Origin: Sulfolobales archaeon
Lineage (GTDB): Archaea > Thermoproteota > Thermoprotei_A > Sulfolobales > NBVN01
NCBI GenBank assembly: GCA_026413885.1
Contig: JAOAKA010000002.1
Span: 62,001 to 126,000, forward strand
Direction: 5' to 3'
DNA: 64,000 bases
Shown: positions 1-64,000 of the stretch, in pieces
How the letters are laid out: each line of letters begins with the position of its first letter
How positions within the stretch are numbered: position 1 is the stretch's first letter
Position numbers and translations under genes: made by a program
The notes under the pieces: model-generated
The model's database searches: none
Seen by the model: the letters and a program-made list of their open reading frames with translations, nothing else
Told to the model about the DNA's origin: nothing

Positions 1-150
1 AGAAGGTGGATATGTAAGAAGTGCCGTGTCCCACTAGTTCCCGGCTTAACAGTTAGAGTAAGAATTAGAAGTACACACTCCTACTTAGTGATAGTTAAGA
101 AGTGTTTAATCTGCGGTTGGATAAATAGAACAGCTGTTAGTAGAAAGTAA
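1..150 (+). CDS. rnp4: Ribonuclease P protein component 4 (Rpp21/Rpr2), 3' part
   Basis: The gene is cut by the left edge of the window; only the last 49 residues are present, ending at TAA 148-150. They contain the family's C-terminal zinc ribbon: a CKKC knuckle, the stretch PLVPGLTVRVRIRS, then a CLIC knuckle followed by GW. This matches archaeal Rpp21/Rpr2, which binds the RNase P RNA and helps mature tRNA 5' ends in complex with Rpp29. All four zinc-ligand cysteines are visible. The N-terminal helices lie outside the window, so full length cannot be judged. Confidence 0.85.
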   Translation, partial: RRWICKKCRVPLVPGLTVRVRIRSTHSYLVIVKKCLICGWINRTAVSRK

Positions 151-324
151 GTCCTCTCACTCAAATAGAATACCTATGTTCACCTCACCATAGAGTTCTG
201 GCTAACACTATAGTCACTGCTCAAGATATTTACTCCACAGCTCTATGTAGTCTCGATGTTCTACATGATTCGCAGAGAAGACCTGCACTTACTGACTGGT
301 GATTGAACTTGAAGAATTCGAGAC

Positions 325-507
325 TTGCCTCATTCTCCAGTTTGCCGCGTCTACTCTTTAAAGTACAGGCTAGTGAGATTTAGACTGAGAGTACGATATG
401 CTGTTAATGACAATGGCGGTCATTCCATAGAAATCTGTGTAGAGAGCTGTGTATCTGTAACTACTTTATTAGGTGATGTAGATTATGCTTTGAGTAGAGG
501 GTTATAG
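325..507 (+). CDS. Small unknown protein (60 aa)
   Basis: A 60-codon frame opens at a TTG just after an in-frame stop at 310-312 and ends 30 bp before the next gene. Codon choice (AGA, CTA, GTA, TGT) resembles its neighbours. The product is basic at the N-terminus with two close cysteines in a CVESCVSV stretch. I recognise no family and see no strong ribosome binding site. It could be a real small gene upstream of the 538 gene or a chance frame. The 174 bp before it (151-324) show nothing I can name. Confidence 0.35.
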   Translation: MPHSPVCRVYSLKYRLVRFRLRVRYAVNDNGGHSIEICVESCVSVTTLLGDVDYALSRGL

Positions 508-537
508 CTTATCAGTTATAGCTGAGGAAGAGTTAGT

Positions 538-861
538 TTGGTGCGCAACTTGAAGACCATTACGTTAGTAGCCAGAGTTCCAGCTCTAGAGAGTGGTAAA
601 TATATCGCTAAAATTAAGCAGGTAGTCGGTAGTTTAATGGAACTCGATTTCAAGGTCCATCTCTTCATAGATCAGGGAGAGATTCCGGAACTCATAACGC
701 AGGGAGAAATAATAGACCTCAGGAAGACAAGTGTTAAAGACATCGTTAAGCGTATTCTAAGCTATATTAGCATAGATGTTTCAGATCCTGACATGTTAGA
801 GAAACTTGCTGGAGCCGGCATCAATGAGTCAGGAGAGCTCTTAGAGCCAGATTCTCTCTAG
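538..861 (+). CDS. Conserved-looking hypothetical protein (107 aa)
   Basis: An open frame of 107 codons; the start is TTG 538 or GTG 541, with GAGGA about 10 nt upstream. The sequence alternates short beta-like and helical segments (TITLVARVP, then IAKIKQVV, then FKVHLFID), suggesting a small alpha/beta fold, and ends in an acidic tail. No signal peptide, membrane helix or catalytic motif is visible. I do not recognise the family. It lies between the RNase P subunit gene and AMMECR1, which gives no firm clue. Confidence 0.6.
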   Translation: MVRNLKTITLVARVPALESGKYIAKIKQVVGSLMELDFKVHLFIDQGEIPELITQGEIIDLRKTSVKDIVKRILSYISIDVSDPDMLEKLAGAGINESGELLEPDSL

Positions 862-971
862 TTAGGTGAGCCTAGGAACTCTACACCTTATTCTTAGTTA
901 ATATTTTCGTAAGCTGAAAGTTATTACTTTTAACTAGGAAGATCTAGTGAGACCTATCTGAGGTACGAGGA

Positions 972-1628
972 ATGCCTGAATACGCAGACCCCACTCTACT
1001 GAGTCTAGAAGATGGAGCCTTTCTGGTGAAACTTGCGAGAAGAGCTGTTGAAGAGTATTTGAAGACCGGTAGCGTTATTGAGTCTCCAGCTGTAAGCAGC
1101 ACACTGCAAGCTAGAGGCATGACTTTTACAACTATAAGAAAAGCATATAGAGAGCGGTATCTGCTGCGGGGTTGTGTTGGGTATTTATCTCCTATCGAAT
1201 CTCTAGTTAAGAATGTAATTACAACAGCTCTTGCGGCCGCTTTTGAAGACCCTAGATTCGAGCCTCTGCGAGACGACGAACTTGATCATGTAGTTTTTGA
1301 AGTCAGTGTTCTATCTACCTCTAGAGAAATAAAATCCGTGGGTAGAGAAAGATCTCGAGAAGTAGTAATAGGTAGAGATGGACTTGTAGCTGAATATAGG
1401 GTACACAGAGGAGTTCTACTACCTGAAGTACCTATTGAGTACTGCTGGGATGAAGAAACATTTCTATCAGAGACATGTGTTAAAGCCGGTATGCCTCCAG
1501 ACTGCTGGTTGAGTGAGAAAGTAAAGATTAAGAAGTTTACCGCTAGAGTCTTTAGAGAAACCTCACCTAGAGGAAGTGTTGTGGAGCTAGATCTATCGAG
1601 AGAGTATCGAGAAAAATGCCGAATATAG
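972..1628 (+). CDS. AMMECR1-domain protein
   Basis: 218 residues, the normal length for archaeal AMMECR1 proteins. The family signature LRGCVG lies at residues 65-70 followed by YLSP, then an EDPRFEPL segment (91-99) and the VFEVSVLS strand (108-115). The cellular function of AMMECR1 proteins is not established; the LRGCIGY-type motif is the strongest conserved block. ATG start at 972 after a 110-bp gap from the previous gene, so it probably has its own promoter. No fusion to MEMO or radical SAM domains is seen, although those families often sit nearby in archaea. Confidence 0.93.
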   Translation: MPEYADPTLLSLEDGAFLVKLARRAVEEYLKTGSVIESPAVSSTLQARGMTFTTIRKAYRERYLLRGCVGYLSPIESLVKNVITTALAAAFEDPRFEPLRDDELDHVVFEVSVLSTSREIKSVGRERSREVVIGRDGLVAEYRVHRGVLLPEVPIEYCWDEETFLSETCVKAGMPPDCWLSEKVKIKKFTARVFRETSPRGSVVELDLSREYREKCRI

Positions 1629-1806
1629 TCGAATACACTAGAAATAACACATAGTTAAACTAACCACACAACTCAGAAGAGCTCGAAATACTAAAACATT
1701 ACTTCATCGCTACAATATTTTCGTGTTATGTATTTAGGTTTAACTGCCGTAAGCGGCTCACAAACTGTCTTCAACACGTTTTCAAATAAGAGAAATACTG
1801 TGAAAG

Positions 1807-1881
1807 TGCCGCGGCCGGGATTTGAACCCGGGTCACGGGCTCGAAAGGCCCGCATACTTGGCCGGGCTATACTACCGCGGC
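1807..1881 (-). tRNA. tRNA-Glu (anticodon UUC)
   Basis: On the minus strand the 7-bp acceptor stem GCCGCGG/CCGCGGC closes a cloverleaf with an archaeal D-arm (GTATAGCCCGG), a 5-bp anticodon stem CGGGC/GCCCG around the loop CTTTCGA, and a T-arm GGTTCAAATCC. The anticodon is TTC, so glutamate. No intron is needed for the fold. CCA is not encoded; the discriminator base at 1807 is A. The reverse complement of this locus creates short protein-like frames on both strands, which are not genes. Confidence 0.96.
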
Positions 1882-1906
1882 TCCAGATACTTATCGATAG
1901 CTCTAG

Positions 1907-1915
1907 TTTATAAAG
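1907..1915 (-). promoter_or_regulatory. TATA box of tRNA-Glu
   Basis: On the minus strand this reads CTTTATAAA, centred about 30 bp before the 5' end of the mature tRNA, the position expected for an archaeal TATA box. Confidence 0.75.
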
Positions 1916-1969
1916 GTTGTAAATAGGATCTGTGTTTCGGGTTAGCACACAGTTGCTTGGGGATCAACT

Positions 1970-3253
1970 GTGGCAGGTACAATAGAGTTCACTAAACCTA
2001 GTGATGCTCTAAAGAAACTTCTAGCTGAGGCTTCAGTTAATCTCGACGGAGAGTACGTGGATTTAGTAGATGCCGTAGGTAGATATGCTTATAGAGAGTA
2101 TGTCTCTAAGGTAGACTTACCACCGTTTAATAGATCAGCTGTAGATGGAGTTGCCGCCAGATTTGTCGATATAGCCGGGGCTTCGGAAAGCTCACCAATA
2201 TTGCTGAAACTTACCGGCAGTGTAGACGTAGATAGCACAGAAATTCCAGTGTTAAAGCAGTCAGAGGCTATATTAATATCTACTGGAGCACCCATACCTA
2301 GTGGAGCAGACGTCGTAATACCTGTAGAGTATTGTGCGATTAGCGGTGACTTAGTCTATATATATAGAACGTACCCAAAGTATGCTAATATATCTCTTCG
2401 AGGAGAAGACCTCAGAGTGGGAAGCATCATAGTCCGTAGAGGTACTAAGCTGAGGCCGTGGCATATAGCAGCACTAGCTGCTTCCGGCTATAGTCAGATT
2501 GAAGTATTTAGGAAGCCGAGAATAGCTGTAGTAAATACTGGTAATGAAATAGTGAGAGGCGTGATCCCCAATGTAACTTACTACGTAGTTACGTCATACG
2601 TAAGAGAGTTAGGTGGGGAAGTAGTCTACTCGAGAGTTGTTTCAGATGATATTGATGAAATAGCTAGAACACTGAGAGAAGCTGTTGAAGTCTCAGACGT
2701 AGTAGTAGTTACGGGAGGTACATCTGTTGGAGCTAGAGATGTAGTACCAAAAGCCCTCTTAAAGCTGGAGTATTCTCGTGAGGTTTTTCGCGGTGTTAGA
2801 ATAAGACCTGGTAGAACCGCTAGTGCTTACGTAGTGAGAGGAAAGCCGGTAATACTTGTATCCGGCCTTCCCGTCGCAGCTTATATTAGCTTAGACTTGC
2901 TTCTACCCCCTCTGTTAGGTAAGGCGTGTAGCACCCCCTTCGAATTCGAGTTAAAACCATCGATCGTAGGTAAGCTAATTAGGAAGCTACCTAATGAAGT
3001 CGGCTTTAGATCGTTCTACAGAGTTATTGCGTGTAGAGACCGTGATGAGGTGTTGATAATACCACTACGTCTTACAGGATCCGGCATACTCTCTACTCTA
3101 ATTAAAGGTAACGCTATACTCGAAATACCGGAAGACTTTGAGGGTTATGAAGAAGGAAGCATAGTTAAAGTAACTCTCATAAATCCCTTAGTCAATTGCT
3201 CAGATATCGTCAATGGAGGACATGATCTTAAGCGTGGAGACAGCACACAGTGA
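1970..3253 (+). CDS. moeA: Molybdopterin molybdenumtransferase MoeA
   Basis: 427 residues, typical for MoeA, which inserts molybdate (or tungstate) into adenylylated molybdopterin at the end of cofactor synthesis. Visible motifs: PPFNRSAVDG (51-60, usually PPFxxSAMDGYA), TGAPIP (105-110) with GADVVIPVE, GEDLRVG (145-151), the nucleotide-binding TGNE (190-193), GGTSVG (249-254), then a C-terminal beta domain. GTG start. The usual DGYA is DGVA here, a mild change. It is a monocistron separated from the tRNA gene by 88 bp. The cofactor could serve the molybdenum hydroxylase at 46629-50329. Confidence 0.95.
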   Translation: MAGTIEFTKPSDALKKLLAEASVNLDGEYVDLVDAVGRYAYREYVSKVDLPPFNRSAVDGVAARFVDIAGASESSPILLKLTGSVDVDSTEIPVLKQSEAILISTGAPIPSGADVVIPVEYCAISGDLVYIYRTYPKYANISLRGEDLRVGSIIVRRGTKLRPWHIAALAASGYSQIEVFRKPRIAVVNTGNEIVRGVIPNVTYYVVTSYVRELGGEVVYSRVVSDDIDEIARTLREAVEVSDVVVVTGGTSVGARDVVPKALLKLEYSREVFRGVRIRPGRTASAYVVRGKPVILVSGLPVAAYISLDLLLPPLLGKACSTPFEFELKPSIVGKLIRKLPNEVGFRSFYRVIACRDRDEVLIIPLRLTGSGILSTLIKGNAILEIPEDFEGYEEGSIVKVTLINPLVNCSDIVNGGHDLKRGDSTQ

Positions 3254-3312
3254 TAGTGACCTAGTATTTGAAATAACTTCTAGTTACTGCAGCTAGTATT
3301 GTCTCTATCCTA

Positions 3313-3322
3313 CCTATATAAC
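3313..3322 (+). promoter_or_regulatory. TATA box of the UPF0216 gene
   Basis: CCTATATAAC centred about 37 bp before the GTG start at 3354. This places transcription start near 3343, just before a GGTGGG ribosome binding site at 3345-3350. Confidence 0.5.
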
Positions 3323-3353
3323 TTATAGAGTAGTATAGACTTACGGTGGGGCC

Positions 3354-3806
3354 GTGAGTAACAGTGACTTAATCGAGATATTGCTTAAGGAAGAGCTTAG
3401 AATAGCGAATAAACACCTTCCACGTTCTAGAAAAACTCTTAGAGAGCTTCTGAGTGAAGACTATCCGAGTGTTCTATGTCGAGATGGGTCTCGGCACTTC
3501 TTTAGGCGGAGTGAGCTAGAAAGCATCTCCAGATTAGTCGATAGAGAGAGCTTGGATAACATCCTCTTACCCATCGTTATAACTATAGTTCCTGAGTCAG
3601 AAGGTATTGTTGGTATTGTAGAGGATAGACACTCAGTTGAGCTAGTATGTAGAGCACTAGGTTTAGAGTGTGAAGGCGAGAAAATATTTCTCTATAGACC
3701 CCAGCTCTATGAATTAAGAAAGAACTACTCTACGATTTTTCAATTAGCTCTCTCGTATGTAGTTACTTCAAGCTCGGAAGGCCCAGATGTAGAGCTGCGG
3801 ACTTAA
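3354..3806 (+). CDS. UPF0216 (DUF61) family protein
   Basis: 150 residues. The hallmark N-terminal segment is present: NKHLPRSRKTLRELL at 18-32, then a DGSRHFFRRSEL block (44-55) and LPIVITIVPESEG, as in archaeal UPF0216 proteins. Function is unknown for the family. GTG start with a GGTGGG ribosome binding site 4 nt upstream. No membrane segment. It precedes the ATP synthase operon by 135 bp. That gap contains a 6-bp hairpin (CGCAGA/TCTGCG, 3833-3858), so co-transcription is not assumed. Confidence 0.85.
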   Translation: MSNSDLIEILLKEELRIANKHLPRSRKTLRELLSEDYPSVLCRDGSRHFFRRSELESISRLVDRESLDNILLPIVITIVPESEGIVGIVEDRHSVELVCRALGLECEGEKIFLYRPQLYELRKNYSTIFQLALSYVVTSSSEGPDVELRT

Positions 3807-3941
3807 GACTAGATACTACATATCTCTACTGGACCGCAGATTAATGTCTAAGTCTGCGAGCCCTGAGATAGTTTTCTAGAGTCAATACAGCTAGGATTTT
3901 AGCTTATTACTGACTGGTCTTAGTGAATGGATGGTGTCTAG

Positions 3942-4247
3942 TTGAGCGATGTCATTACAAACATCGAAGCAGAAGCTGAAGAAGTTATCGAGAACGCTAA
4001 GAAGAGAGCTCAAGCTATTGTAGCAGAAGCTAGAGCTAGAGCAGAGAGCATCTTATCTGATGATAGCTATAAGAAAGAACTAGAGGAATTCAGGCGGACT
4101 GCTGAGAGAAACCTGCAGAAAGAAATCCAGGAGATCATGCTTCAAGCTGAAAACGAAGTAGAGAGAATACGGTCTATTTCAGAGAGCTCTCTAGATAGAC
4201 TAGCTAAGAAGCTTGCTTCTAAAATTGCAGGTGTCGTTATTGAGTAA
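3942..4247 (+). CDS. atpH: A-type ATP synthase subunit H (peripheral stalk)
   Basis: 101 residues, almost entirely heptad-like coiled coil rich in A, E, R and K (IEAEAEEVIENAKKRAQ and onward), as expected for the stalk subunit H/G that pairs with subunit E and ties the catalytic head to subunit I. TTG start with GGTG 6 nt upstream. First gene of the nine-gene operon. Its 3' end overlaps the start of subunit I. A TATA-like CTTATTAC lies at about 3903-3910. Confidence 0.85.
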   Translation: MSDVITNIEAEAEEVIENAKKRAQAIVAEARARAESILSDDSYKKELEEFRRTAERNLQKEIQEIMLQAENEVERIRSISESSLDRLAKKLASKIAGVVIE

Positions 4248-6177
4248 TATAAAGCAGACCATCTTAAGTGACCCAGATGTAGCTCTCAAAATTGTTGTTG
4301 TAGTTCCTAGAGATTATGTAGGTGAAGTAACTGAATTACTTCTAAAAAGAGAAGTATTGGAGCCTGTGGTTCTAGAGCCAGGCACTCCACTACTTAGAGA
4401 ATATGAAGCATACTTCTCTTTGCTGAAGAAAGCTGGAGAGATATGTAAGTACTTGGAGTCAAATATTGAAGAGAAAATAGTGGTTCGAGTTGAAATACCT
4501 CAGGGAAGTATAAAAAGCACGGTAGAGTCTCTAGTAGCTGTCGTAGAAGACATATACGAGAAAGTTAAAAGCTTAAATACAGTGATCTCGTCTCACAAAG
4601 CAGAGCTAGAAGAATTGGAAGCTATAAAGAAGCTTACTGAAGCACTAATAGCTAGACACCCAGATGGGAGAATTTCCCTCATCAATTACTCTGGAAGACT
4701 AGTAGTCACAAAATCTCTAATAGCTACTGAAGGAACTTATGAACAGCTTAAGAGTAAGTCACTCTCAGTAATTGAAGCTGTAGAATATGGAAAAAAGATA
4801 GTGGCTTCTCTAGCTTTCAGTAGGGAAACATTCAACGAAATAGCTAGGACCGCTAGTGCGGATATGAAGTTCTTGGAAATTGAAGAAGCTCCAACTGAGA
4901 CACTAGCGAATTTCACAGCTAGATTAGACAAGAGAATAACTGAAATAGGTAAGATTATTGAGGAATTCACAGCTAGAAAGCATGATATACTTAAGTCTGC
5001 GATTAGAGACATAGCTGTACTGAAGTCTCTAGTTGAATCTGAGTATGAGAGAAACAAGATTCTTCAAAGTGCTCTAAGCTCGAAATTTGTTGTAGCTATC
5101 ACTGGGTGGATTCCGAGGTCTAAAGTCGATGGTGTAGTAAAGTCTCTCGATTCATACCCGGTATATGTAGGTCTCCTTGAAGACGAGAATCCACCGGTAG
5201 ACTTTAAGAATCTCGCTCCATTTAAGCCGTTCGAGCTACTAACAGAGCTATATGGAATACCTTCTCCTCACGAGTGGGATCCAACACCACTTCTCACTTA
5301 CTCATTCCTGCTCTTCTTCTCCTTAATGATGTCTGATGCCGGTTACGGACTGGGGGTTGTCTTAGCTACGAGGTATATTTTACCTAGATTCACGATCGAT
5401 CCTGAGTCTCCAGGCTTTCTGAGGCTTAAGAAAATCCTCTATACTGGTGGTATATTGAGCATAGTGACTGGTATATTATCTAAGAGTTTCCTAGGTTCAT
5501 TGATAGGTAGGTATATACCGATAGAGAGACCTCTCATAAATACCTTCGATATAATGAAGCTAATAGGACTGAGCCTAGCGATAGGATTTGTATTTACTTT
5601 TCTATCACATAGTATAGCTCTAGCTAAAAATGTGAAGCTCCGCAGAAGCTACGATGCAGTCTACGAAATCGGTGTAATGCTCACAATGTTGGGTGGAGTA
5701 TTTGTTGTAACTAGAGTATTTAACTTAGGGTGGATGACTGTATCGGAAGACCTCTATAGAGCTACTCTCTCTATAACCCTCATCGGAGTAGCTCTAGTAG
5801 TATTTACAAAGATCAAGACAATGGGTGGTGTTGGAGGTTTTCTCTGGCTCTTCGATATCGTAGGAATAGTGGGAGACGTCTTCTCGTATGTTAGAATAGC
5901 CGGTATTGCTGGTGGAACAGCTTTTTTAGCAGAAGCTTTCAATAGCATATTAGCCGGTGTAGTCAGCAGTCTAGTAGGTCTGAACTACACAGCCGGTATC
6001 GCGTTAGGAGTTCTCCTAGCACTAGTAATACACACTCTAAACTTAGCTCTCTCAGCAGTAAGTCCATTCGTACACTCACTGCGGCTATGTCTATTTGAGA
6101 TATCTTCTAAATTCTTTGAAGCACAGGGAAGAAGGATAAAACCCGTTAAAATGGTTATTGGAAAAATGGTGGTGTAG
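4240..6177 (+). CDS. atpI: A-type ATP synthase subunit I (a subunit, membrane)
   Basis: About 645 residues: an N-terminal cytosolic half with long helices (roughly 1-330) that forms the stalk platform, then a C-terminal half with about seven to eight membrane helices beginning near PLLTYSFLLFFSLMMSDAGYG. This half forms the ion half-channels against the proteolipid ring. I choose TTG 4240 because AGGTG lies 6-7 nt upstream (4229-4233) and it overlaps atpH by only 8 bp. The frame itself opens further up at 4213. The late segment near LALVIHTLNLALSAVSPFVHSLRL holds the conserved arginine and H/S-rich region of the a subunit. Confidence 0.93.
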   Translation: MSNIKQTILSDPDVALKIVVVVPRDYVGEVTELLLKREVLEPVVLEPGTPLLREYEAYFSLLKKAGEICKYLESNIEEKIVVRVEIPQGSIKSTVESLVAVVEDIYEKVKSLNTVISSHKAELEELEAIKKLTEALIARHPDGRISLINYSGRLVVTKSLIATEGTYEQLKSKSLSVIEAVEYGKKIVASLAFSRETFNEIARTASADMKFLEIEEAPTETLANFTARLDKRITEIGKIIEEFTARKHDILKSAIRDIAVLKSLVESEYERNKILQSALSSKFVVAITGWIPRSKVDGVVKSLDSYPVYVGLLEDENPPVDFKNLAPFKPFELLTELYGIPSPHEWDPTPLLTYSFLLFFSLMMSDAGYGLGVVLATRYILPRFTIDPESPGFLRLKKILYTGGILSIVTGILSKSFLGSLIGRYIPIERPLINTFDIMKLIGLSLAIGFVFTFLSHSIALAKNVKLRRSYDAVYEIGVMLTMLGGVFVVTRVFNLGWMTVSEDLYRATLSITLIGVALVVFTKIKTMGGVGGFLWLFDIVGIVGDVFSYVRIAGIAGGTAFLAEAFNSILAGVVSSLVGLNYTAGIALGVLLALVIHTLNLALSAVSPFVHSLRLCLFEISSKFFEAQGRRIKPVKMVIGKMVV

Positions 6178-6291
6178 CTAGAATTAGCTAGACTATTTAC
6201 ACTAGATAGTAGAACACTTATACATACTTATACTCAGCGAGATCAGTAAAATAGGTTTCATAAGTTATACTATGAAATACGTATGAAAGTG

Positions 6292-6300
6292 CTTATATAA
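6292..6300 (+). promoter_or_regulatory. Internal operon TATA box before atpK
   Basis: CTTATATAA lies inside the 154-bp gap between atpI and atpK, centred about 36 bp before the ATG. It predicts transcription start near 6322. It is the only large gap in the operon. A separate promoter here would raise proteolipid expression, which fits the multi-copy ring. Confidence 0.55.
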
Positions 6301-6331
6301 GATATCGGTATTTAACCTAGGAGAGCTGTTA

Positions 6332-6811
6332 ATGGATGCCGGTGTATTAGCTTATCTAGCTCCCGCACTGGCGGAAGCGCTCGCAGTAATCGGAACTACG
6401 CTGGGGATAAGGAGAGCAGCATCTGTAGGGCTCTCCATAATATCTGAAGAACCAGCTATGAGAGCACCAGTATTACTCTTAACGTTCTTTCCAGCATCTC
6501 AGACACTAATCTATGGGTTTGTCTTCGTCTACTTCATGTATGTACAGTATCTACCGACAGCTATGAGCAAGTATGGTGGTATAGTTCCTCTAACAGTAGC
6601 ATTAGCGTTTCTAGGAATCTCTCTATTTGTAGGATTCGCTCAGCTATTTTCAGCTTGGATGCAGGGTATTGTATGTGCTGACGCGATATCTCTCTTAGTA
6701 AAAACTAGGGGAGGTATATTCTCAATGGGTCTAATACTAGCTGCTTACGAAGAACTCTTCGGAATGCTCGGACTGGTCTACGGCTTCCTAATGGCTTCTC
6801 TGGTGATCTAA
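6332..6811 (+). CDS. atpK: A-type ATP synthase subunit K (proteolipid c)
   Basis: 159 residues forming two helical hairpins (four membrane helices). The ion-carrying carboxylate is only in the second hairpin (E141 in AAYEELFGMLG). The first hairpin has S56-Q57 (FFPASQTLIYG) where a duplicated H+-type subunit could carry Glu. Aligned from memory to the Enterococcus hirae NtpK sodium ring, S56, Q57, Q111 and E141 match Thr64, Gln65, Gln110 and Glu139, all Na+ ligands. ATG start; the stop overlaps the atpE start (TAATG). Its own TATA box precedes it. Confidence 0.93.
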   Translation: MDAGVLAYLAPALAEALAVIGTTLGIRRAASVGLSIISEEPAMRAPVLLLTFFPASQTLIYGFVFVYFMYVQYLPTAMSKYGGIVPLTVALAFLGISLFVGFAQLFSAWMQGIVCADAISLLVKTRGGIFSMGLILAAYEELFGMLGLVYGFLMASLVI

Positions 6812-7410
6812 TGAATTCTCTCGAATCACTGAGAGAAGCTGTTTTAAGGAAAGCGAGAGATGAGTCTGAAAAAATAATATTAAGTGCTCAAGAAAGTGCT
6901 AAGAAGATCTTGGAGGAAGCAGTAGGAAGAAAGAAAGTTATGATAGAGTCTGAGAAGAGGAAGGTCATTTCAGAATTAAACTATGAAGCTAGAGTTGCTG
7001 AAGCTAGGCTGAAAGCTAGAATATCCGTCAGTAAAGCAAAACATGAAGTAATTAATAAAGCTGTTAGTAGAGCAGTGAAGATTCTTGAAGAACTACCTCC
7101 AGAGCTTAGGTGGAAGTCTCTAAGAACACTCTTAGAGGAAGCAGTTAAAGAAGCTAGGAGTAGTTTAGGTGAGTTAAACAAGCTGATTGTGTATATCTCT
7201 GAGAGAGACCTTGAGTTATTTAAAACAATTGCTAGAGAAATACCGCTAACCTATGGAGTAGAACTGGAAGTGCGTACAGCTAGAATATCTGGGGGAGTTA
7301 TTGTTGAAGATCCTGAGGGTAAAATCAGAATAGACAACAGTTATGACTCTAGATCTACTGTTTTACTCTCTAGGTTAAGTAAGAGCCTCGTAAGAGAGGT
7401 GGGTATTTGA
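6811..7410 (+). CDS. atpE: A-type ATP synthase subunit E (peripheral stalk)
   Basis: 199 residues. The N-terminal half is a long charged coiled coil that pairs with subunit H. The C-terminal half is a small alpha/beta domain (IARE, YGVELEVR, ISGGVIVED) that binds the head. The motif GGVIVEDPEGKIRIDNSYDSR is close to the family signature in which this domain ends. Starts with ATG overlapping the atpK stop, and its stop overlaps the atpC TTG start, so translation is coupled. Confidence 0.93.
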   Translation: MNSLESLREAVLRKARDESEKIILSAQESAKKILEEAVGRKKVMIESEKRKVISELNYEARVAEARLKARISVSKAKHEVINKAVSRAVKILEELPPELRWKSLRTLLEEAVKEARSSLGELNKLIVYISERDLELFKTIAREIPLTYGVELEVRTARISGGVIVEDPEGKIRIDNSYDSRSTVLLSRLSKSLVREVGI

Positions 7411-8258
7411 AGCCATCTAGAGAAGTATCCGTCGGCTTGATTAGAACTCTACTTAGTAGACCTCCTAGAATATCAGATATGCTTGAAGCAGCTCTAAAGG
7501 ATCTAGATGTAGGTATAGAATCAGTTTCTCAGCAGTATGGATTTAGAATATTGTTTACAAATCTACGTGATGTAAAATCGTATGAAGAACTCGATAAACA
7601 AGTACTCGCAGTTCTCAGAAACGAAGTCTGCGAAGTAGTTAAAGCTCTACCTGAGAACTACGTAGATTTCGTTAAAACCTTCTTTAAGTTGATGGATATA
7701 GAGATTCTCTGTCTAGAGACCCCACCAAGTAGAGTAATTAGTATGAGTCTAGGATCTATTGCAGAGAGTAAGTCTAGCGATTTTGAGGGTGTAGTAGCCC
7801 ACATGCACGATGTGTGTGTAGAGAGAGGTATTGACAGCGTGTATGTCGAGTATTTAAATAGGGTATTGAAATCTCTCACCACAGTTGATGAAGACTACCG
7901 GTGGGTGTATGAAGCTGTAAAATCACTAGTAGCTCTTCACTACTATAGATACCTCAAGAACTCCGAACTTCTTAGACTAGAAATTAAGAACTTCGAAAAC
8001 TTTCTTAAGATCCTCGACCTAGATCCACTAACTGAAATAACTCTCAAAAAATCTCTAGAAGCCTTAAGTAGAGTTGACGTGGCTGAACTATCTAAGTATA
8101 CTGTTTACGAAGCCTCTGAAGCTCTAGATATAGCTACTAAGCTCACATACTTCAGAGAAGGTTTAATCAACATACTAACTTTTTATTTAATCAGTAAGTA
8201 CTACGAAACAAAAGTTACGCGATACGTATTTCTTCCTAAAGTCTTGAAGAGGTGGTAG
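7407..8258 (+). CDS. atpC: A-type ATP synthase subunit C (central stalk socket)
   Basis: 283 residues, somewhat shorter than most archaeal subunit C proteins (about 330-380), mostly helical and repeat-like, as expected for the funnel that connects the D/F rotor shaft to the proteolipid ring. Assignment rests mainly on operon position between E and F and on fold character, because sequence conservation in this family is low. TTG start overlaps the atpE stop by 4 bp. Its end overlaps atpF by 7 bp. Confidence 0.85.
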   Translation: MKPSREVSVGLIRTLLSRPPRISDMLEAALKDLDVGIESVSQQYGFRILFTNLRDVKSYEELDKQVLAVLRNEVCEVVKALPENYVDFVKTFFKLMDIEILCLETPPSRVISMSLGSIAESKSSDFEGVVAHMHDVCVERGIDSVYVEYLNRVLKSLTTVDEDYRWVYEAVKSLVALHYYRYLKNSELLRLEIKNFENFLKILDLDPLTEITLKKSLEALSRVDVAELSKYTVYEASEALDIATKLTYFREGLINILTFYLISKYYETKVTRYVFLPKVLKRW

Positions 8259-8596
8259 AATTACCTGAAACCGGAGAGCTGAAACTAGTCGCATTGGTTA
8301 AGAAAGAGTTCCTACCTCTATTCAAAACTCTAGGTTTAAGTAATGTTGTAAGTGCAGATGAAGCCTCAAGTGCTACTTTAGCTCTAGAAGAACTCGTAAA
8401 ATCAGGGGATGTTGCTGTAGTTCTAGTTCAGAAATCACTTATGAGAACCATGAAAATACCTGCTGAAGTCTACAGTAAGCTATACCCAATACTTATTGAA
8501 ATACCGGATGAACCTGCAGATATAGCTATAGAATCTCGAGAGTATTACCGAGATATCGTACGCAAGTTTATTGGATACGAGATCTACGTAGGGTGA
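8252..8596 (+). CDS. atpF: A-type ATP synthase subunit F (rotor)
   Basis: 114 residues with the CheY-like alternating pattern of subunit F: a first strand LKLVALVKKEFL, then LVKSGDVAVVLVQKSL, then LYPILIEIPD. Subunit F sits on the D shaft and modulates coupling. GTG start inside the end of atpC, and the stop overlaps the atpA start, so it is embedded in the operon. Length is normal. Confidence 0.9.
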   Translation: MVELPETGELKLVALVKKEFLPLFKTLGLSNVVSADEASSATLALEELVKSGDVAVVLVQKSLMRTMKIPAEVYSKLYPILIEIPDEPADIAIESREYYRDIVRKFIGYEIYVG

Positions 8597-10374
8597 GGAG
8601 TTTGAGTAGCCGTGTTGGAAGAATATACAGAATCTCAGGACCCCTCGTAGTTGCTGAAGGTCTGGCGGGAGTTATGATGTATGAAGTAGTTAGAGTAGGT
8701 GAAGAAGGATTAATAGGTGAAGTAATAGCAATACGAGGAGATAGAACCTTCATCCAGGTCTATGAAGAAACTTCTGGATTAACTGTAGGTGAGAAAGTTG
8801 TACCTACTGGTAAACCATTGTCAGCAGAACTAGGGCCGGGTTTAATAGGATCTATCTACGACGGACTCCAGAGACCAGAAAAAGAAATAGGAGTTAAAAC
8901 TGGTAGTATATTTATAGAGAGAGGAGTTAGTGTTCCACCACTAAGACGTGAAGTCAAGTGGAGTTTTGAAAAAAACAGAGAGATTAAACTCGGAGATAAG
9001 ATAGCGCCGGGGGATATAGTTGGATTTGTTAAAGAGACACCGCTCGTACTACATAAGATTATGGTGCCGCCCGAAGTAGGTGGATATGTCAAATGGATCG
9101 CTGACGACGGTGACTACACTATAGAAGATTCTGTAGCTATAGTATCACTTGGTGACAGAGAGTACGAGGTAAAGATGTATCAGCCCTGGCCTATTAGAAG
9201 GCCGAGACCACACTCTGAAAAACTCGGTCCTATAGAGCCTCTGATTACTGGTATTAGAGTTATAGACTACATGTTTCCAATAGCTAAGGGTGGTAAAGCA
9301 GCAATACCGGGAGGCTTCGGCACTGGGAAGACTGTAGCTCTCCAAGAAATAACTAAGTGGAGTCATGCAGACATAGCTATCTACGTAGGTTGTGGTGAGA
9401 GAGGTAATGAAATGTCTGACGCATTAACTAGCTTTATGAAGCTCTTAGACCCGAGGCGCGGGAGACTTATGATGGAGAGGTCTGTATTTATAGCGAATAC
9501 CAGCAACATGCCTGTAGCCGCTAGAGAGACGAGTGTATTTCTAGGTGTAACTATAGGAGAGTACTTTAGAGACATGGGTTATGACGTAGTCATGGTAGCT
9601 GACTCTACCAGTAGGTGGGCGGAAGCTATGAGAGAGATAAGTGGTAGAATGGAGGAAATGCCTGGTGAAGAGGGCTTCCCAGCATACCTATCGAGTAGGT
9701 TAGCAGAATTCTACGAGAGAGCGGGTAGAGTTAAAGTCTTGGGGAGACCTGAGAGATCCGGTAGCTTAACGATATTTGGTGCTGTATCTCCTCCAGGTGG
9801 AGACTTCAGTGAACCAGTTGTTAGGTCTACTGTTAGATATGTTCAGTGCTTTTACGCTTTAGACTACGGGTTAGCTACTCGCAGACACTTTCCAGCCATC
9901 AACTGGTTGATGAGCTATAGTCTATACATAGACTTCGTTAAAGCGTATTGGAATAAGCTGAGTAGGTGGAGTGAGTATAGAGAAACAGCTTTAAAAATAC
10001 TTCAGCGTGAAGCTGAACTCAGCGATATAGTGAGACTTGTTGGACCAGAAGCGCTTCCAGAAGAAGATAAGCTAACACTCGAAATCTCGAGAATGATACG
10101 CGAAGACTTTCTGCAGCAGAGTGCTCTAAATCCCGTCGACTCTTACTCTCCACCTGAGAAGGATGTAATGATTATGGAAGCTGTAATGGAGTTCTACAGA
10201 CTAGCTGGAAGAGCTTTAATGAAGGGAGTGACCGTAGCTAGAGTGCGGGAACTAAAGAGTAGAACTCTGATAGCTCAGATGAAGTACTACACTCTAGAGC
10301 AGTTAAAAAGCGGAGTTTTCGAGAATATAGTTAACAGCATTAGATCAGACTTCAAGGAGCTTCTAGGTGGGTAA
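8593..10374 (+). CDS. atpA: A-type ATP synthase catalytic subunit A
   Basis: 593 residues, normal length. It holds the catalytic P-loop GGFGTGKT (240-247; most archaeal homologues read GPFGSGKT), the non-homologous bulge domain (about 110-200), the arginine-rich GCGERGNEM block and the catalytic [22 protein letters not shown] region. It hydrolyses or makes ATP at the A/B interface. The start is GTG 8593, or TTG 8602, which would give the usual SxxGxIxxISGP N-terminus. The end overlaps atpB by 8 bp. Confidence 0.97.
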
Positions 10375-11788
10375 AGTGACTCTCGAAAGTCTCTACGTTA
10401 AATCTACTAAGCAGATCTTCGGAGTTCGTGGATCGCTACTCTTTGTTAAAGCGATAGGGGGAATAAGATACGGTGAAATTGTAGAAGTCTCTCTGGACGG
10501 CACATCGATCTTAGGGCAGGTTATCGATGTAAGTAGAGATATAGCTGTTGTTCAAGTCTTTGGTAGTACAGCTGGGATAACTCCAGGTCTTACCACAGTA
10601 AAGTTCTATGGAGAGACGATAAAGATCCCGGCATCAATAGATATGCTAGGCCGAATACTCGATGGACTAGCTAGACCTATAGATGGAGGTCCGCAAATTA
10701 TTCCTGAAGACTATCTAGATATTCACGGAAACGCTCTTAATCCAGCTCTAAGAATCCCGCCTTCAGAGCCTATTGAAACCGGTATTTCTGTACTAGACAG
10801 TCTTCTAACTCTAGTACGTGGACAGAAGCTTCCGATATTCAGTGGTTCAGGTCTTCCACACAATAGGATAGCTATGCAGATTGTGAGACAAGCAGCTGTG
10901 AGAGGATCTGGAGAAAAATTTGTCGTTGTCTTCGGTGCTATAGGTGTTACCTACGAAGAAGCAGCGTACTTCTTAAACGAACTGAGGTCTATGGGTGCTT
11001 TAGATAGAACCATCGCCTTCATAGCTCCAGCTTCTGCATCTACTGTCGAGAAACTAGCTCTACCGAGAACAGCTCTAACAGCTGCGGAGTTTATTGCTTG
11101 GAACTATGATATGCATGTGTTAACAATACTGACAGATATGACTAACTACGCTGAATCTCTGAGAGAGATATCAGCAGCTAGAGAGGAGGTTCCTGGAAGA
11201 AGGGGTTACCCAGGATATATGTACACAGATCTAGCTACTATATATGAGAGAGCTGGTAGAGTCTCAACTAAAAAGGGAAGTATGACTATTATGCCTATAC
11301 TCACTATGCCTGATGACGATATAACTCACCCAATACCTGATTTAACAGGGTACATTACTGAAGGACAGATAGTTTTATCTAGAGATATTTGGCGTAAGGG
11401 CATATACCCACCTGTAGATGTATTTCTCTCTCTATCGAGACTTATGAAGGAGGGCATAGGTAAAGATAAAACTAGAGAAGACCATAGAGAAGTATTCTCT
11501 CAACTCATATCTGCATACGCAGAAGCACAGTATCTGCGAGAGCTATCGGCCATCGTAGGACTAGAATCTCTTACACCTAGAGATAAGAAGTACCTAGAGT
11601 TCGCAGACCTCTTCGAGAGAAAATTCATGAACCAGGGGGAGTACGAGAGAAGATCGTTTGAGCAGACACTAGATATAGGCTGGGAGATTCTATCTATATT
11701 ACCGGAGGACGAGTTAAAGCAGATAAGTCCTCAAACACTCAAAAAGTTTCACCCTAGGTATAGATTCGAAGTAGAAGGTAGGAAGTAG
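10367..11788 (+). CDS. atpB: A-type ATP synthase regulatory subunit B
   Basis: 473 residues. It has the ATPase fold but the P-loop is degenerate ([14 protein letters not shown]), as in all non-catalytic B subunits. [16 protein letters not shown] and [25 protein letters not shown] supply the interface including the arginine finger region. GTG start inside the end of atpA (8-bp overlap). The stop abuts the atpD ATG directly. Confidence 0.97.
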
Positions 11789-12421
11789 ATGAGTTCTGGA
11801 GATATAATAAAGATCTCTAGACCTACTAAAATAGAGCTAATCAGACTTAGAAGGAGATTGATTCTAGCGAGAAGACTCCATAGAATACTTCGCGATAGAC
11901 TGACTCTACTAGTGCAAGAATTCTACATAGCGTTGAGAAAAGCCTTCGAACTAAGAAGTAGAATTAACGAAATATTCTCAGAGATATACCCATGCTACTA
12001 TAGAACACTGAGGATACACGGCTACGAGTTTCTAGAAGTGGTATCAGATTCCGTAGCTACTGACCTCAAGGTTTTTGCTGGAACTAGAAATACTGTCGGT
12101 GTTTTAGTCCCTATGTTAGAGTTGAGAGAAGTACCTAAGAGCTCACCTCTAATTCCCATAGAGTCCTATAAGATTCAGGTAAGAAGAAGAGAACTTCTAG
12201 AACTACTAGTTCTTCTAGCTGAGTACGAGAAGTCTCTAGTGCTGATAGGTGGTGAGATAGCTCGCACTAGGAGAAAGGTTATGATGCTAGAGAAAGTACT
12301 CATACCGAGGATTGTGAGAACTATAGCGTACCTAAAGATGAAGTTTGATGAGATGGAGAGAGAGGAGAAAGTGAGGATGATGAGAACTAAAACTATGCTC
12401 GAGAAAACTCGAGTTTTCTAG
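11789..12421 (+). CDS. atpD: A-type ATP synthase subunit D (rotor shaft)
   Basis: 210 residues, two long antiparallel helices flanking a short central section, starting with the family's PTKIELIRLRRRL segment. It forms the rotating shaft inside the A3B3 head. ATG immediately after the atpB stop. Last gene of the operon. Its final 29 bp overlap the convergent tpiA gene, and an 18-bp perfect palindrome lies in that overlap. Confidence 0.94.
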   Translation: MSSGDIIKISRPTKIELIRLRRRLILARRLHRILRDRLTLLVQEFYIALRKAFELRSRINEIFSEIYPCYYRTLRIHGYEFLEVVSDSVATDLKVFAGTRNTVGVLVPMLELREVPKSSPLIPIESYKIQVRRRELLELLVLLAEYEKSLVLIGGEIARTRRKVMMLEKVLIPRIVRTIAYLKMKFDEMEREEKVRMMRTKTMLEKTRVF

Positions 12422-13118
12422 TAGCTTTCAGCATTGCTTCAACCATATTCCTAATAGTTCTCTCTGGGTCTTGAGACTTCATTATAGCGGATGAAACTAA
12501 AATCCCACTTGTGCCGAGAAGAATAGCTGCTTCAGCATCTTCTGCTGAAGATATTCCAGCTCCAGTTAGTATTACGACATCCTTATTGTACTTCCTTATT
12601 AAAGCTATTGAATTCGTGACGACTTCCGGCTTAGCTCTAGATACAGCGAGCCCCGTACCAATTAGCTCCGGCGGCTCGACTGCTATTGCGTCAGGTTCTA
12701 GTACGGAGACTGCTGCTGCTTCTATAGGTTTGGAAGCACATACGAGTATCTTCAGATTTAACAACCTCGATTTCTCTACTAGAAAACTTATCTCGTCTAG
12801 CCTTAACCTTCTCTCACTGTGGTTAGCTATAAATCCCTCTGCTCCAGATTCCTTAACGGCTTCTGGAGGTAGAGCACCTGTATGTGGACCTAGTGCTACA
12901 GGGTCTGCGTGTTGTGCGAAAACAGGTATCTCGAGAGATTCTGAGAGAGTTCTTAATTCAGTAGCTGGTGGAGCTACAACTATAGTTGCAGAGTCTCTGA
13001 AATCTAGGTAAACTCTCTCAGCAGCTCTACCAATAGCGAGAGCTCTAAGCCCTATTGAAGCATCATACACCTTAAAGTTAACTACAAGTATAGGTACTGT
13101 AAACTCTCCTAAAACCAA
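12393..13118 (-). CDS. tpiA: Triosephosphate isomerase (archaeal type)
   Basis: 241 residues, near the short archaeal TIM length (about 225), converting dihydroxyacetone phosphate and glyceraldehyde 3-phosphate. Catalytic residues are visible: Asn and Lys in VVNFKVY, His in IANHSERR, and Glu in AVEPPELIGTG. FAQHADP and the phosphate-binding GAGISS are also archaeal signatures. It lies 24 bp downstream of the FBP aldolase/phosphatase gene on the same strand, giving a two-gene gluconeogenic unit. The 3' end overlaps atpD tail to tail by 29 bp. Confidence 0.96.
   Translation of the reverse strand: MVLGEFTVPILVVNFKVYDASIGLRALAIGRAAERVYLDFRDSATIVVAPPATELRTLSESLEIPVFAQHADPVALGPHTGALPPEAVKESGAEGFIANHSERRLRLDEISFLVEKSRLLNLKILVCASKPIEAAAVSVLEPDAIAVEPPELIGTGLAVSRAKPEVVTNSIALIRKYNKDVVILTGAGISSAEDAEAAILLGTSGILVSSAIMKSQDPERTIRNMVEAMLKATRKLEFSRA
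12402..12419. repeat. Perfect 18-bp palindrome in overlapping gene tails
   Basis: AGAAAACTCGAGTTTTCT is identical on both strands. It lies within both coding ends, four codons from the tpiA stop and at the atpD stop. On either strand a hairpin followed by a T-rich arm could form, so it may act as a shared terminator for the two convergent operons. Confidence 0.6.
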
Positions 13119-13142
13119 AAGAGAAGCACCTTAATAATCGAG

Positions 13143-14297
13143 TTAATCAGTCTCTCTAGGCTCTTCTACACCGGTCTTTGATTCAGCGGTTTTAGCTGGT
13201 TTAAAGAATCTATTTTTAAGTTTTTCAAGTATATCTGGTAGCGTTGTGTACTCCATTTCTTCTGGTCCTAGTCTATGGGGCATGAACGGTCCGTGCCTCC
13301 TTACGTATTCAGCTACTACTTGAGCTTGTCTTCTAGTTTCATCGAAAGCCGGGTCATCGAAGAGGTCGACTGGCCCTATGAGCTTTGAATTCCTGACTTG
13401 GAAACCTAGACCTACAATTCTCGGAGGTCCATCGAATCTAGTGCACTTTGAGTATCTCTGAGGTACCGGCATGAGCGGGCCGTGGTGAGACCCCCTCATC
13501 CAACCAGCTACTAGATGTGGAAATGCGAATGCTTCGAGAATCTCACCCATAGCCGGAAATCCGGCTTGAGCTCTGAGAACAGCTACAGGGTCATCTTTTC
13601 CAACATACCTACCGGCTATTAAGCTAAGTCTTTCTACACTGACTACAGCAGCTATCTCGTTGTCGAATCTCCTATAGACTTTCCTCACAATATACCTACC
13701 AGGAGTCCCAATTAGAGCCAGAATATCGTATATTTCCTCAGGAGCGTTTAGTAGTACAGACTTACCCTCATGTACATCATATACTTCAAATGTGAAGCCG
13801 GCATGAAGCTTCGGGTCTATGACGAGTCCAGCTGTATTGAACGGGTCAGCAAAGATCCTGTACATAGGGAGGTTGAATGCTCCCGGCTCTGTCTTATCGA
13901 CCATAAACACAGCTATAGGTTCTGAAGGTCTTTCGTGGAACTCCATTTCGGCGACACCAGGTCCTAGACCACGTACGTTACCTGAAAATGCGTCACTAAG
14001 TAGGTCCTGACCCGCAGCATAGAGACCTAGTTCTCTAGCTACTTTAGCTGCTTCTCTAAATGCTGTCCAAGCTACTTCATGTACTTCAGGAGAGTCTACT
14101 CCTTTTCTATGACTCATAATTAGCTCGAGGTCGTCTCCAGCATTTGCTACATAGAAATCGAATATAACTCCCTTAGCTTTAGCTTCAGCGAGGACTCTAG
14201 TAGCAGCAGCAATTGTATCTGGGTGAACAACTACGTGTCCAGCTATTGAACCAATATCAGCTTTAATTATGGAGACTGTCGTCTTAATCTTCTCCAC
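13143..14297 (-). CDS. fbp: Fructose-1,6-bisphosphate aldolase/phosphatase
   Basis: About 384 residues from GTG 14297. This is the bifunctional archaeal enzyme that condenses the triose phosphates and dephosphorylates the product to fructose 6-phosphate. Family blocks: KTTVSIIKADIGSIAGH near the N-terminus (metal and Schiff-base site region), HRKGVDSPEVHEVAW, GLYAAGQDLLSDAFSGN, DKTEPGAFNLP and the Mg-binding GSHHGPLMP. The frame stays open 33 codons further upstream, but the family begins at the KTTVS segment. GGTGGGAG lies just upstream of GTG 14297, so I choose that start. Operon with tpiA. Confidence 0.96.
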   Translation of the reverse strand: MEKIKTTVSIIKADIGSIAGHVVVHPDTIAAATRVLAEAKAKGVIFDFYVANAGDDLELIMSHRKGVDSPEVHEVAWTAFREAAKVARELGLYAAGQDLLSDAFSGNVRGLGPGVAEMEFHERPSEPIAVFMVDKTEPGAFNLPMYRIFADPFNTAGLVIDPKLHAGFTFEVYDVHEGKSVLLNAPEEIYDILALIGTPGRYIVRKVYRRFDNEIAAVVSVERLSLIAGRYVGKDDPVAVLRAQAGFPAMGEILEAFAFPHLVAGWMRGSHHGPLMPVPQRYSKCTRFDGPPRIVGLGFQVRNSKLIGPVDLFDDPAFDETRRQAQVVAEYVRRHGPFMPHRLGPEEMEYTTLPDILEKLKNRFFKPAKTAESKTGVEEPRETD

Positions 14298-14413
14298 TCT
14301 CCCACCAAGATACTGAGACCAACTAGTAATATAAGTGGTATTGCTCGAACCATAGTGAATTACTGCTGTAGCTTTTAATATCTGAGACATCTCCACTATA
14401 CGGACTAAGTGCT

Positions 14414-14470
14414 CTGAGTGATGAGTGTGGCGGTCTCAGATTGGTGAAGACTTAGGAGCCCCCTGATATC
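14414..14470 (+). ncRNA. C/D-box sRNA (2'-O-methylation guide), candidate
   Basis: Box C GTGATGA (14418-14424), a 12-nt guide, box D' CAGA (14437-14440, one change from CTGA), a 3-nt spacer, box C' GTGAAGA (14444-14450), a 12-nt guide, box D CTGA (14463-14466). This spacing is exactly that of archaeal C/D sRNAs. A T-run follows at 14478-14482, and a TATA-like TTTTAATATC lies upstream at 14373-14382. The locus lies between two minus-strand genes but is read on the plus strand. Ends are approximate. The D guide would pair with GGGGCUCCUAAG; I cannot name the target. Confidence 0.72.
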
Positions 14471-14559
14471 TTCAGTCTTTTTATATTGAAGTAAACTAAC
14501 TAAATAGAAACACAATTAAGCTGTGGATATAGAAAAGAATTTTAGCTGATTAGCTATTG

Positions 14560-17500
14560 TTAGAAGACTTCTTCAGTTGCTGCTAATCTTTCAACCAGTC
14601 TAGCTCTCAGCTTCAGTGCTATTACGATTACCGCAATAGCGACTACTGCGAGTGCTATCACGTGAACAAATCTACCAATTATAGTGACTATTGTCGGAGT
14701 CAATCGGAGCGTCATAGTTGTATCTTTATTTAGGTAGAAAATCTCGGTATATTCGTTGTAGCCGCTCTTCGTGATCTTAACTGAAGCAATCCCCGCTGGG
14801 ATAGTGATCCTAGCTTCACCATTCTCGTCTGTGAGAAGAGAAGCTAGCTCTAGCTTAGTGTTTAAGTCAATTATTTGTATACCTACACTACTCAATCTCT
14901 CTTCTAAGTCATTTACTACCGTTACTACGAGAGTATGTAGCTTTCTGTTCATTCTAGCTACATAGCTTAAATTTGAGAATACGTTGATAGCGGTCGGCTG
15001 AGGCTCTACATACAGTTTCTCAGTTTCATCTAGTGGTGTTATAGATAGTATGTATCTACCGTAGGGAACAAGTATGTTAAAGCCGTGAGATGCTGTATAT
15101 CCATCAACAACTACAGAGATAGTTGTATTCAGGTTAACTCTAAATCTTCCCTCTAAATAGCCGCGCGCACTAACATCTACTATTCTAAAAGTTAAGGTAT
15201 AATTCTGTCTAACGAGATCGATCGCGAACTTAGTGTTCGATGTAAGGCTTAAAGCACCCTCGAAGGGTATGTAGCTATTAGAATGTTCATCCACTGGTTC
15301 CACTCTGATTATATAATCAGCTGCTCCTAGAGGAAGCGAGAGTCTCGGTGATGTAACTACCGAGTGAAGAGTACCGTTAATTAATACCTTCAGCGGTACC
15401 ACAGGCCTTTCCGAATATCTGTCTCTTAGAGTTAAGTCGAGGGTGTAGACTCTTCTGAACATGAGTACATGTATATTTCTATCCGAGTCTAAGGTGAGTT
15501 CAGCTACACCCACAGAGTATACACTACTATATTCGCCGATTGGATAGACTTCAATATAGTAGTGACCGTATGGGAGATAGACTGATTCCGGTAGATAGCC
15601 TGTAAATACCTCCGTTCCGTTGGCGTATACTACAGCTCTAATTCGAGTTTCTCTTTCAGTCAGCTCATCGAGAGCCGCTATCGTGAGACCGTAAGTTTTT
15701 CTCTTGATAAACAATTCAGCAATAGTGCTCTTATTTACTAAAACTGTAGTAGAGTAGTTTCTATATATTGCTTCAACATCTTTCATAGGGGAGACTTCCA
15801 CACCCACTACCCCTGCTGGAACAGTTACCGTAAGGCTAGAGTCTGGTGAAGGTATGTAGAGTGTGCCATTGACGTACACGACGAGTCGCGGGTCTGTATG
15901 TCTTCTAGTTACCTCATCGAAAAACTTGAGAGTTAAGTTGTATCTCGCTCTCCTCAACACTACTACTAGCTCTGAATCCGCTTCAATCTTCATTCTAGTG
16001 GTACTGGTAAAGTAATAGTTATCGAGAGACTCTATGCTAATGTTGTAAAAACCGTAAAGTAATTTAACATTTAATCCTTCGGGAGCTACATAACTGTAGG
16101 TTTCACCATTTATAATCACTCTTAATCTACCGAGAAGAGAACTCTTAAATTCGTCTCTAGCGATGAGCCTTAGAGTGAACTCTCTATACTGAAGCTTAGC
16201 TGGAATAACGACGTCACGGCATCTATTCTCGCAGTACGGAATATTCACTACTGTAGAGTAGTTTAAGATGTAGTCTTTAGGCGGAATTACTTGTAGAGAA
16301 TACTTCCTACCTGGTAGTATGTTTGTAAACTTAACACTATTTCCTACAAGAATCCTAGCTATTTCTTCGACTTTACCATTTATTTCATATCTCAATATCA
16401 CCTTGGACCCGTTGATCTGCTCCTGTGGAACTGGGGGGACTACTCTAACCTCTATAGAGGGTGCTATATAGTTGTTTAAATTAATTGGAGTAGGTTTAGC
16501 TAATGCTGAACCTAGATTTACTATTAGATGTAGTTCCGAAGGCGCCGCTAATGCGATAAGTTCTGCTCTAGGTAGTGATGATGCTGAGATAAGTCCTCCC
16601 ACCGAGAACTCAGCCTGAAAACCAACTCTTAAAATAGGTAGCTGATACGGTGTTAAGGCGACTATCTGCACACCTCTGGTCGAGAAGGTAAAGTAGGAGG
16701 ACCCTAGGGATGGCTGTATTTTCACTAGAGAACCTAGAGTAACAATAGCTTGAGCGAACTCATATCTATTTCTGAGCTCATTGAATCTATAGTGTTTCAC
16801 TCTACCGTCGGAGAACCCTATTACGACATCGCTCTTAGAGTAGGCTACCACATCAACTATAGATACTGGTGTTATACCTAGGTATTCTAGTGCTACCGGT
16901 GTGGATGGTTGTAAACTGAAAGCGTAGTCGAGATTGTATAGCTCTAGATAGGTTCTATTTACTAATGCGATCAGATAGCCTCCTCCGTAATCAATAAAGT
17001 GTGGTCTAGCTACTGTCGGATAGAATTCCTTGTCTAGAGACTTCAAGGCTCTATAGTCTGTTGGAGCATTATCTAGATCGAGAAAGTCTATGTAGTACTT
17101 AGCAAAGAATGGGAGTCCGTAGACCTCTTCCGCAGGGTCTACAGAAGCTCTTTCAGGTATAACTACTTCAACTCTAAATCTCCTGAATATAGCTGAGGTA
17201 TTTACATTCTCTCTAACTAGAAACTTCCTCGTCGAGCCCAATATCGATACGTTAGCTAGATAGCCCTTAGGTATGGGAATATGTGCGACACCACCGTCAT
17301 CTGCGTTCCATCCATATACTCTACGAGCTTTAGTGACTGGGTCTATTAGAGATATTTCTACTAGTGCTCTTTTAGCCGGCTCAACTAGTGTTGCGTTAAT
17401 GTAGTGACTTATGTTTAATTCAGCAGTAATGGTGTCGAAGTAGGGTGCCCAAAATAGAGCTACTACATCTGCTCTATAGTAGTAACCACCGGGAGTGTAT

Positions 17501-18123
17501 ACCTTAGCGGGAATAGCTATTTGAGGATAGACCTTTCTATGGTAGTTAACAACCGTAGTTACTATTTGGGGAGAGATTACTAGAGATCCCAACTTATCTT
17601 CATCAAATACGTACACATAGCAATTCGTACACAAGCCTGTGGGAATACCTTCACTAACTGTAGCTATGACTTTATATCCACTAGCAGCTCTAGCTACGAA
17701 AATGTCGAAGACTCTGAAGTCGGCACCTTGAATAAGATGTAATAATTGGTATAGTCTTCCTCCATCTACTCTAAATAAATATATCTCACCTCTATCACTA
17801 CCTACAGCAAAACGTGTAGGTGGGTACCCATCTACAGCTGTAGCTGTAGCTCTTCCAGCTAGTGGATAGGTTTGTATTATTTTTGGTCCAGCTACTGAAT
17901 CCTCTATATCGAGGACGACTACAGCTGAATAATCTTCATAGCTTACTACAAGAGCTATACGCGTAGTATTTAGAGCTAGAACATCAACTATTGTGAAGTT
18001 GAAGTTATATCTCAAGATTAGTGGGTGCTGGAGATCAGTAAAGTAGGTAGAGGACGTAGGTTGAACCAACACTAGTACTAGGAGTAGAACCAACACCGCC
18101 ATCGAACGCTTTAACCACACCAT
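14560..18123 (-). CDS. Giant secreted surface protein with beta-propeller and tandem beta-sandwich repeats
   Basis: About 1187 residues. A hydrophobic signal peptide (VLVLLLVLVLV, first 25 residues) is followed by propeller-like blades (for example FAVGSDRGEIYLFRVDGG) over roughly the first 550 residues. About five or six repeats of roughly 82 residues follow, then a single C-terminal membrane helix (HVIALAVVAIAVIVIALKL) and a short charged tail. Many N-x-S/T sites suggest glycosylation. ATG 18123 is preferred over GTG 18132, because the latter lies inside the GGGTGTG ribosome binding site. It is divergent from the pilus-like operon by 69 bp. Function is not known; it may be a membrane-anchored S-layer or adhesin-type protein. 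Confidence 0.8.
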   Translation of the reverse strand: MVWLKRSMAVLVLLLVLVLVQPTSSTYFTDLQHPLILRYNFNFTIVDVLALNTTRIALVVSYEDYSAVVVLDIEDSVAGPKIIQTYPLAGRATATAVDGYPPTRFAVGSDRGEIYLFRVDGGRLYQLLHLIQGADFRVFDIFVARAASGYKVIATVSEGIPTGLCTNCYVYVFDEDKLGSLVISPQIVTTVVNYHRKVYPQIAIPAKVYTPGGYYYRADVVALFWAPYFDTITAELNISHYINATLVEPAKRALVEISLIDPVTKARRVYGWNADDGGVAHIPIPKGYLANVSILGSTRKFLVRENVNTSAIFRRFRVEVVIPERASVDPAEEVYGLPFFAKYYIDFLDLDNAPTDYRALKSLDKEFYPTVARPHFIDYGGGYLIALVNRTYLELYNLDYAFSLQPSTPVALEYLGITPVSIVDVVAYSKSDVVIGFSDGRVKHYRFNELRNRYEFAQAIVTLGSLVKIQPSLGSSYFTFSTRGVQIVALTPYQLPILRVGFQAEFSVGGLISASSLPRAELIALAAPSELHLIVNLGSALAKPTPINLNNYIAPSIEVRVVPPVPQEQINGSKVILRYEINGKVEEIARILVGNSVKFTNILPGRKYSLQVIPPKDYILNYSTVVNIPYCENRCRDVVIPAKLQYREFTLRLIARDEFKSSLLGRLRVIINGETYSYVAPEGLNVKLLYGFYNISIESLDNYYFTSTTRMKIEADSELVVVLRRARYNLTLKFFDEVTRRHTDPRLVVYVNGTLYIPSPDSSLTVTVPAGVVGVEVSPMKDVEAIYRNYSTTVLVNKSTIAELFIKRKTYGLTIAALDELTERETRIRAVVYANGTEVFTGYLPESVYLPYGHYYIEVYPIGEYSSVYSVGVAELTLDSDRNIHVLMFRRVYTLDLTLRDRYSERPVVPLKVLINGTLHSVVTSPRLSLPLGAADYIIRVEPVDEHSNSYIPFEGALSLTSNTKFAIDLVRQNYTLTFRIVDVSARGYLEGRFRVNLNTTISVVVDGYTASHGFNILVPYGRYILSITPLDETEKLYVEPQPTAINVFSNLSYVARMNRKLHTLVVTVVNDLEERLSSVGIQIIDLNTKLELASLLTDENGEARITIPAGIASVKITKSGYNEYTEIFYLNKDTTMTLRLTPTIVTIIGRFVHVIALAVVAIAVIVIALKLRARLVERLAATEEVF
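14800..16195 (-). repeat. Tandem ~82-residue protein repeats inside the surface protein
   Basis: Units begin with Y-x-L-x-L/I/F, then an aspartate, and mid-unit V-x-V-x-V-N-G-T. Examples are YNLTLKFFDE, YGLTIAALDE, YTLDLTLRDR and YTLTFRIVDV, at about 245-bp spacing, preceded by FTLRLIARDE and followed by a diverged HTLVVTVVND unit. PEGA or Ig-like folding is inferred from the pattern only. Confidence 0.65.
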
Positions 18124-18192
18124 ACAACACACCCAGTGAGATCTAGTGCAAGTATTTATTGGTAAACAGTATAATATAAGGGCATTGATAAA
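18124..18192. promoter_or_regulatory. Divergent promoter region, surface protein / pilus ATPase
   Basis: Rightward: TATAATATA at 18170-18178. Leftward: AAATACTT, read on the minus strand, at about 18152-18160, some 30 bp before ATG 18123. The rightward box is so close to GTG 18193 that that gene may start translation at the in-frame GTG 18220 instead. Confidence 0.5.
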
Positions 18193-19815
18193 GTGAAATT
18201 AAGATTTCCTATATTCATAGTGAAAAAGCGAGCTAAAGATGAAGTTCAGAAGCAAGATGCTGTGAACTCTCTAGTAGATATAGAGCCTGTTAAACCCATA
18301 GCTAGTCCGGAGAGACTTAGACTCTCAATAGTACGTGGTGATGTTAAGCTACTTGAGACATACCCTCTCTACGAGCCTTGGGCTTACGCCTATATAACTG
18401 AAGACTTGAAAGCCGGCACTATAAACTACGTTGTTTATGAAATAGGTTTAACACCTCAAGAAGAGTCTGTATACAAGAGTATAGTAGACTACATCATGTG
18501 GGAGCTCGAGCCTCCTAAGACACAAATAGAAGATGTTAGAGGCTACATCTCTAGTTTCGCTAAGAGAGCTATAAGACTCTTCCAGCTTAGGCTGGGAAGA
18601 ACGCCTGGTTTGTCATGGAGTAAGATTGGATACTATATAGAGAGGAACATTATTGGGTATAGCTTTATAGATCCTCTCATGAGAGACCCAAACATAGAGG
18701 ATATTTCGTGTAACGGTCCTAATCTACCGGTCTACGTATGGCATAGAAAGTACGAATACCTACCGACATCTGTAGTATTTAGAACATCTCAAGAACTAGA
18801 TGAGTTTGTCATTAAGTTAGCTCACCTAGCCAGTAAACATATCTCAGTTGCTTATCCTGTGCTAGACGCTATACTACCGGGAGGACACAGAATCGCAGCA
18901 ACCTTTCAAAAAGAAGTTAGCACTAAGGGCTCTACCTTCACCATTAGAAAGTTTAGAGAAGACCCTATAACTATTGTAGATTTAATAAGCTACGGCACAA
19001 TATCGCCGGAGACAGCAGCGTATTTCTGGTTAGCTATGGACTACAAGATGACCACTCTCATACTCGGTGTAACTGGTGCGGGTAAGACATCTACATTAAA
19101 TGCTCTAGCAAATCTTCTTAGACCTACCTACAAAATTGTTACTATTGAAGACACACCAGAGCTCAGACTACCGCAGGAAAACTGGGTTCAGCTAACTAGT
19201 AGACCGTCCTATCTCGTCTCAGGAGTTACGGAGATAAAGCTTTTCGACTTAGTAAAGATATCTCTAAGATATAGACCAGATGTAGTAATAGTCGGTGAGG
19301 TTAGAGGTGAAGAAGCTTACGTACTCTTTCAAGCTATTGCGACGGGACATAGCGGTATAACGACAATTCACGCAGAAGATATTGATGCTGCCGTTAAAAG
19401 ACTTACCTCTCCACCAATGAATATACCTAGTTCATATATACCTCTAGTCAATATGGCTTTAGTAATAAAGAGAGTAACTAAGATAGATGAAACAGGTAGA
19501 CCAAGACCTGTGAGAAGAATTACAGCTGTCTGGGAAGTAGAGGACTACGGTAAGTACCGAGAGTTCGCATTGTGGGACCCACTCAGAGATAGGTTTAAGG
19601 TTAATCTTAGAGAATCTGTAATTATCGAAAAAATAGCTAAAATGAAAGGTCTCGACGCAGAAGATGTGATCGAAGACGTAGTGAGAAGAAAGTCTATTCT
19701 CAACTATCTAGTAGCTACAGGAAAGAGATCGTATGAGGCGATAGCGACATATGTTTATAACTACTACTACAAACCAGCTGAGGTGCTTAAAGAAATTGGC
19801 TTTAAAGAGAAGTAG
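18193..19815 (+). CDS. Type II/IV secretion system ATPase (GspE/TadA family)
   Basis: 540 residues. N-terminal domain, then the RecA-like motor: Walker A GVTGAGKTS (292-300), the Asp box TIEDTPELRLPQ (317-328), Walker B RPDVVIVGEVRGEEA (361-375) and the His box ATGHSGITTIHAED (383-396). It powers assembly of type IV pilus-like filaments or secretion through the membrane protein encoded next. Overlaps that gene by 20 bp. GTG start; see the promoter note for a possible later start at 18220. Not an archaellum FlaI by context, since no other fla genes are present. Confidence 0.94.
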   Translation: MKLRFPIFIVKKRAKDEVQKQDAVNSLVDIEPVKPIASPERLRLSIVRGDVKLLETYPLYEPWAYAYITEDLKAGTINYVVYEIGLTPQEESVYKSIVDYIMWELEPPKTQIEDVRGYISSFAKRAIRLFQLRLGRTPGLSWSKIGYYIERNIIGYSFIDPLMRDPNIEDISCNGPNLPVYVWHRKYEYLPTSVVFRTSQELDEFVIKLAHLASKHISVAYPVLDAILPGGHRIAATFQKEVSTKGSTFTIRKFREDPITIVDLISYGTISPETAAYFWLAMDYKMTTLILGVTGAGKTSTLNALANLLRPTYKIVTIEDTPELRLPQENWVQLTSRPSYLVSGVTEIKLFDLVKISLRYRPDVVIVGEVRGEEAYVLFQAIATGHSGITTIHAEDIDAAVKRLTSPPMNIPSSYIPLVNMALVIKRVTKIDETGRPRPVRRITAVWEVEDYGKYREFALWDPLRDRFKVNLRESVIIEKIAKMKGLDAEDVIEDVVRRKSILNYLVATGKRSYEAIATYVYNYYYKPAEVLKEIGFKEK

Positions 19816-21571
19816 ACCTAAATATAGACTTTCTGAGACCTATACAGCTCTATCACTAATACTCTTCGAACGAGTAGCTAGAAAGATGGCGGGAACCTTC
19901 CAGCTAGATGCAGTCTTTAAGAGAGCAGCTATAAACTCGCATCCAGTGGCTTATTCTGCTAGAATAGTCCTTAATACTACCGCAGCTATAGCTATTGTTA
20001 CCGTTCCTCTCGTAGCTGCAGCTTTAACTATAAACTTACCTATGGTTGTGAAGGTTGTAATCGCTTTAGTAGCGGCTATAGTCCCACTACTTGTTCTCGC
20101 ATTCGGCTTTGCTTACCCCTACATAAAAGTGTCCTCTAGAAATACAGCTGTAGCAAACGAACTACCTTTCTTCTTAGTATATGCTGCGACATTGTTTAGA
20201 GGTGGTGTTAGCTTAGAGAGAGTTGTGGAGAGAGTTTCAGAACTTAAACTATTCACCGGTATGAGGGCTGAAGCTCAGAGAATTCTAGCTAGATATAGGT
20301 TCTTCGGCGAAGACCCAATTACAGCACTAGAAAAAATAGCGATAGACCATCCGAATAGTAGATTTAGAGATGTTATACTGGGCTATACTACGACTCTGAG
20401 AACAGGTGGCGACGTTCTTCACTATCTCCAAATTAGAACAGAGGAAATACTCAATAATAGAATGAACGATATTAGGGCCTTAGTATCTAGACTGGCTTCA
20501 TATCTAGAAGCTTATGTAGTATTTGGTGTAATAGTATCGCTAACAGTCTTCGTTCTATTTGCTTCTATGGGTGCTGTAGGTCTCGCTGCTGGTGGGTCGG
20601 CGGGAATAGTTCTTCCAGTTGGTACAACGTTAGACCCAATGCTACCGACCATCTACAACTTTGTTGTTGTTCCGGCCATAGGCACGCTTGTCTTATTTGC
20701 TATACATAGTACAATACCTAAATCGCAGATCAGTGTGAGAGAACCTCTGCTAGTTCTATTAATATCACTACCGATAGGAGCTATAATTGGAGTTATTACC
20801 GCATTAACTCTATCTCCAAGACTGCTAGGAGGTGTGAAGGGTGGAATAGATCTATTTGCTTTATTAGTAGGGTTAGCTGCCTTCACTATAGCTGCATTCA
20901 TTCCTCCAGCTGTAGATTACTATAGAATATCGAGGAAACAGAAAGGTTTAGTGAGGAATACAGCATCTTTTCTAAGAGATTTTAGTGAAACACGTAAAAC
21001 CGGTTTAAGTCCTGAGAGATGTATAATAAATCTCTCTACGAGACCTTACGGTGCTCTATCTTATGCTGTAAGAAAAGCTGCGGCAGCTCTATATTCCGGA
21101 ATACCAGTTGAGGTCGCTGTAAGAAAAGCCTTAAGAGGTGTTCTAGATTGGTTTACACTCGTAGTTTTTAGATTTCTAGTGGACTCTATATCTGTTGGAG
21201 GAGGGTCTCCAGAGATCATAGACTCTCTAGCGAGATTTACAACAGTTCTCTCAGAATCTGAGATAGAGTTAAAGAGAAGATTGAAAGCCTACGTAATTTT
21301 ACCCTACTTCGGATCGGTACTACTAGCATCTTCTCCAGTTATAATACTCTGGATGCTTACATCGTTTGCTGGAACTGTGCAGCCGGCTGGGCTGATCCCC
21401 CTCATAACCTCTCTCGCAATAGGTTCCTACATAAACTCCTTAATTATGGGTCTGATAGCTGGAGTTACCTCTGAGCAAACTATTTACGCTGGCTTTAGAC
21501 ATATAGTAGTCATGTGTTTGCTATCTATATCAGCAGTTATAGTAACACTCTACACGATAGGGGTGAGTTAA
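19796..21571 (+). CDS. Type II/IV secretion membrane protein with duplicated GspF/TadC domain
   Basis: About 591 residues from TTG 19796, chosen because GAGGTG lies 10 nt upstream; the frame opens earlier at 19751 but that lies deep in the ATPase gene. Two GspF-like cytoplasmic helical domains are visible, the first around FRGGVSLERVVERVSELK and the second around ETRKTGLSPERCIINLS, each followed by membrane helices, with about nine helices in total. It is the membrane platform partner of the preceding ATPase. Duplication in one chain is common for crenarchaeal TadC-like proteins. Confidence 0.9.
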   Translation: MALKRSRPKYRLSETYTALSLILFERVARKMAGTFQLDAVFKRAAINSHPVAYSARIVLNTTAAIAIVTVPLVAAALTINLPMVVKVVIALVAAIVPLLVLAFGFAYPYIKVSSRNTAVANELPFFLVYAATLFRGGVSLERVVERVSELKLFTGMRAEAQRILARYRFFGEDPITALEKIAIDHPNSRFRDVILGYTTTLRTGGDVLHYLQIRTEEILNNRMNDIRALVSRLASYLEAYVVFGVIVSLTVFVLFASMGAVGLAAGGSAGIVLPVGTTLDPMLPTIYNFVVVPAIGTLVLFAIHSTIPKSQISVREPLLVLLISLPIGAIIGVITALTLSPRLLGGVKGGIDLFALLVGLAAFTIAAFIPPAVDYYRISRKQKGLVRNTASFLRDFSETRKTGLSPERCIINLSTRPYGALSYAVRKAAAALYSGIPVEVAVRKALRGVLDWFTLVVFRFLVDSISVGGGSPEIIDSLARFTTVLSESEIELKRRLKAYVILPYFGSVLLASSPVIILWMLTSFAGTVQPAGLIPLITSLAIGSYINSLIMGLIAGVTSEQTIYAGFRHIVVMCLLSISAVIVTLYTIGVS

Positions 21572-21572
21572 G

Positions 21573-22082
21573 ATGGTCGGTAAGAATTCCTCCAGGAGGG
21601 TTAGATCCGGCATCTATCCACTAACCGTAAAACTCGTGCTAGTAGCTGTCGCCCTAGCTATATCTATAGCTATAGCTAGCTATGTATTCAGTCTGATTAT
21701 TTCAACTCGAGAGTACTTCGAACTTAAGCCGATGCTCTACGTTACTCAGGCTGGTATAGAGCCGGCACCAGTTCTCACGATATATACTTTAAATGATGGT
21801 GCTAAATCTGAAATCTTGCTTAAAGTCGAGATTATAACAGGTGCTGGTAACTATATCTGTAATGTAGAAACCCCGATAGAAGCCGGGTTTAGAGGCTACA
21901 TAATACTAATTCCAAGGTTATATCAAGGACCTCTACAAAGAAGTGAACGCGATAAAGTAGTTGAGTGTGATTGGAATGTATATGGAAGTCCCCAAATTAC
22001 AGAAGGGAATTTCTATGTAGTGAAACTCTATACGGCTCGACATGGAGTCTTAACATTAAATATTTTATGTCAGAAAACCTAG
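21573..22082 (+). CDS. Pilin-like protein with class III signal peptide
   Basis: 169 residues, ATG one base after the previous stop. A basic start, then VRSG followed by IYPLTVKLVLVAVALAIS. This is the pattern of an archaeal type IV prepilin, cut after Gly by the PibD peptidase and leaving a hydrophobic assembly helix (about residues 14-45). The rest looks like a beta-rich globular domain with cysteines at CNVET, CDWN and ILCQ. Probably a minor or major pilin of this secretion module. The 200 bp after it (22083-22280) show no recognisable feature. Confidence 0.75.
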   Translation: MVGKNSSRRVRSGIYPLTVKLVLVAVALAISIAIASYVFSLIISTREYFELKPMLYVTQAGIEPAPVLTIYTLNDGAKSEILLKVEIITGAGNYICNVETPIEAGFRGYIILIPRLYQGPLQRSERDKVVECDWNVYGSPQITEGNFYVVKLYTARHGVLTLNILCQKT

Positions 22083-22286
22083 AACCTACACTAGTTTGAA
22101 TCAGCTAAGAGGAGACACCTTAGAAAGCGCTTTAGCCGGCAAACAATCAATTTCAAGCACTAGATGTACATCTCACACATAAACATCTCTTCTAGCAACT
22201 TCAAACACTATGTAATTACATCAAGTAGCTCTATCAAGTGTCGACGGTATTATAAGTTTCAGCCACTAGATTAATGTGGTGTGTTG

Positions 22287-23306
22287 ATGAGCTCTAGAAG
22301 CGTGTCAGTAGAGATTCTATGGGCCGAGAAGTATAGACCTAAATCTCTACGGGAAGTAGTAGATCAAGAAGACGTAGTTAAGAGACTTCAAGTATTTACT
22401 AAAGAGAGAAATATGCCTCACTTGCTCTTCGCTGGTCCTCCGGGGACAGGTAAGACTACAACTGCGCACGCACTAGCTCACGATCTCTACGGTGAAGACT
22501 ACAGATTGTATATGCTAGAACTTAATGCTTCTGATGAGCGAGGTATCGAAGTAGTGAGGACTAAAGTAAAGGAATTCGCTAGAAGTAAGCTACCGGTCGA
22601 TGTACCGTTTAAGATAGTGCTACTTGATGAAGCAGACAATATGACAGCAGACGCACAGCAAGCACTTAGAAGACTAATGGAGATGTATGTAGATGTAACT
22701 AGGTTCATACTGATAGCTAACTATCCGAGCAAGATCATAGAGCCTCTTCAATCGAGATGTGCTGTATTTAGGTTTACCTCTCTCAGAAGAGAAGATGTTA
22801 TAGCTAGGCTAAAGTGGATATGCGCTCAAGAAAGAGTAGCTTGTGACGACCGCGGTTTGGAGTCTATCCACGAAGTCTCCGGAGGAGATATGAGAAGAGC
22901 TATCAACATACTTCAAGCAGCTGCCGCTCTTGGTGAAGTAAATACATCGAATGTATATAAAGTAGTTGGACTAGCAACTCCAGCTGAAGTAAAAGCTCTA
23001 CTGAAGACAGCTCTCTTCGAAGGAGACTTCCTCAAGTCTAGAGAAGCTCTCAGAAAACTCATGATCACCTACGGACTTTCCGGTGTAGATATAGTGAAGC
23101 AGATACATAGAGAAATATTTAGCTCTGAGATCACGGTCCCGGAAGACCTAAGAGTAGAGATAGCAGACTATCTCGGAGAGATTCAATATAGACTTGTTGA
23201 AGGAGCTGATGACGAAATCCAGCTGAGTGCTCTTCTAGCTAAACTCGTTCTTTTAGGTAGGTCTCTGCGGCAGCAGCCTCAGCCCTCTAAACCAGTAAAG
23301 CGGTGA
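22287..23306 (+). CDS. rfcS: Replication factor C small subunit
   Basis: 339 residues from ATG 22287 (GTG 22281 is also in frame but sits in the ribosome binding site). Clamp-loader AAA+ ATPase that loads PCNA. WAEKYRPKSL, Walker A GPPGTGKTT (50-58), LNASDERGI, Walker B VLLDEADNM, the arginine-finger SRC motif (LQSRCAVFRF) and sensor 2 GDMRRAINILQ are all intact. Followed by rfcL after only 4 bp, so co-transcribed. Confidence 0.97.
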   Translation: MSSRSVSVEILWAEKYRPKSLREVVDQEDVVKRLQVFTKERNMPHLLFAGPPGTGKTTTAHALAHDLYGEDYRLYMLELNASDERGIEVVRTKVKEFARSKLPVDVPFKIVLLDEADNMTADAQQALRRLMEMYVDVTRFILIANYPSKIIEPLQSRCAVFRFTSLRREDVIARLKWICAQERVACDDRGLESIHEVSGGDMRRAINILQAAAALGEVNTSNVYKVVGLATPAEVKALLKTALFEGDFLKSREALRKLMITYGLSGVDIVKQIHREIFSSEITVPEDLRVEIADYLGEIQYRLVEGADDEIQLSALLAKLVLLGRSLRQQPQPSKPVKR

Positions 23307-23310
23307 AGAA

Positions 23311-24732
23311 ATGCTGTTCTCTAGAAAGATTCCGTGGGTAGTTAAGTATAGACCGAAGAAAATTGATGAAATAGTTAACCAGGAAAAAGCTAAGAAGTTA
23401 TTTATTGAGTGGATAGATACCTGGGTAAGTAAGAAACCTGAGAAGAAGAGTGCTCTCCTCTACGGTCCTCCGGGATCTGGAAAAAACTCTCTAGTAGAAG
23501 CAGTAGCTAGAGAAAGAGGATTCGAGCTTCTAGAAATGAATGCTAGTGACTATAGGAGAGCTTCAGATATAGAGAGAATAGCTAAGACTTCATCTAGAGT
23601 GAGAAGCTTAACAAATACTCGCGGAAAGATAGTGCTCCTAGATGAAGTGGACGGTATATCGGATGCAGCTGATCTGGGTGCGCTTGAAGCTATACTAAAA
23701 TTGGTCGAGAATACTCAATATCCAGTGGTGTTGATAGCTAACAACCCTTGGAGTCCTAAACTTTGGGAGCTAAGAAATAGATGTTTGATGATAGAGTTCA
23801 GGAGGTTAACTAAAACAGACGTAAAGAAGGTTCTTCGCAGTATATGCGCAAGTGAGAAACTAGTGTGTGATGATGATGCTGTAGACTACATAGCTGAGAG
23901 GTCTGAGGGAGATCTTAGGTCTGCTATAAATGACTTAGAGGCTGTTGGTGAAGGTTTTGGTAGAGTTACTCTCTCAGCTGCTAGGGCTTTACTGAGAGCT
24001 AGAGATAGAGACTTAGAGACCTTTAATGTAGTTAGGAAGATACTGGTGTCTAGGTATGCTTGGCAGGCGAAAGAAGCTTCCACACAAACAGATTTAGCTC
24101 CGAACGAGTTGATTGGGTGGATTCATGAAAACCTACCTAAGCAGGCTCAAGATCCTGAAGACCTTTGGAGAGCTTATGAAGCTCTATCGAGAGCTGATGT
24201 ATACTTCTCTCGAATATTCAAGAGCGGCAACTGGGATCTACTAGCTTACGCGGTCGATATGATGACGGCCGGTGTCGCTCTATCTATTAAGAATGAGCAA
24301 CATAAATTCAAGTGGGTTAGCTACTCACCTCCGGAAACTAGAAGACTCGCAGCTGAAGCTAAGGAAGCTAATCGAGTGAGAGAGGACTTAGCAAAAATAG
24401 TAGCAACACACCTGAAGTGCTCTACATCAACAGTAAAATCAGATGTCATACCTCTGTTGAAGGTGATTTTCGATAATAACCCCGAGTATGCTGCTAAGCT
24501 GGCTCTAGGATTAAACTTGAGTGACTCTATGATCATCTATCTCTCTGAGAATATGGGAAGTCAAATCGTGAAGCATATCGAGAAATTGAGGCAGGAAATA
24601 AGACAAGAAGCTAGAAAAACAATGTTTGAGCAGAAGAAGTCGAGAGTTTCTAGTAGTACAGCTATAGCTAAACAGAGTGAGAAGAAAGAAGAGAAGAACT
24701 CTAAGGGATTAGAGAACTTCCTTAAGAAGTGA
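23311..24732 (+). CDS. rfcL: Replication factor C large subunit
   Basis: 473 residues. AAA+ core: WVVKYRPKKIDEIV, P-loop GPPGSGKNS (52-60), LEMNASDYR, Walker B IVLLDEVDG, sensor LIANNPWSP, then GDLRSAINDLEA and a C-terminal helical domain ending in a lysine/glutamate-rich tail with a possible PCNA-binding end (LENFLKK). The Walker A residue after Lys58 is Asn59 instead of Thr/Ser, which normally helps bind Mg2+. It still binds RfcS subunits by family. Its last 11 bp overlap the convergent regulator gene. Confidence 0.96.
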   Translation: MLFSRKIPWVVKYRPKKIDEIVNQEKAKKLFIEWIDTWVSKKPEKKSALLYGPPGSGKNSLVEAVARERGFELLEMNASDYRRASDIERIAKTSSRVRSLTNTRGKIVLLDEVDGISDAADLGALEAILKLVENTQYPVVLIANNPWSPKLWELRNRCLMIEFRRLTKTDVKKVLRSICASEKLVCDDDAVDYIAERSEGDLRSAINDLEAVGEGFGRVTLSAARALLRARDRDLETFNVVRKILVSRYAWQAKEASTQTDLAPNELIGWIHENLPKQAQDPEDLWRAYEALSRADVYFSRIFKSGNWDLLAYAVDMMTAGVALSIKNEQHKFKWVSYSPPETRRLAAEAKEANRVREDLAKIVATHLKCSTSTVKSDVIPLLKVIFDNNPEYAAKLALGLNLSDSMIIYLSENMGSQIVKHIEKLRQEIRQEARKTMFEQKKSRVSSSTAIAKQSEKKEEKNSKGLENFLKK

Positions 24733-24997
24733 ATAGATCTCTTATAGCTCTGGCCACAGGATTCGCATAGTTGAGTCTATACACTCTAATCCTCCCCAGG
24801 ACTAATTCGTAAACTACGTTTCGCTTCACAAGGTAGTCAAGGTTTTCTTTAACTATTCTGTAGTTTAACCTAGTTCCTCTCACAATCGCAGATATATTAA
24901 GAGATTCTTTCTCTACTAGCAGCTTCAGTATTTTAACCCTAACTTTACTAGATATTATTTCAGCAACTATATTCCCTATGTTACTCACCGATTTCAC
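24722..24997 (-). CDS. Winged-helix transcriptional regulator (ArsR-like, small)
   Basis: 91 residues. A single winged-helix fold is visible: SKVRVKILKLLVEKESLNISAIV, then the recognition helix region NYRIVKENLDYLVKRNVVYE and the wing LGRIRVYRLN. No ligand domain. The ATG lies inside the end of the orc1 gene (17-bp overlap), so it is probably translated from the same transcript and may act on it. Target unknown. Confidence 0.8.
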   Translation of the reverse strand: MKSVSNIGNIVAEIISSKVRVKILKLLVEKESLNISAIVRGTRLNYRIVKENLDYLVKRNVVYELVLGRIRVYRLNYANPVARAIRDLFTS

Positions 24998-26249
24998 GCC
25001 TCATAGCTATAGCTCTATCTAAAGCATTCAGTAAGCTATTTAGAGGTGCCGCACCAAAGCTGACGTAGCTACTCCTCCCTCTTCTTCCCTTAAGGGTCTT
25101 TCTAGTCATAATTACACCGCGACTAGCTAGCTCAGTTACGTAGTAATAGATCTGGGTATGTTTTCTAGGTTCTAAACCTGTGTCCTGACATAGCCTCCTG
25201 TAGACTTCTTCAACACGTCCTATACTTACGTAGCTACTACCTGTTTCTTTAAGTCCTATAGCTATAGATTTAAGTATGAGCAGCTGATGGAGATTTAAGT
25301 AGTTTAGAGAGTCTAATACGTGTATGAGGTCTAGGTCTTCTCTAGCAGATACAGCTCGAACGTGATCTATGAGGACTCTCGATGCTCTACCTTCTTCAAT
25401 CTCCCTCTCCGCTAGCTTTCCAGCTGAGTAGAGTATTGCTAGAGCTTTTCTAGCGTTACCATCACCACCAGTATCGTAGCCGATTAGATTCGCTATATAC
25501 TCAAATACATCACTCCCGACGACACCTGGATAGAAAGCTTCTTCAGCTCTATAATTAAGTATATCGTAGAGTTCTCTAGATCTGTAGGGATTGAAAACTA
25601 TGGTGTTTCTCATCATGTAGCTACCGGAGATCTCGTCTAGAACTCTAACTATATCGCTGAGCCTCATTCTACTCACATATATGAAATTCAGCCTCATCAC
25701 ATCTGAGTGAAAGATATCGTAAAATCTAACCAGAGAGTACCTATCTCCACTCTCGAAATTAAGTAGAACAGAATCGAATTCATCGAGAGTAACTACAGCG
25801 TAGAGGTCCTCTATATCCATCTCCCTCAAAAGTACTTGAACGAACTCTGAAAAACCAAGTCCTCTGTCGGGTACTTTAAGACCTAGTTGATTCTTTACCT
25901 CTCTAAAAACTGAGAGTGCTGATTTAGTGCTAGCACAATTAACGTGAACATACTTGAGTTTTACGCCTCTCTCACCCGCTAATCTACTAATAACTTTACC
26001 GAACGATATAGCTGTTGCTGTTTTACCAGTCCCGAGAGAACCATATAGAACTACACGAGCTGATGACGAACCGGGTGATACGATAACGTGTTTAAACATC
26101 TTAGTTAACTGCTTAAATTGCTCTTCTCTGTGGGGTAAAACCTCTGGGACATACTCTGGATAGAGCTTCGTTTCGTCGAGGAAAACCCCCGGTTTCTTAA
26201 TAATGCTTTCAGCTATCTCTCTAAGATTAAGCATACTTTCACTTATCAC
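24981..26249 (-). CDS. orc1: Orc1/Cdc6-type replication initiator
   Basis: About 422 residues. AAA+ initiator: PEYVPEVLPHREEQFKQL before the core, Walker A GSLGTGKTAT, Walker B VVTLDEFDSVLL, sensor region, and a C-terminal winged helix (about 330-420: HQLLILKSIAIGLKE and VYRRLCQDTG). In archaea it binds origin recognition boxes and may load MCM. The frame opens at TTG 26267, but that codon touches the TATA box (26268-26275). The in-frame GTG at 26249 is at the expected transcription start, so I infer a leaderless mRNA. Confidence 0.93.
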   Translation of the reverse strand: MISESMLNLREIAESIIKKPGVFLDETKLYPEYVPEVLPHREEQFKQLTKMFKHVIVSPGSSSARVVLYGSLGTGKTATAISFGKVISRLAGERGVKLKYVHVNCASTKSALSVFREVKNQLGLKVPDRGLGFSEFVQVLLREMDIEDLYAVVTLDEFDSVLLNFESGDRYSLVRFYDIFHSDVMRLNFIYVSRMRLSDIVRVLDEISGSYMMRNTIVFNPYRSRELYDILNYRAEEAFYPGVVGSDVFEYIANLIGYDTGGDGNARKALAILYSAGKLAEREIEEGRASRVLIDHVRAVSAREDLDLIHVLDSLNYLNLHQLLILKSIAIGLKETGSSYVSIGRVEEVYRRLCQDTGLEPRKHTQIYYYVTELASRGVIMTRKTLKGRRGRSSYVSFGAAPLNSLLNALDRAIAMRREIGE

Positions 26250-26267
26250 TCGAATACTTACACCCAA

Positions 26268-26275
26268 TTAAATAA
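26268..26275 (-). promoter_or_regulatory. TATA box of orc1
   Basis: On the minus strand TTATTTAA, preceded by a T-rich stretch, centred about 23-26 bp before GTG 26249. Confidence 0.55.
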
Positions 26276-26292
26276 AAACACATAAGCGGTTG

Positions 26293-27021
26293 CTATCTAG
26301 AGATTTCTTCGTACCGCCTCTTTTTTTCTTCATATTCTTCTCTCTTCATAACTGGTCTAGCTGGAACTCCCGCAACAACTACTTCAGATTCAACATCTCT
26401 CGTGACTACAGCTCCAGCAGCTACAACAGCACTTCTCCCAACTCTAACTCCCGCTACTATAGTTGAGTTAGCACCAATTACAGCGTCATCTTCTATGACT
26501 GTTTCAACTATTTTCCTACTTGGAGGGTACTTATCGTTCGTTATAACAGCTCTCGGTCCTATAAAGACTCTGCGACCTATAACGGTTGCAATAGGTATGT
26601 ACACACCTGACTGTATATTACTATCATCTCCAATAACCGTATATCCATCGATTATAGTGCTGGTTCCGATTTTAACTCCTTTACCTATTACAGTTTTCTC
26701 TCTTACGAGTACATTGTGACCGAGCTCAACACCATCTAGTAACTCTACGTCTTCGTAGACTACACAGTGAGATCTCACAATAACTCCAGAACCTAGTTTA
26801 GCACCAGAGCTAAGCCCATCTACTTTCTCTAGGTCCGGTTCTCTCAAGATTTCAATTAACTTCTTCCTCGTGGGAAACCCTACGAATACGTAGCTAAATA
26901 AGGCAGAATCAGACCCTATTGACGTGGGACCGAATACAACTACGGGGGGAACTACGAAGACGCTGGAATCAAGCGCAGCCTTCTTTGAGATGTAGCCTGT
27001 ACTTATATTCAAACTAGACAC
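26293..27021 (-). CDS. Left-handed beta-helix acetyltransferase (WbpD/sugar O-/N-acetyltransferase type)
   Basis: 242 residues made almost wholly of hexapeptide repeats ([LIV]-G-x4), such as AKLGSGVIVRS, GHNVLVREKTVIGKGVKIGTS and GANSTIVAGVRVGRSAVVAAGAVVTRD. The NDKYPPSRK block and the terminal VVAGVPARPVMKR are typical of acyl-CoA-dependent sugar-nucleotide acetyltransferases used in surface glycan synthesis. The exact sugar is unknown. It sits alone between orc1 and the divergent membrane genes at 27073. Confidence 0.88.
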   Translation of the reverse strand: MSSLNISTGYISKKAALDSSVFVVPPVVVFGPTSIGSDSALFSYVFVGFPTRKKLIEILREPDLEKVDGLSSGAKLGSGVIVRSHCVVYEDVELLDGVELGHNVLVREKTVIGKGVKIGTSTIIDGYTVIGDDSNIQSGVYIPIATVIGRRVFIGPRAVITNDKYPPSRKIVETVIEDDAVIGANSTIVAGVRVGRSAVVAAGAVVTRDVESEVVVAGVPARPVMKREEYEEKKRRYEEISR

Positions 27022-27072
27022 CGAGGTTGCATCAGTTCGTTACGTTATTTAAACTCTTGAAAGTGTGGGTGT

Positions 27073-27342
27073 GTGTTTGTGGACTTAGTCGAACTTGTTA
27101 GAGGGATGACAATTATAGTTATGAGTGTAGCATGGTTTGTTTTTCTAGTTTCGTGGGCTATCGGTTGGGCGTTAAAAGGCTCGCCAATACCGTTTAGAAG
27201 TATGAAGAGAACTGGGCAGAGTCTGATTGAAGACTCTATTCTCGCAGCATTCTGGCTTGCTATGGGGACAACAATATTTGCTTTGATTTCCTACATAACT
27301 TCTTCGATATCTCTACCAATGCCGCCGCCGCCTACCCCCTAG
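27073..27342 (+). CDS. CedA1-like two-helix membrane protein (putative DNA-import pilin)
   Basis: 89 residues with two membrane helices (about 12-35 and 53-77) joined by a short basic loop GSPIPFRSMKRTG, and a proline-rich tail. The GSPIP loop is also found in the next gene. Size, topology and the order small protein, polytopic protein, small protein match cedA1-cedA-cedA2 of the crenarchaeal system for DNA exchange, where CedA1 is the VirB2-like pilin. I infer this from architecture, not from an alignment. GTG start at 27073 or 27079. No CedB/HerA ATPase is in the window. Confidence 0.6.
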   Translation: MFVDLVELVRGMTIIVMSVAWFVFLVSWAIGWALKGSPIPFRSMKRTGQSLIEDSILAAFWLAMGTTIFALISYITSSISLPMPPPPTP

Positions 27343-27355
27343 TGAGTGTTCTAAT

Positions 27356-28699
27356 ATGGAGCTTCTCTCAATAGCATACACTCTATCTCTACTAACCTAC
27401 AGTCTAGGCGCTGTACTCTACGGTTCTCCTATCCCTCTTAAGTCTGTGAAGAGGTGGGGCATTCTAATGATGTACGATAGTCTAGCGTCTGCCGTATTGA
27501 TATCTATTTATAGTTTAATACTGAAGTTAGGAGACTACCTTCTCGAAGTTCTAGGTGTTAGCTGGCCCTACTTTACGGCTTGGTTAACCGGGAGAACGGC
27601 CTCACTTGTAACATCTTATCTAGCTCTACAGTCTATAGCTACAGCATTGAGAGCTTCTGGAGCAGATGTCCTACTGGAGCTAGTAAAGCACATCAGTAGC
27701 CTTATAGCGACATCTCTCACAGCTATAAAGATGATATACATAATATCTGCTGTAGTCTACACTCTGAGAGATAAGATTCTCGCACTTGGAGTACTACTCT
27801 ACTCTACACCTCTGAGAATCGGGAAGAGTGTGGGAGCAGCAATGATAGCCATCTCTATAGTCTACTACGTAGGCCTACCTCTAATGCCTTCATTTGCGTA
27901 CATCTTTGAAACACCAACACCTTTAATGACTAATGATAAGTACGGTAGTTTAGACGGTGTTGTTACAGATATTTTGGGAAAGCCTATTCCATATCCCGTC
28001 GTAAGACTCTACAAGAACTCTAGAACTCCCGTAGCCGTAACTGTAGGGGATGAAGAAGGTAGATTCCACATAGGTCCTCCCCAAAGTCTAGTGCAGAGAG
28101 GTGAGATATTCGAGTTTGAAGTAGTGTTTATGGGGTATAAGGTCAGACCTGAACCACATCGAGTTGAAGTTCCCTGGTCTGGTGAACTGAGAGTGTACAG
28201 TATACTGTATCTAGGGGAGGGACTGGCCTTAATGCTCGTAGGAATCTTCGAGTTATCTATCTCCAGTAATACCAATATACCAGAGCAAATAGAGCTCAGC
28301 CTCAACGTAGTTGGTAGTGAAGTCACACTGAGCTTCCTCAGACTAAGCTCTGTAAATGTTAGCGAGATATCTATAAATACTGAAGGAGTTAGCTGCCGCT
28401 GGGACTCATTTAGCTGGAATGAGCTAGAGATCGAAGAGTGCCGTATGCAGTTAAATACGGGAGCGTACATAATCAGGGTCGCGTACACTGGAGCTAGCTA
28501 CCTTAGACCACATATTGACGAGAAGAACTACATTAACATATCAGACATAGCTGATTACCTTGGTTTAGTTCAGACCGTAGCTGTATCCTATCTTTACTCC
28601 TACCTCCTCCTTCCATCAACATATTTAATCGCTCTCTCTACAGCTTCCTTCGCTTTATCGAGATTTATAGGAGGTGGTCTTAGATTAAGAATAGTGTGA
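27356..28699 (+). CDS. CedA-like polytopic membrane protein with Ig-like insert
   Basis: 447 residues. It begins with a hairpin paralogous to the preceding small protein (YGSPIPLKSVKRWG versus KGSPIPFRSMKRTG). About five more helices follow up to residue 195, then a soluble domain resembling a carboxypeptidase-regulatory fold (DGVVTDILGKPIPYPVVRLY, EEGRFHIGPP) and a beta-rich stretch. A final membrane helix (VSYLYSYLLLPSTYLIALS) closes the protein. Probably the membrane core of a Ced-like DNA importer. It lies 13 bp after the pilin-like gene, and the stop overlaps the 51-residue gene that follows. Confidence 0.6.
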   Translation: MELLSIAYTLSLLTYSLGAVLYGSPIPLKSVKRWGILMMYDSLASAVLISIYSLILKLGDYLLEVLGVSWPYFTAWLTGRTASLVTSYLALQSIATALRASGADVLLELVKHISSLIATSLTAIKMIYIISAVVYTLRDKILALGVLLYSTPLRIGKSVGAAMIAISIVYYVGLPLMPSFAYIFETPTPLMTNDKYGSLDGVVTDILGKPIPYPVVRLYKNSRTPVAVTVGDEEGRFHIGPPQSLVQRGEIFEFEVVFMGYKVRPEPHRVEVPWSGELRVYSILYLGEGLALMLVGIFELSISSNTNIPEQIELSLNVVGSEVTLSFLRLSSVNVSEISINTEGVSCRWDSFSWNELEIEECRMQLNTGAYIIRVAYTGASYLRPHIDEKNYINISDIADYLGLVQTVAVSYLYSYLLLPSTYLIALSTASFALSRFIGGGLRLRIV

Positions 28700-28851
28700 G
28701 AAACTACTTAAGGTATCTAGCTGTGAGTTTTCTAATGATTCTAGGCTTTCTACTCACTCTATCTTCAGATTGGACTCTGAGAGTTCTGCAGATATTTTCA
28801 CTAGTAGTATCGGTAGCTATTCTATGGGCTCTCTCCTCTAGAGGTCTTTAA
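28696..28851 (+). CDS. CedA2-like micro membrane protein (51 aa)
   Basis: GTG 28696 overlaps the previous TGA by 4 bp (GTGTGA). The frame runs 51 codons to TAA 28849-28851. The product is two hydrophobic helices, YLAVSFLMILGFLLTLSS and LQIFSLVVSVAILWALSS, with a short WTLR turn. Overlapping start, membrane topology and position after CedA support a real gene, the counterpart of CedA2. The last 30 bp overlap the convergent NOG1 gene. Confidence 0.6.
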   Translation: MRNYLRYLAVSFLMILGFLLTLSSDWTLRVLQIFSLVVSVAILWALSSRGL

Positions 28852-29856
28852 ATACTTTACTACAGTATCAACGAGCTCTTCTATTCCTTCTCTCTTTAGA
28901 GCACTTATCTTCAGAATTGGAGCGTTGAGGACAACCTCACTCACAGCTCTAGACACTAAGTCTACTCTCTCAGGACTCACTCTATCTACTTTATTAATTA
29001 CTACGAAAATATCTACATTAACCCACTGTTTGAGTGATTTAAGGAGGGAGAGCTGACTCTCAAATCCATAGTAGAAGTCTTCCGATGGATCTACTAGAAA
29101 TAGAACTAGGTCTGCAACTTCTGTTACTACTATGAAAGCCTTTCTCTCAATCTCATTCATATTGTCCGGAGGTCTGTCGAGAATTCCGGGAAGATCTAGA
29201 ATCTGGAGCTCTATAAATCCATAGTTTACATGACCTAAGACTATCTCCTTAGTTGTGAACGGAAACGGCGATGACTTAGGCTTAGCTGTAGATATAGTGG
29301 AGACGAGAGTGGATTTTCCAACTTGAGGCATGCCGGCTACAGCTACTACTGGAAGCGATAGGTCTATACAAGGTGTCTTCTTGAGTTCTACTATAGCTCT
29401 GTCTAGTAGCTCGAGATACTTAGATTCCCTCCTAACTACTGAGAGAACTCTTCCAATATATTCTCTATATAGCTCCCTAGATTCAGCTACATCGAAGCTT
29501 ACAGCAATCTTAGACCTATACTCTCTCGATAGTTTCTTTACTACTTCAAGCTTTCCTAAAAGTCTGCCCACTAAGTCATCAACTACTAATCCATCGGCTA
29601 GAGCATTTGAAGCAATTCTGCTGTAGAAACTTACTTGAAGCAGTTTCTTTAGAGTTCTGAGTGGTTCTAGAAGATTCTCTGCTAGATATTCGTAGACTCT
29701 ATCTACTCTTCGACAGTATCTAACTAAAGCTCTCTTCTTAACGGACCTGGAGAGAGCTATAGGTTCTCTACTTACTCTAAGCACGTACTCTCTTACGTCA
29801 CTGTACTTTGGAAGTCTTCTCAAGACTTTGTTCAGGCACTTTGTTTTTTCCTCCAA
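28822..29856 (-). CDS. NOG1-family GTPase
   Basis: 344 residues, the length of archaeal NOG1. An N-terminal helical domain of about 165 residues precedes the G domain: G1 AGMPQVGKST (174-183), switch FPFTTKEI (199-206), G3 DLPG (221-224) and G4 NKVD (288-291), then a SALK G5-like segment. NOG1 acts in large ribosomal subunit assembly. The gene follows and overlaps the UPF0248 gene by 25 bp, so they are co-transcribed. Its 3' end overlaps the 51-residue membrane gene. Confidence 0.93.
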   Translation of the reverse strand: MEEKTKCLNKVLRRLPKYSDVREYVLRVSREPIALSRSVKKRALVRYCRRVDRVYEYLAENLLEPLRTLKKLLQVSFYSRIASNALADGLVVDDLVGRLLGKLEVVKKLSREYRSKIAVSFDVAESRELYREYIGRVLSVVRRESKYLELLDRAIVELKKTPCIDLSLPVVAVAGMPQVGKSTLVSTISTAKPKSSPFPFTTKEIVLGHVNYGFIELQILDLPGILDRPPDNMNEIERKAFIVVTEVADLVLFLVDPSEDFYYGFESQLSLLKSLKQWVNVDIFVVINKVDRVSPERVDLVSRAVSEVVLNAPILKISALKREGIEELVDTVVKYLKTSRGESP

Positions 29857-30137
29857 AGACTCTCACCACCAATTTTAATCTCTACTATGCGGTGTATGGG
29901 AATCTGTGTATTACTCTCAGATAGCACCACACGGTCTTTCATCAAGATAGAGCTGTTGGAGAGTTTAATGCTTCTCACACCACTTACCGTATTTCTATCT
30001 ACTACCACAATCTCTACTTCAGATAAAATGAGCTCTCCAACTCTAGACATCCAGAATAGTTTCTTAAGTACTTCATATGATTCTAGCCTACCCACTCTAT
30101 ACTCCACTCTCAGTAGAACAACATGTTTAATATTCAA
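29832..30137 (-). CDS. UPF0248/MJ1316 (DUF504) domain protein
   Basis: 101 residues. The C-terminal signature IPIHRIVEIKIGGESLWRK matches DUF504, called the MJ1316 RNA cyclic-group end recognition domain, predicted to act in RNA repair or processing. The first part is more divergent. Start codon at 30137 on the minus strand; overlaps the NOG1 gene by 25 bp. The 183 bp upstream (30138-30320) contain no gene I can support. Confidence 0.75.
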   Translation of the reverse strand: MNIKHVVLLRVEYRVGRLESYEVLKKLFWMSRVGELILSEVEIVVVDRNTVSGVRSIKLSNSSILMKDRVVLSESNTQIPIHRIVEIKIGGESLWRKKQSA

Positions 30138-30320
30138 GCCTTAACTCAGTGGTGCTATAAAGTAGTGAAACTAGCTTATAGCTATTAGTGGTAGCTGAGC
30201 TTCTAAACAACTGTGGTAGACATTACTCAAGAGTTCACTGCTGCGTTGATTAAAGAAGTAACTACCAACTAAAACAAGTGTAGAAACTGAGTGCTCGATA
30301 TCTGGTTTTGACTCTATTCT

Positions 30321-30605
30321 CTAGGTCTGAGATTGTTCTGAAGTCTTCTTAGTCTCAACTTCTAGCTTCTTTAGTTCTTCCTCTATTTCCTTCTCTATCT
30401 CCTCTATAGGCTTAGGTGGGGGTGTTGTTGCTAGTGTATAGCCTATCCAGCCTAGAATACCGAATACTCCAGCTATAGCTATGAAACCAGTTAGCTTTAG
30501 AACTAGGAGGTAGTAGTCAGTTAAGAAGACTAACCAGCCGTAGATAGCTACTATAGCTATAGATGCTGTGAGCATCAACCCACCGACTAACTGATCTCGA
30601 GCCAT
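30321..30605 (-). CDS. Small membrane protein, two helices and acidic coiled tail
   Basis: 94 residues: two membrane helices (about 8-28 and 34-58), then TTPPPKPIEEIEKEIEEELKKLE, a charged helix likely cytoplasmic. I recall similar small crenarchaeal proteins without known function. ATG start with GGGTG 6 nt upstream. It is divergent from the S9 peptidase gene and may share its TATA element. Confidence 0.7.
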   Translation of the reverse strand: MARDQLVGGLMLTASIAIVAIYGWLVFLTDYYLLVLKLTGFIAIAGVFGILGWIGYTLATTPPPKPIEEIEKEIEEELKKLEVETKKTSEQSQT

Positions 30606-30631
30606 AGAGCACCCAATCTATTTAGAACCTA

Positions 30632-30644
30632 GGTATAAAAGTAT
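30632..30644. promoter_or_regulatory. TATA element between divergent genes 30605 and 30672
   Basis: GGTATAAAAGTAT is centred 34 bp from both start codons and is the only TATA-like element in the 66-bp gap with correct spacing in either direction. Confidence 0.5.
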
Positions 30645-30671
30645 GTAGAGCAACTCAATCTGATAAACGAC

Positions 30672-32576
30672 TTGAAACCAATCTCTAGTCTCCAAGCACT
30701 AGTTGGTACTGCGAAGAAATTGCGTAGTGTGTTTCCGACCACATACCGATGTGTTATTCACTATTTTATTGCTGGCTTCACTACTTCTCGGGTGTTGTAC
30801 ACGGTAGTAAGAAGTTTGGTGGAAGCCTCTAGAATAATTGAAGCTGTAGTCTATATTCCAAGATTTACTATTGAGGGTGTTGCTAGAAGGTGTTTAGTCT
30901 ACGGATCTACCGAGAGGGGTACCTACAGTGCTTACACTATAGATATTGAAACAGGTGTTAAGAAACTTGTGGCTTCAGATGTACATATGCTTATAGATGT
31001 TAGTGAATCCTCCTCTAAAGTCGTATTTGTAAGAGATGTCAGTAGAGGTTTCGAGCTCAGTAGAGTCTTCACCGTAGATATCGAGACAGGTGAAGAGCTC
31101 TCTATATCTAGAGGAGTTGAGCCTCAGAGAATCGCAGGACTGGCTTTCGACGGTAAAAGAGTTGCCTGGTCTGGAGCTACGAGAGAGAAAGCCGGTATAT
31201 ACCTAGCGAATCTCGCAAATGAAACTGTGGAGAGAATTGCTGAAACTAAGGGTAGAGAGTTTGTTACAGATGTTAACGAGAGTTATGTAGTTGGATTCGG
31301 TCACATAGCAGGTAATCCATTCTCAACAGAGCTACTTGCGGTCAATATTTTAACAGGAACTCAATCAGTAATAACACCTAGAGAAGGTTCAATCAACGTC
31401 TCTCCGAGACTTCACGGAAGTAGAGTTCTCTTCGCAAGCAATTTTGAAGACGGAGATACAATGGCTCTCTATACTCTAGACCTCGAAGAGAGAAGCTTTA
31501 AGAAAGCGACCTTCACCTATAGAGATATAGAGAAATTCGAACCAGTTGAATACGTAAGCTATGGATGGACTTCAGATGGGAGAATCTGGGCCGTAGGTAA
31601 AAAGCGAGGAACTTCGAGACTCTTCATCGATGGGCGGGATCTAGGTCCAGATACGGGCTTCATCTCATCAGCCACCGTACACGAGAGAAAGGCGTATATC
31701 GTACACTCAACACTTAGAACCCCCCCAAAGATACTTGAAGTAGACATAGAAAGCGGTAGCTACCGCACTATAGTAGATAATCCACTACCTCGAGATGTAG
31801 CTGAGAAACTCGGTGAAGCCAGATTTATAGAGCTAGAGTCATTCGACAAGCTAAAGATCCCGACCTACGTTCTCGAATCAAGTACGGCACCAAAGCCCGG
31901 GCCTACGGTGGTCTATCCACACGGAGGTCCTTGGTCTGAAGTAGCTAATGCTTGGACACCTATAGTAGCTACACTAGCTGCTCTAGGCTACCACGTAGTA
32001 GCTCCCAACTTTAGAGGGTCTACGGGTTATGGAGAGAAGTTCAGACTGATGGATGTGGGGGATCCGGGAGGCGCCGATATGGAGGATGTAGCAACAGCTG
32101 GTAGGTGGGCTATTGATAGTGGACTCAGTAGAGTTGGTGAAGTATCAATCGTTGGATATAGCTACGGAGGGTACACCACACTGATGCAGTTGACTACGAG
32201 ACCTAAACTCTGGAAGTGTGGTGTAGCTGGTGCTCCAGTAGCTGACTGGGAAATGATGTACGAACTCGCAGATAGATACTTCAAAACATTTCAGGAAGTT
32301 CTATTCGCAGGTAGAAAGGAGTTATTCAGAGAAAGATCTCCGATAACGTACGCCGAGAACTTAGAATCCCCTCTCTGTGTAGTTCAACCTCAAAATGATT
32401 CAAGAACACCTATACAGCCGGTACTAGAATTCATAAAGAAGCTGATAGAGAGAGGGAAAACATTTGAGTTACACGTACTACCAGACATAGGCCACACAGT
32501 ATCACTTAACAATGAAGCTCTAGCTAAGTTTCTACTATATGTAGCCGCATTTCTAGCCCGATGCTACTCTAAGTAG
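30672..32576 (+). CDS. S9-family serine peptidase (acylaminoacyl-peptidase type)
   Basis: 634 residues. N-terminal beta-propeller of about 350 residues that gates access, then an alpha/beta-hydrolase domain with the triad Ser497 (GYSYGGY), Asp576 (QNDSRTP) and His608 (IGHTV); the oxyanion HGGP motif is at 417-420. No signal peptide is evident, so probably cytosolic peptide turnover, removing acylated or free N-terminal residues from short peptides. TTG start 8 nt after the inferred transcription start. Monocistronic. The 244 bp after it (32577-32820) show no gene. Confidence 0.93.
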   Translation: MKPISSLQALVGTAKKLRSVFPTTYRCVIHYFIAGFTTSRVLYTVVRSLVEASRIIEAVVYIPRFTIEGVARRCLVYGSTERGTYSAYTIDIETGVKKLVASDVHMLIDVSESSSKVVFVRDVSRGFELSRVFTVDIETGEELSISRGVEPQRIAGLAFDGKRVAWSGATREKAGIYLANLANETVERIAETKGREFVTDVNESYVVGFGHIAGNPFSTELLAVNILTGTQSVITPREGSINVSPRLHGSRVLFASNFEDGDTMALYTLDLEERSFKKATFTYRDIEKFEPVEYVSYGWTSDGRIWAVGKKRGTSRLFIDGRDLGPDTGFISSATVHERKAYIVHSTLRTPPKILEVDIESGSYRTIVDNPLPRDVAEKLGEARFIELESFDKLKIPTYVLESSTAPKPGPTVVYPHGGPWSEVANAWTPIVATLAALGYHVVAPNFRGSTGYGEKFRLMDVGDPGGADMEDVATAGRWAIDSGLSRVGEVSIVGYSYGGYTTLMQLTTRPKLWKCGVAGAPVADWEMMYELADRYFKTFQEVLFAGRKELFRERSPITYAENLESPLCVVQPQNDSRTPIQPVLEFIKKLIERGKTFELHVLPDIGHTVSLNNEALAKFLLYVAAFLARCYSK

Positions 32577-32820
32577 ATGAGTGAAGTCGTGCTCAAACTA
32601 CGTAGTTGAGACCTTTTAGATAAAACACAAGCCCTCACTCTACCTTCAGAATAGTCTCGACTCACTAGACTTCACTTGCTTAACGATAGTACAATATGTC
32701 TCCCTACAGGGAATTAGAAGATGTGTGTAGGATTTTCTATCTTCAAAGACTCTACCCAGCTAGCACTTCTAGAAATGAAATTCACGATAATAATACTTCT
32801 AGTAAATAATTAGAGAGTAA

Positions 32821-33360
32821 CTACTCTAAGACTACTAGAGGGTCACCTACGTTAATAAAGTCTCCAGCTCTTACTTTAACTTCTTTAACTCTACCACTCT
32901 TGTCACTAAAGACTTCTACTTCCATCTTCATTGACTCTAGAGTAGCAACCAGCTTTCCTGGAGATACTGTGTCTCCGGGAGCTGTTAACACCTTCAGTAC
33001 CTTGCCAGGTATTGGTGAAGCTATGATAGCTCCACCTACTGTAACTGCTGGTGTTATCGGTGTAGTAGGTGTCGCAGTCTGTGGTGTGCTTGAGGCTACC
33101 GCTCCCGAACTACTTTCTTGTTTTCTAGTGCTATCAATAGGTCTAGATGCTGCATCACCAGCTACGGACTTTACTTCAGCTGATCTAGAGAGGCTCTCTT
33201 CAGCCGTCATTTTGACTATAGGTTGCTTAGCTTCAACAAGTACCTCCATTTCTACGCCATCTACAACTACTTTAAACTTACTCTCTCCACTAGGTTTAAC
33301 TAGCGCATTATATGTTCTATCTCCGATCTTTACTAGATAACTGTATGACTGCCCGCTCAC
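32821..33360 (-). CDS. Biotin carboxyl carrier protein
   Basis: 179 residues. N-terminal beta domain, a flexible Thr/Pro-rich linker (TPQTATPTTPITPAV, about 91-106), then a biotinyl domain with biotinylated Lys145 in ESMKM (142-146) and the closing hairpin NVGDPLVVLE. Such carriers serve acyl-CoA carboxylase or decarboxylase complexes. No carboxylase subunit is next to it here, so the partner enzyme must be encoded elsewhere. An inverted repeat overlaps its likely promoter. Confidence 0.9.
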   Translation of the reverse strand: MSGQSYSYLVKIGDRTYNALVKPSGESKFKVVVDGVEMEVLVEAKQPIVKMTAEESLSRSAEVKSVAGDAASRPIDSTRKQESSSGAVASSTPQTATPTTPITPAVTVGGAIIASPIPGKVLKVLTAPGDTVSPGKLVATLESMKMEVEVFSDKSGRVKEVKVRAGDFINVGDPLVVLE

Positions 33361-33384
33361 TGATTCATTCGCCGTAAGTAATAG

Positions 33385-33407
33385 CTAAGCTTGGTTTTTA
33401 AGCTTAG
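33385..33407 (-). promoter_or_regulatory. Inverted repeat at the biotin-carrier promoter
   Basis: CTAAGCTT, 7-nt spacer, AAGCTTAG. The spacer is read as AAAAACC on the minus strand and includes the best TATA-like element (CTTAAAAA), about 35-40 bp upstream of the gene. Possible operator. Confidence 0.45.
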
Positions 33408-33474
33408 TAGATAGACGGCCAGATACAGAGAATTCATCAACTGCGGCCGGGCTATTCAGCTAGTTCTCTAGTAG

Positions 33475-35067
33475 TTACATTAGTGGAGTACACACTATCT
33501 TTCTTTTTTCTACTTCAAGAACTACGGCATCTACTACTCTACCTCGAAGGTCTTTACTACTCTTAAGTAGAGCTACGGGACCGTGGGGGAGGGTGTACCC
33601 TATGTATATGTCCTTACTGTATGTGTCAACAACAGCTATTCTTACGGTCTTACCCAGAAGCTTCTTCTTGAACGAAGCTTCAAGAGCTTCTACAAAACTT
33701 TTAAGTGATGACACTCTTCGATTCTTTAGCGAAGGATGGGGATAGTTTTCGAAAGCAGAACCTCGAAGAGGTCTAAATCTATAGAGAATAACTCTCTCCG
33801 CACCTAGTTTAGTGGCTTTCTTTAGTACTTTGATAGTGTTTCTAATAGTCCTCCAGCTTTCACCCGGTAGTCCGTAGATAGTGTATACATATGGTCTCAA
33901 GCCATGGTCTCTCAGCAGCTTTATAGCTCTTAAAGCCTCCTCGACTGTGGATGGTCTCCCGAGTTCCACGTGATGCTCACTATCACCCGTCTCTAGACCG
34001 ATATTGACAGTAGTCCCTCTAAGGTATTTCCCTAGCACTCTAGCAACTTCTTCGGTAACTAGATTCGGCTTTATATTCTCAACCATTACGTAGACCTCTT
34101 TTTTCTCGACAGTGGGAATAGAGAATATATCAGATAGGAGTTGCTCTAGAGCACCTACATTCGCAGGTGGGTATCTCGGGTCTGTGAGCGGGCTAGGTTT
34201 AACGAGCCAGTCTCGCCCATAGTCCAGTATATCAGGAGCACTAAGCACGATCCTCGTAACACCTAGTTCAATAAGTTCAGACACTTCTCTCACAATCTGC
34301 TCTACAGGTCTAGACCTAGCTGGTCCATAGAGTCTCGGAACAAGGCAGTAACCACATCCAGGTGGGATTCCTAGAGGACAGGACACTCTTAACTCAAGTC
34401 TACCAGTTCTACAGATACCGCACCGCACGCACTTGGTTATTCCTACCTCCTTAGGTAGCTTAATTGGTAGAGTAGTTCTGTAGAAGTTACTGCAGCCTCG
34501 AACAACTTCAACATATACTCTACGAGCCCAATAGTACCTGTAGTTTCTTATAGACTCCACATCCGGTTCAAAAGACCATAGTAGAGGTTCTCTAGCGTAA
34601 CTAGGCGTTATATTTACTATAAACTCGCCGTTCTCTCTGAATATCAGGTTTGGAATATTTCGAAAATCACCAGAACCTAGAGTCTTGACTAGTACCGGTA
34701 GAGAAACCTCAGCTTCACCCCAAACAACAGCAGTAAATCCAAGTTTGAGTAAGTCTTCATAATCGACACACATAGGGCCGCCGGCAAGCGATGGACCCCT
34801 CTCCTTCCACTTCTTTAATACTATAGACACAGAGTGAATATCTGAAGACATCCCGGAAACCATCAAAACATCGAAATTTCTTAGGATATCGGTGCTATTC
34901 GATAGAACACGCTCACACTCCATTAAATACGGTTTGACACCTAGTCTCGTTAGTATTCCAACAACCAGTCTCGGTCCAGACCCTACAACATCAACACTTG
35001 ATAACCTCCTACCCGCAGACCCAGTAGCCAAACAGTCTACAACAGCAATCTTCAATGCTACTCCCAC
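33475..35067 (-). CDS. B12-binding/radical SAM domain protein
   Basis: 530 residues. An N-terminal Rossmann-like cobalamin-binding-type domain (about 1-170) precedes a radical SAM core. Cysteines include VRGCSNF, CVRCGIC, and the cluster-binding CPLGIPPGCGYCLVP, with CX7CX2C spacing rather than the classic CX3CX2C. Later GLETGDSEHH and PYVYTIYGLPGESW are typical radical SAM strands. The extra CxxC knuckle suggests a metal site. The reaction is unknown; this archaeal subfamily is often annotated only by domain. Monocistron. Confidence 0.87.
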   Translation of the reverse strand: MGVALKIAVVDCLATGSAGRRLSSVDVVGSGPRLVVGILTRLGVKPYLMECERVLSNSTDILRNFDVLMVSGMSSDIHSVSIVLKKWKERGPSLAGGPMCVDYEDLLKLGFTAVVWGEAEVSLPVLVKTLGSGDFRNIPNLIFRENGEFIVNITPSYAREPLLWSFEPDVESIRNYRYYWARRVYVEVVRGCSNFYRTTLPIKLPKEVGITKCVRCGICRTGRLELRVSCPLGIPPGCGYCLVPRLYGPARSRPVEQIVREVSELIELGVTRIVLSAPDILDYGRDWLVKPSPLTDPRYPPANVGALEQLLSDIFSIPTVEKKEVYVMVENIKPNLVTEEVARVLGKYLRGTTVNIGLETGDSEHHVELGRPSTVEEALRAIKLLRDHGLRPYVYTIYGLPGESWRTIRNTIKVLKKATKLGAERVILYRFRPLRGSAFENYPHPSLKNRRVSSLKSFVEALEASFKKKLLGKTVRIAVVDTYSKDIYIGYTLPHGPVALLKSSKDLRGRVVDAVVLEVEKRKIVCTPLM

Positions 35068-35124
35068 ATAGGCCAGTAAATGCCGCTCCCAGAAATACCT
35101 TACAGCTCAGCTATTAAGCTAATA

Positions 35125-35133
35125 CTTAATATA
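35125..35133 (+). promoter_or_regulatory. TATA box of the C/D sRNA at 35152
   Basis: TTAATATAC centred 27 bp before box C, consistent with transcription starting a few bases ahead of the sRNA. Confidence 0.5.
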
Positions 35134-35151
35134 CCGCAAACATATACTCAA

Positions 35152-35210
35152 TTGAGTGATGAAGCCGCTCCAAAAGCAGATATATGACGAACTCGCGACG
35201 ATCTGACGGA
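35152..35210 (+). ncRNA. C/D-box sRNA (2'-O-methylation guide)
   Basis: Box C GTGATGA (35156-35162), guide of 14 nt, box D' CAGA (35177-35180), spacer TAT, box C' ATGACGA (35184-35190), 12-nt guide, box D CTGA (35203-35206). A TATA box lies about 27 bp upstream. The D guide is complementary to AUCGUCGCGAGU, close to the conserved CGUCGnGAG stretch of 23S rRNA as I remember it. By the box D plus 5 rule, the methylated base would be the U after AUCG. Ends are approximate. Confidence 0.75.
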
Positions 35211-35271
35211 CTCACTCTAGTAGCTAGTAAGACTTCAGTTCCACGCTGCGGAAAAATGGTTAAAGCAATAA

Positions 35272-35291
35272 TTAACTAGTCAGCTAGTTAA
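35272..35291. repeat. Inverted repeat, 8-bp stem, 4-nt loop
   Basis: TTAACTAG, TCAG, CTAGTTAA. It lies 42 bp past the end of the minus-strand nucleotidyltransferase gene and could be an RNA hairpin at its 3' end. There is no T-run next to it. Confidence 0.45.
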
Positions 35292-35332
35292 GCAGCTAAA
35301 ACAAAAGTGAAATTCAGCTCTATGTGTGAAGT

Positions 35333-36427
35333 CTAGAGGATTATCTCCCCTTCTTTCCAAACGCAGTCGCTGATCTCTTTATATGGAAGAACGCAGTTAC
35401 GCCTGTTAATGAATACTTCATCTGCTATACTTACTTGATCTCCGATGATTACTCCACTCTCAATTCTCACCCAGTTACCGATTGAGCAGTTTTCCCCGAT
35501 TATCGAGTTTCTGATGTAGGAAGAGAAACCCACTCTACTCCCCCTCATTACTATCGAACCCCTCATTGCTGAAGATTCACCTATAGTTACATTATCTAGC
35601 AGCAGTGTGTTTGGTCCTACGATGCTTCCCTTACCTACGACGACATTATTTCCTATATATACTGGTCTAACTATTTCACCTTGAATATCTGATGTCTCTT
35701 CTACATAGCCATTTGGATAGTAGGTGTTGAGAGCTACTACGTTGGCTTTAAGATAGTCTTCAGGAACACCGATATCAAACCACACTCCATTGTGTACGTA
35801 CGCATATACTTTCTCTGTTTTCAATATCTTTGGAATGAGGTCTATAGAGATCTTCTGTTTTCTACCTCCGCCGGCAATATACTTAAGTACTTCAGGTTCG
35901 AATACATATACCCCGGCATTAGCTAGATTCGACCGAGGTCTATAGGTAGGTTTCTCGATAAAGCCTATAACCCTACCTTCTTCGTTTATATCGAGTATCC
36001 CGTATCTCTCGGGATTATCTACTGAAATAGCTGTTAATGTAGCTAGAGCTCCCTTACTTTTGTGGAAATCTACCACAGCGCGAATATCTACATCTGTAAA
36101 TATGTCTCCATAGAGAACTAGAAATGTTTCACTAAGACCGACTTTCTCGTCTACAAGCTTCAGAGGTCCGGCGTCACCGAGAGGTTGATCTTCTTCTACG
36201 TACGCAATAGAGACGCCGTATTCATCTCCATTCCCTAAATAGCTCATAATCTGGTTAGATAGATACTTAACGGAAATAACTATCTCATCTACATATACCT
36301 TTCCAAGAGAATAGATCAACCAGTGAATTAAGGGTTTACTTAAGATAGGTAGAAGTGGCTTAGGTCTAGTTAGAGTTAGAGGTCTCAATCTTGTAGCATA
36401 ACCTCCAGCTAGTACTACAGCTTTCAT
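35333..36427 (-). CDS. Sugar-1-phosphate nucleotidyltransferase with beta-helix domain
   Basis: 364 residues. N-terminal pyrophosphorylase domain with the nucleotide loop LAGGYATRLRPLTLTRPKPLLPI (split here as LAGGYATRLRPLT and RPKPLLPI), the VLYGDIF metal site and GFIEKP. Then C-terminal hexapeptide repeats (VVGKGSIVGPNTLLLDNVTIG). This is the mannose-1-phosphate guanylyltransferase or glucose-1-phosphate thymidylyl/uridylyltransferase group; the sugar cannot be fixed by eye. It supplies NDP-sugars for glycan or glycolipid synthesis. Monocistron. Confidence 0.92.
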   Translation of the reverse strand: MKAVVLAGGYATRLRPLTLTRPKPLLPILSKPLIHWLIYSLGKVYVDEIVISVKYLSNQIMSYLGNGDEYGVSIAYVEEDQPLGDAGPLKLVDEKVGLSETFLVLYGDIFTDVDIRAVVDFHKSKGALATLTAISVDNPERYGILDINEEGRVIGFIEKPTYRPRSNLANAGVYVFEPEVLKYIAGGGRKQKISIDLIPKILKTEKVYAYVHNGVWFDIGVPEDYLKANVVALNTYYPNGYVEETSDIQGEIVRPVYIGNNVVVGKGSIVGPNTLLLDNVTIGESSAMRGSIVMRGSRVGFSSYIRNSIIGENCSIGNWVRIESGVIIGDQVSIADEVFINRRNCVLPYKEISDCVWKEGEIIL

Positions 36428-36547
36428 ATTTCTCCATACAAAACTAGGCGCAGTTGAAATAAGTTTTGCTCTTCCTGCTAGTCTTCAAGAGAGGTCTTAC
36501 TTAATACTTATATACCTTTAAATAATTAATTTTTAGGGTGTCTTTAA

Positions 36548-36790
36548 TTGAAGAGTAAAGAAGCTATAGGCTTAGCTATTACAGCAACAGCTATCGCCTT
36601 ACTGCTATACGAACTATTCTACGTCAATCTAACCAAAGGTTCTGTAGGTGTGAAAGGCACTATATCAAGTGATTCTATCCTAATATCTGCTGGATTCTTA
36701 CTGATCTTAGTAGGTCCTTGGCTATGGCTCGGTGATGTACCGGTAGCAGTAAAGAAATTCATAGAAGCTAAAACAGGTAGAAAGCTCTAG
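36548..36790 (+). CDS. Small membrane protein before CstA
   Basis: 80 residues with two membrane helices (about 6-24 and 46-66). TTG start with GGGTG about 8 nt upstream and TATA-like CTTATATACC at about 36502-36511. It precedes the CstA gene by 10 bp and is surely co-transcribed. No family recognised. It may be an accessory subunit of the transporter. Confidence 0.75.
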   Translation: MKSKEAIGLAITATAIALLLYELFYVNLTKGSVGVKGTISSDSILISAGFLLILVGPWLWLGDVPVAVKKFIEAKTGRKL

Positions 36791-36800
36791 GTGGGAAACT

Positions 36801-38606
36801 ATGTACCCGATACTCATACTACTCGTAGTCCTCTTACTATATGGTGCAGCTTACATATTCTATGGCAAGAAGCTTCTAGAGCGGAGAGTAGTTAAAGCAG
36901 ACCCTAAGAGACTCACACCAGCATATGAAAAATTCGACGGTATAGACTACGTTCCAGCAAATAAGTATGTTCTCTACGGACACCACTTTGCCTCAATTGC
37001 TGGTGCTGGACCTATAGTGGGTCCAGCGGTAGCTCTAGCCTGGGGTTGGTTCCTCCCACTAATATGGGTTCTCTTCGGAAACATCTTCATAGGGGCGGTA
37101 CACGACTACACATCGATCATGGCTAGTGTTAGACATGGTGGAGTTTCTATAATGACTATCTCAGAGAACGTTATGGGTAGAAAAGCTAGGTACATATTCC
37201 TGGCGTACGTTTGGTTTGCTTTAATACTAGTTCTAGCAGCATTCTTTAGCGTGGCATCTGCTACCTTTGCTGATGTTCCTACAGCTGCTACTGTATCGAT
37301 AATCTACATGCCTCTAGCTCTACTATTCGGCATACTCGTATATAAACTAGGCTTTGATGTTAGGCAAGCTACTGTAATTGTGCTCATACTAGTTGTAGCC
37401 GGTATAGCCTACTCTTTCTACACACCAGTATATCTAACGTACGAAGGATGGGTTGTCGTATTAGCTCTATACTCTATTCTCGCAGCTGCTCTACCAGTGT
37501 GGTATCTGCTGCAGCCGAGAGACTACTTAAATGCTTACCTACTGTGGTCATTCGTAATACTGGCGGTAATAGCACCACTACTACTGCCGGTTGTTAGATT
37601 CACTGGACCGGCGATAATTACCTTCGTAGCTAAAGGTAGTGTAATAGGAGCTCCAGCAGGCACTCCAGCAGCAGGACTCGATATAGCTTGGTTCTGGCCG
37701 GTAGTACCACTAACAATAGCTTGTGGAGCTCTCTCCGGATTCCACTCAGTCGTAGGTTCTGGAACAACATCAAAGCAGCTATCTAGTGAACTCGATGCAC
37801 TACTAGTAGGTTACGGAGGTATGTTGACTGAGGGAGCGGTTTCATCTCTAGCAGTTATACTTCCAGCAGCTCTAGTCTGGAATTTTGCTGCTGTAGCTCA
37901 AGATGTTGGTCTAACTACAGATCTACTGCTTAAAGCTGGTTTAAACATAACAGCTACACCGAACATACTTCGGTTTGCCGGGGCTGCGAGATTCTATACG
38001 GCTTACGGATTTGCTCAAGGTATAGCGTGGAGTAGGCTTGTTGGTGTAGAACTCTTCCCACAGCTCTTCATCGGATTCAGAACATTCGCAGCGTGGGCTC
38101 TAACAGCATTCATTCTTACAACACTAGATACAGCAAACAGGCTGGCTAGATTCGCTTGGAGTGAGATGTTCGACTGGTTGAAGCCTCGCCGCCCAACGCT
38201 TCACAAACTAGTTACAAATAGGTGGGTAGCGTCAACACTAGCGGTAGTTATTGGTGCCGCTATGGCTTACCCAACAATACCGGGTGTTGGTAGAGCATAC
38301 TTAGTCGTTTGGCCTGCGTTCGCAGGAACTAACCAGTTGCTAGCAGCACTAGCACTACTTACATCTACTCTATGGGTTTACGCTATGCTGAAGGTTAGAG
38401 GAGCAATTAGCCTCCTCATGATGATTCCAGCACTATTCCTCTGGCTAACTGTGACTCTAGCACTTCTAGTATGGCTAGTATTCATAGTGCCGAATCTACC
38501 GCTGATATATATAGGCACCGGAATAATTGTTGGTGTATCTGTAGTACTCGACATACTCTTAATATACCTATTTATTAGAGGCCTTAAGTCGGCTAGAGCA
38601 CTATAA
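36801..38606 (+). CDS. cstA: CstA-family transporter (carbon starvation protein)
   Basis: 601 residues and about 16 membrane helices. The family block LYGHHFASIAGAGPIVGPA (57-75), then GAVHDY, GFHSVVGSGTTSKQL and a repeat of small hydrophobic helices identify CstA/PCST. Bacterial members import peptides or pyruvate; substrate here is unknown. ATG with GGTGG 7 nt upstream. A T-run follows the gene. Confidence 0.95.
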   Translation: MYPILILLVVLLLYGAAYIFYGKKLLERRVVKADPKRLTPAYEKFDGIDYVPANKYVLYGHHFASIAGAGPIVGPAVALAWGWFLPLIWVLFGNIFIGAVHDYTSIMASVRHGGVSIMTISENVMGRKARYIFLAYVWFALILVLAAFFSVASATFADVPTAATVSIIYMPLALLFGILVYKLGFDVRQATVIVLILVVAGIAYSFYTPVYLTYEGWVVVLALYSILAAALPVWYLLQPRDYLNAYLLWSFVILAVIAPLLLPVVRFTGPAIITFVAKGSVIGAPAGTPAAGLDIAWFWPVVPLTIACGALSGFHSVVGSGTTSKQLSSELDALLVGYGGMLTEGAVSSLAVILPAALVWNFAAVAQDVGLTTDLLLKAGLNITATPNILRFAGAARFYTAYGFAQGIAWSRLVGVELFPQLFIGFRTFAAWALTAFILTTLDTANRLARFAWSEMFDWLKPRRPTLHKLVTNRWVASTLAVVIGAAMAYPTIPGVGRAYLVVWPAFAGTNQLLAALALLTSTLWVYAMLKVRGAISLLMMIPALFLWLTVTLALLVWLVFIVPNLPLIYIGTGIIVGVSVVLDILLIYLFIRGLKSARAL

Positions 38607-38617
38607 GCTTACACAAG

Positions 38618-38622
38618 TTTTT
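38618..38622 (+). terminator. T-run downstream of cstA
   Basis: A run of five T 12 bp past the stop, followed by further T-rich sequence to 38650, typical of archaeal termination. Confidence 0.4.
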
Positions 38623-38681
38623 ACTTAACTATTTACTTCATTTAATTACTTTGTTGTATTTAAACCAGGGAGAGCTCTAAG

Positions 38682-38975
38682 GTGCTTAAAGCATTATCTA
38701 GAGTAATAAGAGAGATGAAATTTTTTGTGAGAGGAATTAGAGAAGCCATGATCGAAGAGAGTGTGAGTGTTTTAAAAGCAGAGTACATAGAGCTTGAGAA
38801 CGTCTTTCTACTCATAGTTTTAGGACCTCTAGTCGGTATTAAAACAATCACACCACTTCTGTCTTTAGAGCTACTAGAACCTCTAATCTCAGAGATAAGA
38901 ATCTTAGAGAGTAGATCAGTTAAAGGTGAGGATGTTTTAGATGAGTTAGTGTCATCACTAGGTGGAGCACCTTGA
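38682..38975 (+). CDS. Unknown small protein of the Get3 operon
   Basis: 97 residues, mostly helical, with one hydrophobic stretch (VFLLIVLGPLVGIKTITPLL, about 42-61) and charged ends. GTG start. A TATA-like TTGTATTTAAAC at 38652-38663 places the transcription start at or next to the GTG, so the mRNA may be nearly leaderless. Its stop overlaps the ATPase start by 4 bp (TTGA), indicating coupled translation. I do not recognise the family. Confidence 0.65.
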   Translation: MLKALSRVIREMKFFVRGIREAMIEESVSVLKAEYIELENVFLLIVLGPLVGIKTITPLLSLELLEPLISEIRILESRSVKGEDVLDELVSSLGGAP

Positions 38976-39919
38976 CTGAATTCACAGAGCTTCTGGAGCT
39001 ACGTGAGTGCTGCCCTCACTTAGTTATGGTTGTCGGTAAGGGAGGGGTAGGTAAGACTACAGTAGCTATTCTTATAGCTATAGAGCTGAGTCGTAGAGGT
39101 AAAACACTGCTGCTGAGTTTAGACCCAGCTAAACACATAGTTAAGTACTTAGGACTAACTAGAGAAGACCTAGAGGAAATCGAGGGAGGTATTCACGTTA
39201 GATATGTCTCAATAGAGAGAGAGGTTAGTAGTATAACGTCTAGGTACGCAGACCTAGTACGGGAATTAATGCCCTCACTCTCGGTATTAAATCTAGATAG
39301 TGTAGTTGATGTAATTAAGTACTCACCTGGTGTTGAAGAAGAAGTTCTGCTGAGAAAGCTTAAAGAAGCATTAAGTAGTGACTTCAACTACGTAGTAGTA
39401 GATACACCCCCAACTGGAGTCACTCTAAGAACACTTATCCTACCTAGACTATACTCGATATGGCTGAATAAGTTAATCGAAATTAGAGAGAGAATAGTGT
39501 CTCTGCGATATGTGATAGCTAGAACGATGAAGAGAAATACCGATGTTAGAGATAGAGCACTACTCAAACTCTATGAAATGCGAGATGACTTTAAGAATAT
39601 AGACTCAGTCCTCTCCTCAGAAAGTAGGTCTTCATATGTTTTAGTAGCTACTCCAGAACCCCTGCCGATGTACGAACTCAGAGAAACATACGAATTCTTA
39701 AAGAATAAGCTAAGTGTTAAACCAAAGCTCCTCATACTCAATAAGGTAATTCCTGATGAACTAGCAGCAAAACTCGGGGTACTGGCTATTCAGCAAAACT
39801 TTCTCGAAGAGCTAAAGAGCTTTGGTGTTAGTTACGCAGTAATAGAGCATTTGGGAAGACCTACGGAAAACCTGAGCGATATTAAGGCACTTAAGGAAAA
39901 GATCAAGGTGTTTAAGTAG
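38972..39919 (+). CDS. Get3/ArsA-type ATPase
   Basis: 315 residues. Deviant Walker A GKGGVGKTT (22-30) with the signature lysine, switch I SLDPAKH (49-55, DPAHS in most Get3), the A-loop VDTPPTGVTLRTLILP and a helical region between them. The methionine- and glycine-rich client groove of eukaryotic Get3 cannot be judged. Family roles: tail-anchored protein targeting (Get3) or arsenite export (ArsA). No arsenite pump is nearby. The only membrane partners are the flanking proteins encoded at 38682 and 39919. Confidence 0.88.
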   Translation: MTEFTELLELRECCPHLVMVVGKGGVGKTTVAILIAIELSRRGKTLLLSLDPAKHIVKYLGLTREDLEEIEGGIHVRYVSIEREVSSITSRYADLVRELMPSLSVLNLDSVVDVIKYSPGVEEEVLLRKLKEALSSDFNYVVVDTPPTGVTLRTLILPRLYSIWLNKLIEIRERIVSLRYVIARTMKRNTDVRDRALLKLYEMRDDFKNIDSVLSSESRSSYVLVATPEPLPMYELRETYEFLKNKLSVKPKLLILNKVIPDELAAKLGVLAIQQNFLEELKSFGVSYAVIEHLGRPTENLSDIKALKEKIKVFK

Positions 39920-40572
39920 TGGTCTTACTCGACATCATCATAATCACCTCCATGTCTATTTTCGCGGTGGTGTCTGTAGTTTGGTATTTTAGAATGAGGA
40001 AGAAGATGATAGTCCTTATGAAGAATATTACAGAAGACCTAGAGAGAATTTTTAAACCAGTAGATAAGACTTATGTACTTCTAGGCTATCTAGTCGGCTA
40101 CAGAGCGAAATATGAGCTAGAAAACGGAGATAAAGTCTACATACTATTTACTACAGCACCTAGATACTCCATTCTCTACTACCCGATTTTGAAAATCCTC
40201 AAAAGGGTCGACAGATTAGAGATAGCTATAGCTAACTACAACCGGTACGTATCGAAAGAACTTCACGCAGTTCTAGCAAGTGATGTGAGAACACATGCAC
40301 TCCTCCTAAGAGATCTCGGGTCGAAGAAGGAAGTTATCTCCACTAGAACTATTGACACAGCTAAGGGTCAATACATAGTGTACTACGAAGATTCTGGTGA
40401 TATAGAGTTTATGAAGAAGTTTCTTGATGTGGCGAGTCTCAGAGTGTATAGAGTCTCAGCTTTCACTAAGAGCAACCTAGTGGGGCTGGTTACTGAAATA
40501 AGGGAGGGAACCATACCGGAAGCAGTCAAGCTACTAAGAGAAGTAAATAGATACGTTACTAAGACTAAGTAG
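39919..40572 (+). CDS. Membrane-anchored unknown protein of the Get3 operon
   Basis: 217 residues: one N-terminal membrane helix (about 3-22), a basic stop (RMRKKMI), then a soluble alpha/beta domain. GTG shares a base with the ATPase stop (TAGTG). Tight coupling to a Get3-like ATPase makes a receptor or client-handover role possible, but that is only inference. No family recognised. Confidence 0.7.
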   Translation: MVLLDIIIITSMSIFAVVSVVWYFRMRKKMIVLMKNITEDLERIFKPVDKTYVLLGYLVGYRAKYELENGDKVYILFTTAPRYSILYYPILKILKRVDRLEIAIANYNRYVSKELHAVLASDVRTHALLLRDLGSKKEVISTRTIDTAKGQYIVYYEDSGDIEFMKKFLDVASLRVYRVSAFTKSNLVGLVTEIREGTIPEAVKLLREVNRYVTKTK

Positions 40573-40601
40573 ATAGCACACCTACGTACTTCTAAGAAGG
40601 G

Positions 40602-40931
40602 TTAGAACGGAGTTCTGAGACCGAGGGAGTTCATTACTTCTCTAATCCCCATTTTAAGAGCAATTACGTCAAGCTCTAATCTCATGAAGTAGTATCTCTG
40701 CTCTAAAACCTCTCTTCCATCTATGTAAACTATTATCACTGCGTCTCTTATGTCTTCACTAACTCTGTAGGAACCGTATGATATAGTCTCCTTCGAGACC
40801 TCCTCAAGCTTCCTCAGAACTCTTACTACGTAGTTGTTTAAGCTCTCATCACTCCCTAGGTAAGCTACTACAGCTACTCTATTACCATACACTAACTTTC
40901 TCACATCTTCTAGATCGCTAAGTAATTTCAC
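40602..40931 (-). CDS. Unknown protein (109 aa)
   Basis: 109 residues with an alpha/beta pattern: VAVVAYLG, then LRKLEEVSKE, then AVIIVYIDGRE. The order resembles a small thioredoxin-like or Rossmann-like fold, but no CxxC or nucleotide loop is present. The start overlaps the preceding gene by 14 bp, so it is co-translated with the zinc-ribbon protein. Function unknown. Confidence 0.6.
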   Translation of the reverse strand: MKLLSDLEDVRKLVYGNRVAVVAYLGSDESLNNYVVRVLRKLEEVSKETISYGSYRVSEDIRDAVIIVYIDGREVLEQRYYFMRLELDVIALKMGIREVMNSLGLRTPF

Positions 40932-41775
40932 TACTTAGGCACCTCGACCGATATGCTTCCCTCACCAGCTCTCTCTCAGCTCTATTTAGATAGACTTCTA
41001 TGTCTACCGGTAATCTACTAGCCGATGGAGGCTTGATCTCGATATCATTTACTAACACGTAGTCATAATTAACTAAGTCCCTAAGCTCCGAGCAATCCAT
41101 AGAGTTCAACAACTCTCTAAGTCTATCACTAAAATCTATAGATGTCTTTAACTCTTTCTCAGTTATAGAAGCACCACAGACGAGACACGCTAGATCCGGC
41201 ATTAGAGAGTTAAAACCGCACTTAGGACAAGCAGCTGGAAGTAATGATGTCTTAGTTCTAGACCACGTAGACGCCCACTTATACCTCAGTATCTCAAGTA
41301 GGTCGCTTCTGCTAGACTTGCTAAGCCATGTGTAGATTTTCGGAGCTAGACCTAGCACTGCTTCACCAATATTTGTAACCACAAACTCTAACTGGTCTAT
41401 CGATGGACTAACTAGAATCTGAGCTAGTCTCGAAGCTAGCACTGGAAATACTCTCTCTGAGTTTCTCACCAACTTTCTCGCAACCTCATCTGCAGTTTTG
41501 TAGCTAGTAGTCGATCCGTAGAGGTCGGTAGCTATGTCTCTCAATACCTCGATCCACAGTTCTCTACTGAGACCTAGATAATCTAGTCCAGCCCTAGATA
41601 CTAGTTCATCAATATTTTTCTCAATCCAAGAATCGAGGTCTACTTCTTTCCTACTCGCAGACTTTCTGCTGAGATTCTCCTGTGATTCTTTACTCACATT
41701 TCTCTCTTCTTTTCTCTCTCTCGACTTATCGGCTTTCCTCTCTCTAGCAGCAGTCTTCCCACTCTTCTTCGGCAC
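40918..41775 (-). CDS. Unknown zinc-ribbon protein with basic N-terminal tail
   Basis: 285 residues. A disordered Lys/Arg/Glu/Ser tail (1-45) precedes a helical domain, then one zinc ribbon (CPKCGFN ... CLVCGA, about 189-212) and a C-terminal helical part. The basic tail and zinc ribbon suggest nucleic-acid or ribosome contact. GTG start with GGGAAG upstream and a TATA-like GATTTATTATT (minus) about 33 bp before it. No family recognised. Confidence 0.65.
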   Translation of the reverse strand: MPKKSGKTAARERKADKSRERKEERNVSKESQENLSRKSASRKEVDLDSWIEKNIDELVSRAGLDYLGLSRELWIEVLRDIATDLYGSTTSYKTADEVARKLVRNSERVFPVLASRLAQILVSPSIDQLEFVVTNIGEAVLGLAPKIYTWLSKSSRSDLLEILRYKWASTWSRTKTSLLPAACPKCGFNSLMPDLACLVCGASITEKELKTSIDFSDRLRELLNSMDCSELRDLVNYDYVLVNDIEIKPPSASRLPVDIEVYLNRAERELVREAYRSRCLSSEIT

Positions 41776-42057
41776 AAACTTCCCAAAGACATACAGCTCT
41801 AGAAATAATAAATCAAAGCAGTAACTACATATGCAGTTAGGTACTTCAGCCAGTCAACCACGTCTTGAAGCTTACGGCGGGTATGTATAATGTATATATC
41901 ATCATCTTTGACTTAAGAACACATCTAGTTCTAAACTCTACTCTAGTAGAGTGAGACCGTTTCTAAGAATAGCTAAAAACTCTTGCTTGTAGGCTTAGCC
42001 GACCGGCTGCTGAAATCAGGGACTTCCACATTTGATAGGCACACTAAGTTGACTCGA
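41776..42057. other. Gene-free stretch with inverted repeat and GC-rich island
   Basis: No coding frame. It contains the upstream promoter of the minus-strand zinc-ribbon gene, an 8-bp inverted repeat with 2-nt centre (ACTCTACT/AGTAGAGT, 41935-41952), and a GC-rich segment (about 41980-42030) with the short stem AGCC/GGCT. The rest is AT-rich with no repeat I can name. Confidence 0.5.
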
Positions 42058-42066
42058 TTTTATATA
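42058..42066 (+). promoter_or_regulatory. TATA box of the C/D sRNA at 42089
   Basis: TTTATATAT centred about 31 bp before box C, reading toward the sRNA and away from any protein gene. Confidence 0.65.
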
Positions 42067-42088
42067 TGTGGAAACTAGATCGTTGGAG

Positions 42089-42144
42089 CTAGATGATGAG
42101 CGTTGCCGAGCTGATTAGTGAGGAAATGAACCTCCTCTGAGTCT
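42089..42144 (+). ncRNA. C/D-box sRNA (2'-O-methylation guide)
   Basis: Box C ATGATGA (42093-42099), 11-nt guide, box D' CTGA (42111-42114), spacer TTA, box C' GTGAGGA (42118-42124), 12-nt guide, box D CTGA (42137-42140). All four boxes match and the spacing is canonical for an archaeal sRNP of L7Ae, Nop5 and fibrillarin. A strong TATA box precedes it. Guides would pair with CUCGGCAACGC and AGGAGGUUCAUU; targets not identified. Ends are approximate. It lies tail to tail with the end of thrS. Confidence 0.85.
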
Positions 42145-42161
42145 TATTATTATGTAGAGTG

Positions 42162-44015
42162 TTATAGCTTGGAGAGGTAGTTTAGAGTAGGCCTCCTACT
42201 TAAATAGAATGGGGTTGACTGAGGTGCTTGAGGATATGAGCTCAGGTCTTTCTTAACGAGCTCCACTAATTCTTCTATTTTTACGACTCTCTGTGAGTTA
42301 TCTACTCTAATTCTTACGTTGACTGTCTTCGTAGCATACTCTCTTTCACCAACTACTACGGAGTACGGAATCCACTCGATACCAGCTTCTCTTATCTTCT
42401 TTGCTAGACTGATGTCTCTATCATCTAGGTCTACTCTTATACCAGCGCTTACAAGCTGTTTGAGTACCTCATTCGCGTAGTCTAGGTATTTTTGAGAGAC
42501 TGGTATGACTCTCACCTGTATTGGTGCTAGCCATGTAGGTATAGTAGGAGGCTGCCCGCGTTTCTTTCTAGCTACAGCGGTATCCATAACTGCGTACACA
42601 TATCTCTCAATAGAGCCGATGATTGCTGTATGTATTATAACTGGATAACTCTCCTTACCATCTTCTGCTGAGTATGCTATACCGAATCTTCTAGCATTAC
42701 CTACATCTATCTGGAAGGTAGCTATTTCAGCCGGCTTTCTGAGACTGTCTATTATCACGTATTCAACATTTATAACCCAGTAGTATATGCCTGAAGGAAG
42801 TATAGCTACTAGAGCAGCTCTACCATCACCTCTAACGAAGTCTAACAGGTAGTCAAAGTGCTCTCTGAAGAAGTCTTCCGTTACGTTGTATAGAGCGACG
42901 TATTTACGCTCTAGCTTCCCTATTTCTTCATGTATCTTTCTCTGCACTAATCTACCGAACTCAACAGCTTCTCTAAGGTCCTTAGTGAATATGTGGAGGT
43001 CAGGCATTAAGAACTTCCTCAATCTAAAACATATCTGAAGCTCTCCCGGCTGCTCATACCTATAGCTATCAGCTATCTCGAAGACACCGAATGGAAGATC
43101 TCGGTAGCTAATAATCCAGTCCTTAATCATTGCGAATTGCTGGTGACACGCAGCATATCTAAGTACATGGGTACCTCTATCAGTCTCGACTTCGTAGAGT
43201 CTATCTCCGAAGAGTTCTGCGTGCTCTTTAATAGGTTTGAACTTAGTGTTAAACATATTGGTACCTCGAACTCTAAATACCGGGATTCCGAGAGATCTAA
43301 CTACATCCCAAGCATAGCTTGAAACAGCTTCAATCATGACTGTTGCGTGTGGTCCGTACCTCATATGTCCAGCATCAGACATAGGCTCCCATTCGAAACC
43401 GAACTTATTGCAGGCTTCAGATACCTCGGGTTCACCACCTGGGAGTTCCACCTTAAATACCTCTTTAGATATGAGGATCTTGAGCTCCTCATCATCTCCT
43501 TTCTCTAGGTAGATCTTGGGATCAACGATCTCACCTGTAGGTAGTAACACCACGTACTTCTTTTCAATAGGTCTAGCCCTCCTCAATTCTCCAGCTTTAA
43601 ACTCTCTTGAGAGTTCTGAGAGTGGGTGTCCAAAGCACTCCAGCTTAAACTCCTTATACCAACCAAAGGGAGCTCTATGCACCTTCATACCTCGGTTTTT
43701 CAGTTCTAACTCGAGTTCTCGGAGAGCTAGGAGAGATTCCTCAGGGTCGGCTAGATTCTTCGAGAGGTGTGCGTATGGATAGAGAACAACTGATCCAGCA
43801 CCAACATTAAGTAGTACTCTAGCTACGTCGTCTGCTACATTGCTCACGATCTCATGAAGTCCTGAGCTATCACCCTTCTCGATTGTCGTAAAAACTACTA
43901 ACACATTAGAAAACTCTCCCGAGGAGTTCTCAGTCGAGATATGTTCAGCACTATCTAGAGCCTTCTCACGAGCTCTATACTCGAAATATCTAGCGTGTAT
44001 GAGTAGTATTCTCAC
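42162..44015 (-). CDS. thrS: Threonyl-tRNA synthetase (archaeal, with N-terminal editing domain)
   Basis: 617 residues. An N-terminal domain of about 140 residues, related to D-aminoacyl-tRNA deacylase, edits mischarged serine in archaea. The class II core shows motif 1 near YGPHATVMIEAVSSYAWDV, motif 2 FEIADSYRYEQPGELQICFR and motif 3 around GSIERYVYAVMD. The anticodon-binding domain follows WLAPIQVRVIPVS. GTG start. It is a full-length chain, not the split form known in some crenarchaea. Monocistron. Confidence 0.96.
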   Translation of the reverse strand: MRILLIHARYFEYRAREKALDSAEHISTENSSGEFSNVLVVFTTIEKGDSSGLHEIVSNVADDVARVLLNVGAGSVVLYPYAHLSKNLADPEESLLALRELELELKNRGMKVHRAPFGWYKEFKLECFGHPLSELSREFKAGELRRARPIEKKYVVLLPTGEIVDPKIYLEKGDDEELKILISKEVFKVELPGGEPEVSEACNKFGFEWEPMSDAGHMRYGPHATVMIEAVSSYAWDVVRSLGIPVFRVRGTNMFNTKFKPIKEHAELFGDRLYEVETDRGTHVLRYAACHQQFAMIKDWIISYRDLPFGVFEIADSYRYEQPGELQICFRLRKFLMPDLHIFTKDLREAVEFGRLVQRKIHEEIGKLERKYVALYNVTEDFFREHFDYLLDFVRGDGRAALVAILPSGIYYWVINVEYVIIDSLRKPAEIATFQIDVGNARRFGIAYSAEDGKESYPVIIHTAIIGSIERYVYAVMDTAVARKKRGQPPTIPTWLAPIQVRVIPVSQKYLDYANEVLKQLVSAGIRVDLDDRDISLAKKIREAGIEWIPYSVVVGEREYATKTVNVRIRVDNSQRVVKIEELVELVKKDLSSYPQAPQSTPFYLSRRPTLNYLSKL

Positions 44016-44067
44016 GCCGAACCCCGAAAGAGAAGATATGTAGAAAAATAAGTCCCAAAGTAGTGAA

Positions 44068-45294
44068 CTAAGATCTCGATGCGATCATTCTCTCCGGGTC
44101 CAATAGCTTAGTGCTAATCAATATGAAAGCCACTGAGAGAAATAGTGAGTAAGCTAAATAGCCGACCGCCCTCAAAGACTCTCCTAGTGAAACTCTGATA
44201 ATAGCTGATGCTAGAGAAGCATAAGGTATAGCGAGTATAAGTGATAACGGCATTCTCAGCTCATCTAGATTTATGAAAAGTGACGCTATATACATAACAG
44301 AAGCTATCCCAATAATAGATGTAGATGAAATACTAGCTGCTCTTATAGAAGGCGACCTCAGAACAATCGGTAGAGATATGGAGAGAGAAACTAGTATCGA
44401 AGTATATGAAGAAAGAAACAGCGTCAACATGACCTCAAGAGATAAGTATCTAACTAAGTCTGACGAATATAGTAGAGTAGGTGCTATGAAGAGAAGTACG
44501 CCGCCCACAACATTACTAGCACCACCTACTAAACCAATAAAGCTAGCTACGAGGGATTTCCCAAATATGAAAGAACTTCTACTGATAGGTGTAGAGAGAA
44601 GCTTCTCCAGAGTTTTTCTCTCTTTTTCACCAATTAGTGAGTCAGCTATATAGGAAGCAGCCGGTGTAGTTACAAAAGCGAGACTGAGTGCCAGCATTCT
44701 GCTTAAGTGTAGCTTAAGTCCTTCTTCAGCTTCAGCTGGAGCTCCAGTCGGCATAAGAATAACTGTCTTTGTAGCTATAGGGCTTAAAACAGCTTCCGTC
44801 TTCAGATTTACACCAGCGATTTCACCTAAAGTCAGTACCTTAATCTCCGATACTTTCTTCGATAAGTAGTTAAGCAGTGCCTCTATATAGCTAACAGCTT
44901 GATCTACTCTCGGTGAACCAAGTTTCTTTAGTAATACTACAGACGCCTGGTTCTCATAGCTCGTGAGATTAGCTATGAAACCCGCTGGAATTCTGAGAAC
45001 TACTTGAGCTACTTCTACTTCTCCCTCGGAAGCTGTGAAACCAAAGTGCTTGAGGTAGTCCTGTATGAAGTGCGATATAAATTGGGAGCTAATGGTGAAA
45101 TTCCCTATTAACGCTTCAGATCTATCTTCATCTACTACAGATACAACTACCTCCTGAACTGTAGGTAGGTAAACAACTGCGAGCCCCATAAATGGAAGTG
45201 TTATAATCGGTGCTAAAACTACGATGAGTAGAGTCTTTCTATCTCTAAGCATTTCCCTAGTTTCTTTCCATAGAACTGTGTAGAGGTCACTCAC
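44068..45294 (-). CDS. ABC-2 type permease (NatB-like)
   Basis: About 408 residues from GTG 45294. GGTGG lies 5-6 nt before it, and it overlaps the ATPase gene by 8 bp; the frame also opens further up at 45345. A first membrane helix follows EMLRDRKTLLIVVLAPIITL, then a large extracytoplasmic domain (about 50-200) and five or six C-terminal helices beginning in the ALSLAFVTTPAASYI region with the cytoplasmic motif GEKERKTLEKLL. This is the NatB layout of Na+ or drug exporters. Substrate unknown. Confidence 0.88.
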   Translation of the reverse strand: MSDLYTVLWKETREMLRDRKTLLIVVLAPIITLPFMGLAVVYLPTVQEVVVSVVDEDRSEALIGNFTISSQFISHFIQDYLKHFGFTASEGEVEVAQVVLRIPAGFIANLTSYENQASVVLLKKLGSPRVDQAVSYIEALLNYLSKKVSEIKVLTLGEIAGVNLKTEAVLSPIATKTVILMPTGAPAEAEEGLKLHLSRMLALSLAFVTTPAASYIADSLIGEKERKTLEKLLSTPISRSSFIFGKSLVASFIGLVGGASNVVGGVLLFIAPTLLYSSDLVRYLSLEVMLTLFLSSYTSILVSLSISLPIVLRSPSIRAASISSTSIIGIASVMYIASLFINLDELRMPLSLILAIPYASLASAIIRVSLGESLRAVGYLAYSLFLSVAFILISTKLLDPERMIASRS

Positions 45295-46033
45295 TTCTAC
45301 CACCAGTAAGCTTAACAAAGGCTTCCTCGAGGTCTTCTGCTCCAACTTTAGACAGTATTTCGCTCACACTATCTATAGCAATAACTCTCCCAGAGTGTAT
45401 TAAGGCTATTCTATCGCATACTCTACTGACTTCAAACATATTGTGAGACGAAAATATGACTGACGTGCCGAATTCTCTAGCGTAGTGCTTAATTACATCT
45501 CTCACGTATCTCGCAGAAACTACGTCTAGGCCTGCTGTAGGTTCATCTAGTATAGCTAGCTGGGGTTTCACCATGAGAGTAGATGCGACAGCTACTCTTC
45601 TAATCATTCCCTTACTGTAGGTCTCAGCTCTTCTCTCCAGGTCTCTGGGATTTAATCCAGCTATAGAAAATCCCACCTTAACGACCTCATCAATACTTTC
45701 ATGTCCTACGTAAGCCATAGCGAACAACCTCAAGTTCTCGACGCCGGAGAGCTTAGAGTACAGATTTGCTTCTTCAGGTAGATAGCTAATGTATTTCCTA
45801 ATCTCACTGACATCATTAGGCACTCTACGGCCTAGTACCTCTACTTCACCAGATGAAGGCTTCATTAATCCAGCTATTATCCTTAAGAGAGTAGTTTTAC
45901 CAGCGCCATTAGGTCCGACAACACCGAATATCTCTCCTCTAAATACCATAAAACTAATATCGCGTAGGGCTTCTACTCTACCGAATAACTTCCTCAGATT
46001 AGAAACTCTAACAACTATATCTACCACATACAT
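45287..46033 (-). CDS. ABC transporter ATP-binding protein (NatA-like)
   Basis: 248 residues from ATG 46033 (GTG 46036 is also in frame). Walker A GPNGAGKTT, signature SKGMIRRVA, Walker B LAILDEPTAGLD and the switch His in SSHNM are all intact. It energises the permease encoded next (8-bp overlap). The ATG touches the stop of pcc1 upstream, with AGGTG as ribosome binding site. Confidence 0.94.
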   Translation of the reverse strand: MYVVDIVVRVSNLRKLFGRVEALRDISFMVFRGEIFGVVGPNGAGKTTLLRIIAGLMKPSSGEVEVLGRRVPNDVSEIRKYISYLPEEANLYSKLSGVENLRLFAMAYVGHESIDEVVKVGFSIAGLNPRDLERRAETYSKGMIRRVAVASTLMVKPQLAILDEPTAGLDVVSARYVRDVIKHYAREFGTSVIFSSHNMFEVSRVCDRIALIHSGRVIAIDSVSEILSKVGAEDLEEAFVKLTGGRSE

Positions 46034-46269
46034 CACCTAATCTTAAGAACTTCTAACACTAGGTAAGTTAACTTAGTAAGTGAGTTTAGAGCTGCTCTAA
46101 GAGCTGACTCGTCGAGAGCTTCTACAGCTATAGTTATTTCTCCATCAGACAACTCAACATTCACTTTTACATTTCTAAGTGAGACTCTGCCCTCAGGAAT
46201 TAAGGACTTAAAAACTGCTTGAGCTATCTCTCTACTATCAAACCTGATGTTCAACTCAGCTCTATGCAC
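46033..46269 (-). CDS. pcc1: KEOPS complex subunit Pcc1
   Basis: 78 residues. The Pcc1 pattern is clear: RAELNIRFDSREIAQAVFKSLIPE, then VNVELSDGEITIAVEALDESALRAALNS. Pcc1 bridges the KEOPS complex that makes t6A37 in ANN-decoding tRNAs. GTG start after GGTGTGGA, TATA-like AATAAAAAG (minus) about 30 bp upstream. It is the first gene of a transcript that continues into the ABC exporter, a common archaeal mixing of unrelated genes. Confidence 0.85.
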   Translation of the reverse strand: MHRAELNIRFDSREIAQAVFKSLIPEGRVSLRNVKVNVELSDGEITIAVEALDESALRAALNSLTKLTYLVLEVLKIR

Positions 46270-46628
46270 TCCACACCCTGTGATTTATCGAAATAGAACT
46301 TTTTATTGAAGTAACTAGTACTGCTAAAGCTGAGTTCTACATGTTCATGAGCTGCCTTACTTCTAGAGAGAAGGGGGTTCGAACTACTAATTAACGCAGT
46401 GGGAGATTCTATCTAGAATAACTCTGTAGTCTAATACTACGATGTCGGGTTTTGATAGATCCAGATGTTTGACTGAGGCTTTAAATAGGTGAAAAATTGC
46501 TACTTGGTCACCTCGCGGTTTACTAGTTTTTAGAGAACTGTCTTAGATGCCTAAATTGAGGAGCTGTTCTATCGATTTACTCCTTAGTTTTATAGTCAGT
46601 AATTTGATATCTGTATGCTATAGAGTGT
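46270..46628. other. Gene-free stretch (359 bp)
   Basis: It holds the pcc1 promoter at its left end. A TATA-like CTTTAAATA (plus, about 46479-46487) is followed within 45 bp by a T-run, so an untested short transcript is possible. A fragment GGGGGTTCGAAC resembles half of a tRNA T-arm, but no cloverleaf can be built. No supported gene. Confidence 0.45.
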
Positions 46629-47096
46629 TTAACTACCTACTCTCTCTAGAATCTTCTTAACAGCTTTAAGAATATTCACATAGCCTGTACATCTACATAT
46701 GTTTCCAGCTATAGCTTTCCTTATCTCATCTACGTTTCTCACTCCTCTAGCTAGTGCGGCATATATAGTGACGAGAAATCCCGGAGTGCAGTAACCGCAT
46801 TGAATAGCTCCTTCTTCAAGCATAGAATCTACTATTACCTTACCGAGCTCTGTCTGCGCTATGTGGTCCGGTGTAGTGACTTCAGAACCATCTACCTTAG
46901 CAGCTACGACTAAGCACGATGGTACTGGTTCTCCATCGAGTAGAACTGTGCATGAGCCGCACTCTCCCACACCGCATCCATACTTCACACTCCTGACTTT
47001 CAGTCTGTCTCTGAGAACATTTAGGAGAGTTTCATGGGGTTCCACGTAGACCTCAGTAAATACCCCGTTTAGCTTAAACTTGATCTTCACTTTCAC
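46629..47096 (-). CDS. Molybdenum hydroxylase small subunit, 2x[2Fe-2S]
   Basis: 155 residues. First cluster in the plant-type fold (KYGCGVGECGSCTVLLDG ... PSCL), second in the helical domain (IQCGYCTPGF ... GNICRCTGY). All eight cysteines are present. It passes electrons between the Mo centre and FAD in the heterotrimeric enzyme. GTG start overlaps the medium-subunit gene by 4 bp. Last gene of the operon. Confidence 0.95.
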   Translation of the reverse strand: MKVKIKFKLNGVFTEVYVEPHETLLNVLRDRLKVRSVKYGCGVGECGSCTVLLDGEPVPSCLVVAAKVDGSEVTTPDHIAQTELGKVIVDSMLEEGAIQCGYCTPGFLVTIYAALARGVRNVDEIRKAIAGNICRCTGYVNILKAVKKILERVGS

Positions 47097-47992
47097 ACAC
47101 CTATCTTAAGTAATCTTTCGTAAGCTCTCCACACTGCGTCACTAACGAGAGTTTTCGATGCCTGAAGTCTATACCAAGCAGTAGATCTAGCGTCATCTAT
47201 TGGAGATATCTCATTCACAACTCGCTCTGAAGCCACTCTAGCAGCTTCTTCTATCTTTAGACCGACTATAGACCTCTCTACACCTCTAGCTCTTACCGGT
47301 GTAGGAGCTACAGAACCCAGAGCCACTCTAGCATCTACTATGTAACCATCTCTAGCGTCTAAGAGAACAGCTACACTAGCTTTAGCTACATCAAAAGAAG
47401 TTCTCCTAAGCTTGATGTAGCTCCAGCCGAATACGTTTCGACTCACCGGTATCCTTATAGAGCGCAGTATCTCCCCTCTCTCGAGCACAACTCTCTTTGG
47501 TCCGGTGAAGAACTTCTCAATGGGGACTGTTCTCACCCCCCTCAACGACACTAACTCCAGTTCAGCGTCGTAAACTAGTAGTGGTGGAGCTGTATCTGCT
47601 GCAGGTGAAGCAGTACATAAATTACCACCTATAGTAGCTAAATTCCTAATCTGCCAGGACCCAAGAGACTCTGCGGCTTCCACTAGTAGAGGTAACTTCT
47701 CTCTAGCTATACTGCTCTCCACTATTTCTTGAATAGTTACCGCACTACCTATCTCTACGTAGCTGTCTTCAAGCTTAATGAATCTCAACTCGTCCAACCT
47801 AGAGATATCGATTAAAGCTCTTACTTCGATACGCCTATACTTCAAATCTACAACTAAGTCGGTACCGCCAGCAACCACTTTAGCACCTTCAACTGATTCG
47901 AGGAGTTTAAGTGCTTCACGCAGATCTCTCGGTCTATAGTAATCGAATATCTGTGGAATTCTGTAGGTATTGAAAGCGTTTATAGAGAGCAT
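47093..47992 (-). CDS. Molybdenum hydroxylase medium subunit, FAD-binding
   Basis: 299 residues. FAD-binding motifs AKVVAGGTDLVVDLKY and ATIGGNLCTASPAADT are present, with the C-terminal CO_deh_flav_C-like domain. It carries FAD and delivers electrons onward. ATG directly after the large-subunit stop and 4-bp overlap with the small subunit gene, so all three are translated together. Confidence 0.94.
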   Translation of the reverse strand: MLSINAFNTYRIPQIFDYYRPRDLREALKLLESVEGAKVVAGGTDLVVDLKYRRIEVRALIDISRLDELRFIKLEDSYVEIGSAVTIQEIVESSIAREKLPLLVEAAESLGSWQIRNLATIGGNLCTASPAADTAPPLLVYDAELELVSLRGVRTVPIEKFFTGPKRVVLERGEILRSIRIPVSRNVFGWSYIKLRRTSFDVAKASVAVLLDARDGYIVDARVALGSVAPTPVRARGVERSIVGLKIEEAARVASERVVNEISPIDDARSTAWYRLQASKTLVSDAVWRAYERLLKIGV

Positions 47993-50329
47993 CTACTCAC
48001 CTTCTTTAATGGCTTTAAGTATTTTCTCCGGCGTCATAGGTATCTCGTAGAATCTGATGCCCGTAGCGTTATAGATAGCGTTAGCAACAGCAGCAATCAC
48101 CGGGTTGGAGGCTGCCTCACCTAAGCCTTTAGCTCCAAAGGGTCCAAATGGTTCATAAGTCGAAGCAAATAGCACTATAAAGTCTTCATCACTCGGTAAG
48201 TCCATAGATGTAGGTAGTTTGTAATCTGTTAAACTCATCCTGTGAGCTGGCACCCCATTCTCGAGGTAGGATACTTCATCACCAACAGTCCAACTCCATC
48301 CTATGGCGAAACCTCCGTGAATTTGACCAGCTGCTAGCTCTGGACTTATGACTGTACCTATATCGGCACCAGCAACTACTCTAATAGGCTTAATCACTCC
48401 TGTCTCCATATCTACTTCAACTTCTACAAAGTATACTGTAAAACTAGGTGGAGCTACTGTAGCTCTATAGCTAACCGACGCTGATATAGAGCCCCAATTT
48501 CTCTGCCAAGCAACTCTAGCTACTTCACTTAGTGTAATCCTCTTCTCGGGAGCACCCTCAACAAATATGACAGCGTCACTTAGCTCTCTATCGTACTCGA
48601 TTCTCAGAGCCTCCGGGCTCACCGAGTCTAGTATTCTCGAAGCATATTCTAAGACCTTCTTCTTAACCTCTAGAGCAGCTCTTCTAGCAGCTTCACCACC
48701 AGTAAAAACTCCTCTAGACGCATGTGTACATACGTCATAGACAGTCGTAGACGTACCAGACCACACAACCCTCACCTTACCAGGCGGAATCTTCAGTTCT
48801 TCAGCAATGATTTTAATGTGTGCGTCTAGAGTTCCACCACCGTGGTCCTGGAGAGCTGTGATGTAGTCAATAGATCCATCCTCATTTACCTTAACTACAG
48901 CACCTGTGTAGTCTATGATGGCTCCAGACAGAGGTCCTCCAGCCCCAGATGTGTGAAAGCCTCTTCCAACACCTACGCCCCTTCTAAACCTACCGGTCTT
49001 AACTCTAGGACTCTCTCTACGCTTCCACCCTATTATCTCGGAGCCTTTAGCAATTAGTTCCGGTACCCCGTCACTCCTGATTATAGACTTAACTGTAGGT
49101 CCCTGACCCCAGAATATCTCCCCTCTCCCTCTGTAGTTAGCTAATCTAAACTCGAGAGGGTCTATCTTCAACTCCTCCGCTAGCTCATCAACAACTGTCT
49201 CGACAGCCCACGTAATTTCTGGAGCTCCGTAACCACGTATAGCACATGAAGGAACCTTATTTGTATATACAGACCTCCCGTGGTATTTAACAGCTCTCCA
49301 CTTGTATAGTGAGACGAACCACCCTAGTGAAGTACCGAGGATAGGGTACGCCTGTATCTGGTGAGCTCCCACATCAATTAGGTTATCTAACTCTCCGAAG
49401 GTTATCGAGCCATCTCTAGTTGCTCCAGCTCTAACTTTCATATAGAATTCGAAGCTAACGTGGTCGTGGACCATGTCTTCTTCTCTAGTTAACACTAGCT
49501 TCACCGGCTTTCTAGATTTAAGACATAGACCGACGGCTATCAGAGTAACTAAGTTTGTATGGATACTGGACCCGAATCCTCCACCGAGCAATACTTTCCT
49601 AACATCAACTCTGTTCATAGGTATTCCGTAGACTTGAGAAATCAATATCTTAGTGTTGTGAATTGTTTGAGTAGTAGTCCACACTACCAGTGTTCCATCA
49701 GGCTCTAACTTGCAGACAGCTCCCTTAGGCTCTAGTTGTGTGTGATATCTTCTAGAAGCATGAAATTTCCTCTCTATGACGACGCTCGACCTCTTCTCTT
49801 CAGAGTCTAAGTCGCCTTCAGAATACCTAAGTTCAGCAGCAATGTTATTCTTAACTTCTATCCACCGACCGCCCCTCATAACCCTCTCGTGAATAGGTCT
49901 AGTGCTAGGAGACATAGCTTTGAAAGGGTCTAGAACAGGGTCATAGACTTCCTCAAAATCCACTCTGAGAGCTTCTAGTGCTCTCTGAGCAGTATCTTCA
50001 GTAGGAGCAGCGACAGCAGCTATAGGTTCACCAAAGTATCTAGGCACTTTAGTGAGGACCCTCCAGTCCTTAAACGTATCTTCCTCTATGCTAATCAATC
50101 TAGGGTTGAACAGCCTGTCTGGGACGTCATCCGGAGTTAGAACAACCGCTCCTAAAGCTTCAGCTCCAGAAGCATCTACCCTCCCAACTCTAGCAAAAGC
50201 GTGAGGACTCTTAAATATCCTTCCATAGAGCATCCCCGGGACCTCGACATCAAATGTAAACTCAGCGAGTCCAGACGCTTTAGCGAAGCCGTCGTGCCGT
50301 GGAAAACTTCTTCCTATAAAGTTAAACAC
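47993..50329 (-). CDS. Molybdenum hydroxylase large subunit (xanthine dehydrogenase family)
   Basis: 778 residues. Mo-pterin motifs: VLLGGGFGSS, RGYGAPEITWAVE and the catalytic-Glu region GAKGLGEAASNP. The AYRCSFR active-site loop of aerobic CO dehydrogenase is absent; the equivalent is SCAIRGYGAPE, as in xanthine/nicotinate/aldehyde-oxidising members. Together with the divergent XdhC and cyclic amidohydrolase genes, this suggests hydroxylation of a purine or other heterocycle. GTG start after GTGGTCAG. First gene of the L-M-S operon. Confidence 0.94.
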   Translation of the reverse strand: MFNFIGRSFPRHDGFAKASGLAEFTFDVEVPGMLYGRIFKSPHAFARVGRVDASGAEALGAVVLTPDDVPDRLFNPRLISIEEDTFKDWRVLTKVPRYFGEPIAAVAAPTEDTAQRALEALRVDFEEVYDPVLDPFKAMSPSTRPIHERVMRGGRWIEVKNNIAAELRYSEGDLDSEEKRSSVVIERKFHASRRYHTQLEPKGAVCKLEPDGTLVVWTTTQTIHNTKILISQVYGIPMNRVDVRKVLLGGGFGSSIHTNLVTLIAVGLCLKSRKPVKLVLTREEDMVHDHVSFEFYMKVRAGATRDGSITFGELDNLIDVGAHQIQAYPILGTSLGWFVSLYKWRAVKYHGRSVYTNKVPSCAIRGYGAPEITWAVETVVDELAEELKIDPLEFRLANYRGRGEIFWGQGPTVKSIIRSDGVPELIAKGSEIIGWKRRESPRVKTGRFRRGVGVGRGFHTSGAGGPLSGAIIDYTGAVVKVNEDGSIDYITALQDHGGGTLDAHIKIIAEELKIPPGKVRVVWSGTSTTVYDVCTHASRGVFTGGEAARRAALEVKKKVLEYASRILDSVSPEALRIEYDRELSDAVIFVEGAPEKRITLSEVARVAWQRNWGSISASVSYRATVAPPSFTVYFVEVEVDMETGVIKPIRVVAGADIGTVISPELAAGQIHGGFAIGWSWTVGDEVSYLENGVPAHRMSLTDYKLPTSMDLPSDEDFIVLFASTYEPFGPFGAKGLGEAASNPVIAAVANAIYNATGIRFYEIPMTPEKILKAIKEGE

Positions 50330-50412
50330 CTGACCACACCTACAAAATAAACAAGCCTGCAGTATAAAACTAAGTTAATATCTACAGTGAGACAATATTT
50401 CTCGGGAACTCT
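50330..50412. promoter_or_regulatory. Divergent promoter region, Mo hydroxylase / amidohydrolase
   Basis: 83 bp with AT-rich boxes in both directions: GTTAATATC (plus, about 50373-50381) and GTTTATTTTG (minus, about 50343-50352). Co-regulation of the two divergent units is likely. Confidence 0.45.
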
Positions 50413-51765
50413 ATGGGTATCTTACTTCGAGGTGGAGCTCTAGTATTCAGAGATGCGGTAATTGAGGCTGACATCCTGGTCGAGAACGGAAAGATCGCTA
50501 AAGTGGGTAAATCTATAGATTCCGGCTACTCTAGAACTGTAGACCTACGCGGTAGGCTCATACTGCCTGGGGCTGTCGACCCCCATATACACGGTAGAGA
50601 GCCTGGATTAGAGTATAAAGACGACTTCTACCACACAACTAGAGCTGCTGTTCTAGGTGGTGTAACAACAGTTCTCGATATGCCGAATACAGTACCACCA
50701 GTCGATAGTCCGTCTAGACTTCTGGAGAAGAAATTCCTTCTCTCCAGAAAATCGCACACAGATTTCGCACTATACGCAGTTCTCTACGACTACAGCAGTG
50801 ACCTAGAGACAAACATCGTAGAGCTAGTTAGAAGTGGTGCTATAGGGTTTAAAGCATTTATGGCTCAAACGACTGGAAACTTACCCCCACCCAGCTTCAA
50901 AACTATTTACACCGCACTTGAACTATCTCAGAAGCTCGGCTTCACAGTTGTTTTTCACGCAGAAGATAGAGAGTGTGTAGAATTCTTCACTTCTAGAGTT
51001 TTAGCGAGTGGAGGAGATAGTTTGAGAGCACATAGTGACTCTAGACCACCGCTCTGTGAGAGACTGAGTATTGAACACATAGTGTCTATAGCTGAAGCAG
51101 TAGGAGGTAGGGCCTACATAGCTCACTTAAGCACCGCATCAGCTCTGAAAACAATTAAGAGACCTAGGAGGAGTCCCACGGAAATCTATGTAGAAGTAAC
51201 ACCAACATATCTCTTCTTCGACTACGAGAAACACGGAAATCTCGGCGCGCTGGTTAAAGTCAATCCACCTGTGAGAGACAGTAGAAATAGAATGAAACTC
51301 TGGAGAGCGATCTCTCGCGGACTCGTAGATGTGGTGGCAACAGATCACGCACCACATGCTGAACACGAGAAGAAAGTTGAGTTCTCGAAGGCTGCGGCTG
51401 GTGTGGCTTCTATACAACACCTAGTTCCACTCATGCTGACATCTGCTCTAGAGGGAGCTATACCTATAGGTAGAGTTGTCGAACTCTGTTCTGAGAATCC
51501 AGCTAAGATTTTCGGACTCTATCCTGTAAAAGGCTCGCTACTCCCAGGTTCAGATGCCGATATAATTGCTGTGGATCCATCAGCTGAATACGTAGTTTCA
51601 GAGGAGACGCTCGAATACAAGAATAAGCTTACACCGTACGTAGGGTGGAAACTGAAGGGGAAGATAGATAAGGTATTCCTCAGAGGAGAACTAGTAGTAG
51701 ATAGAGGGACTATTGTAGTAGATAGACCTTCTGGGAAGCCTCTGGGTAGGGAAGCTAAGCGATGA
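50413..51765 (+). CDS. Cyclic amidohydrolase (dihydroorotase/allantoinase/hydantoinase group)
   Basis: 450 residues. Metal-binding DPHIHGREPG (HxH), the carboxylated lysine in GFKAFM, VFHAED, AHLSTA and the last metal-ligand block VATDHAPH. REPG with ATDHAPH is closer to dihydroorotase than to allantoinase, but no other pyr genes are present and the neighbours are a Mo hydroxylase and XdhC. Ring opening in purine or heterocycle breakdown is therefore the alternative. Its stop overlaps a small frame at 51762. Confidence 0.9.
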   Translation: MGILLRGGALVFRDAVIEADILVENGKIAKVGKSIDSGYSRTVDLRGRLILPGAVDPHIHGREPGLEYKDDFYHTTRAAVLGGVTTVLDMPNTVPPVDSPSRLLEKKFLLSRKSHTDFALYAVLYDYSSDLETNIVELVRSGAIGFKAFMAQTTGNLPPPSFKTIYTALELSQKLGFTVVFHAEDRECVEFFTSRVLASGGDSLRAHSDSRPPLCERLSIEHIVSIAEAVGGRAYIAHLSTASALKTIKRPRRSPTEIYVEVTPTYLFFDYEKHGNLGALVKVNPPVRDSRNRMKLWRAISRGLVDVVATDHAPHAEHEKKVEFSKAAAGVASIQHLVPLMLTSALEGAIPIGRVVELCSENPAKIFGLYPVKGSLLPGSDADIIAVDPSAEYVVSEETLEYKNKLTPYVGWKLKGKIDKVFLRGELVVDRGTIVVDRPSGKPLGREAKR

Positions 51766-51854
51766 ATGCAATGAAGCTTACACTGTGTCTCCAGCAGACC
51801 TCATACGATATTTACTTGGAATCACTCCTAACGAGGGATCGAGTCTGTGGATGA
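51762..51854 (+). CDS. Possible 30-aa coupled peptide
   Basis: ATG overlaps the stop of the amidohydrolase gene (ATGA), and the stop overlaps the XdhC start region by 8 bp. The peptide is 30 residues (begins MNAMKLTLCLQQ). The double overlap looks like translational coupling, but the region also carries a TATA-like GATATTTAC that would serve XdhC alone. Weakly supported. Confidence 0.25.
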   Translation: MNAMKLTLCLQQTSYDIYLESLLTRDRVCG

Positions 51855-52716
51855 AGTCCTTATCTCAGCTATACTCGACTACTTGAAGAATGGGATGAGG
51901 GTAGCTCTGTGTGAGATAGTCAATAAGGAAGGCTCCGCTCCAAGAGACGTTGGTGCTAAGATGGTTGTCGGTGAAGACGGCCGCAGGGTGGGAACAGTTG
52001 GCGGTGGACTATTTGAAGCAGAACTAATTTCAGACGCAGTTAAAGCTATTTCAGAAGGTAGGTCAAAGTTGGTGAAATACTCATTTACAGATAAACCAGT
52101 GGAGGGAGCTAGGGAAACCGGGCTTATATGTGGTGGGGTTCTCTGGGTATTCATAGATGTTTTTACACCAACTCCGAGAGCTATAGTCATCGGCTTGGGA
52201 AATGTGGGGAGACCTCTACTAACTATTCTAAAGCTCGTAGGCTTCGAACTGGTAGTACTAGATACAAATAGAGATCTAGAAGTTGCTAGTGAGTTAGGTG
52301 TTTCTTCAGTATTTGTAGGGGTAGTAGATGAATTAGTGAGTAAGGTGCGGGAATTAGTTAGAAAGAGAGACCACGTATTTGTTGTCTACGGCGATATAGA
52401 CGCGGACTACCTATTCGTTAGAGAGTCTCTAAAAACTGAAGCTGAAGCAGTCTGGCTTCTTGGGAGTAAGAGAAAGGTGTACGAGTTTGTTAAAAAGCTT
52501 GCATTAGAAGGCTTCAACTTAGACGACGTAGCTAGAAGACTGAGAGCACCTATAGGTCTAGATATAGGAGCAGATACCCCGGAGGAGATCGCAGTAAGTG
52601 TTGGAGCTGAGCTAGTAGCTCTAAAGAGGGGTGTGAAAGCAGAAAGCCTCAATATAGTGCCTAAGATAGTGGCGGATCTACTGAGAGACGATGCAGGTAA
52701 GTCTTTCACTAACTAG
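51847..52716 (+). CDS. XdhC/CoxI family Mo-cofactor chaperone
   Basis: 289 residues. N-terminal XdhC domain (GSAPRDVGAKMVVGEDGRR, GTVGGGLFE), linker, then a Rossmann domain (AIVIGLGNVGRPL) and the C-terminal RLRAPIGLDIGADTPEEIAVS signature. XdhC binds and sulfurates Mo cofactor for xanthine dehydrogenase-type enzymes. GTG start. Strong support that the operon at 46629-50329 is a molybdenum hydroxylase. It lies downstream of the amidohydrolase gene on the same strand. Confidence 0.93.
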   Translation: MDEVLISAILDYLKNGMRVALCEIVNKEGSAPRDVGAKMVVGEDGRRVGTVGGGLFEAELISDAVKAISEGRSKLVKYSFTDKPVEGARETGLICGGVLWVFIDVFTPTPRAIVIGLGNVGRPLLTILKLVGFELVVLDTNRDLEVASELGVSSVFVGVVDELVSKVRELVRKRDHVFVVYGDIDADYLFVRESLKTEAEAVWLLGSKRKVYEFVKKLALEGFNLDDVARRLRAPIGLDIGADTPEEIAVSVGAELVALKRGVKAESLNIVPKIVADLLRDDAGKSFTN

Positions 52717-52780
52717 CGTCAGCACTCATATAGCGATATTAGGTAGTGTGTGGAATTCTTATTGAGTAGAGGACCTAGTT

Positions 52781-53818
52781 ATGCATGGTAGACTGATGAC
52801 GCTGATGTGTTTCTTTCTCTTAGTGCTAGCCATCTCAACTTCTTCAGCTATAGCTAGCTCCAGTCTTGAAAAACATACTCCAGACTTTCAGTTACGGTTA
52901 TCAAATTACGGTGACGTATGGACCCAACAGGAAATCACAACTTTTACAGAAATCTTGAAGAATATGAAGAAATACGGACTAGCTAGTGTTGTAGGCGCCC
53001 TTACGGAGAGCGAAAACACTCTTAACACACTGATCAATAAGCTTCGACACATCGATGAAAAACTCTCACTAGCTATAGAGGTAATCCTCGGTAGATCTAG
53101 AGATATTCCGAGAAACCTCATTGCGAAAATTGAGGCAGCCACTACATCTAGTAAAAATGTAAGCAACTTAGTTAGAGTAATAAACGAGCTCTATGTAGGT
53201 GGTGAGCTAAATAGTGTAGAGTATCTAACACTTATGGGATACGTTGCAAACAAATTTAAAGCCAGCTACATTGAAGACCCTCAAACACTCGCGAATGTGG
53301 GAAGAGCTGTAGAAGAAATAACTTCCACTTTCTCGAGCTCTCTACTCCCACTTATTCCAGAACCTAGTCCATCAATTAGGCAGGGTGTTAGAGAACTCTT
53401 CATTAAGTTCTACGAGGTCCCTAGACCTATAGTGATGTATTTAGTGGTTGCGGTGCTTCTGCCTCTCGCAGCCTACTTCACATATAGCCTCAGCTCTCGC
53501 TCTCGATATCCAGCATTCGTGAGAAAGGCGCTCCGGACCTCAGACCTCTTAATTTCAAGCCTAAGCTTCCCAGAAGACACTGTTTCCATATATTGGTTAG
53601 CGGTAGATATACTGTCTAAAGTAGTCGCAGTTAAACCCTGGGAAACTCATAGAGAGTATCTAGCTAGATTAGAAAGAGAGTTCTCAAATCAGCGTGTGCT
53701 CTCGGTATTTAGAGTTCTCACAGAGGAGTACGAGAAAGTTCGCTATGCTGGTTTAGCTAGCTCTCTAAATCGAAGAGTGTTAGTAGATCTATTGTTCTAT
53801 ATAGAGAAAGAGCTGTAG
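52781..53818 (+). CDS. Secreted/membrane protein with DUF4129-like C-terminus
   Basis: 345 residues. Signal peptide (LMCFFLLVLAISTSSAIA, about 6-23), a helical extracytoplasmic domain (25-205), one membrane helix (IVMYLVVAVLLPLAAYFTY, about 213-231) and a cytoplasmic tail containing PWETHREYLARLERE and LTEEYEKVRYAG, the DUF4129 pattern. DUF4129 proteins often accompany MoxR/DUF58 operons, which are not present here. ATG start; monocistron. Confidence 0.78.
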   Translation: MHGRLMTLMCFFLLVLAISTSSAIASSSLEKHTPDFQLRLSNYGDVWTQQEITTFTEILKNMKKYGLASVVGALTESENTLNTLINKLRHIDEKLSLAIEVILGRSRDIPRNLIAKIEAATTSSKNVSNLVRVINELYVGGELNSVEYLTLMGYVANKFKASYIEDPQTLANVGRAVEEITSTFSSSLLPLIPEPSPSIRQGVRELFIKFYEVPRPIVMYLVVAVLLPLAAYFTYSLSSRSRYPAFVRKALRTSDLLISSLSFPEDTVSIYWLAVDILSKVVAVKPWETHREYLARLEREFSNQRVLSVFRVLTEEYEKVRYAGLASSLNRRVLVDLLFYIEKEL

Positions 53819-53932
53819 CAAGACAAATTACATGTAGACCCCGCGTTCTACTCTGTAAGCTAGCTGTAATAGATGTATATCGAGCATGTAGCTGATGACT
53901 ATAACAGCTTCTACATACTGTAAGTATTTAAG

Positions 53933-54325
53933 TTGAAGCTCTCATCTACTGAGGGAATAGCCCTGGCTGAGGAAGTTAAAACTGGGGGAGCTGTATCTGA
54001 AGAAGAGAGAATTTGGGGGTTAATAGCTTGGCTACTCTCAGTCGTTGGTGCGGTAATCACTCTAGCGCTGAAACCTACATATCGTTATGCTAGATATTGG
54101 GCGTATCTATCGATAGCGTTCTTTATAGCGGTGATAGTATCTGGAGTTGTAGCCACTATAGTAGGACTGATACCTCTTATAGGGTGGTTTATAAGCTTGC
54201 TGATATCTATAGCACTCCTCGTGATATACATAATCGGCATCATAAAGTCTCTAGCACCAGAATTCTGGAGACCTCCGATAATCTACGACGTAGCTCGGAT
54301 GCTGGGAATAGAGAAACTTAAATAA
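53933..54325 (+). CDS. Small integral membrane protein (DUF4870-like)
   Basis: 130 residues with three membrane helices (about 28-46, 55-75, 80-104) and a soluble tail ending DVARMLGIEKLK. The ERIWGLIAWLLSVVGAVITL start and repeated short helices resemble DUF4870/TMEM proteins of unknown function. TTG start; no nearer alternative start exists in frame. Flanked by 114 bp upstream and 181 bp downstream with no supported feature. Confidence 0.65.
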   Translation: MKLSSTEGIALAEEVKTGGAVSEEERIWGLIAWLLSVVGAVITLALKPTYRYARYWAYLSIAFFIAVIVSGVVATIVGLIPLIGWFISLLISIALLVIYIIGIIKSLAPEFWRPPIIYDVARMLGIEKLK

Positions 54326-54506
54326 GTCGAGCTCTTACATCTCCACTAAATACTCTTTATTTAATTACCTAGCTCAATGAGTAAGGCAGTCACGGAGTGT
54401 TCAAGTGATAGATTGCGAACTAAACTTGTTTAAAGCTATAAGTTTAAGCCGCCTATTCCCCGTTTTAGCTCTCTGTCACATAGATTAGATACTTGACTTA
54501 TCTGCT

Positions 54507-55793
54507 CTATTTAGAGAGGTTTTCAATCTCACTTAACCTATTCTGTCTATCTCTAAACACATCACCAACTTTCTTATTGTTGCTCACAGGCTGACCTCCT
54601 CCCAGCAAACAGCCCCTAGGACACAGTTCGAAGACTGTTGCTCTCTCTATTTTTATTTTCTGAAGATCTGTCAGAGAGTTTATCTTGGGTAGCTCGATCT
54701 TTCTATATAGTACGTAGTCTGGATTCTCGTCTCTCAGAGAGTGATAGTCCAGCTTCTTAAGAGCTATCTGAATCTCTCTAGCAGTTAGAACTCTAGGAAG
54801 CACTCTCTTCCAAGAAGTACACTGTGTTATGTACGCAGTTCCCGGCGGGATGCTCACTCTGACTTCAGCAATCTCTAGGTCAGGTAGTGTTTTCTGAAGC
54901 AGTAATTTCTCAGCAGGCGATCTAGCTACTAGAACGCTCTTCTCTGCATCAATAACGCTTAGGGGGTCGTAGATTGTCACCCTCTTAAAACCTAGAGCTC
55001 TGAGGCCGCTGACGACTTGAAGTGGGGTTAGTCCTTCAGCTTCAGATATAGATGCTAGAACCTCCGGCTCTACATACGCCTCCACTACGAGTCTTTTTCT
55101 AGCTTCTGCTAACACTCTATCTACATCTAGTCTATAGGAAACAGCACCGGCGGGGCAATATGCTGCACAGAGACCACAGTAGACGCAGTTTGAATTAGCT
55201 AGAGATTCTCCAAATGGTGTAGAAACAAGGGTTTGAATACCTCTATGAACGTAACTCAGTACTTTAGCTCCCACTCTAGAGCATAACTCAATACATCTCC
55301 CACAGACGAAACACTTAGACTGATCGAACCAGATTGGGCCACCGTTAATTACTTTAGTCTCTCTCTCTACGTAGCTAAATCTCTTCCTATATGCTCTTAA
55401 TTCAAAACCTAGCGCAGTCTTCTTAACCAGCTCTAAAACCTCAGCTAGCTGTATTGGACAACCCCGCAGATAGTAATCTACTTTAACAAAGCTGCCTATA
55501 GGTTTAGAAACCCCTGCTGCTCCCTGCACTCCACCTAGATGTGCACATGAACCTAAGGCTACAAGGTATTTAGCCCTACCTCTAACTTCGTAGAGTAGTC
55601 TTACATCTCTCTCACTAACTACAGAACCTTCAACTAGAGCTACATCGACTTCCTCTAGCTCTCTCGATATGCCGGCTAGAGGCCAGTATACTATTTCTAC
55701 TCCAAGTTGTTCTAAGAGATTGAAGAAGTCTCTATTTACTAAATTGTATTCACAGCCGTCGCAGCCTGTTAGAGCTACTATTGCGAGTTTCAC
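54507..55793 (-). CDS. NiFe-hydrogenase small subunit fused to ferredoxin and degenerate FeFe H-domain
   Basis: 428 residues from GTG 55793, one base after the large-subunit stop. Domain 1 (1-130) is a NiFe small subunit: proximal-cluster cysteines C11, C14 (TGCDGCEYN), C83 (GSCAHLGG), C112 (RGCPI). Domain 2 (155-218) holds two [4Fe-4S] clusters (CFVCGRCIELC, CVYCGLCAAYC), joined by the RGIQT linker seen in FeFe hydrogenases and NuoG. Domain 3 (220-428) resembles an FeFe-hydrogenase H-domain: AYVEPEVLASISEAEGL, LRALGFKRV, a TQCTSW remnant of the TSCCPxW motif (C325), and an intact third motif CPRGCLLGGGQP (C391, C395). The middle MPCxxK motif is missing. No known H-cluster can be assembled, so electron transfer is the likely role. 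Confidence 0.9.
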   Translation of the reverse strand: MKLAIVALTGCDGCEYNLVNRDFFNLLEQLGVEIVYWPLAGISRELEEVDVALVEGSVVSERDVRLLYEVRGRAKYLVALGSCAHLGGVQGAAGVSKPIGSFVKVDYYLRGCPIQLAEVLELVKKTALGFELRAYRKRFSYVERETKVINGGPIWFDQSKCFVCGRCIELCSRVGAKVLSYVHRGIQTLVSTPFGESLANSNCVYCGLCAAYCPAGAVSYRLDVDRVLAEARKRLVVEAYVEPEVLASISEAEGLTPLQVVSGLRALGFKRVTIYDPLSVIDAEKSVLVARSPAEKLLLQKTLPDLEIAEVRVSIPPGTAYITQCTSWKRVLPRVLTAREIQIALKKLDYHSLRDENPDYVLYRKIELPKINSLTDLQKIKIERATVFELCPRGCLLGGGQPVSNNKKVGDVFRDRQNRLSEIENLSK

Positions 55794-55794
55794 T

Positions 55795-57072
55795 CTACTC
55801 CACCCCTCTAACAATGTGTACCGCGCACGGGATGCATGGGTCATATGCTCTTACAAGAGACTCCACCAGCTTGCGGATGGCTTCCTCACTAGCACTGTCA
55901 GTGATTAGCTTTCTAACTAGTGCTGTAGCAGATAGCTCTATGTGTTCAGTATTCATAACTGTTGGAGTAACTATATCTGCTCTCGTAACTCTCCGATCTC
56001 TACTGACTTCATAGTAGTGTATCAGCAATCCTCTAGGAGCTTCAACAACACCTAGTCCAGCAGATGCTACCTTATTTGTGAGAACCGGCTCAAGCTTTAA
56101 CTCTCTATGCGATAACTCATCTATACTCTGGATTAAGGAGTCCAACACGATCCTTGATTCAAGTGCTTTAGCATAGATATTAGAGTACGGATTCTCTTTC
56201 AATACTCCCGCATATCTAACTACATATTCTCTCTCACTGCTGTCGAGACCTCCATTCTTTAAGGTGCTCAAAAGCCTCGCTCTCGAGCCGACGTGGAAAA
56301 CTTCATCTATGAAGAGACATTTCCTGCTGTTAGAGTAGTCAGTCCGACGCTCCTTGAAAACCTCTCTGTAGTTATCTGAAGTAACGTAGACATTTCCATT
56401 CGGTGTATCGAGATAGTAGGGTGGGGATCTAGGTATAGTGGTTTTAACAGATTCTGTAAGAGCTGCGTAGAAGGGTGCTGGGTCGGCAATCTCTGGGAGC
56501 TTAATGTCGAGAATCTTCGCTGTAAGGTCTTCGAGTAGAGGTTTTGAAGCTCTGAGTAACTCCACAGCTGACTTTAGCACTCTGGAGTTTATGTAGGTAA
56601 AGAATCTGCCCATAAAGTAGTTGTTTGGTGATGTAAGTCTACCACAGATAAGTCTTATAGCTTTAGTTACGTAGCTATTGATTTCTAGAGTAATCTTCGT
56701 GATGTAATCCAGCTCGTTTTTACCTATATGATCTGGTGCGGCCAATACCCCCAGATGAATTACGTGGTTTTGAACTAACCCTAACTTATTGCATATATCT
56801 CTGAGTTCTGCGATGTCTTTCGATGTCTCTACTCCAGCTATTTGTTCAGCAGCAATAGCAGCAGCCCAAAAGTGGGGGTGGCTACATACTCCACAAATTC
56901 TTGAAGCTATTAGTGGTACTTCACCAATGTCTCGCCCAATAACTAAGCTCTCGAAACCTCTCAAACTGAGTAGGGAACTATATGAGACTCTGACGAGTCC
57001 TCTATCTAGAGCTACTTCTACTTTAGATTCTCCAGCAACTCTATCTACTTCCCAGCCTAGTAGTCTACTTAT
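55795..57072 (-). CDS. NiFe-hydrogenase large subunit (group 3-like)
   Basis: About 425 residues. Both NiFe-binding motifs are intact: RICGVCSHPHF and the C-terminal DPCIPCAVH, giving four cysteines. The N-terminus WEVDRVAGESKVEV is clearly homologous to the family's RIEGH region, but the frame has no ATG, GTG or TTG upstream of it. The only canonical start is TTG 56964, inside the conserved region. GAGGTGA lies 6 nt before an ATA at 57072, which I take as the probable start. The conserved Glu of RIEGH is Ala. Only six residues follow the last motif His. Read after the HoxU-like gene (8-bp overlap). Confidence 0.88.
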   Translation of the reverse strand: MSRLLGWEVDRVAGESKVEVALDRGLVRVSYSSLLSLRGFESLVIGRDIGEVPLIASRICGVCSHPHFWAAAIAAEQIAGVETSKDIAELRDICNKLGLVQNHVIHLGVLAAPDHIGKNELDYITKITLEINSYVTKAIRLICGRLTSPNNYFMGRFFTYINSRVLKSAVELLRASKPLLEDLTAKILDIKLPEIADPAPFYAALTESVKTTIPRSPPYYLDTPNGNVYVTSDNYREVFKERRTDYSNSRKCLFIDEVFHVGSRARLLSTLKNGGLDSSEREYVVRYAGVLKENPYSNIYAKALESRIVLDSLIQSIDELSHRELKLEPVLTNKVASAGLGVVEAPRGLLIHYYEVSRDRRVTRADIVTPTVMNTEHIELSATALVRKLITDSASEEAIRKLVESLVRAYDPCIPCAVHIVRGVE

Positions 57073-57718
57073 CTCTACTCACCTCAGAAATTATCTTCTT
57101 CAACTCCCCCGGGAGAAAAGACCAGAAGAACTTAGCAGCTGCTTCTAATTTCTCTCCATCTACACCGTGTTTTTCATATAGGTCCCTCATGGAGTCTCTC
57201 CAGAGCTCCGGGTCTTCTATATAGCCTCTACACCCCAAGCAGGGAACTCCATTACGTGTACACTCAGCTGAGCAGCCGGCAGCAGTTAGAGGGCCTAAAC
57301 ACGGCTCTCCCTTAGCAACTAGACAATCGTCTCCAGTGAGAGGACACTCAGAGCAGACTGGGAATTCCCCGAGATTTAACTGCTTTGAGAGATCTAGAAG
57401 AGAGCAGCTAGTCTTCCTTAAACAACTCCAACACTTAATTCTATGGGTTGAGAGGAGGAGCTGGAAGTTCATCCTCCTATATGTATCTAGCTCCCTACTC
57501 TCAGTCACTATCTTAGCTCCATCAGATACTGGGAACTTACACGCAGGCACTACTCTACCGTTTACTAAGACTACGCAGAGTCTACAGGTAGCCTCACTAA
57601 AGAAGTCATTGAGGTAGCACAGCACTGGGACTCTATATCCAGCTTTTTCAACTGCTTCTATTATAGGGACACCGGGAGGTACTTCGACTTCTACTCCATT
57701 AACGTATACTTTAACCAT
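57065..57718 (-). CDS. NuoG/HoxU-like iron-sulfur subunit
   Basis: 217 residues. N-terminal plant-type [2Fe-2S] domain (cysteines 34, 45, 48, 60) and the His-Cys [4Fe-4S] motif THRIKCWSCLRKTSC (His92, Cys96, 99, 105), followed by further cysteine pairs (CSECPLTGDDC; CLGCRGY). It connects the flavin subunit to the hydrogenase. Starts 3 bp after the NuoF-like gene. Short relative to NuoG because the molybdopterin-like domain is absent, as in HoxU. Confidence 0.92.
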   Translation of the reverse strand: MVKVYVNGVEVEVPPGVPIIEAVEKAGYRVPVLCYLNDFFSEATCRLCVVLVNGRVVPACKFPVSDGAKIVTESRELDTYRRMNFQLLLSTHRIKCWSCLRKTSCSLLDLSKQLNLGEFPVCSECPLTGDDCLVAKGEPCLGPLTAAGCSAECTRNGVPCLGCRGYIEDPELWRDSMRDLYEKHGVDGEKLEAAAKFFWSFLPGELKKIISEVSRDK

Positions 57719-57721
57719 ATC

Positions 57722-59542
57722 CTACACCTTCTTAATTGCTCCGAAGGGACATGCGATTAGACATTGACCACACTTAATGCAGATGTCGTAGTTTATTCTA
57801 TGGACTTCTCCCGGAGAGCCGGATATAGCTCCTACCTGGCAGACTCTAGCACACTGTGTACATCCTCTACATAGAGCTGGATCTACTGAATACTTAACGA
57901 GTTTAGCACAGACTTTTGCTGGACATCTTCGGTTAACTACGTGTTCTACATACTCATCTTTGAAGTACCTCAACGTCGAGAGTATCGGATTGGGAGCAGT
58001 TCCACCTAGCGCGCAGAGACTCGATCTAGCTATACTTTCACCTAGTTCTTGAGCTACCTCTATATCTTCTAGAGAAGCTTCTCCACTAGTGAGTCTCTCT
58101 AGTAGGTCACTTAAGTGTCTCATACCGACTCTGCAGGGCAGGCACTTACCGCATGATTCAGCGAGAGTGAAGCTTGTGAAGAATTTAGCTACATCCACCA
58201 TGCAGTTGCTGTCGTCTATCACTACCAGACCTCCAGAACCCATAATAGCTCCATAGCTCTGCAGGCTCTCGTAATCCATCTCGAGGTCCATTAACTCAGC
58301 TGGAATGCAGCCCCCGCTTGGTCCACCTATTTGAACAGCTTTAACTTTCCTTCCCTCTATAGATCCTCCAGCTAGATCGAAAACTAACGTCTTTATCTTT
58401 GTTCCAATAGGTACCTCGTAGACTCCAGTCCTCTTTACAGCACCTGTAACACAGAACATCTTAGTTCCTCGAGACTTCTCAGTTCCGTGCTTTACGAATT
58501 CTTCAACACCAGTCTGAAATATAGTAGCTACATGTGCTAAAGTCTCTACATTGTTGATGACGGTAGGCCTGCCCCAGAGTCCGTGAGTAGCTGGGTAGGG
58601 AGGTCTCTGTCTAGGTCTAGATCTACCTTCGATAGCAGCTATTAGAGCTGTTTCCTCACCACATACGAAAGCACCAGCACTTCTATAGACTTCTACATCG
58701 AAGTTGAAGTTGGAGCTGAGAATGTTCTTCCCTAGAAAACCGAGCTTTCTGGCGTCTTCAACAGCTTTCTCAAGTCTATCGGCCATGAGTGGTTTTTCAG
58801 CTCTTACGAAAATTATCCCTCTAGTAGCTCCAACTGCGTAGCCAGCTATTATAAGTCCTTCTAGAACTCTATGTGGGTCTGATTCCGCTAGAAGTCTATT
58901 CATAAATGCTCCAGGATCTCCTTCATCACCGTTACATATGACATATTTAACGTCGTTCTTCTGCTCGTACGCTATCTTCCACTTTAGCCAGGTTGGGAAT
59001 CCAGCACCTCCTCTACCTCTTAACCCAGAGGTCTTAATGACCTCTATGACTTCTTCCTGCTTCATGTAGAGGGCTTTCTTAAGTCCTAAGTAACCGCCTG
59101 TCTCTATGTAGTCGTAGATCGACTCAGGGTCTACTAGTCCGCAGTTTCTCGATACATATCTAACTTGATATCTCCAGAAATCTACTTCTTCTAGTGCCGG
59201 CGGTCCCCCGGACCCTGTTTTAAATCTAACTGCGGTAGCTTCTGAGAGATCTCCCTCGGAGTAATTCTTAATTATGTGCTCGATCTGCTCAGTCTTCACG
59301 TTTCCATATATAGCTGGCGGCAGGCCTTCTCTAGCTAACTCTATCCACGGATCCATGAAGCACAGACCTGTGCATCCTACTCTATATACCTCGGCATCCA
59401 CTCCGTGTTCTTCAACGACTTTAATGACTTTCCTGTATACCTCTCCCGCTCCAGCTGCTAGAGTGCAGCTCGATATAGGTACTCTAATTCTAAAGCCTCT
59501 ACTGCCGTACAGAATTCTATTTAGAGAAGTTTGTGTGAGCAT
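57722..59542 (-). CDS. NuoF/HoxF-like FMN and NAD(P)-binding subunit with ferredoxin tail
   Basis: 606 residues. N-terminal thioredoxin-like [2Fe-2S] domain (about 20-100, CTLAAGAGEVY and GCTGLC); NuoF core with GRGGAGFPTWLKWK (176-189), CNGDEGDPGAF and SAGAFVCGEETAL for FMN and NAD(P)H; SLBB region; cluster motif SCGKCLPCRVG. Then a C-terminal two-[4Fe-4S] ferredoxin (CRGCTQCARVC, CIKCGQCLIAC). This architecture is that of HydB-type electron-bifurcating or bidirectional hydrogenases. Read 19 bp after the NuoE-like gene. Confidence 0.96.
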   Translation of the reverse strand: MLTQTSLNRILYGSRGFRIRVPISSCTLAAGAGEVYRKVIKVVEEHGVDAEVYRVGCTGLCFMDPWIELAREGLPPAIYGNVKTEQIEHIIKNYSEGDLSEATAVRFKTGSGGPPALEEVDFWRYQVRYVSRNCGLVDPESIYDYIETGGYLGLKKALYMKQEEVIEVIKTSGLRGRGGAGFPTWLKWKIAYEQKNDVKYVICNGDEGDPGAFMNRLLAESDPHRVLEGLIIAGYAVGATRGIIFVRAEKPLMADRLEKAVEDARKLGFLGKNILSSNFNFDVEVYRSAGAFVCGEETALIAAIEGRSRPRQRPPYPATHGLWGRPTVINNVETLAHVATIFQTGVEEFVKHGTEKSRGTKMFCVTGAVKRTGVYEVPIGTKIKTLVFDLAGGSIEGRKVKAVQIGGPSGGCIPAELMDLEMDYESLQSYGAIMGSGGLVVIDDSNCMVDVAKFFTSFTLAESCGKCLPCRVGMRHLSDLLERLTSGEASLEDIEVAQELGESIARSSLCALGGTAPNPILSTLRYFKDEYVEHVVNRRCPAKVCAKLVKYSVDPALCRGCTQCARVCQVGAISGSPGEVHRINYDICIKCGQCLIACPFGAIKKV

Positions 59543-59561
59543 ATCTCAGTCCTCACAACAC

Positions 59562-60068
59562 CTACTCTCTAGCTTTAGATCTATAGTTGAAAACCAGTCT
59601 TCTACCTGCTTGTGGTGTGAGTTTTCCATGTACGTATCTCTCAGAGCCGTCTGAAGATAGAACCATAGCTACTGGAGCTAGACTGCAGCAACCAAAACAT
59701 CTAGCTTTCTCAACTGTAAGCAAGCCATCTTCTGTAGTCGATCTTCCATTTGAGAGTCCAGCACTTCTTCTTATAGCTTCATATACTTCAGAAGCACCGC
59801 GGAGATAGCAAGCAGTACCGAAGCAGACGTAGATGATGTACCTACCTACAGGCTCTAATCTAAATTGGTGGTAGAATGTAGCTACATTGAGAACTTCGGA
59901 GAGGGATACCCCCAACTTCTCTGAGACTTCCTCGAGACTCTCTCTCGGTAGGTATCTAAAGGTCTTCTGAATTTCTTGAAGTATCTGCACCAGCCTGCCT
60001 CTATCGCAGCCGTACTTAGAGACTACTTCACCAACTACTTCTCTCGGGTTCAGGCGCCCCCTATACAT
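59562..60068 (-). CDS. NuoE/HoxE-like [2Fe-2S] subunit
   Basis: 168 residues. A helical start (LVQILQEIQKTFRYLPRESLEEVSEKLGVSLSEV) and a thioredoxin-like domain with cluster cysteines in CFGTACYLRGA and CFGCCSLAPV. It is the first gene of the hydrogenase operon. ATG with GGAG about 6 nt upstream. The 66-bp region before it is very AT-rich (several TTAATT elements), so it must hold the operon promoter, but I cannot pick one TATA box. Confidence 0.94.
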   Translation of the reverse strand: MYRGRLNPREVVGEVVSKYGCDRGRLVQILQEIQKTFRYLPRESLEEVSEKLGVSLSEVLNVATFYHQFRLEPVGRYIIYVCFGTACYLRGASEVYEAIRRSAGLSNGRSTTEDGLLTVEKARCFGCCSLAPVAMVLSSDGSERYVHGKLTPQAGRRLVFNYRSKARE

Positions 60069-60134
60069 ATATCTCCTGAATATGATTAAAGTAGTAGTTA
60101 ATTTAGAGTAATTAAGTTTAATTCAGTTTAGCAA

Positions 60135-61025
60135 TCAGACCTTCGGGAAGAAGTATTTACACCTACAAGCTCTATTTCTAACACATCTACCGAGTACTAG
60201 CTCAGATATTCTCGTAGCTAAGTACTTCACACTTCTACAGATTTCTGACGCACAGTTTACTTCCTCTAGTAGGTTGAGGATCTTAATCACATTATTTACA
60301 GCTACTTCAACATCTTGTAGTAGTGTGGCACTTATCGCAGCTCTCGCTATCTCCAATATCCTCAGTAGATTTGAGTCACTACTCAACTTACTCTGGTCTG
60401 CTGTTATTAAGAGGTCGAAGATCTCTTTAACGTACTCTATAGATACAGCTAGATCTAGAGCTTCATAGGAGTCTAGAGAGCCGTCAGCAACACTCTGCTT
60501 TAAGCTTCTGAGAAAGTATAGGTACTTCCTATAGAACTCTCTATATGTTACTAGTGCTGAAGGATCTCGCTCCTCTATATTCTCAACTAGCTTACTTGAA
60601 GTCGCCTCCATAGTCTTCAGCAGGGAGACTAAGTCTGTTTTAACATCTGAGAAAGCTAGTTCATGTGTGTCTAAATCTGGATTCGCTATTAAGATAAAGC
60701 TAGTAACGTAGTTCTTTAGCTCCTCAGACAGTTTTAAAACATGTTCGTATTCTGCTTTTAACTTAACTCTAGTTACTCCCTCTACATATGACGCTACCAG
60801 CTTTCTAATAGCTATACTAGAGCTATCTAACTCTACTAATACGTTAACTTCCTCATTTTGCTCACTACTTGCTGTAGGTGATACAGTTATCTTAGACCCA
60901 TCGAAGTGTAGCAGCACTCTGTCTCCAGGTTTGATGCCTAAAGCGTCAGCCCATCTTTTTGGAACCACTATCGATAGCGAGCCTCTACCGACAATATTTG
61001 CTTTCTTAACTAAGCGCTCAGACAT
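60135..61025 (-). CDS. AbrB-PhoU domain regulator
   Basis: 296 residues. A SpoVT-AbrB DNA-binding domain (KANIVGRGSLSIVVPKRWADALGIKPGDRVLL, about 8-40) precedes two PhoU-type helical bundles, the archaeal layout of a phosphate-response regulator. The end contains a cysteine group (CVRNRACRC) that is unusual and may bind metal. ATG start 33 bp after a TATA box. No phosphate transporter is present nearby, so its targets are elsewhere or are the hydrogenase operon that follows. Confidence 0.9.
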   Translation of the reverse strand: MSERLVKKANIVGRGSLSIVVPKRWADALGIKPGDRVLLHFDGSKITVSPTASSEQNEEVNVLVELDSSSIAIRKLVASYVEGVTRVKLKAEYEHVLKLSEELKNYVTSFILIANPDLDTHELAFSDVKTDLVSLLKTMEATSSKLVENIEERDPSALVTYREFYRKYLYFLRSLKQSVADGSLDSYEALDLAVSIEYVKEIFDLLITADQSKLSSDSNLLRILEIARAAISATLLQDVEVAVNNVIKILNLLEEVNCASEICRSVKYLATRISELVLGRCVRNRACRCKYFFPKV

Positions 61026-61053
61026 CTATACCCAAGTTAAAACACCTACAATA

Positions 61054-61062
61054 CTTATAAAC
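61054..61062 (-). promoter_or_regulatory. TATA box of the AbrB-PhoU gene
   Basis: On the minus strand GTTTATAAG, centred 33 bp before the ATG at 61025. Confidence 0.6.
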
Positions 61063-61442
61063 AACTTATTAAATATCTACGTGTTGATGGGGTGAGTCTG
61101 GAAGACAGATCTTCGCGGCAGCAGCTCTCACACTCTTCTCGAAGACATCTCGAAGACTCTGCGATATATAGGTAAGTATTTAGAAGATTCTCACCGAATG
61201 TCTCACCAGCATTAAGGCAGACTACCTAGCTCGAGAGAGATAGAGCTACAGAAAGACCTATAAATTAATTCATAAACTAAGCGGCTAACTCAGTAACTAA
61301 ATTCGGAACTCAAACACCTTAAAGAACCAGTAGCTTCAGCTATCCAACTAAGCCGGCAGAGAATATAGTCTAGCTACACAAGTAGGTAAGCTAGTACACT
61401 ACCTACACTACCAACCTATAAATAGATACACTAACAACCGCC
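61063..61442. other. Gene-free stretch (380 bp)
   Basis: No supported gene. A plus-strand TATA-like CTTATTAAATAT (61065-61076) could start a transcript, and a direct repeat TCTCGAAGAC occurs twice 3 bp apart near 61136-61158. Two other TATA-like elements lie at about 61258 and 61421. A short frame from GTG 61092 (27 codons) is not convincing. Confidence 0.4.
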
Positions 61443-61715
61443 CTAGAGAACCACAGCAGACACATAGTTCGAAATCAGAACAATATCGAATTTCGAGACC
61501 GGTAGCAGGCAAATCTCAGTGGTTACAGCCTCACTGTAGTTGATACAGCTATGAAACCGCCACGTGGACTCAGGTGTTTTAGCTGTAGGTAAGTGAACTA
61601 CGACTTCAATACATCCTGGAGGAGTTGCTTCCCTGCTCCACTGGTGTCCGCAGTAGCTACTAGGTGATGTGAATCTCTCTACGGGGCCGTGCAGACTGTC
61701 TCTACCATATATCAC
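61443..61715 (-). CDS. Unknown protein (90 aa)
   Basis: Open frame of 90 codons from GTG 61715. A TATA-like CTATATGTATAG (minus, about 61738-61749) is spaced so that transcription would begin at the start codon, giving a leaderless mRNA. Codon use resembles genuine neighbours. The protein has four cysteines, several histidines and beta-like strands (CIEVVVHLP, DIVLISNYV). No family recognised; it might be chance. Confidence 0.35.
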   Translation of the reverse strand: MIYGRDSLHGPVERFTSPSSYCGHQWSREATPPGCIEVVVHLPTAKTPESTWRFHSCINYSEAVTTEICLLPVSKFDIVLISNYVSAVVL

Positions 61716-62020
61716 TACTATATGCTAGAGCAGTTTTCTATACATATAGCTCCTGCTCTGCTACTCTATGTGTTAGTATTGTGTTGAGAGCATGTAGAAC
61801 TACGTGGTTTCTATGAGTTTACTACGTTCTTTGAAGTTGGGTTAACTTTACCGGGGTGTAGTTAAGCGGAGGTTAACTACACCATTGGACACGTGGGGTA
61901 GTAGAAAGTCTGAAACCACTCACGGTGGGAATGATGTAGTCATCGCCTGATGTAGCTCTGCGAGTTCTATACCTAGCAGTTTTCTCAAGCTGTTGGTTTC
62001 CTATAGCTGTTTTACTTGCT
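61716..62020. other. Hairpin-rich gene-free stretch (305 bp)
   Basis: No open frame of note. It contains the promoter of the 61715 frame, a strong 11-bp hairpin (61855-61883), CCAC/GGTGG and GATG/CATC hairpins near 61916-61943. I could not match RNase P RNA, SRP RNA or a complete C/D sRNA. Confidence 0.5.
61855..61883. repeat. Strong hairpin, 11-bp stem
   Basis: GGTGTAGTTAA, loop GCGGAGG, TTAACTACACC: a perfect 11-bp stem and 7-nt loop in DNA without genes. A related TTAAC-containing pair lies just upstream. Could be a structured RNA or a protein-binding site. Confidence 0.6.
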
Positions 62021-62545
62021 TCACATACTCACTCTCGTAGCTGCTTCCCCGGGATAGACCACCGGACCGAAGCATAGAGTACTACCGAAAACTTCGAGAG
62101 ATAGAGTGCCGGAGCACTCTCTCGATACACATCCGGAGAGTCCGGCTCTAACACCACTGATAAACTCTCGACCTAGAGAGCCGGTTCTAGGGGTTCTGAT
62201 CTTGTTGAAGCACCTATCTCGGCAGGCGAGATCGATTATGTAGCTAACTACCTCACTGAGTTCGACACTGTAGCAGCTAATACATGAGACTACGTATGTA
62301 ACGTACTCAACAGCTGATAGACTGTACTCTGAGAGTAGCTTAGCGAGAGAATCTGAGGGGAGAGATGTCTCGAGAACTAAGACACCTCCGATATCCGGAA
62401 TAAATACTTCAACAGAACTATCGTGTAGATACACAGTATCGCCTAACTCTAGAGAGGCTCTCACTTCTTTAGAGTAGCGAGTAGTTGCGATATATGTATG
62501 TCGAACCGGTAATTGAGGAAAACCTGCTGTAAGCAGTGAAGCCAA
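62021..62545 (-). CDS. Unknown cysteine-paired protein (174 aa)
   Basis: 174 residues from TTG 62545, two bases after the preceding stop. Eight cysteines, six of them in three close pairs (CISC, CRDRC, CVSREC). The segment IRTPRTGSLGREFISGVRAGL followed by SLEVFG weakly recalls a THUMP RNA-binding domain, so a tRNA-modification accessory role is possible. Otherwise unrecognised. Probably co-transcribed with the 62793 gene. Confidence 0.6.
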   Translation of the reverse strand: MASLLTAGFPQLPVRHTYIATTRYSKEVRASLELGDTVYLHDSSVEVFIPDIGGVLVLETSLPSDSLAKLLSEYSLSAVEYVTYVVSCISCYSVELSEVVSYIIDLACRDRCFNKIRTPRTGSLGREFISGVRAGLSGCVSRECSGTLSLEVFGSTLCFGPVVYPGEAATRVSM

Positions 62546-62547
62546 CT

Positions 62548-62793
62548 TCAGCTACTAGAACAAAGTTTCTTAAGAACTACTCTCTCGTAGTATGTCGGCT
62601 GAATCCACATAATCCACGCCGGTACCTTCTTAATGAACTCGTAGGCTTCACTCCAGTCTTCAACACCTAGATCAGCAGCTAGCTTCTCAAGACTATACTC
62701 CGAGTGTACGTATCTATTCAGTAGAGCTACTACTTCCTTAGTTAGAGTTATCTCCCTACCACTACCGAGTCTGACTACCGGGACACAGTCCAC
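62548..62793 (-). CDS. Small unknown protein (81 aa), crenarchaeal type
   Basis: 81 residues, GTG start about 10 nt after GGAGGAG. Acidic helical segment YSLEKLAADLGVEDWSEAYEF then VPAWIMWIQPTYYE. The helix-turn-helix-like spacing around LAADLGVEDWSEA may mean nucleic-acid binding, but no family is recognised with certainty. First gene of a two-gene unit. Confidence 0.65.
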   Translation of the reverse strand: MDCVPVVRLGSGREITLTKEVVALLNRYVHSEYSLEKLAADLGVEDWSEAYEFIKKVPAWIMWIQPTYYERVVLKKLCSSS

Positions 62794-62890
62794 TGTAGAG
62801 TCTCCTCCGAATTGAAGTAAGAAAATACTTAAATACTTTTTACCTTCAGTAGGAGCTGCGAGTTGGAGACCTCGTAAAACAGCACATTGA

Positions 62891-62898
62891 GATTTATA
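62891..62898 (+). promoter_or_regulatory. TATA box of the glyoxylate reductase gene
   Basis: ATTTATAA centred about 38 bp before ATG 62933; predicted start near 62920 leaves a short leader with GTGGAG. Confidence 0.5.
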
Positions 62899-62932
62899 AC
62901 ATCTAGAGAGACAGTAGTATTGAGTGGAGATT

Positions 62933-63946
62933 ATGAAGCCGAAACTCTACATAACGAGAGAACTCTTCGACGATATAGTTGCTAAACTATCGGAGTACTA
63001 CGAAGTCGAAGTATGGGATAAATACCATCACCCCCCACACGACGTACTCTTAAGTAAAGCTAGAGAGGCAGATGCCTTGGTTACACTACTAACTGATAGA
63101 GTTGACTGCAATCTACTTCAAAACTCACCTAAGCTGAGAATAGTAGCGCAATACGCAGTTGGTTTCGATAACGTCGACATAGAGTGTGCTACAAGACTCG
63201 GGATATATGTTACAAATACTCCAGATGTCATCAGTGATACTGTCGCAGAGCTGACTTGGGCTCTAATACTGGCGGTAACTAAGAGAATACTGGAGTCCGA
63301 CGCATTCGTTAGGCGGGGAGAGTGGCGTGGGACGGGAACCCCCTGGCACCCAAAGATGATGCTGGGCGCGGAGCTGAAGGGAAAGGTGCTCGGAATAATT
63401 GGTCTCGGGAGAATAGGTACAAGAGTAGCTAAAATAGGTGTACTAGGCTTCGGCATGAAGGTAGTGTACTACGACATAGTTAGATACAAAGAGAAAGAGG
63501 GAATTCTAGGAGTAGAATACAGAAGTAGCTTAGAAGACCTACTCAGAGAAGCAGATATTGTGAGTCTACACGTACCTCTAACTCCTCAGACTAAACACAT
63601 GATCAACGAGAACACTCTGAGGTTGATGAAGAAGACGGCTATTTTAGTGAATACTGCTAGAGGTGCTGTAGTAGATACAAACGCACTAGTGAAAGCCCTC
63701 AGAGAGGGCTGGATAGCTGGAGCAGGAATAGACGTATTCGAAGGAGAACCTATACCGGCAGACCACCCGCTGACACAATTCAAAAACGTAGTACTTGCAC
63801 CACATGTGGGAAGTGCCACATTCGAGGGGAGATATAGAATGGCTCAAGTAGTTCTCGAAAATCTAGTGGCGTTCTATGAGGGAAGGAGACCGCCAACACT
63901 AGTTAATGAAGACGTATTAAAAGTGCGTCCACCAGGATTCAAGTGA
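62933..63946 (+). CDS. gyaR: Glyoxylate/hydroxypyruvate reductase (D-2-hydroxyacid dehydrogenase)
   Basis: 337 residues from ATG 62933; GTG 62924 is part of the ribosome binding site GTGGAG. NAD(P)-binding GLGRIG (GxGxxG), substrate-binding QYAVGFDNVD, catalytic Arg in NTARGAVVD, Glu in GIDVFEGEP and His in APHVGS are all visible. The family reduces glyoxylate and hydroxypyruvate. Length is normal. A T-run after the gene likely ends the transcript. Confidence 0.95.
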   Translation: MKPKLYITRELFDDIVAKLSEYYEVEVWDKYHHPPHDVLLSKAREADALVTLLTDRVDCNLLQNSPKLRIVAQYAVGFDNVDIECATRLGIYVTNTPDVISDTVAELTWALILAVTKRILESDAFVRRGEWRGTGTPWHPKMMLGAELKGKVLGIIGLGRIGTRVAKIGVLGFGMKVVYYDIVRYKEKEGILGVEYRSSLEDLLREADIVSLHVPLTPQTKHMINENTLRLMKKTAILVNTARGAVVDTNALVKALREGWIAGAGIDVFEGEPIPADHPLTQFKNVVLAPHVGSATFEGRYRMAQVVLENLVAFYEGRRPPTLVNEDVLKVRPPGFK

Positions 63947-63972
63947 TTCCGAGAGCTCCGGTACAGTAAGTC

Positions 63973-63979
63973 TTTTTTT
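63973..63979 (+). terminator. T-run terminator
   Basis: Seven consecutive T about 27 bp after the gyaR stop. Confidence 0.5.
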
Positions 63980-64000
63980 ATATAGAGAAACTATTTTAGA

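Follow-up and report, generated by a model that had tools for sequence, protein, structure and literature searches.

The DNA examined here (the window, 64,000 nucleotides from a Sulfolobales archaeon) raises the question of why one open reading frame should carry sequence from both [NiFe] and [FeFe] hydrogenases, which are unrelated enzyme classes, and what the part of [FeFe] origin would do in the protein. The answer we favor, at a probability of roughly three in four, is that the locus encodes a soluble NAD- and ferredoxin-linked [NiFe] hydrogenase of the electron-bifurcating type, in whose ancestor the HydA and HydS subunits exchanged halves once to give chains that would now interlace. A preliminary description of the gene at 54507-55793 had proposed that one chain fuses a NiFe small subunit with an F-domain of two clusters and with a degenerate H-domain. 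This is borne out by matches to PF01058, to HydA1 and to known structures, with the amendment that the small subunit it named is present as its N-terminal half only. Table 1 lists the features of the locus.

Table 1. Features of the hydrogenase locus (window coordinates; all on the minus strand; residues are numbered within each protein)
Feature	Position	Description	Supporting match or ligands
HydC	59562..60068 (-)	168 aa, NuoE-like thioredoxin-fold [2Fe-2S] protein	PF01257, E 2.9e-41
HydB (BfuB)	57722..59542 (-)	606 aa	near full-length match to bifurcating HydB
An-Sc chimera	57065..57718 (-)	217 aa, HydA N-terminus + C-terminal half of NiFe small subunit	
An domain	57368..57718 (-)	An-Sc residues 1-117	putative [2Fe-2S] C34, C45, C48, C60; putative His/Cys3 [4Fe-4S] H92, C96, C99, C105
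Sc domain	57068..57367 (-)	An-Sc residues 118-217	Cys 122, 125, 132, 140, 149, 153, 160, 163
HydL	55795..57072 (-)	NiFe large subunit, group 3b-like; 425 aa if start is ATA 57072	
Sn-Ac chimera	54507..55793 (-)	428 aa, GTG start	
Sn domain	55383..55793 (-)	Sn-Ac residues 1-137, proximal-cluster half of NiFe small subunit	C11, C14, C83, C112
F-domain	55134..55382 (-)	Sn-Ac residues 138-220, two putative [4Fe-4S]	C161, C164, C167, C171, C203, C206, C209, C213
Degenerate H-domain	54510..55133 (-)	Sn-Ac residues 221-428	profile match to HydA1 across L1, L2, L3
Ser292	54918..54920 (-)	at the place of the first H-cluster Cys (motif L1)	
Cys325	54819..54821 (-)	motif L2 remnant (TQC)	aligned to MPC of HydA
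Motif L3	54591..54623 (-)	Sn-Ac residues 391-401, CPRGCLLGGGQ	C391, C395

Two start calls exist for the Sn-Ac gene, ATG 55844 (445 aa) and GTG 55793 (428 aa); since the former merely adds 17 residues that overlap the end of the large-subunit gene, we take the GTG as the right start, and the 428-aa version agrees with the orthologs and with the residue numbering of the preliminary description. Pfam places PF01058 at the N-terminus of this protein (residues 11-124, E 1e-21) and 4Fe-4S dicluster domains in mid-chain, and the single sequence matches NiFe small subunits as well as HydA1. The family profile aligns the Sn part with residues 3-156 of Pyrococcus furiosus sulfhydrogenase I (SHI) delta (9nez) at E 2.2e-36, and in structural superposition the AlphaFold2 model of this part fits over 135 residues at 1.6 Å (Z 20.7). 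The F-domain matches HydA1, residues 145-291 in the 445-aa numbering aligning with 8a6t at E 1e-28. The protein has exactly 15 cysteines, four at the proximal-cluster positions, eight in the F-domain and three in the H-domain, and all 15 are invariant in an alignment of 18 Sn-Ac orthologs; here as in the partner protein below, cysteines are assigned to clusters by homology. The fusion signal is far beyond chance, and Sn-Ac is confirmed as a fusion in which the N-terminal half of a NiFe small subunit, with its proximal-cluster ligands, precedes the F-domain and shrunken H-domain of a HydA-type protein. A search of 60 relatives showed that many genomes from the same family and order have full-length or near-full-length orthologs, and an assembly or annotation artefact as the source of the chimera is ruled out by the occurrence of the same architecture in many independent genomes.

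The missing halves of both parents lie in a nearby gene, 57065-57718, that the preliminary description had passed over. Residues 5-124 of its product, An-Sc, match HydA1 (7q4v, E 1.5e-21) and residues 118-198 match SHI delta 160-241 (9nez, E 2.9e-19), while Sn-Ac holds SHI delta 3-156 and HydA1 from about residue 121 onward. The breakpoints thus fall at about residue 120 of HydA and about residues 157-160 of the small subunit, with each half present once. The NCBIfam models are divided in the same way: FeFe_A6 is covered over model positions 1-120 in An-Sc and 133-265 in Sn-Ac, and sulfhyd_HydD over 163-255 in An-Sc and 7-96 in Sn-Ac. Because the HydA1 and SHI delta stretches are complementary, and the NCBIfam split agrees, An-Sc and Sn-Ac are reciprocal chimeras, and the complex has neither a whole HydA chain nor a whole HydS chain. 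A structure comparison that covered residues 1-118 of the An-Sc model matched An to 8a6t_A 3-120 (Z 13.6). The model is weak in the Sc half (pLDDT about 50), which is what would be expected of this half without its partner and is not proof of pairing; the assignment of Sc comes from its sequence. An-Sc also has exactly 15 cysteines, of which four would bind the [2Fe-2S] cluster, three (with His92) the His/Cys3 cluster and eight two [4Fe-4S] clusters; the last, by homology, are probably the medial and distal clusters of the NiFe small subunit. All of these ligands (15 Cys and His92) are invariant in 15 sequences.

What remains of the H-domain is recognizable mainly through its family. The H-domain part of the single sequence matches HydA weakly (phmmer, E 0.001) and the family profile is needed, which reaches HydA1 at E 1.7e-34 across the F-domain, L1 and L2 and in a second stretch at L3 at E 2.7e-8. 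In the AlphaFold2 model residues 221-428 have pLDDT values mostly of 80-95; the Sn-Ac model superposes on HydA structures with Z 20-23, and residues 150-428 (aligned from 152) fit CbA5H over 257 residues at 3.0 Å (Z 20.4), so that profile and superposition both give Sn-Ac the sequence and fold of a group A [FeFe] H-domain. The likeness that had been suggested for residues 220-428 to the FeFe H-domain families was therefore found with the family profile but not with PF02906, which has no significant match in Sn-Ac or anywhere in the 1.3-Mb genome; TIGR02512 scores 72.7 bits on Sn-Ac, below its curated cut-off of 405.95. The domain is far shorter than that of HydA and lacks the segment in which the HydA L021 has its IFGRTGGVMEAALR motif.

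The HMMER alignment changes the reading of the first two H-cluster motifs. TQCTSW had been described as an altered first motif and the second motif as absent, but '..vlitqCvarkk..vlTarElqkllkk' of the family profile lies opposite HydA1 PCIGKK..VLTTRELARMIK, which makes it L2; the window sequence here is TQCTSWKR..VLTAREIQIALKK, with the Cys (C325) retained and Met, Pro and Lys replaced by T, Q and W. The preceding stretch, laivprSeaekkll..yPel, lies opposite HydA1 MFTSCCPSWILAVEKFYPEL, and since the window reads ARSPAEK at the L1 position, the first H-cluster Cys is replaced by Ser292 and the item lost is the L1 Cys. TQCTSW as motif L1 is ruled out by this profile alignment and by intermediate sequences. 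In the profile alignment of 16 swapped sequences, which includes more distant members, the L1 residue is Ser in 15 and Cys in L025; unswapped HydA has Cys there. The third motif was correctly described as kept, with its invariant Cys: C391, C395, G394, G398, G400 and Q401 are all invariant. C325, C391 and C395, whose numbering in the preliminary description was also right, are invariant in the 18 orthologs and in the 16-sequence alignment, and are the only Sn-Ac cysteines outside the standard cluster sets. Three of the four H-cluster cubane Cys are therefore present and the fourth is Ser292.

From these changes we conclude that the diiron site has been lost and that no H-cluster is to be expected in Sn-Ac; an intact one is ruled out by the missing PF02906 match and the changes in L1 and L2. 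It is extremely improbable that a catalytic H-cluster persists and gives the complex two kinds of H2 site, since the intact L3 has to be set against the loss of the L1 Cys and the L2 Lys, the lack of a PF02906 match in the whole genome and the finding that none of the 60 relatives has HydF above the cut-off, a weak indicator given that HydF is also missing in genome G276 despite an intact-looking HydA. By analogy with a bacterial complex described below, the H-domain most likely keeps a side-branch [4Fe-4S] cluster on C325, C391, C395 and perhaps Ser292, although three Cys and one Ser would be an unusual ligand set for such a cluster. That the domain binds no cofactor and is a structural remnant holding the complex together seems unlikely to us: of the four cubane ligands one has gone, residues of the diiron pocket have changed and the domain is much shortened, without the IFGRTGGVMEAALR region, but C325, C391, C395 and the GxG(Q) loop are invariant in 18 orthologs, and these three are the sole cysteines of the chain beyond the standard cluster sets.

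The chimeras belong to a five-gene operon in the order HydC, HydB, An-Sc, HydL, Sn-Ac. HydB has an N-terminal cysteine domain, an FMN/NAD domain, NADH_4Fe-4S and a C-terminal region with CPAKVC and two [4Fe-4S] motifs; it aligns almost from end to end with bifurcating HydB/NfnB (9n5u_B, 664 bits; 7t2r_B, 640 bits), whereas plain NuoF chains match only its middle (380 bits). The best PDB matches of HydC are likewise HydC/NfnC of bifurcating complexes (9n5u_C, E 1.9e-41; 7t2r_C, E 8.8e-32), and its C82, C87, C124 and C128 are likely the ligands of the C1 cluster. The locus thus has a BfuB with N- and C-terminal cluster domains and a HydC with its four [2Fe-2S] Cys, as in NiFe-Bfu complexes, and by sequence both subunits appear to be of the bifurcating type. 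HydL matches PF00374 (E 2.9e-29) and is nearest to the group 3b alpha subunit (SHI alpha 5yxy, E 3e-37 over 9-422), with nickel-ligand motifs RICGVC and DPCIPC and both CxxC present. It has no ATG, GTG or TTG in frame upstream of TTG 56964, and its homology extends beyond that codon to about 57048; a start at ATA 57072, or an assembly error in 56964-57072 (-), would fit. No SHI-type beta or gamma partner subunits occur in the window operon; the NiFe maturase HypD is present in the genome. Immediately upstream of the operon on the same strand is a MazE/AbrB-fold regulator-like gene (60135-61025 (-)). Elsewhere in the window, 47093-50329 (-) encodes flavin and molybdopterin subunits of a xanthine/aldehyde/CO dehydrogenase-type enzyme, near which lie a likely hydantoinase (50413-51765) and a likely XdhC-like gene (51847-52716), both named by eye only.

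In the enzyme we propose, the NiFe site of HydL would be the sole place where H2 is split or made, whichever direction the reaction may take in vivo. From there electrons would pass to the proximal cluster in Sn-Ac, the medial and distal clusters in An-Sc, the His/Cys3 cluster in An-Sc, the F-domain cluster in Sn-Ac, the [2Fe-2S] cluster in An-Sc and then the FMN of HydB, and from the FMN to NAD and, via HydC and the end domains of HydB, to ferredoxin, which would amount to bifurcation. Because this path would cross between the chimeras several times, An-Sc and Sn-Ac should form an interlaced, obligate pair. The cluster of the C-terminal H-domain would be a side branch. That the complex is instead a plain NAD-linked (Hox-like) hydrogenase we consider doubtful: tight coupling cannot be shown by homology, and in the more distant member L109 HydB stops short of the C-terminal ferredoxin domain, but the window HydB retains both terminal cluster domains, which are absent from plain NuoF, and HydC retains its four Cys.

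A close known counterpart of the proposed bifurcating enzyme is NiFe-HydABCSL (NiFe-Bfu) of Acetomicrobium mobile, which has HydB, HydC, the HydA cluster domains and NiFe S and L subunits in common with the window complex. There, HydS and then HydA carry electrons from the NiFe site to the HydB FMN (PMC8880783, PMC9304861), and a [4Fe-4S] cluster, A5, which terminates a side branch, stands where HydA would have its H-cluster (PMC8880783). In A. mobile HydA and HydS are individual chains, and in the window both are cut and recombined; A. mobile HydS has one cluster, whereas the window small subunit has ligands for three, and the C-terminal HydA domain of the window is still recognizably an H-domain. 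SHI delta and alpha (9nez, 5yxy; group 3b) are among the best matches of the small-subunit halves and HydL, but SHI delta is one chain where the window small subunit is split, and the partners in the window are HydB and HydC rather than SHI beta and gamma. HydA of HydABC (8a6t, 7p5h; group A) has the same An, F-domain and H-domain fold, which in the window are spread over two chains, with the L1 Cys lost, L2 changed and the H-domain shortened.

A GTDB genome scan found 17 full-length Sn-Ac loci, mostly in genomes named as Desulfurococcales, Sulfolobales, Ignisphaera, Thermofilum or Thermofilaceae, with one in an Archaeoglobales bin. At every one of the 17, An-Sc adjoins Sn-Ac or lies close to it, HydL lies between them in 16 (the exception is L041), HydB and HydC are upstream wherever the contig extends far enough, and the order C-B-AnSc-L-SnAc is kept in most of these public loci and also in L109 and L113. 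Among 398 genomes of the phylum, 20 have a full-length An-Sc with an E value no higher than 1e-70; the match that follows reaches 1e-43 and covers part of the model. In the HydB tree the 28 swapped rows form one clade (98/92), to which the unswapped L110 is sister (100/100), on a long branch and with unusual composition. Several individual loci deserve mention. In L114 (L041, 1052-8021) An-Sc adjoins Sn-Ac, followed by a second, ordinary S-L hydrogenase pair and an 826-aa ferredoxin-containing protein. The Archaeoglobales bin (L030, genome G433) has FtsZ and lacks Cren7, and its HydB is nested among those of Sulfolobales and Desulfurococcales, which could reflect either lateral transfer or a mis-binned contig. 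The Sn-Ac of L109 (7987-9525, also L025) is swapped and has PCC (L1), GPCTGRK (L2) and CPKGC (L3), which leaves the ligand set of the H-cluster nearly complete, and its genome has no HydF above the cut-off; L115 (7910-9724, L021) has an apparently intact HydA with TSCCPAW, MPCTSKK and a full L3, and no HydF passes the cut-off in its genome, which is of the same phylum.

L110 is an unswapped C-B-A-S-L operon, and L111 and L112 show A-S-L, their HydA genes adjoining ordinary NiFe S and L genes. HydA in these loci is An, F and H in one chain and HydS is Sn plus Sc; this HydA has the four cubane Cys and lacks the proton-transfer Cys (AEC or PAC for SCC). The unswapped proteins map onto the chimeras with no overlap and no loss beyond a few residues: in L110, S 3-160 corresponds to Sn, S 163 to about 214-222 to Sc, A 9-130 to An and A 140 onward to Ac, and L111 HydS has the same Sc half (residues 163-222). 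The chimeras could be two unrelated gene fusions, and the gene order did change as well (A-S-L to AnSc-L-SnAc), so that more than one step is possible; we judge this unlikely, however, as in each parent the two cut points agree to within a few residues, no segment is missing or duplicated and the pair occurs together. A single reciprocal exchange could have given both chimeras at once if the Ac-Sn block had been excised from A-S-L as a circle, which would leave An-Sc on the chromosome and close Sn-Ac on the circle, and if the circle had then re-entered after hydL to give AnSc-L-SnAc.

Fusion hybrids of [FeFe] and [NiFe] hydrogenases were reportedly found in ten archaeal orders by Greening et al. 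in 2024, and other papers cite that work (Cell 187:3357) for archaeal [FeFe] hydrogenases and for a potential coexistence of [NiFe] and [FeFe] domains. These hybrids reportedly likewise have [FeFe] and [NiFe] parts fused in archaea; the window locus very likely belongs to this kind, and an [FeFe]-[NiFe] fusion as such must count as known. The results of the present analysis are the reciprocal exchange, the corrected placement of L1 and L2, the replacement of the L1 Cys by Ser and a sister operon that is not swapped. A bolder reading, which we hold to be somewhat less likely than not, is that one ancient, in-frame and lossless reciprocal exchange between the neighboring genes hydA and hydS, its interlocked chimeras fixed in several archaeal families, is so far undescribed, and that a [4Fe-4S] cluster held by three Cys and one Ser occupies the former place of the H-cluster.

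For annotation, either chimera gene taken by itself resembles a known subunit that is cut short or otherwise aberrant, and automatic tools may label the HydA of L110-L112 as [FeFe] hydrogenase group A. Gene fusions are common, but it is unusual for two subunits of unrelated enzyme classes to exchange halves reciprocally and in frame and for the products to become fixed and stay together. The hosts of these chimeras are hot-spring archaea in which an iron-iron active site would have decayed within a [NiFe] enzyme, and the archaeal series, from a HydA with four cubane Cys beside an ordinary HydS (L110-L112) through a swapped form with a near-complete ligand set (L109) to the decayed form of the window, makes it testable how an [FeFe] active site may be lost while its protein stays on as wiring.
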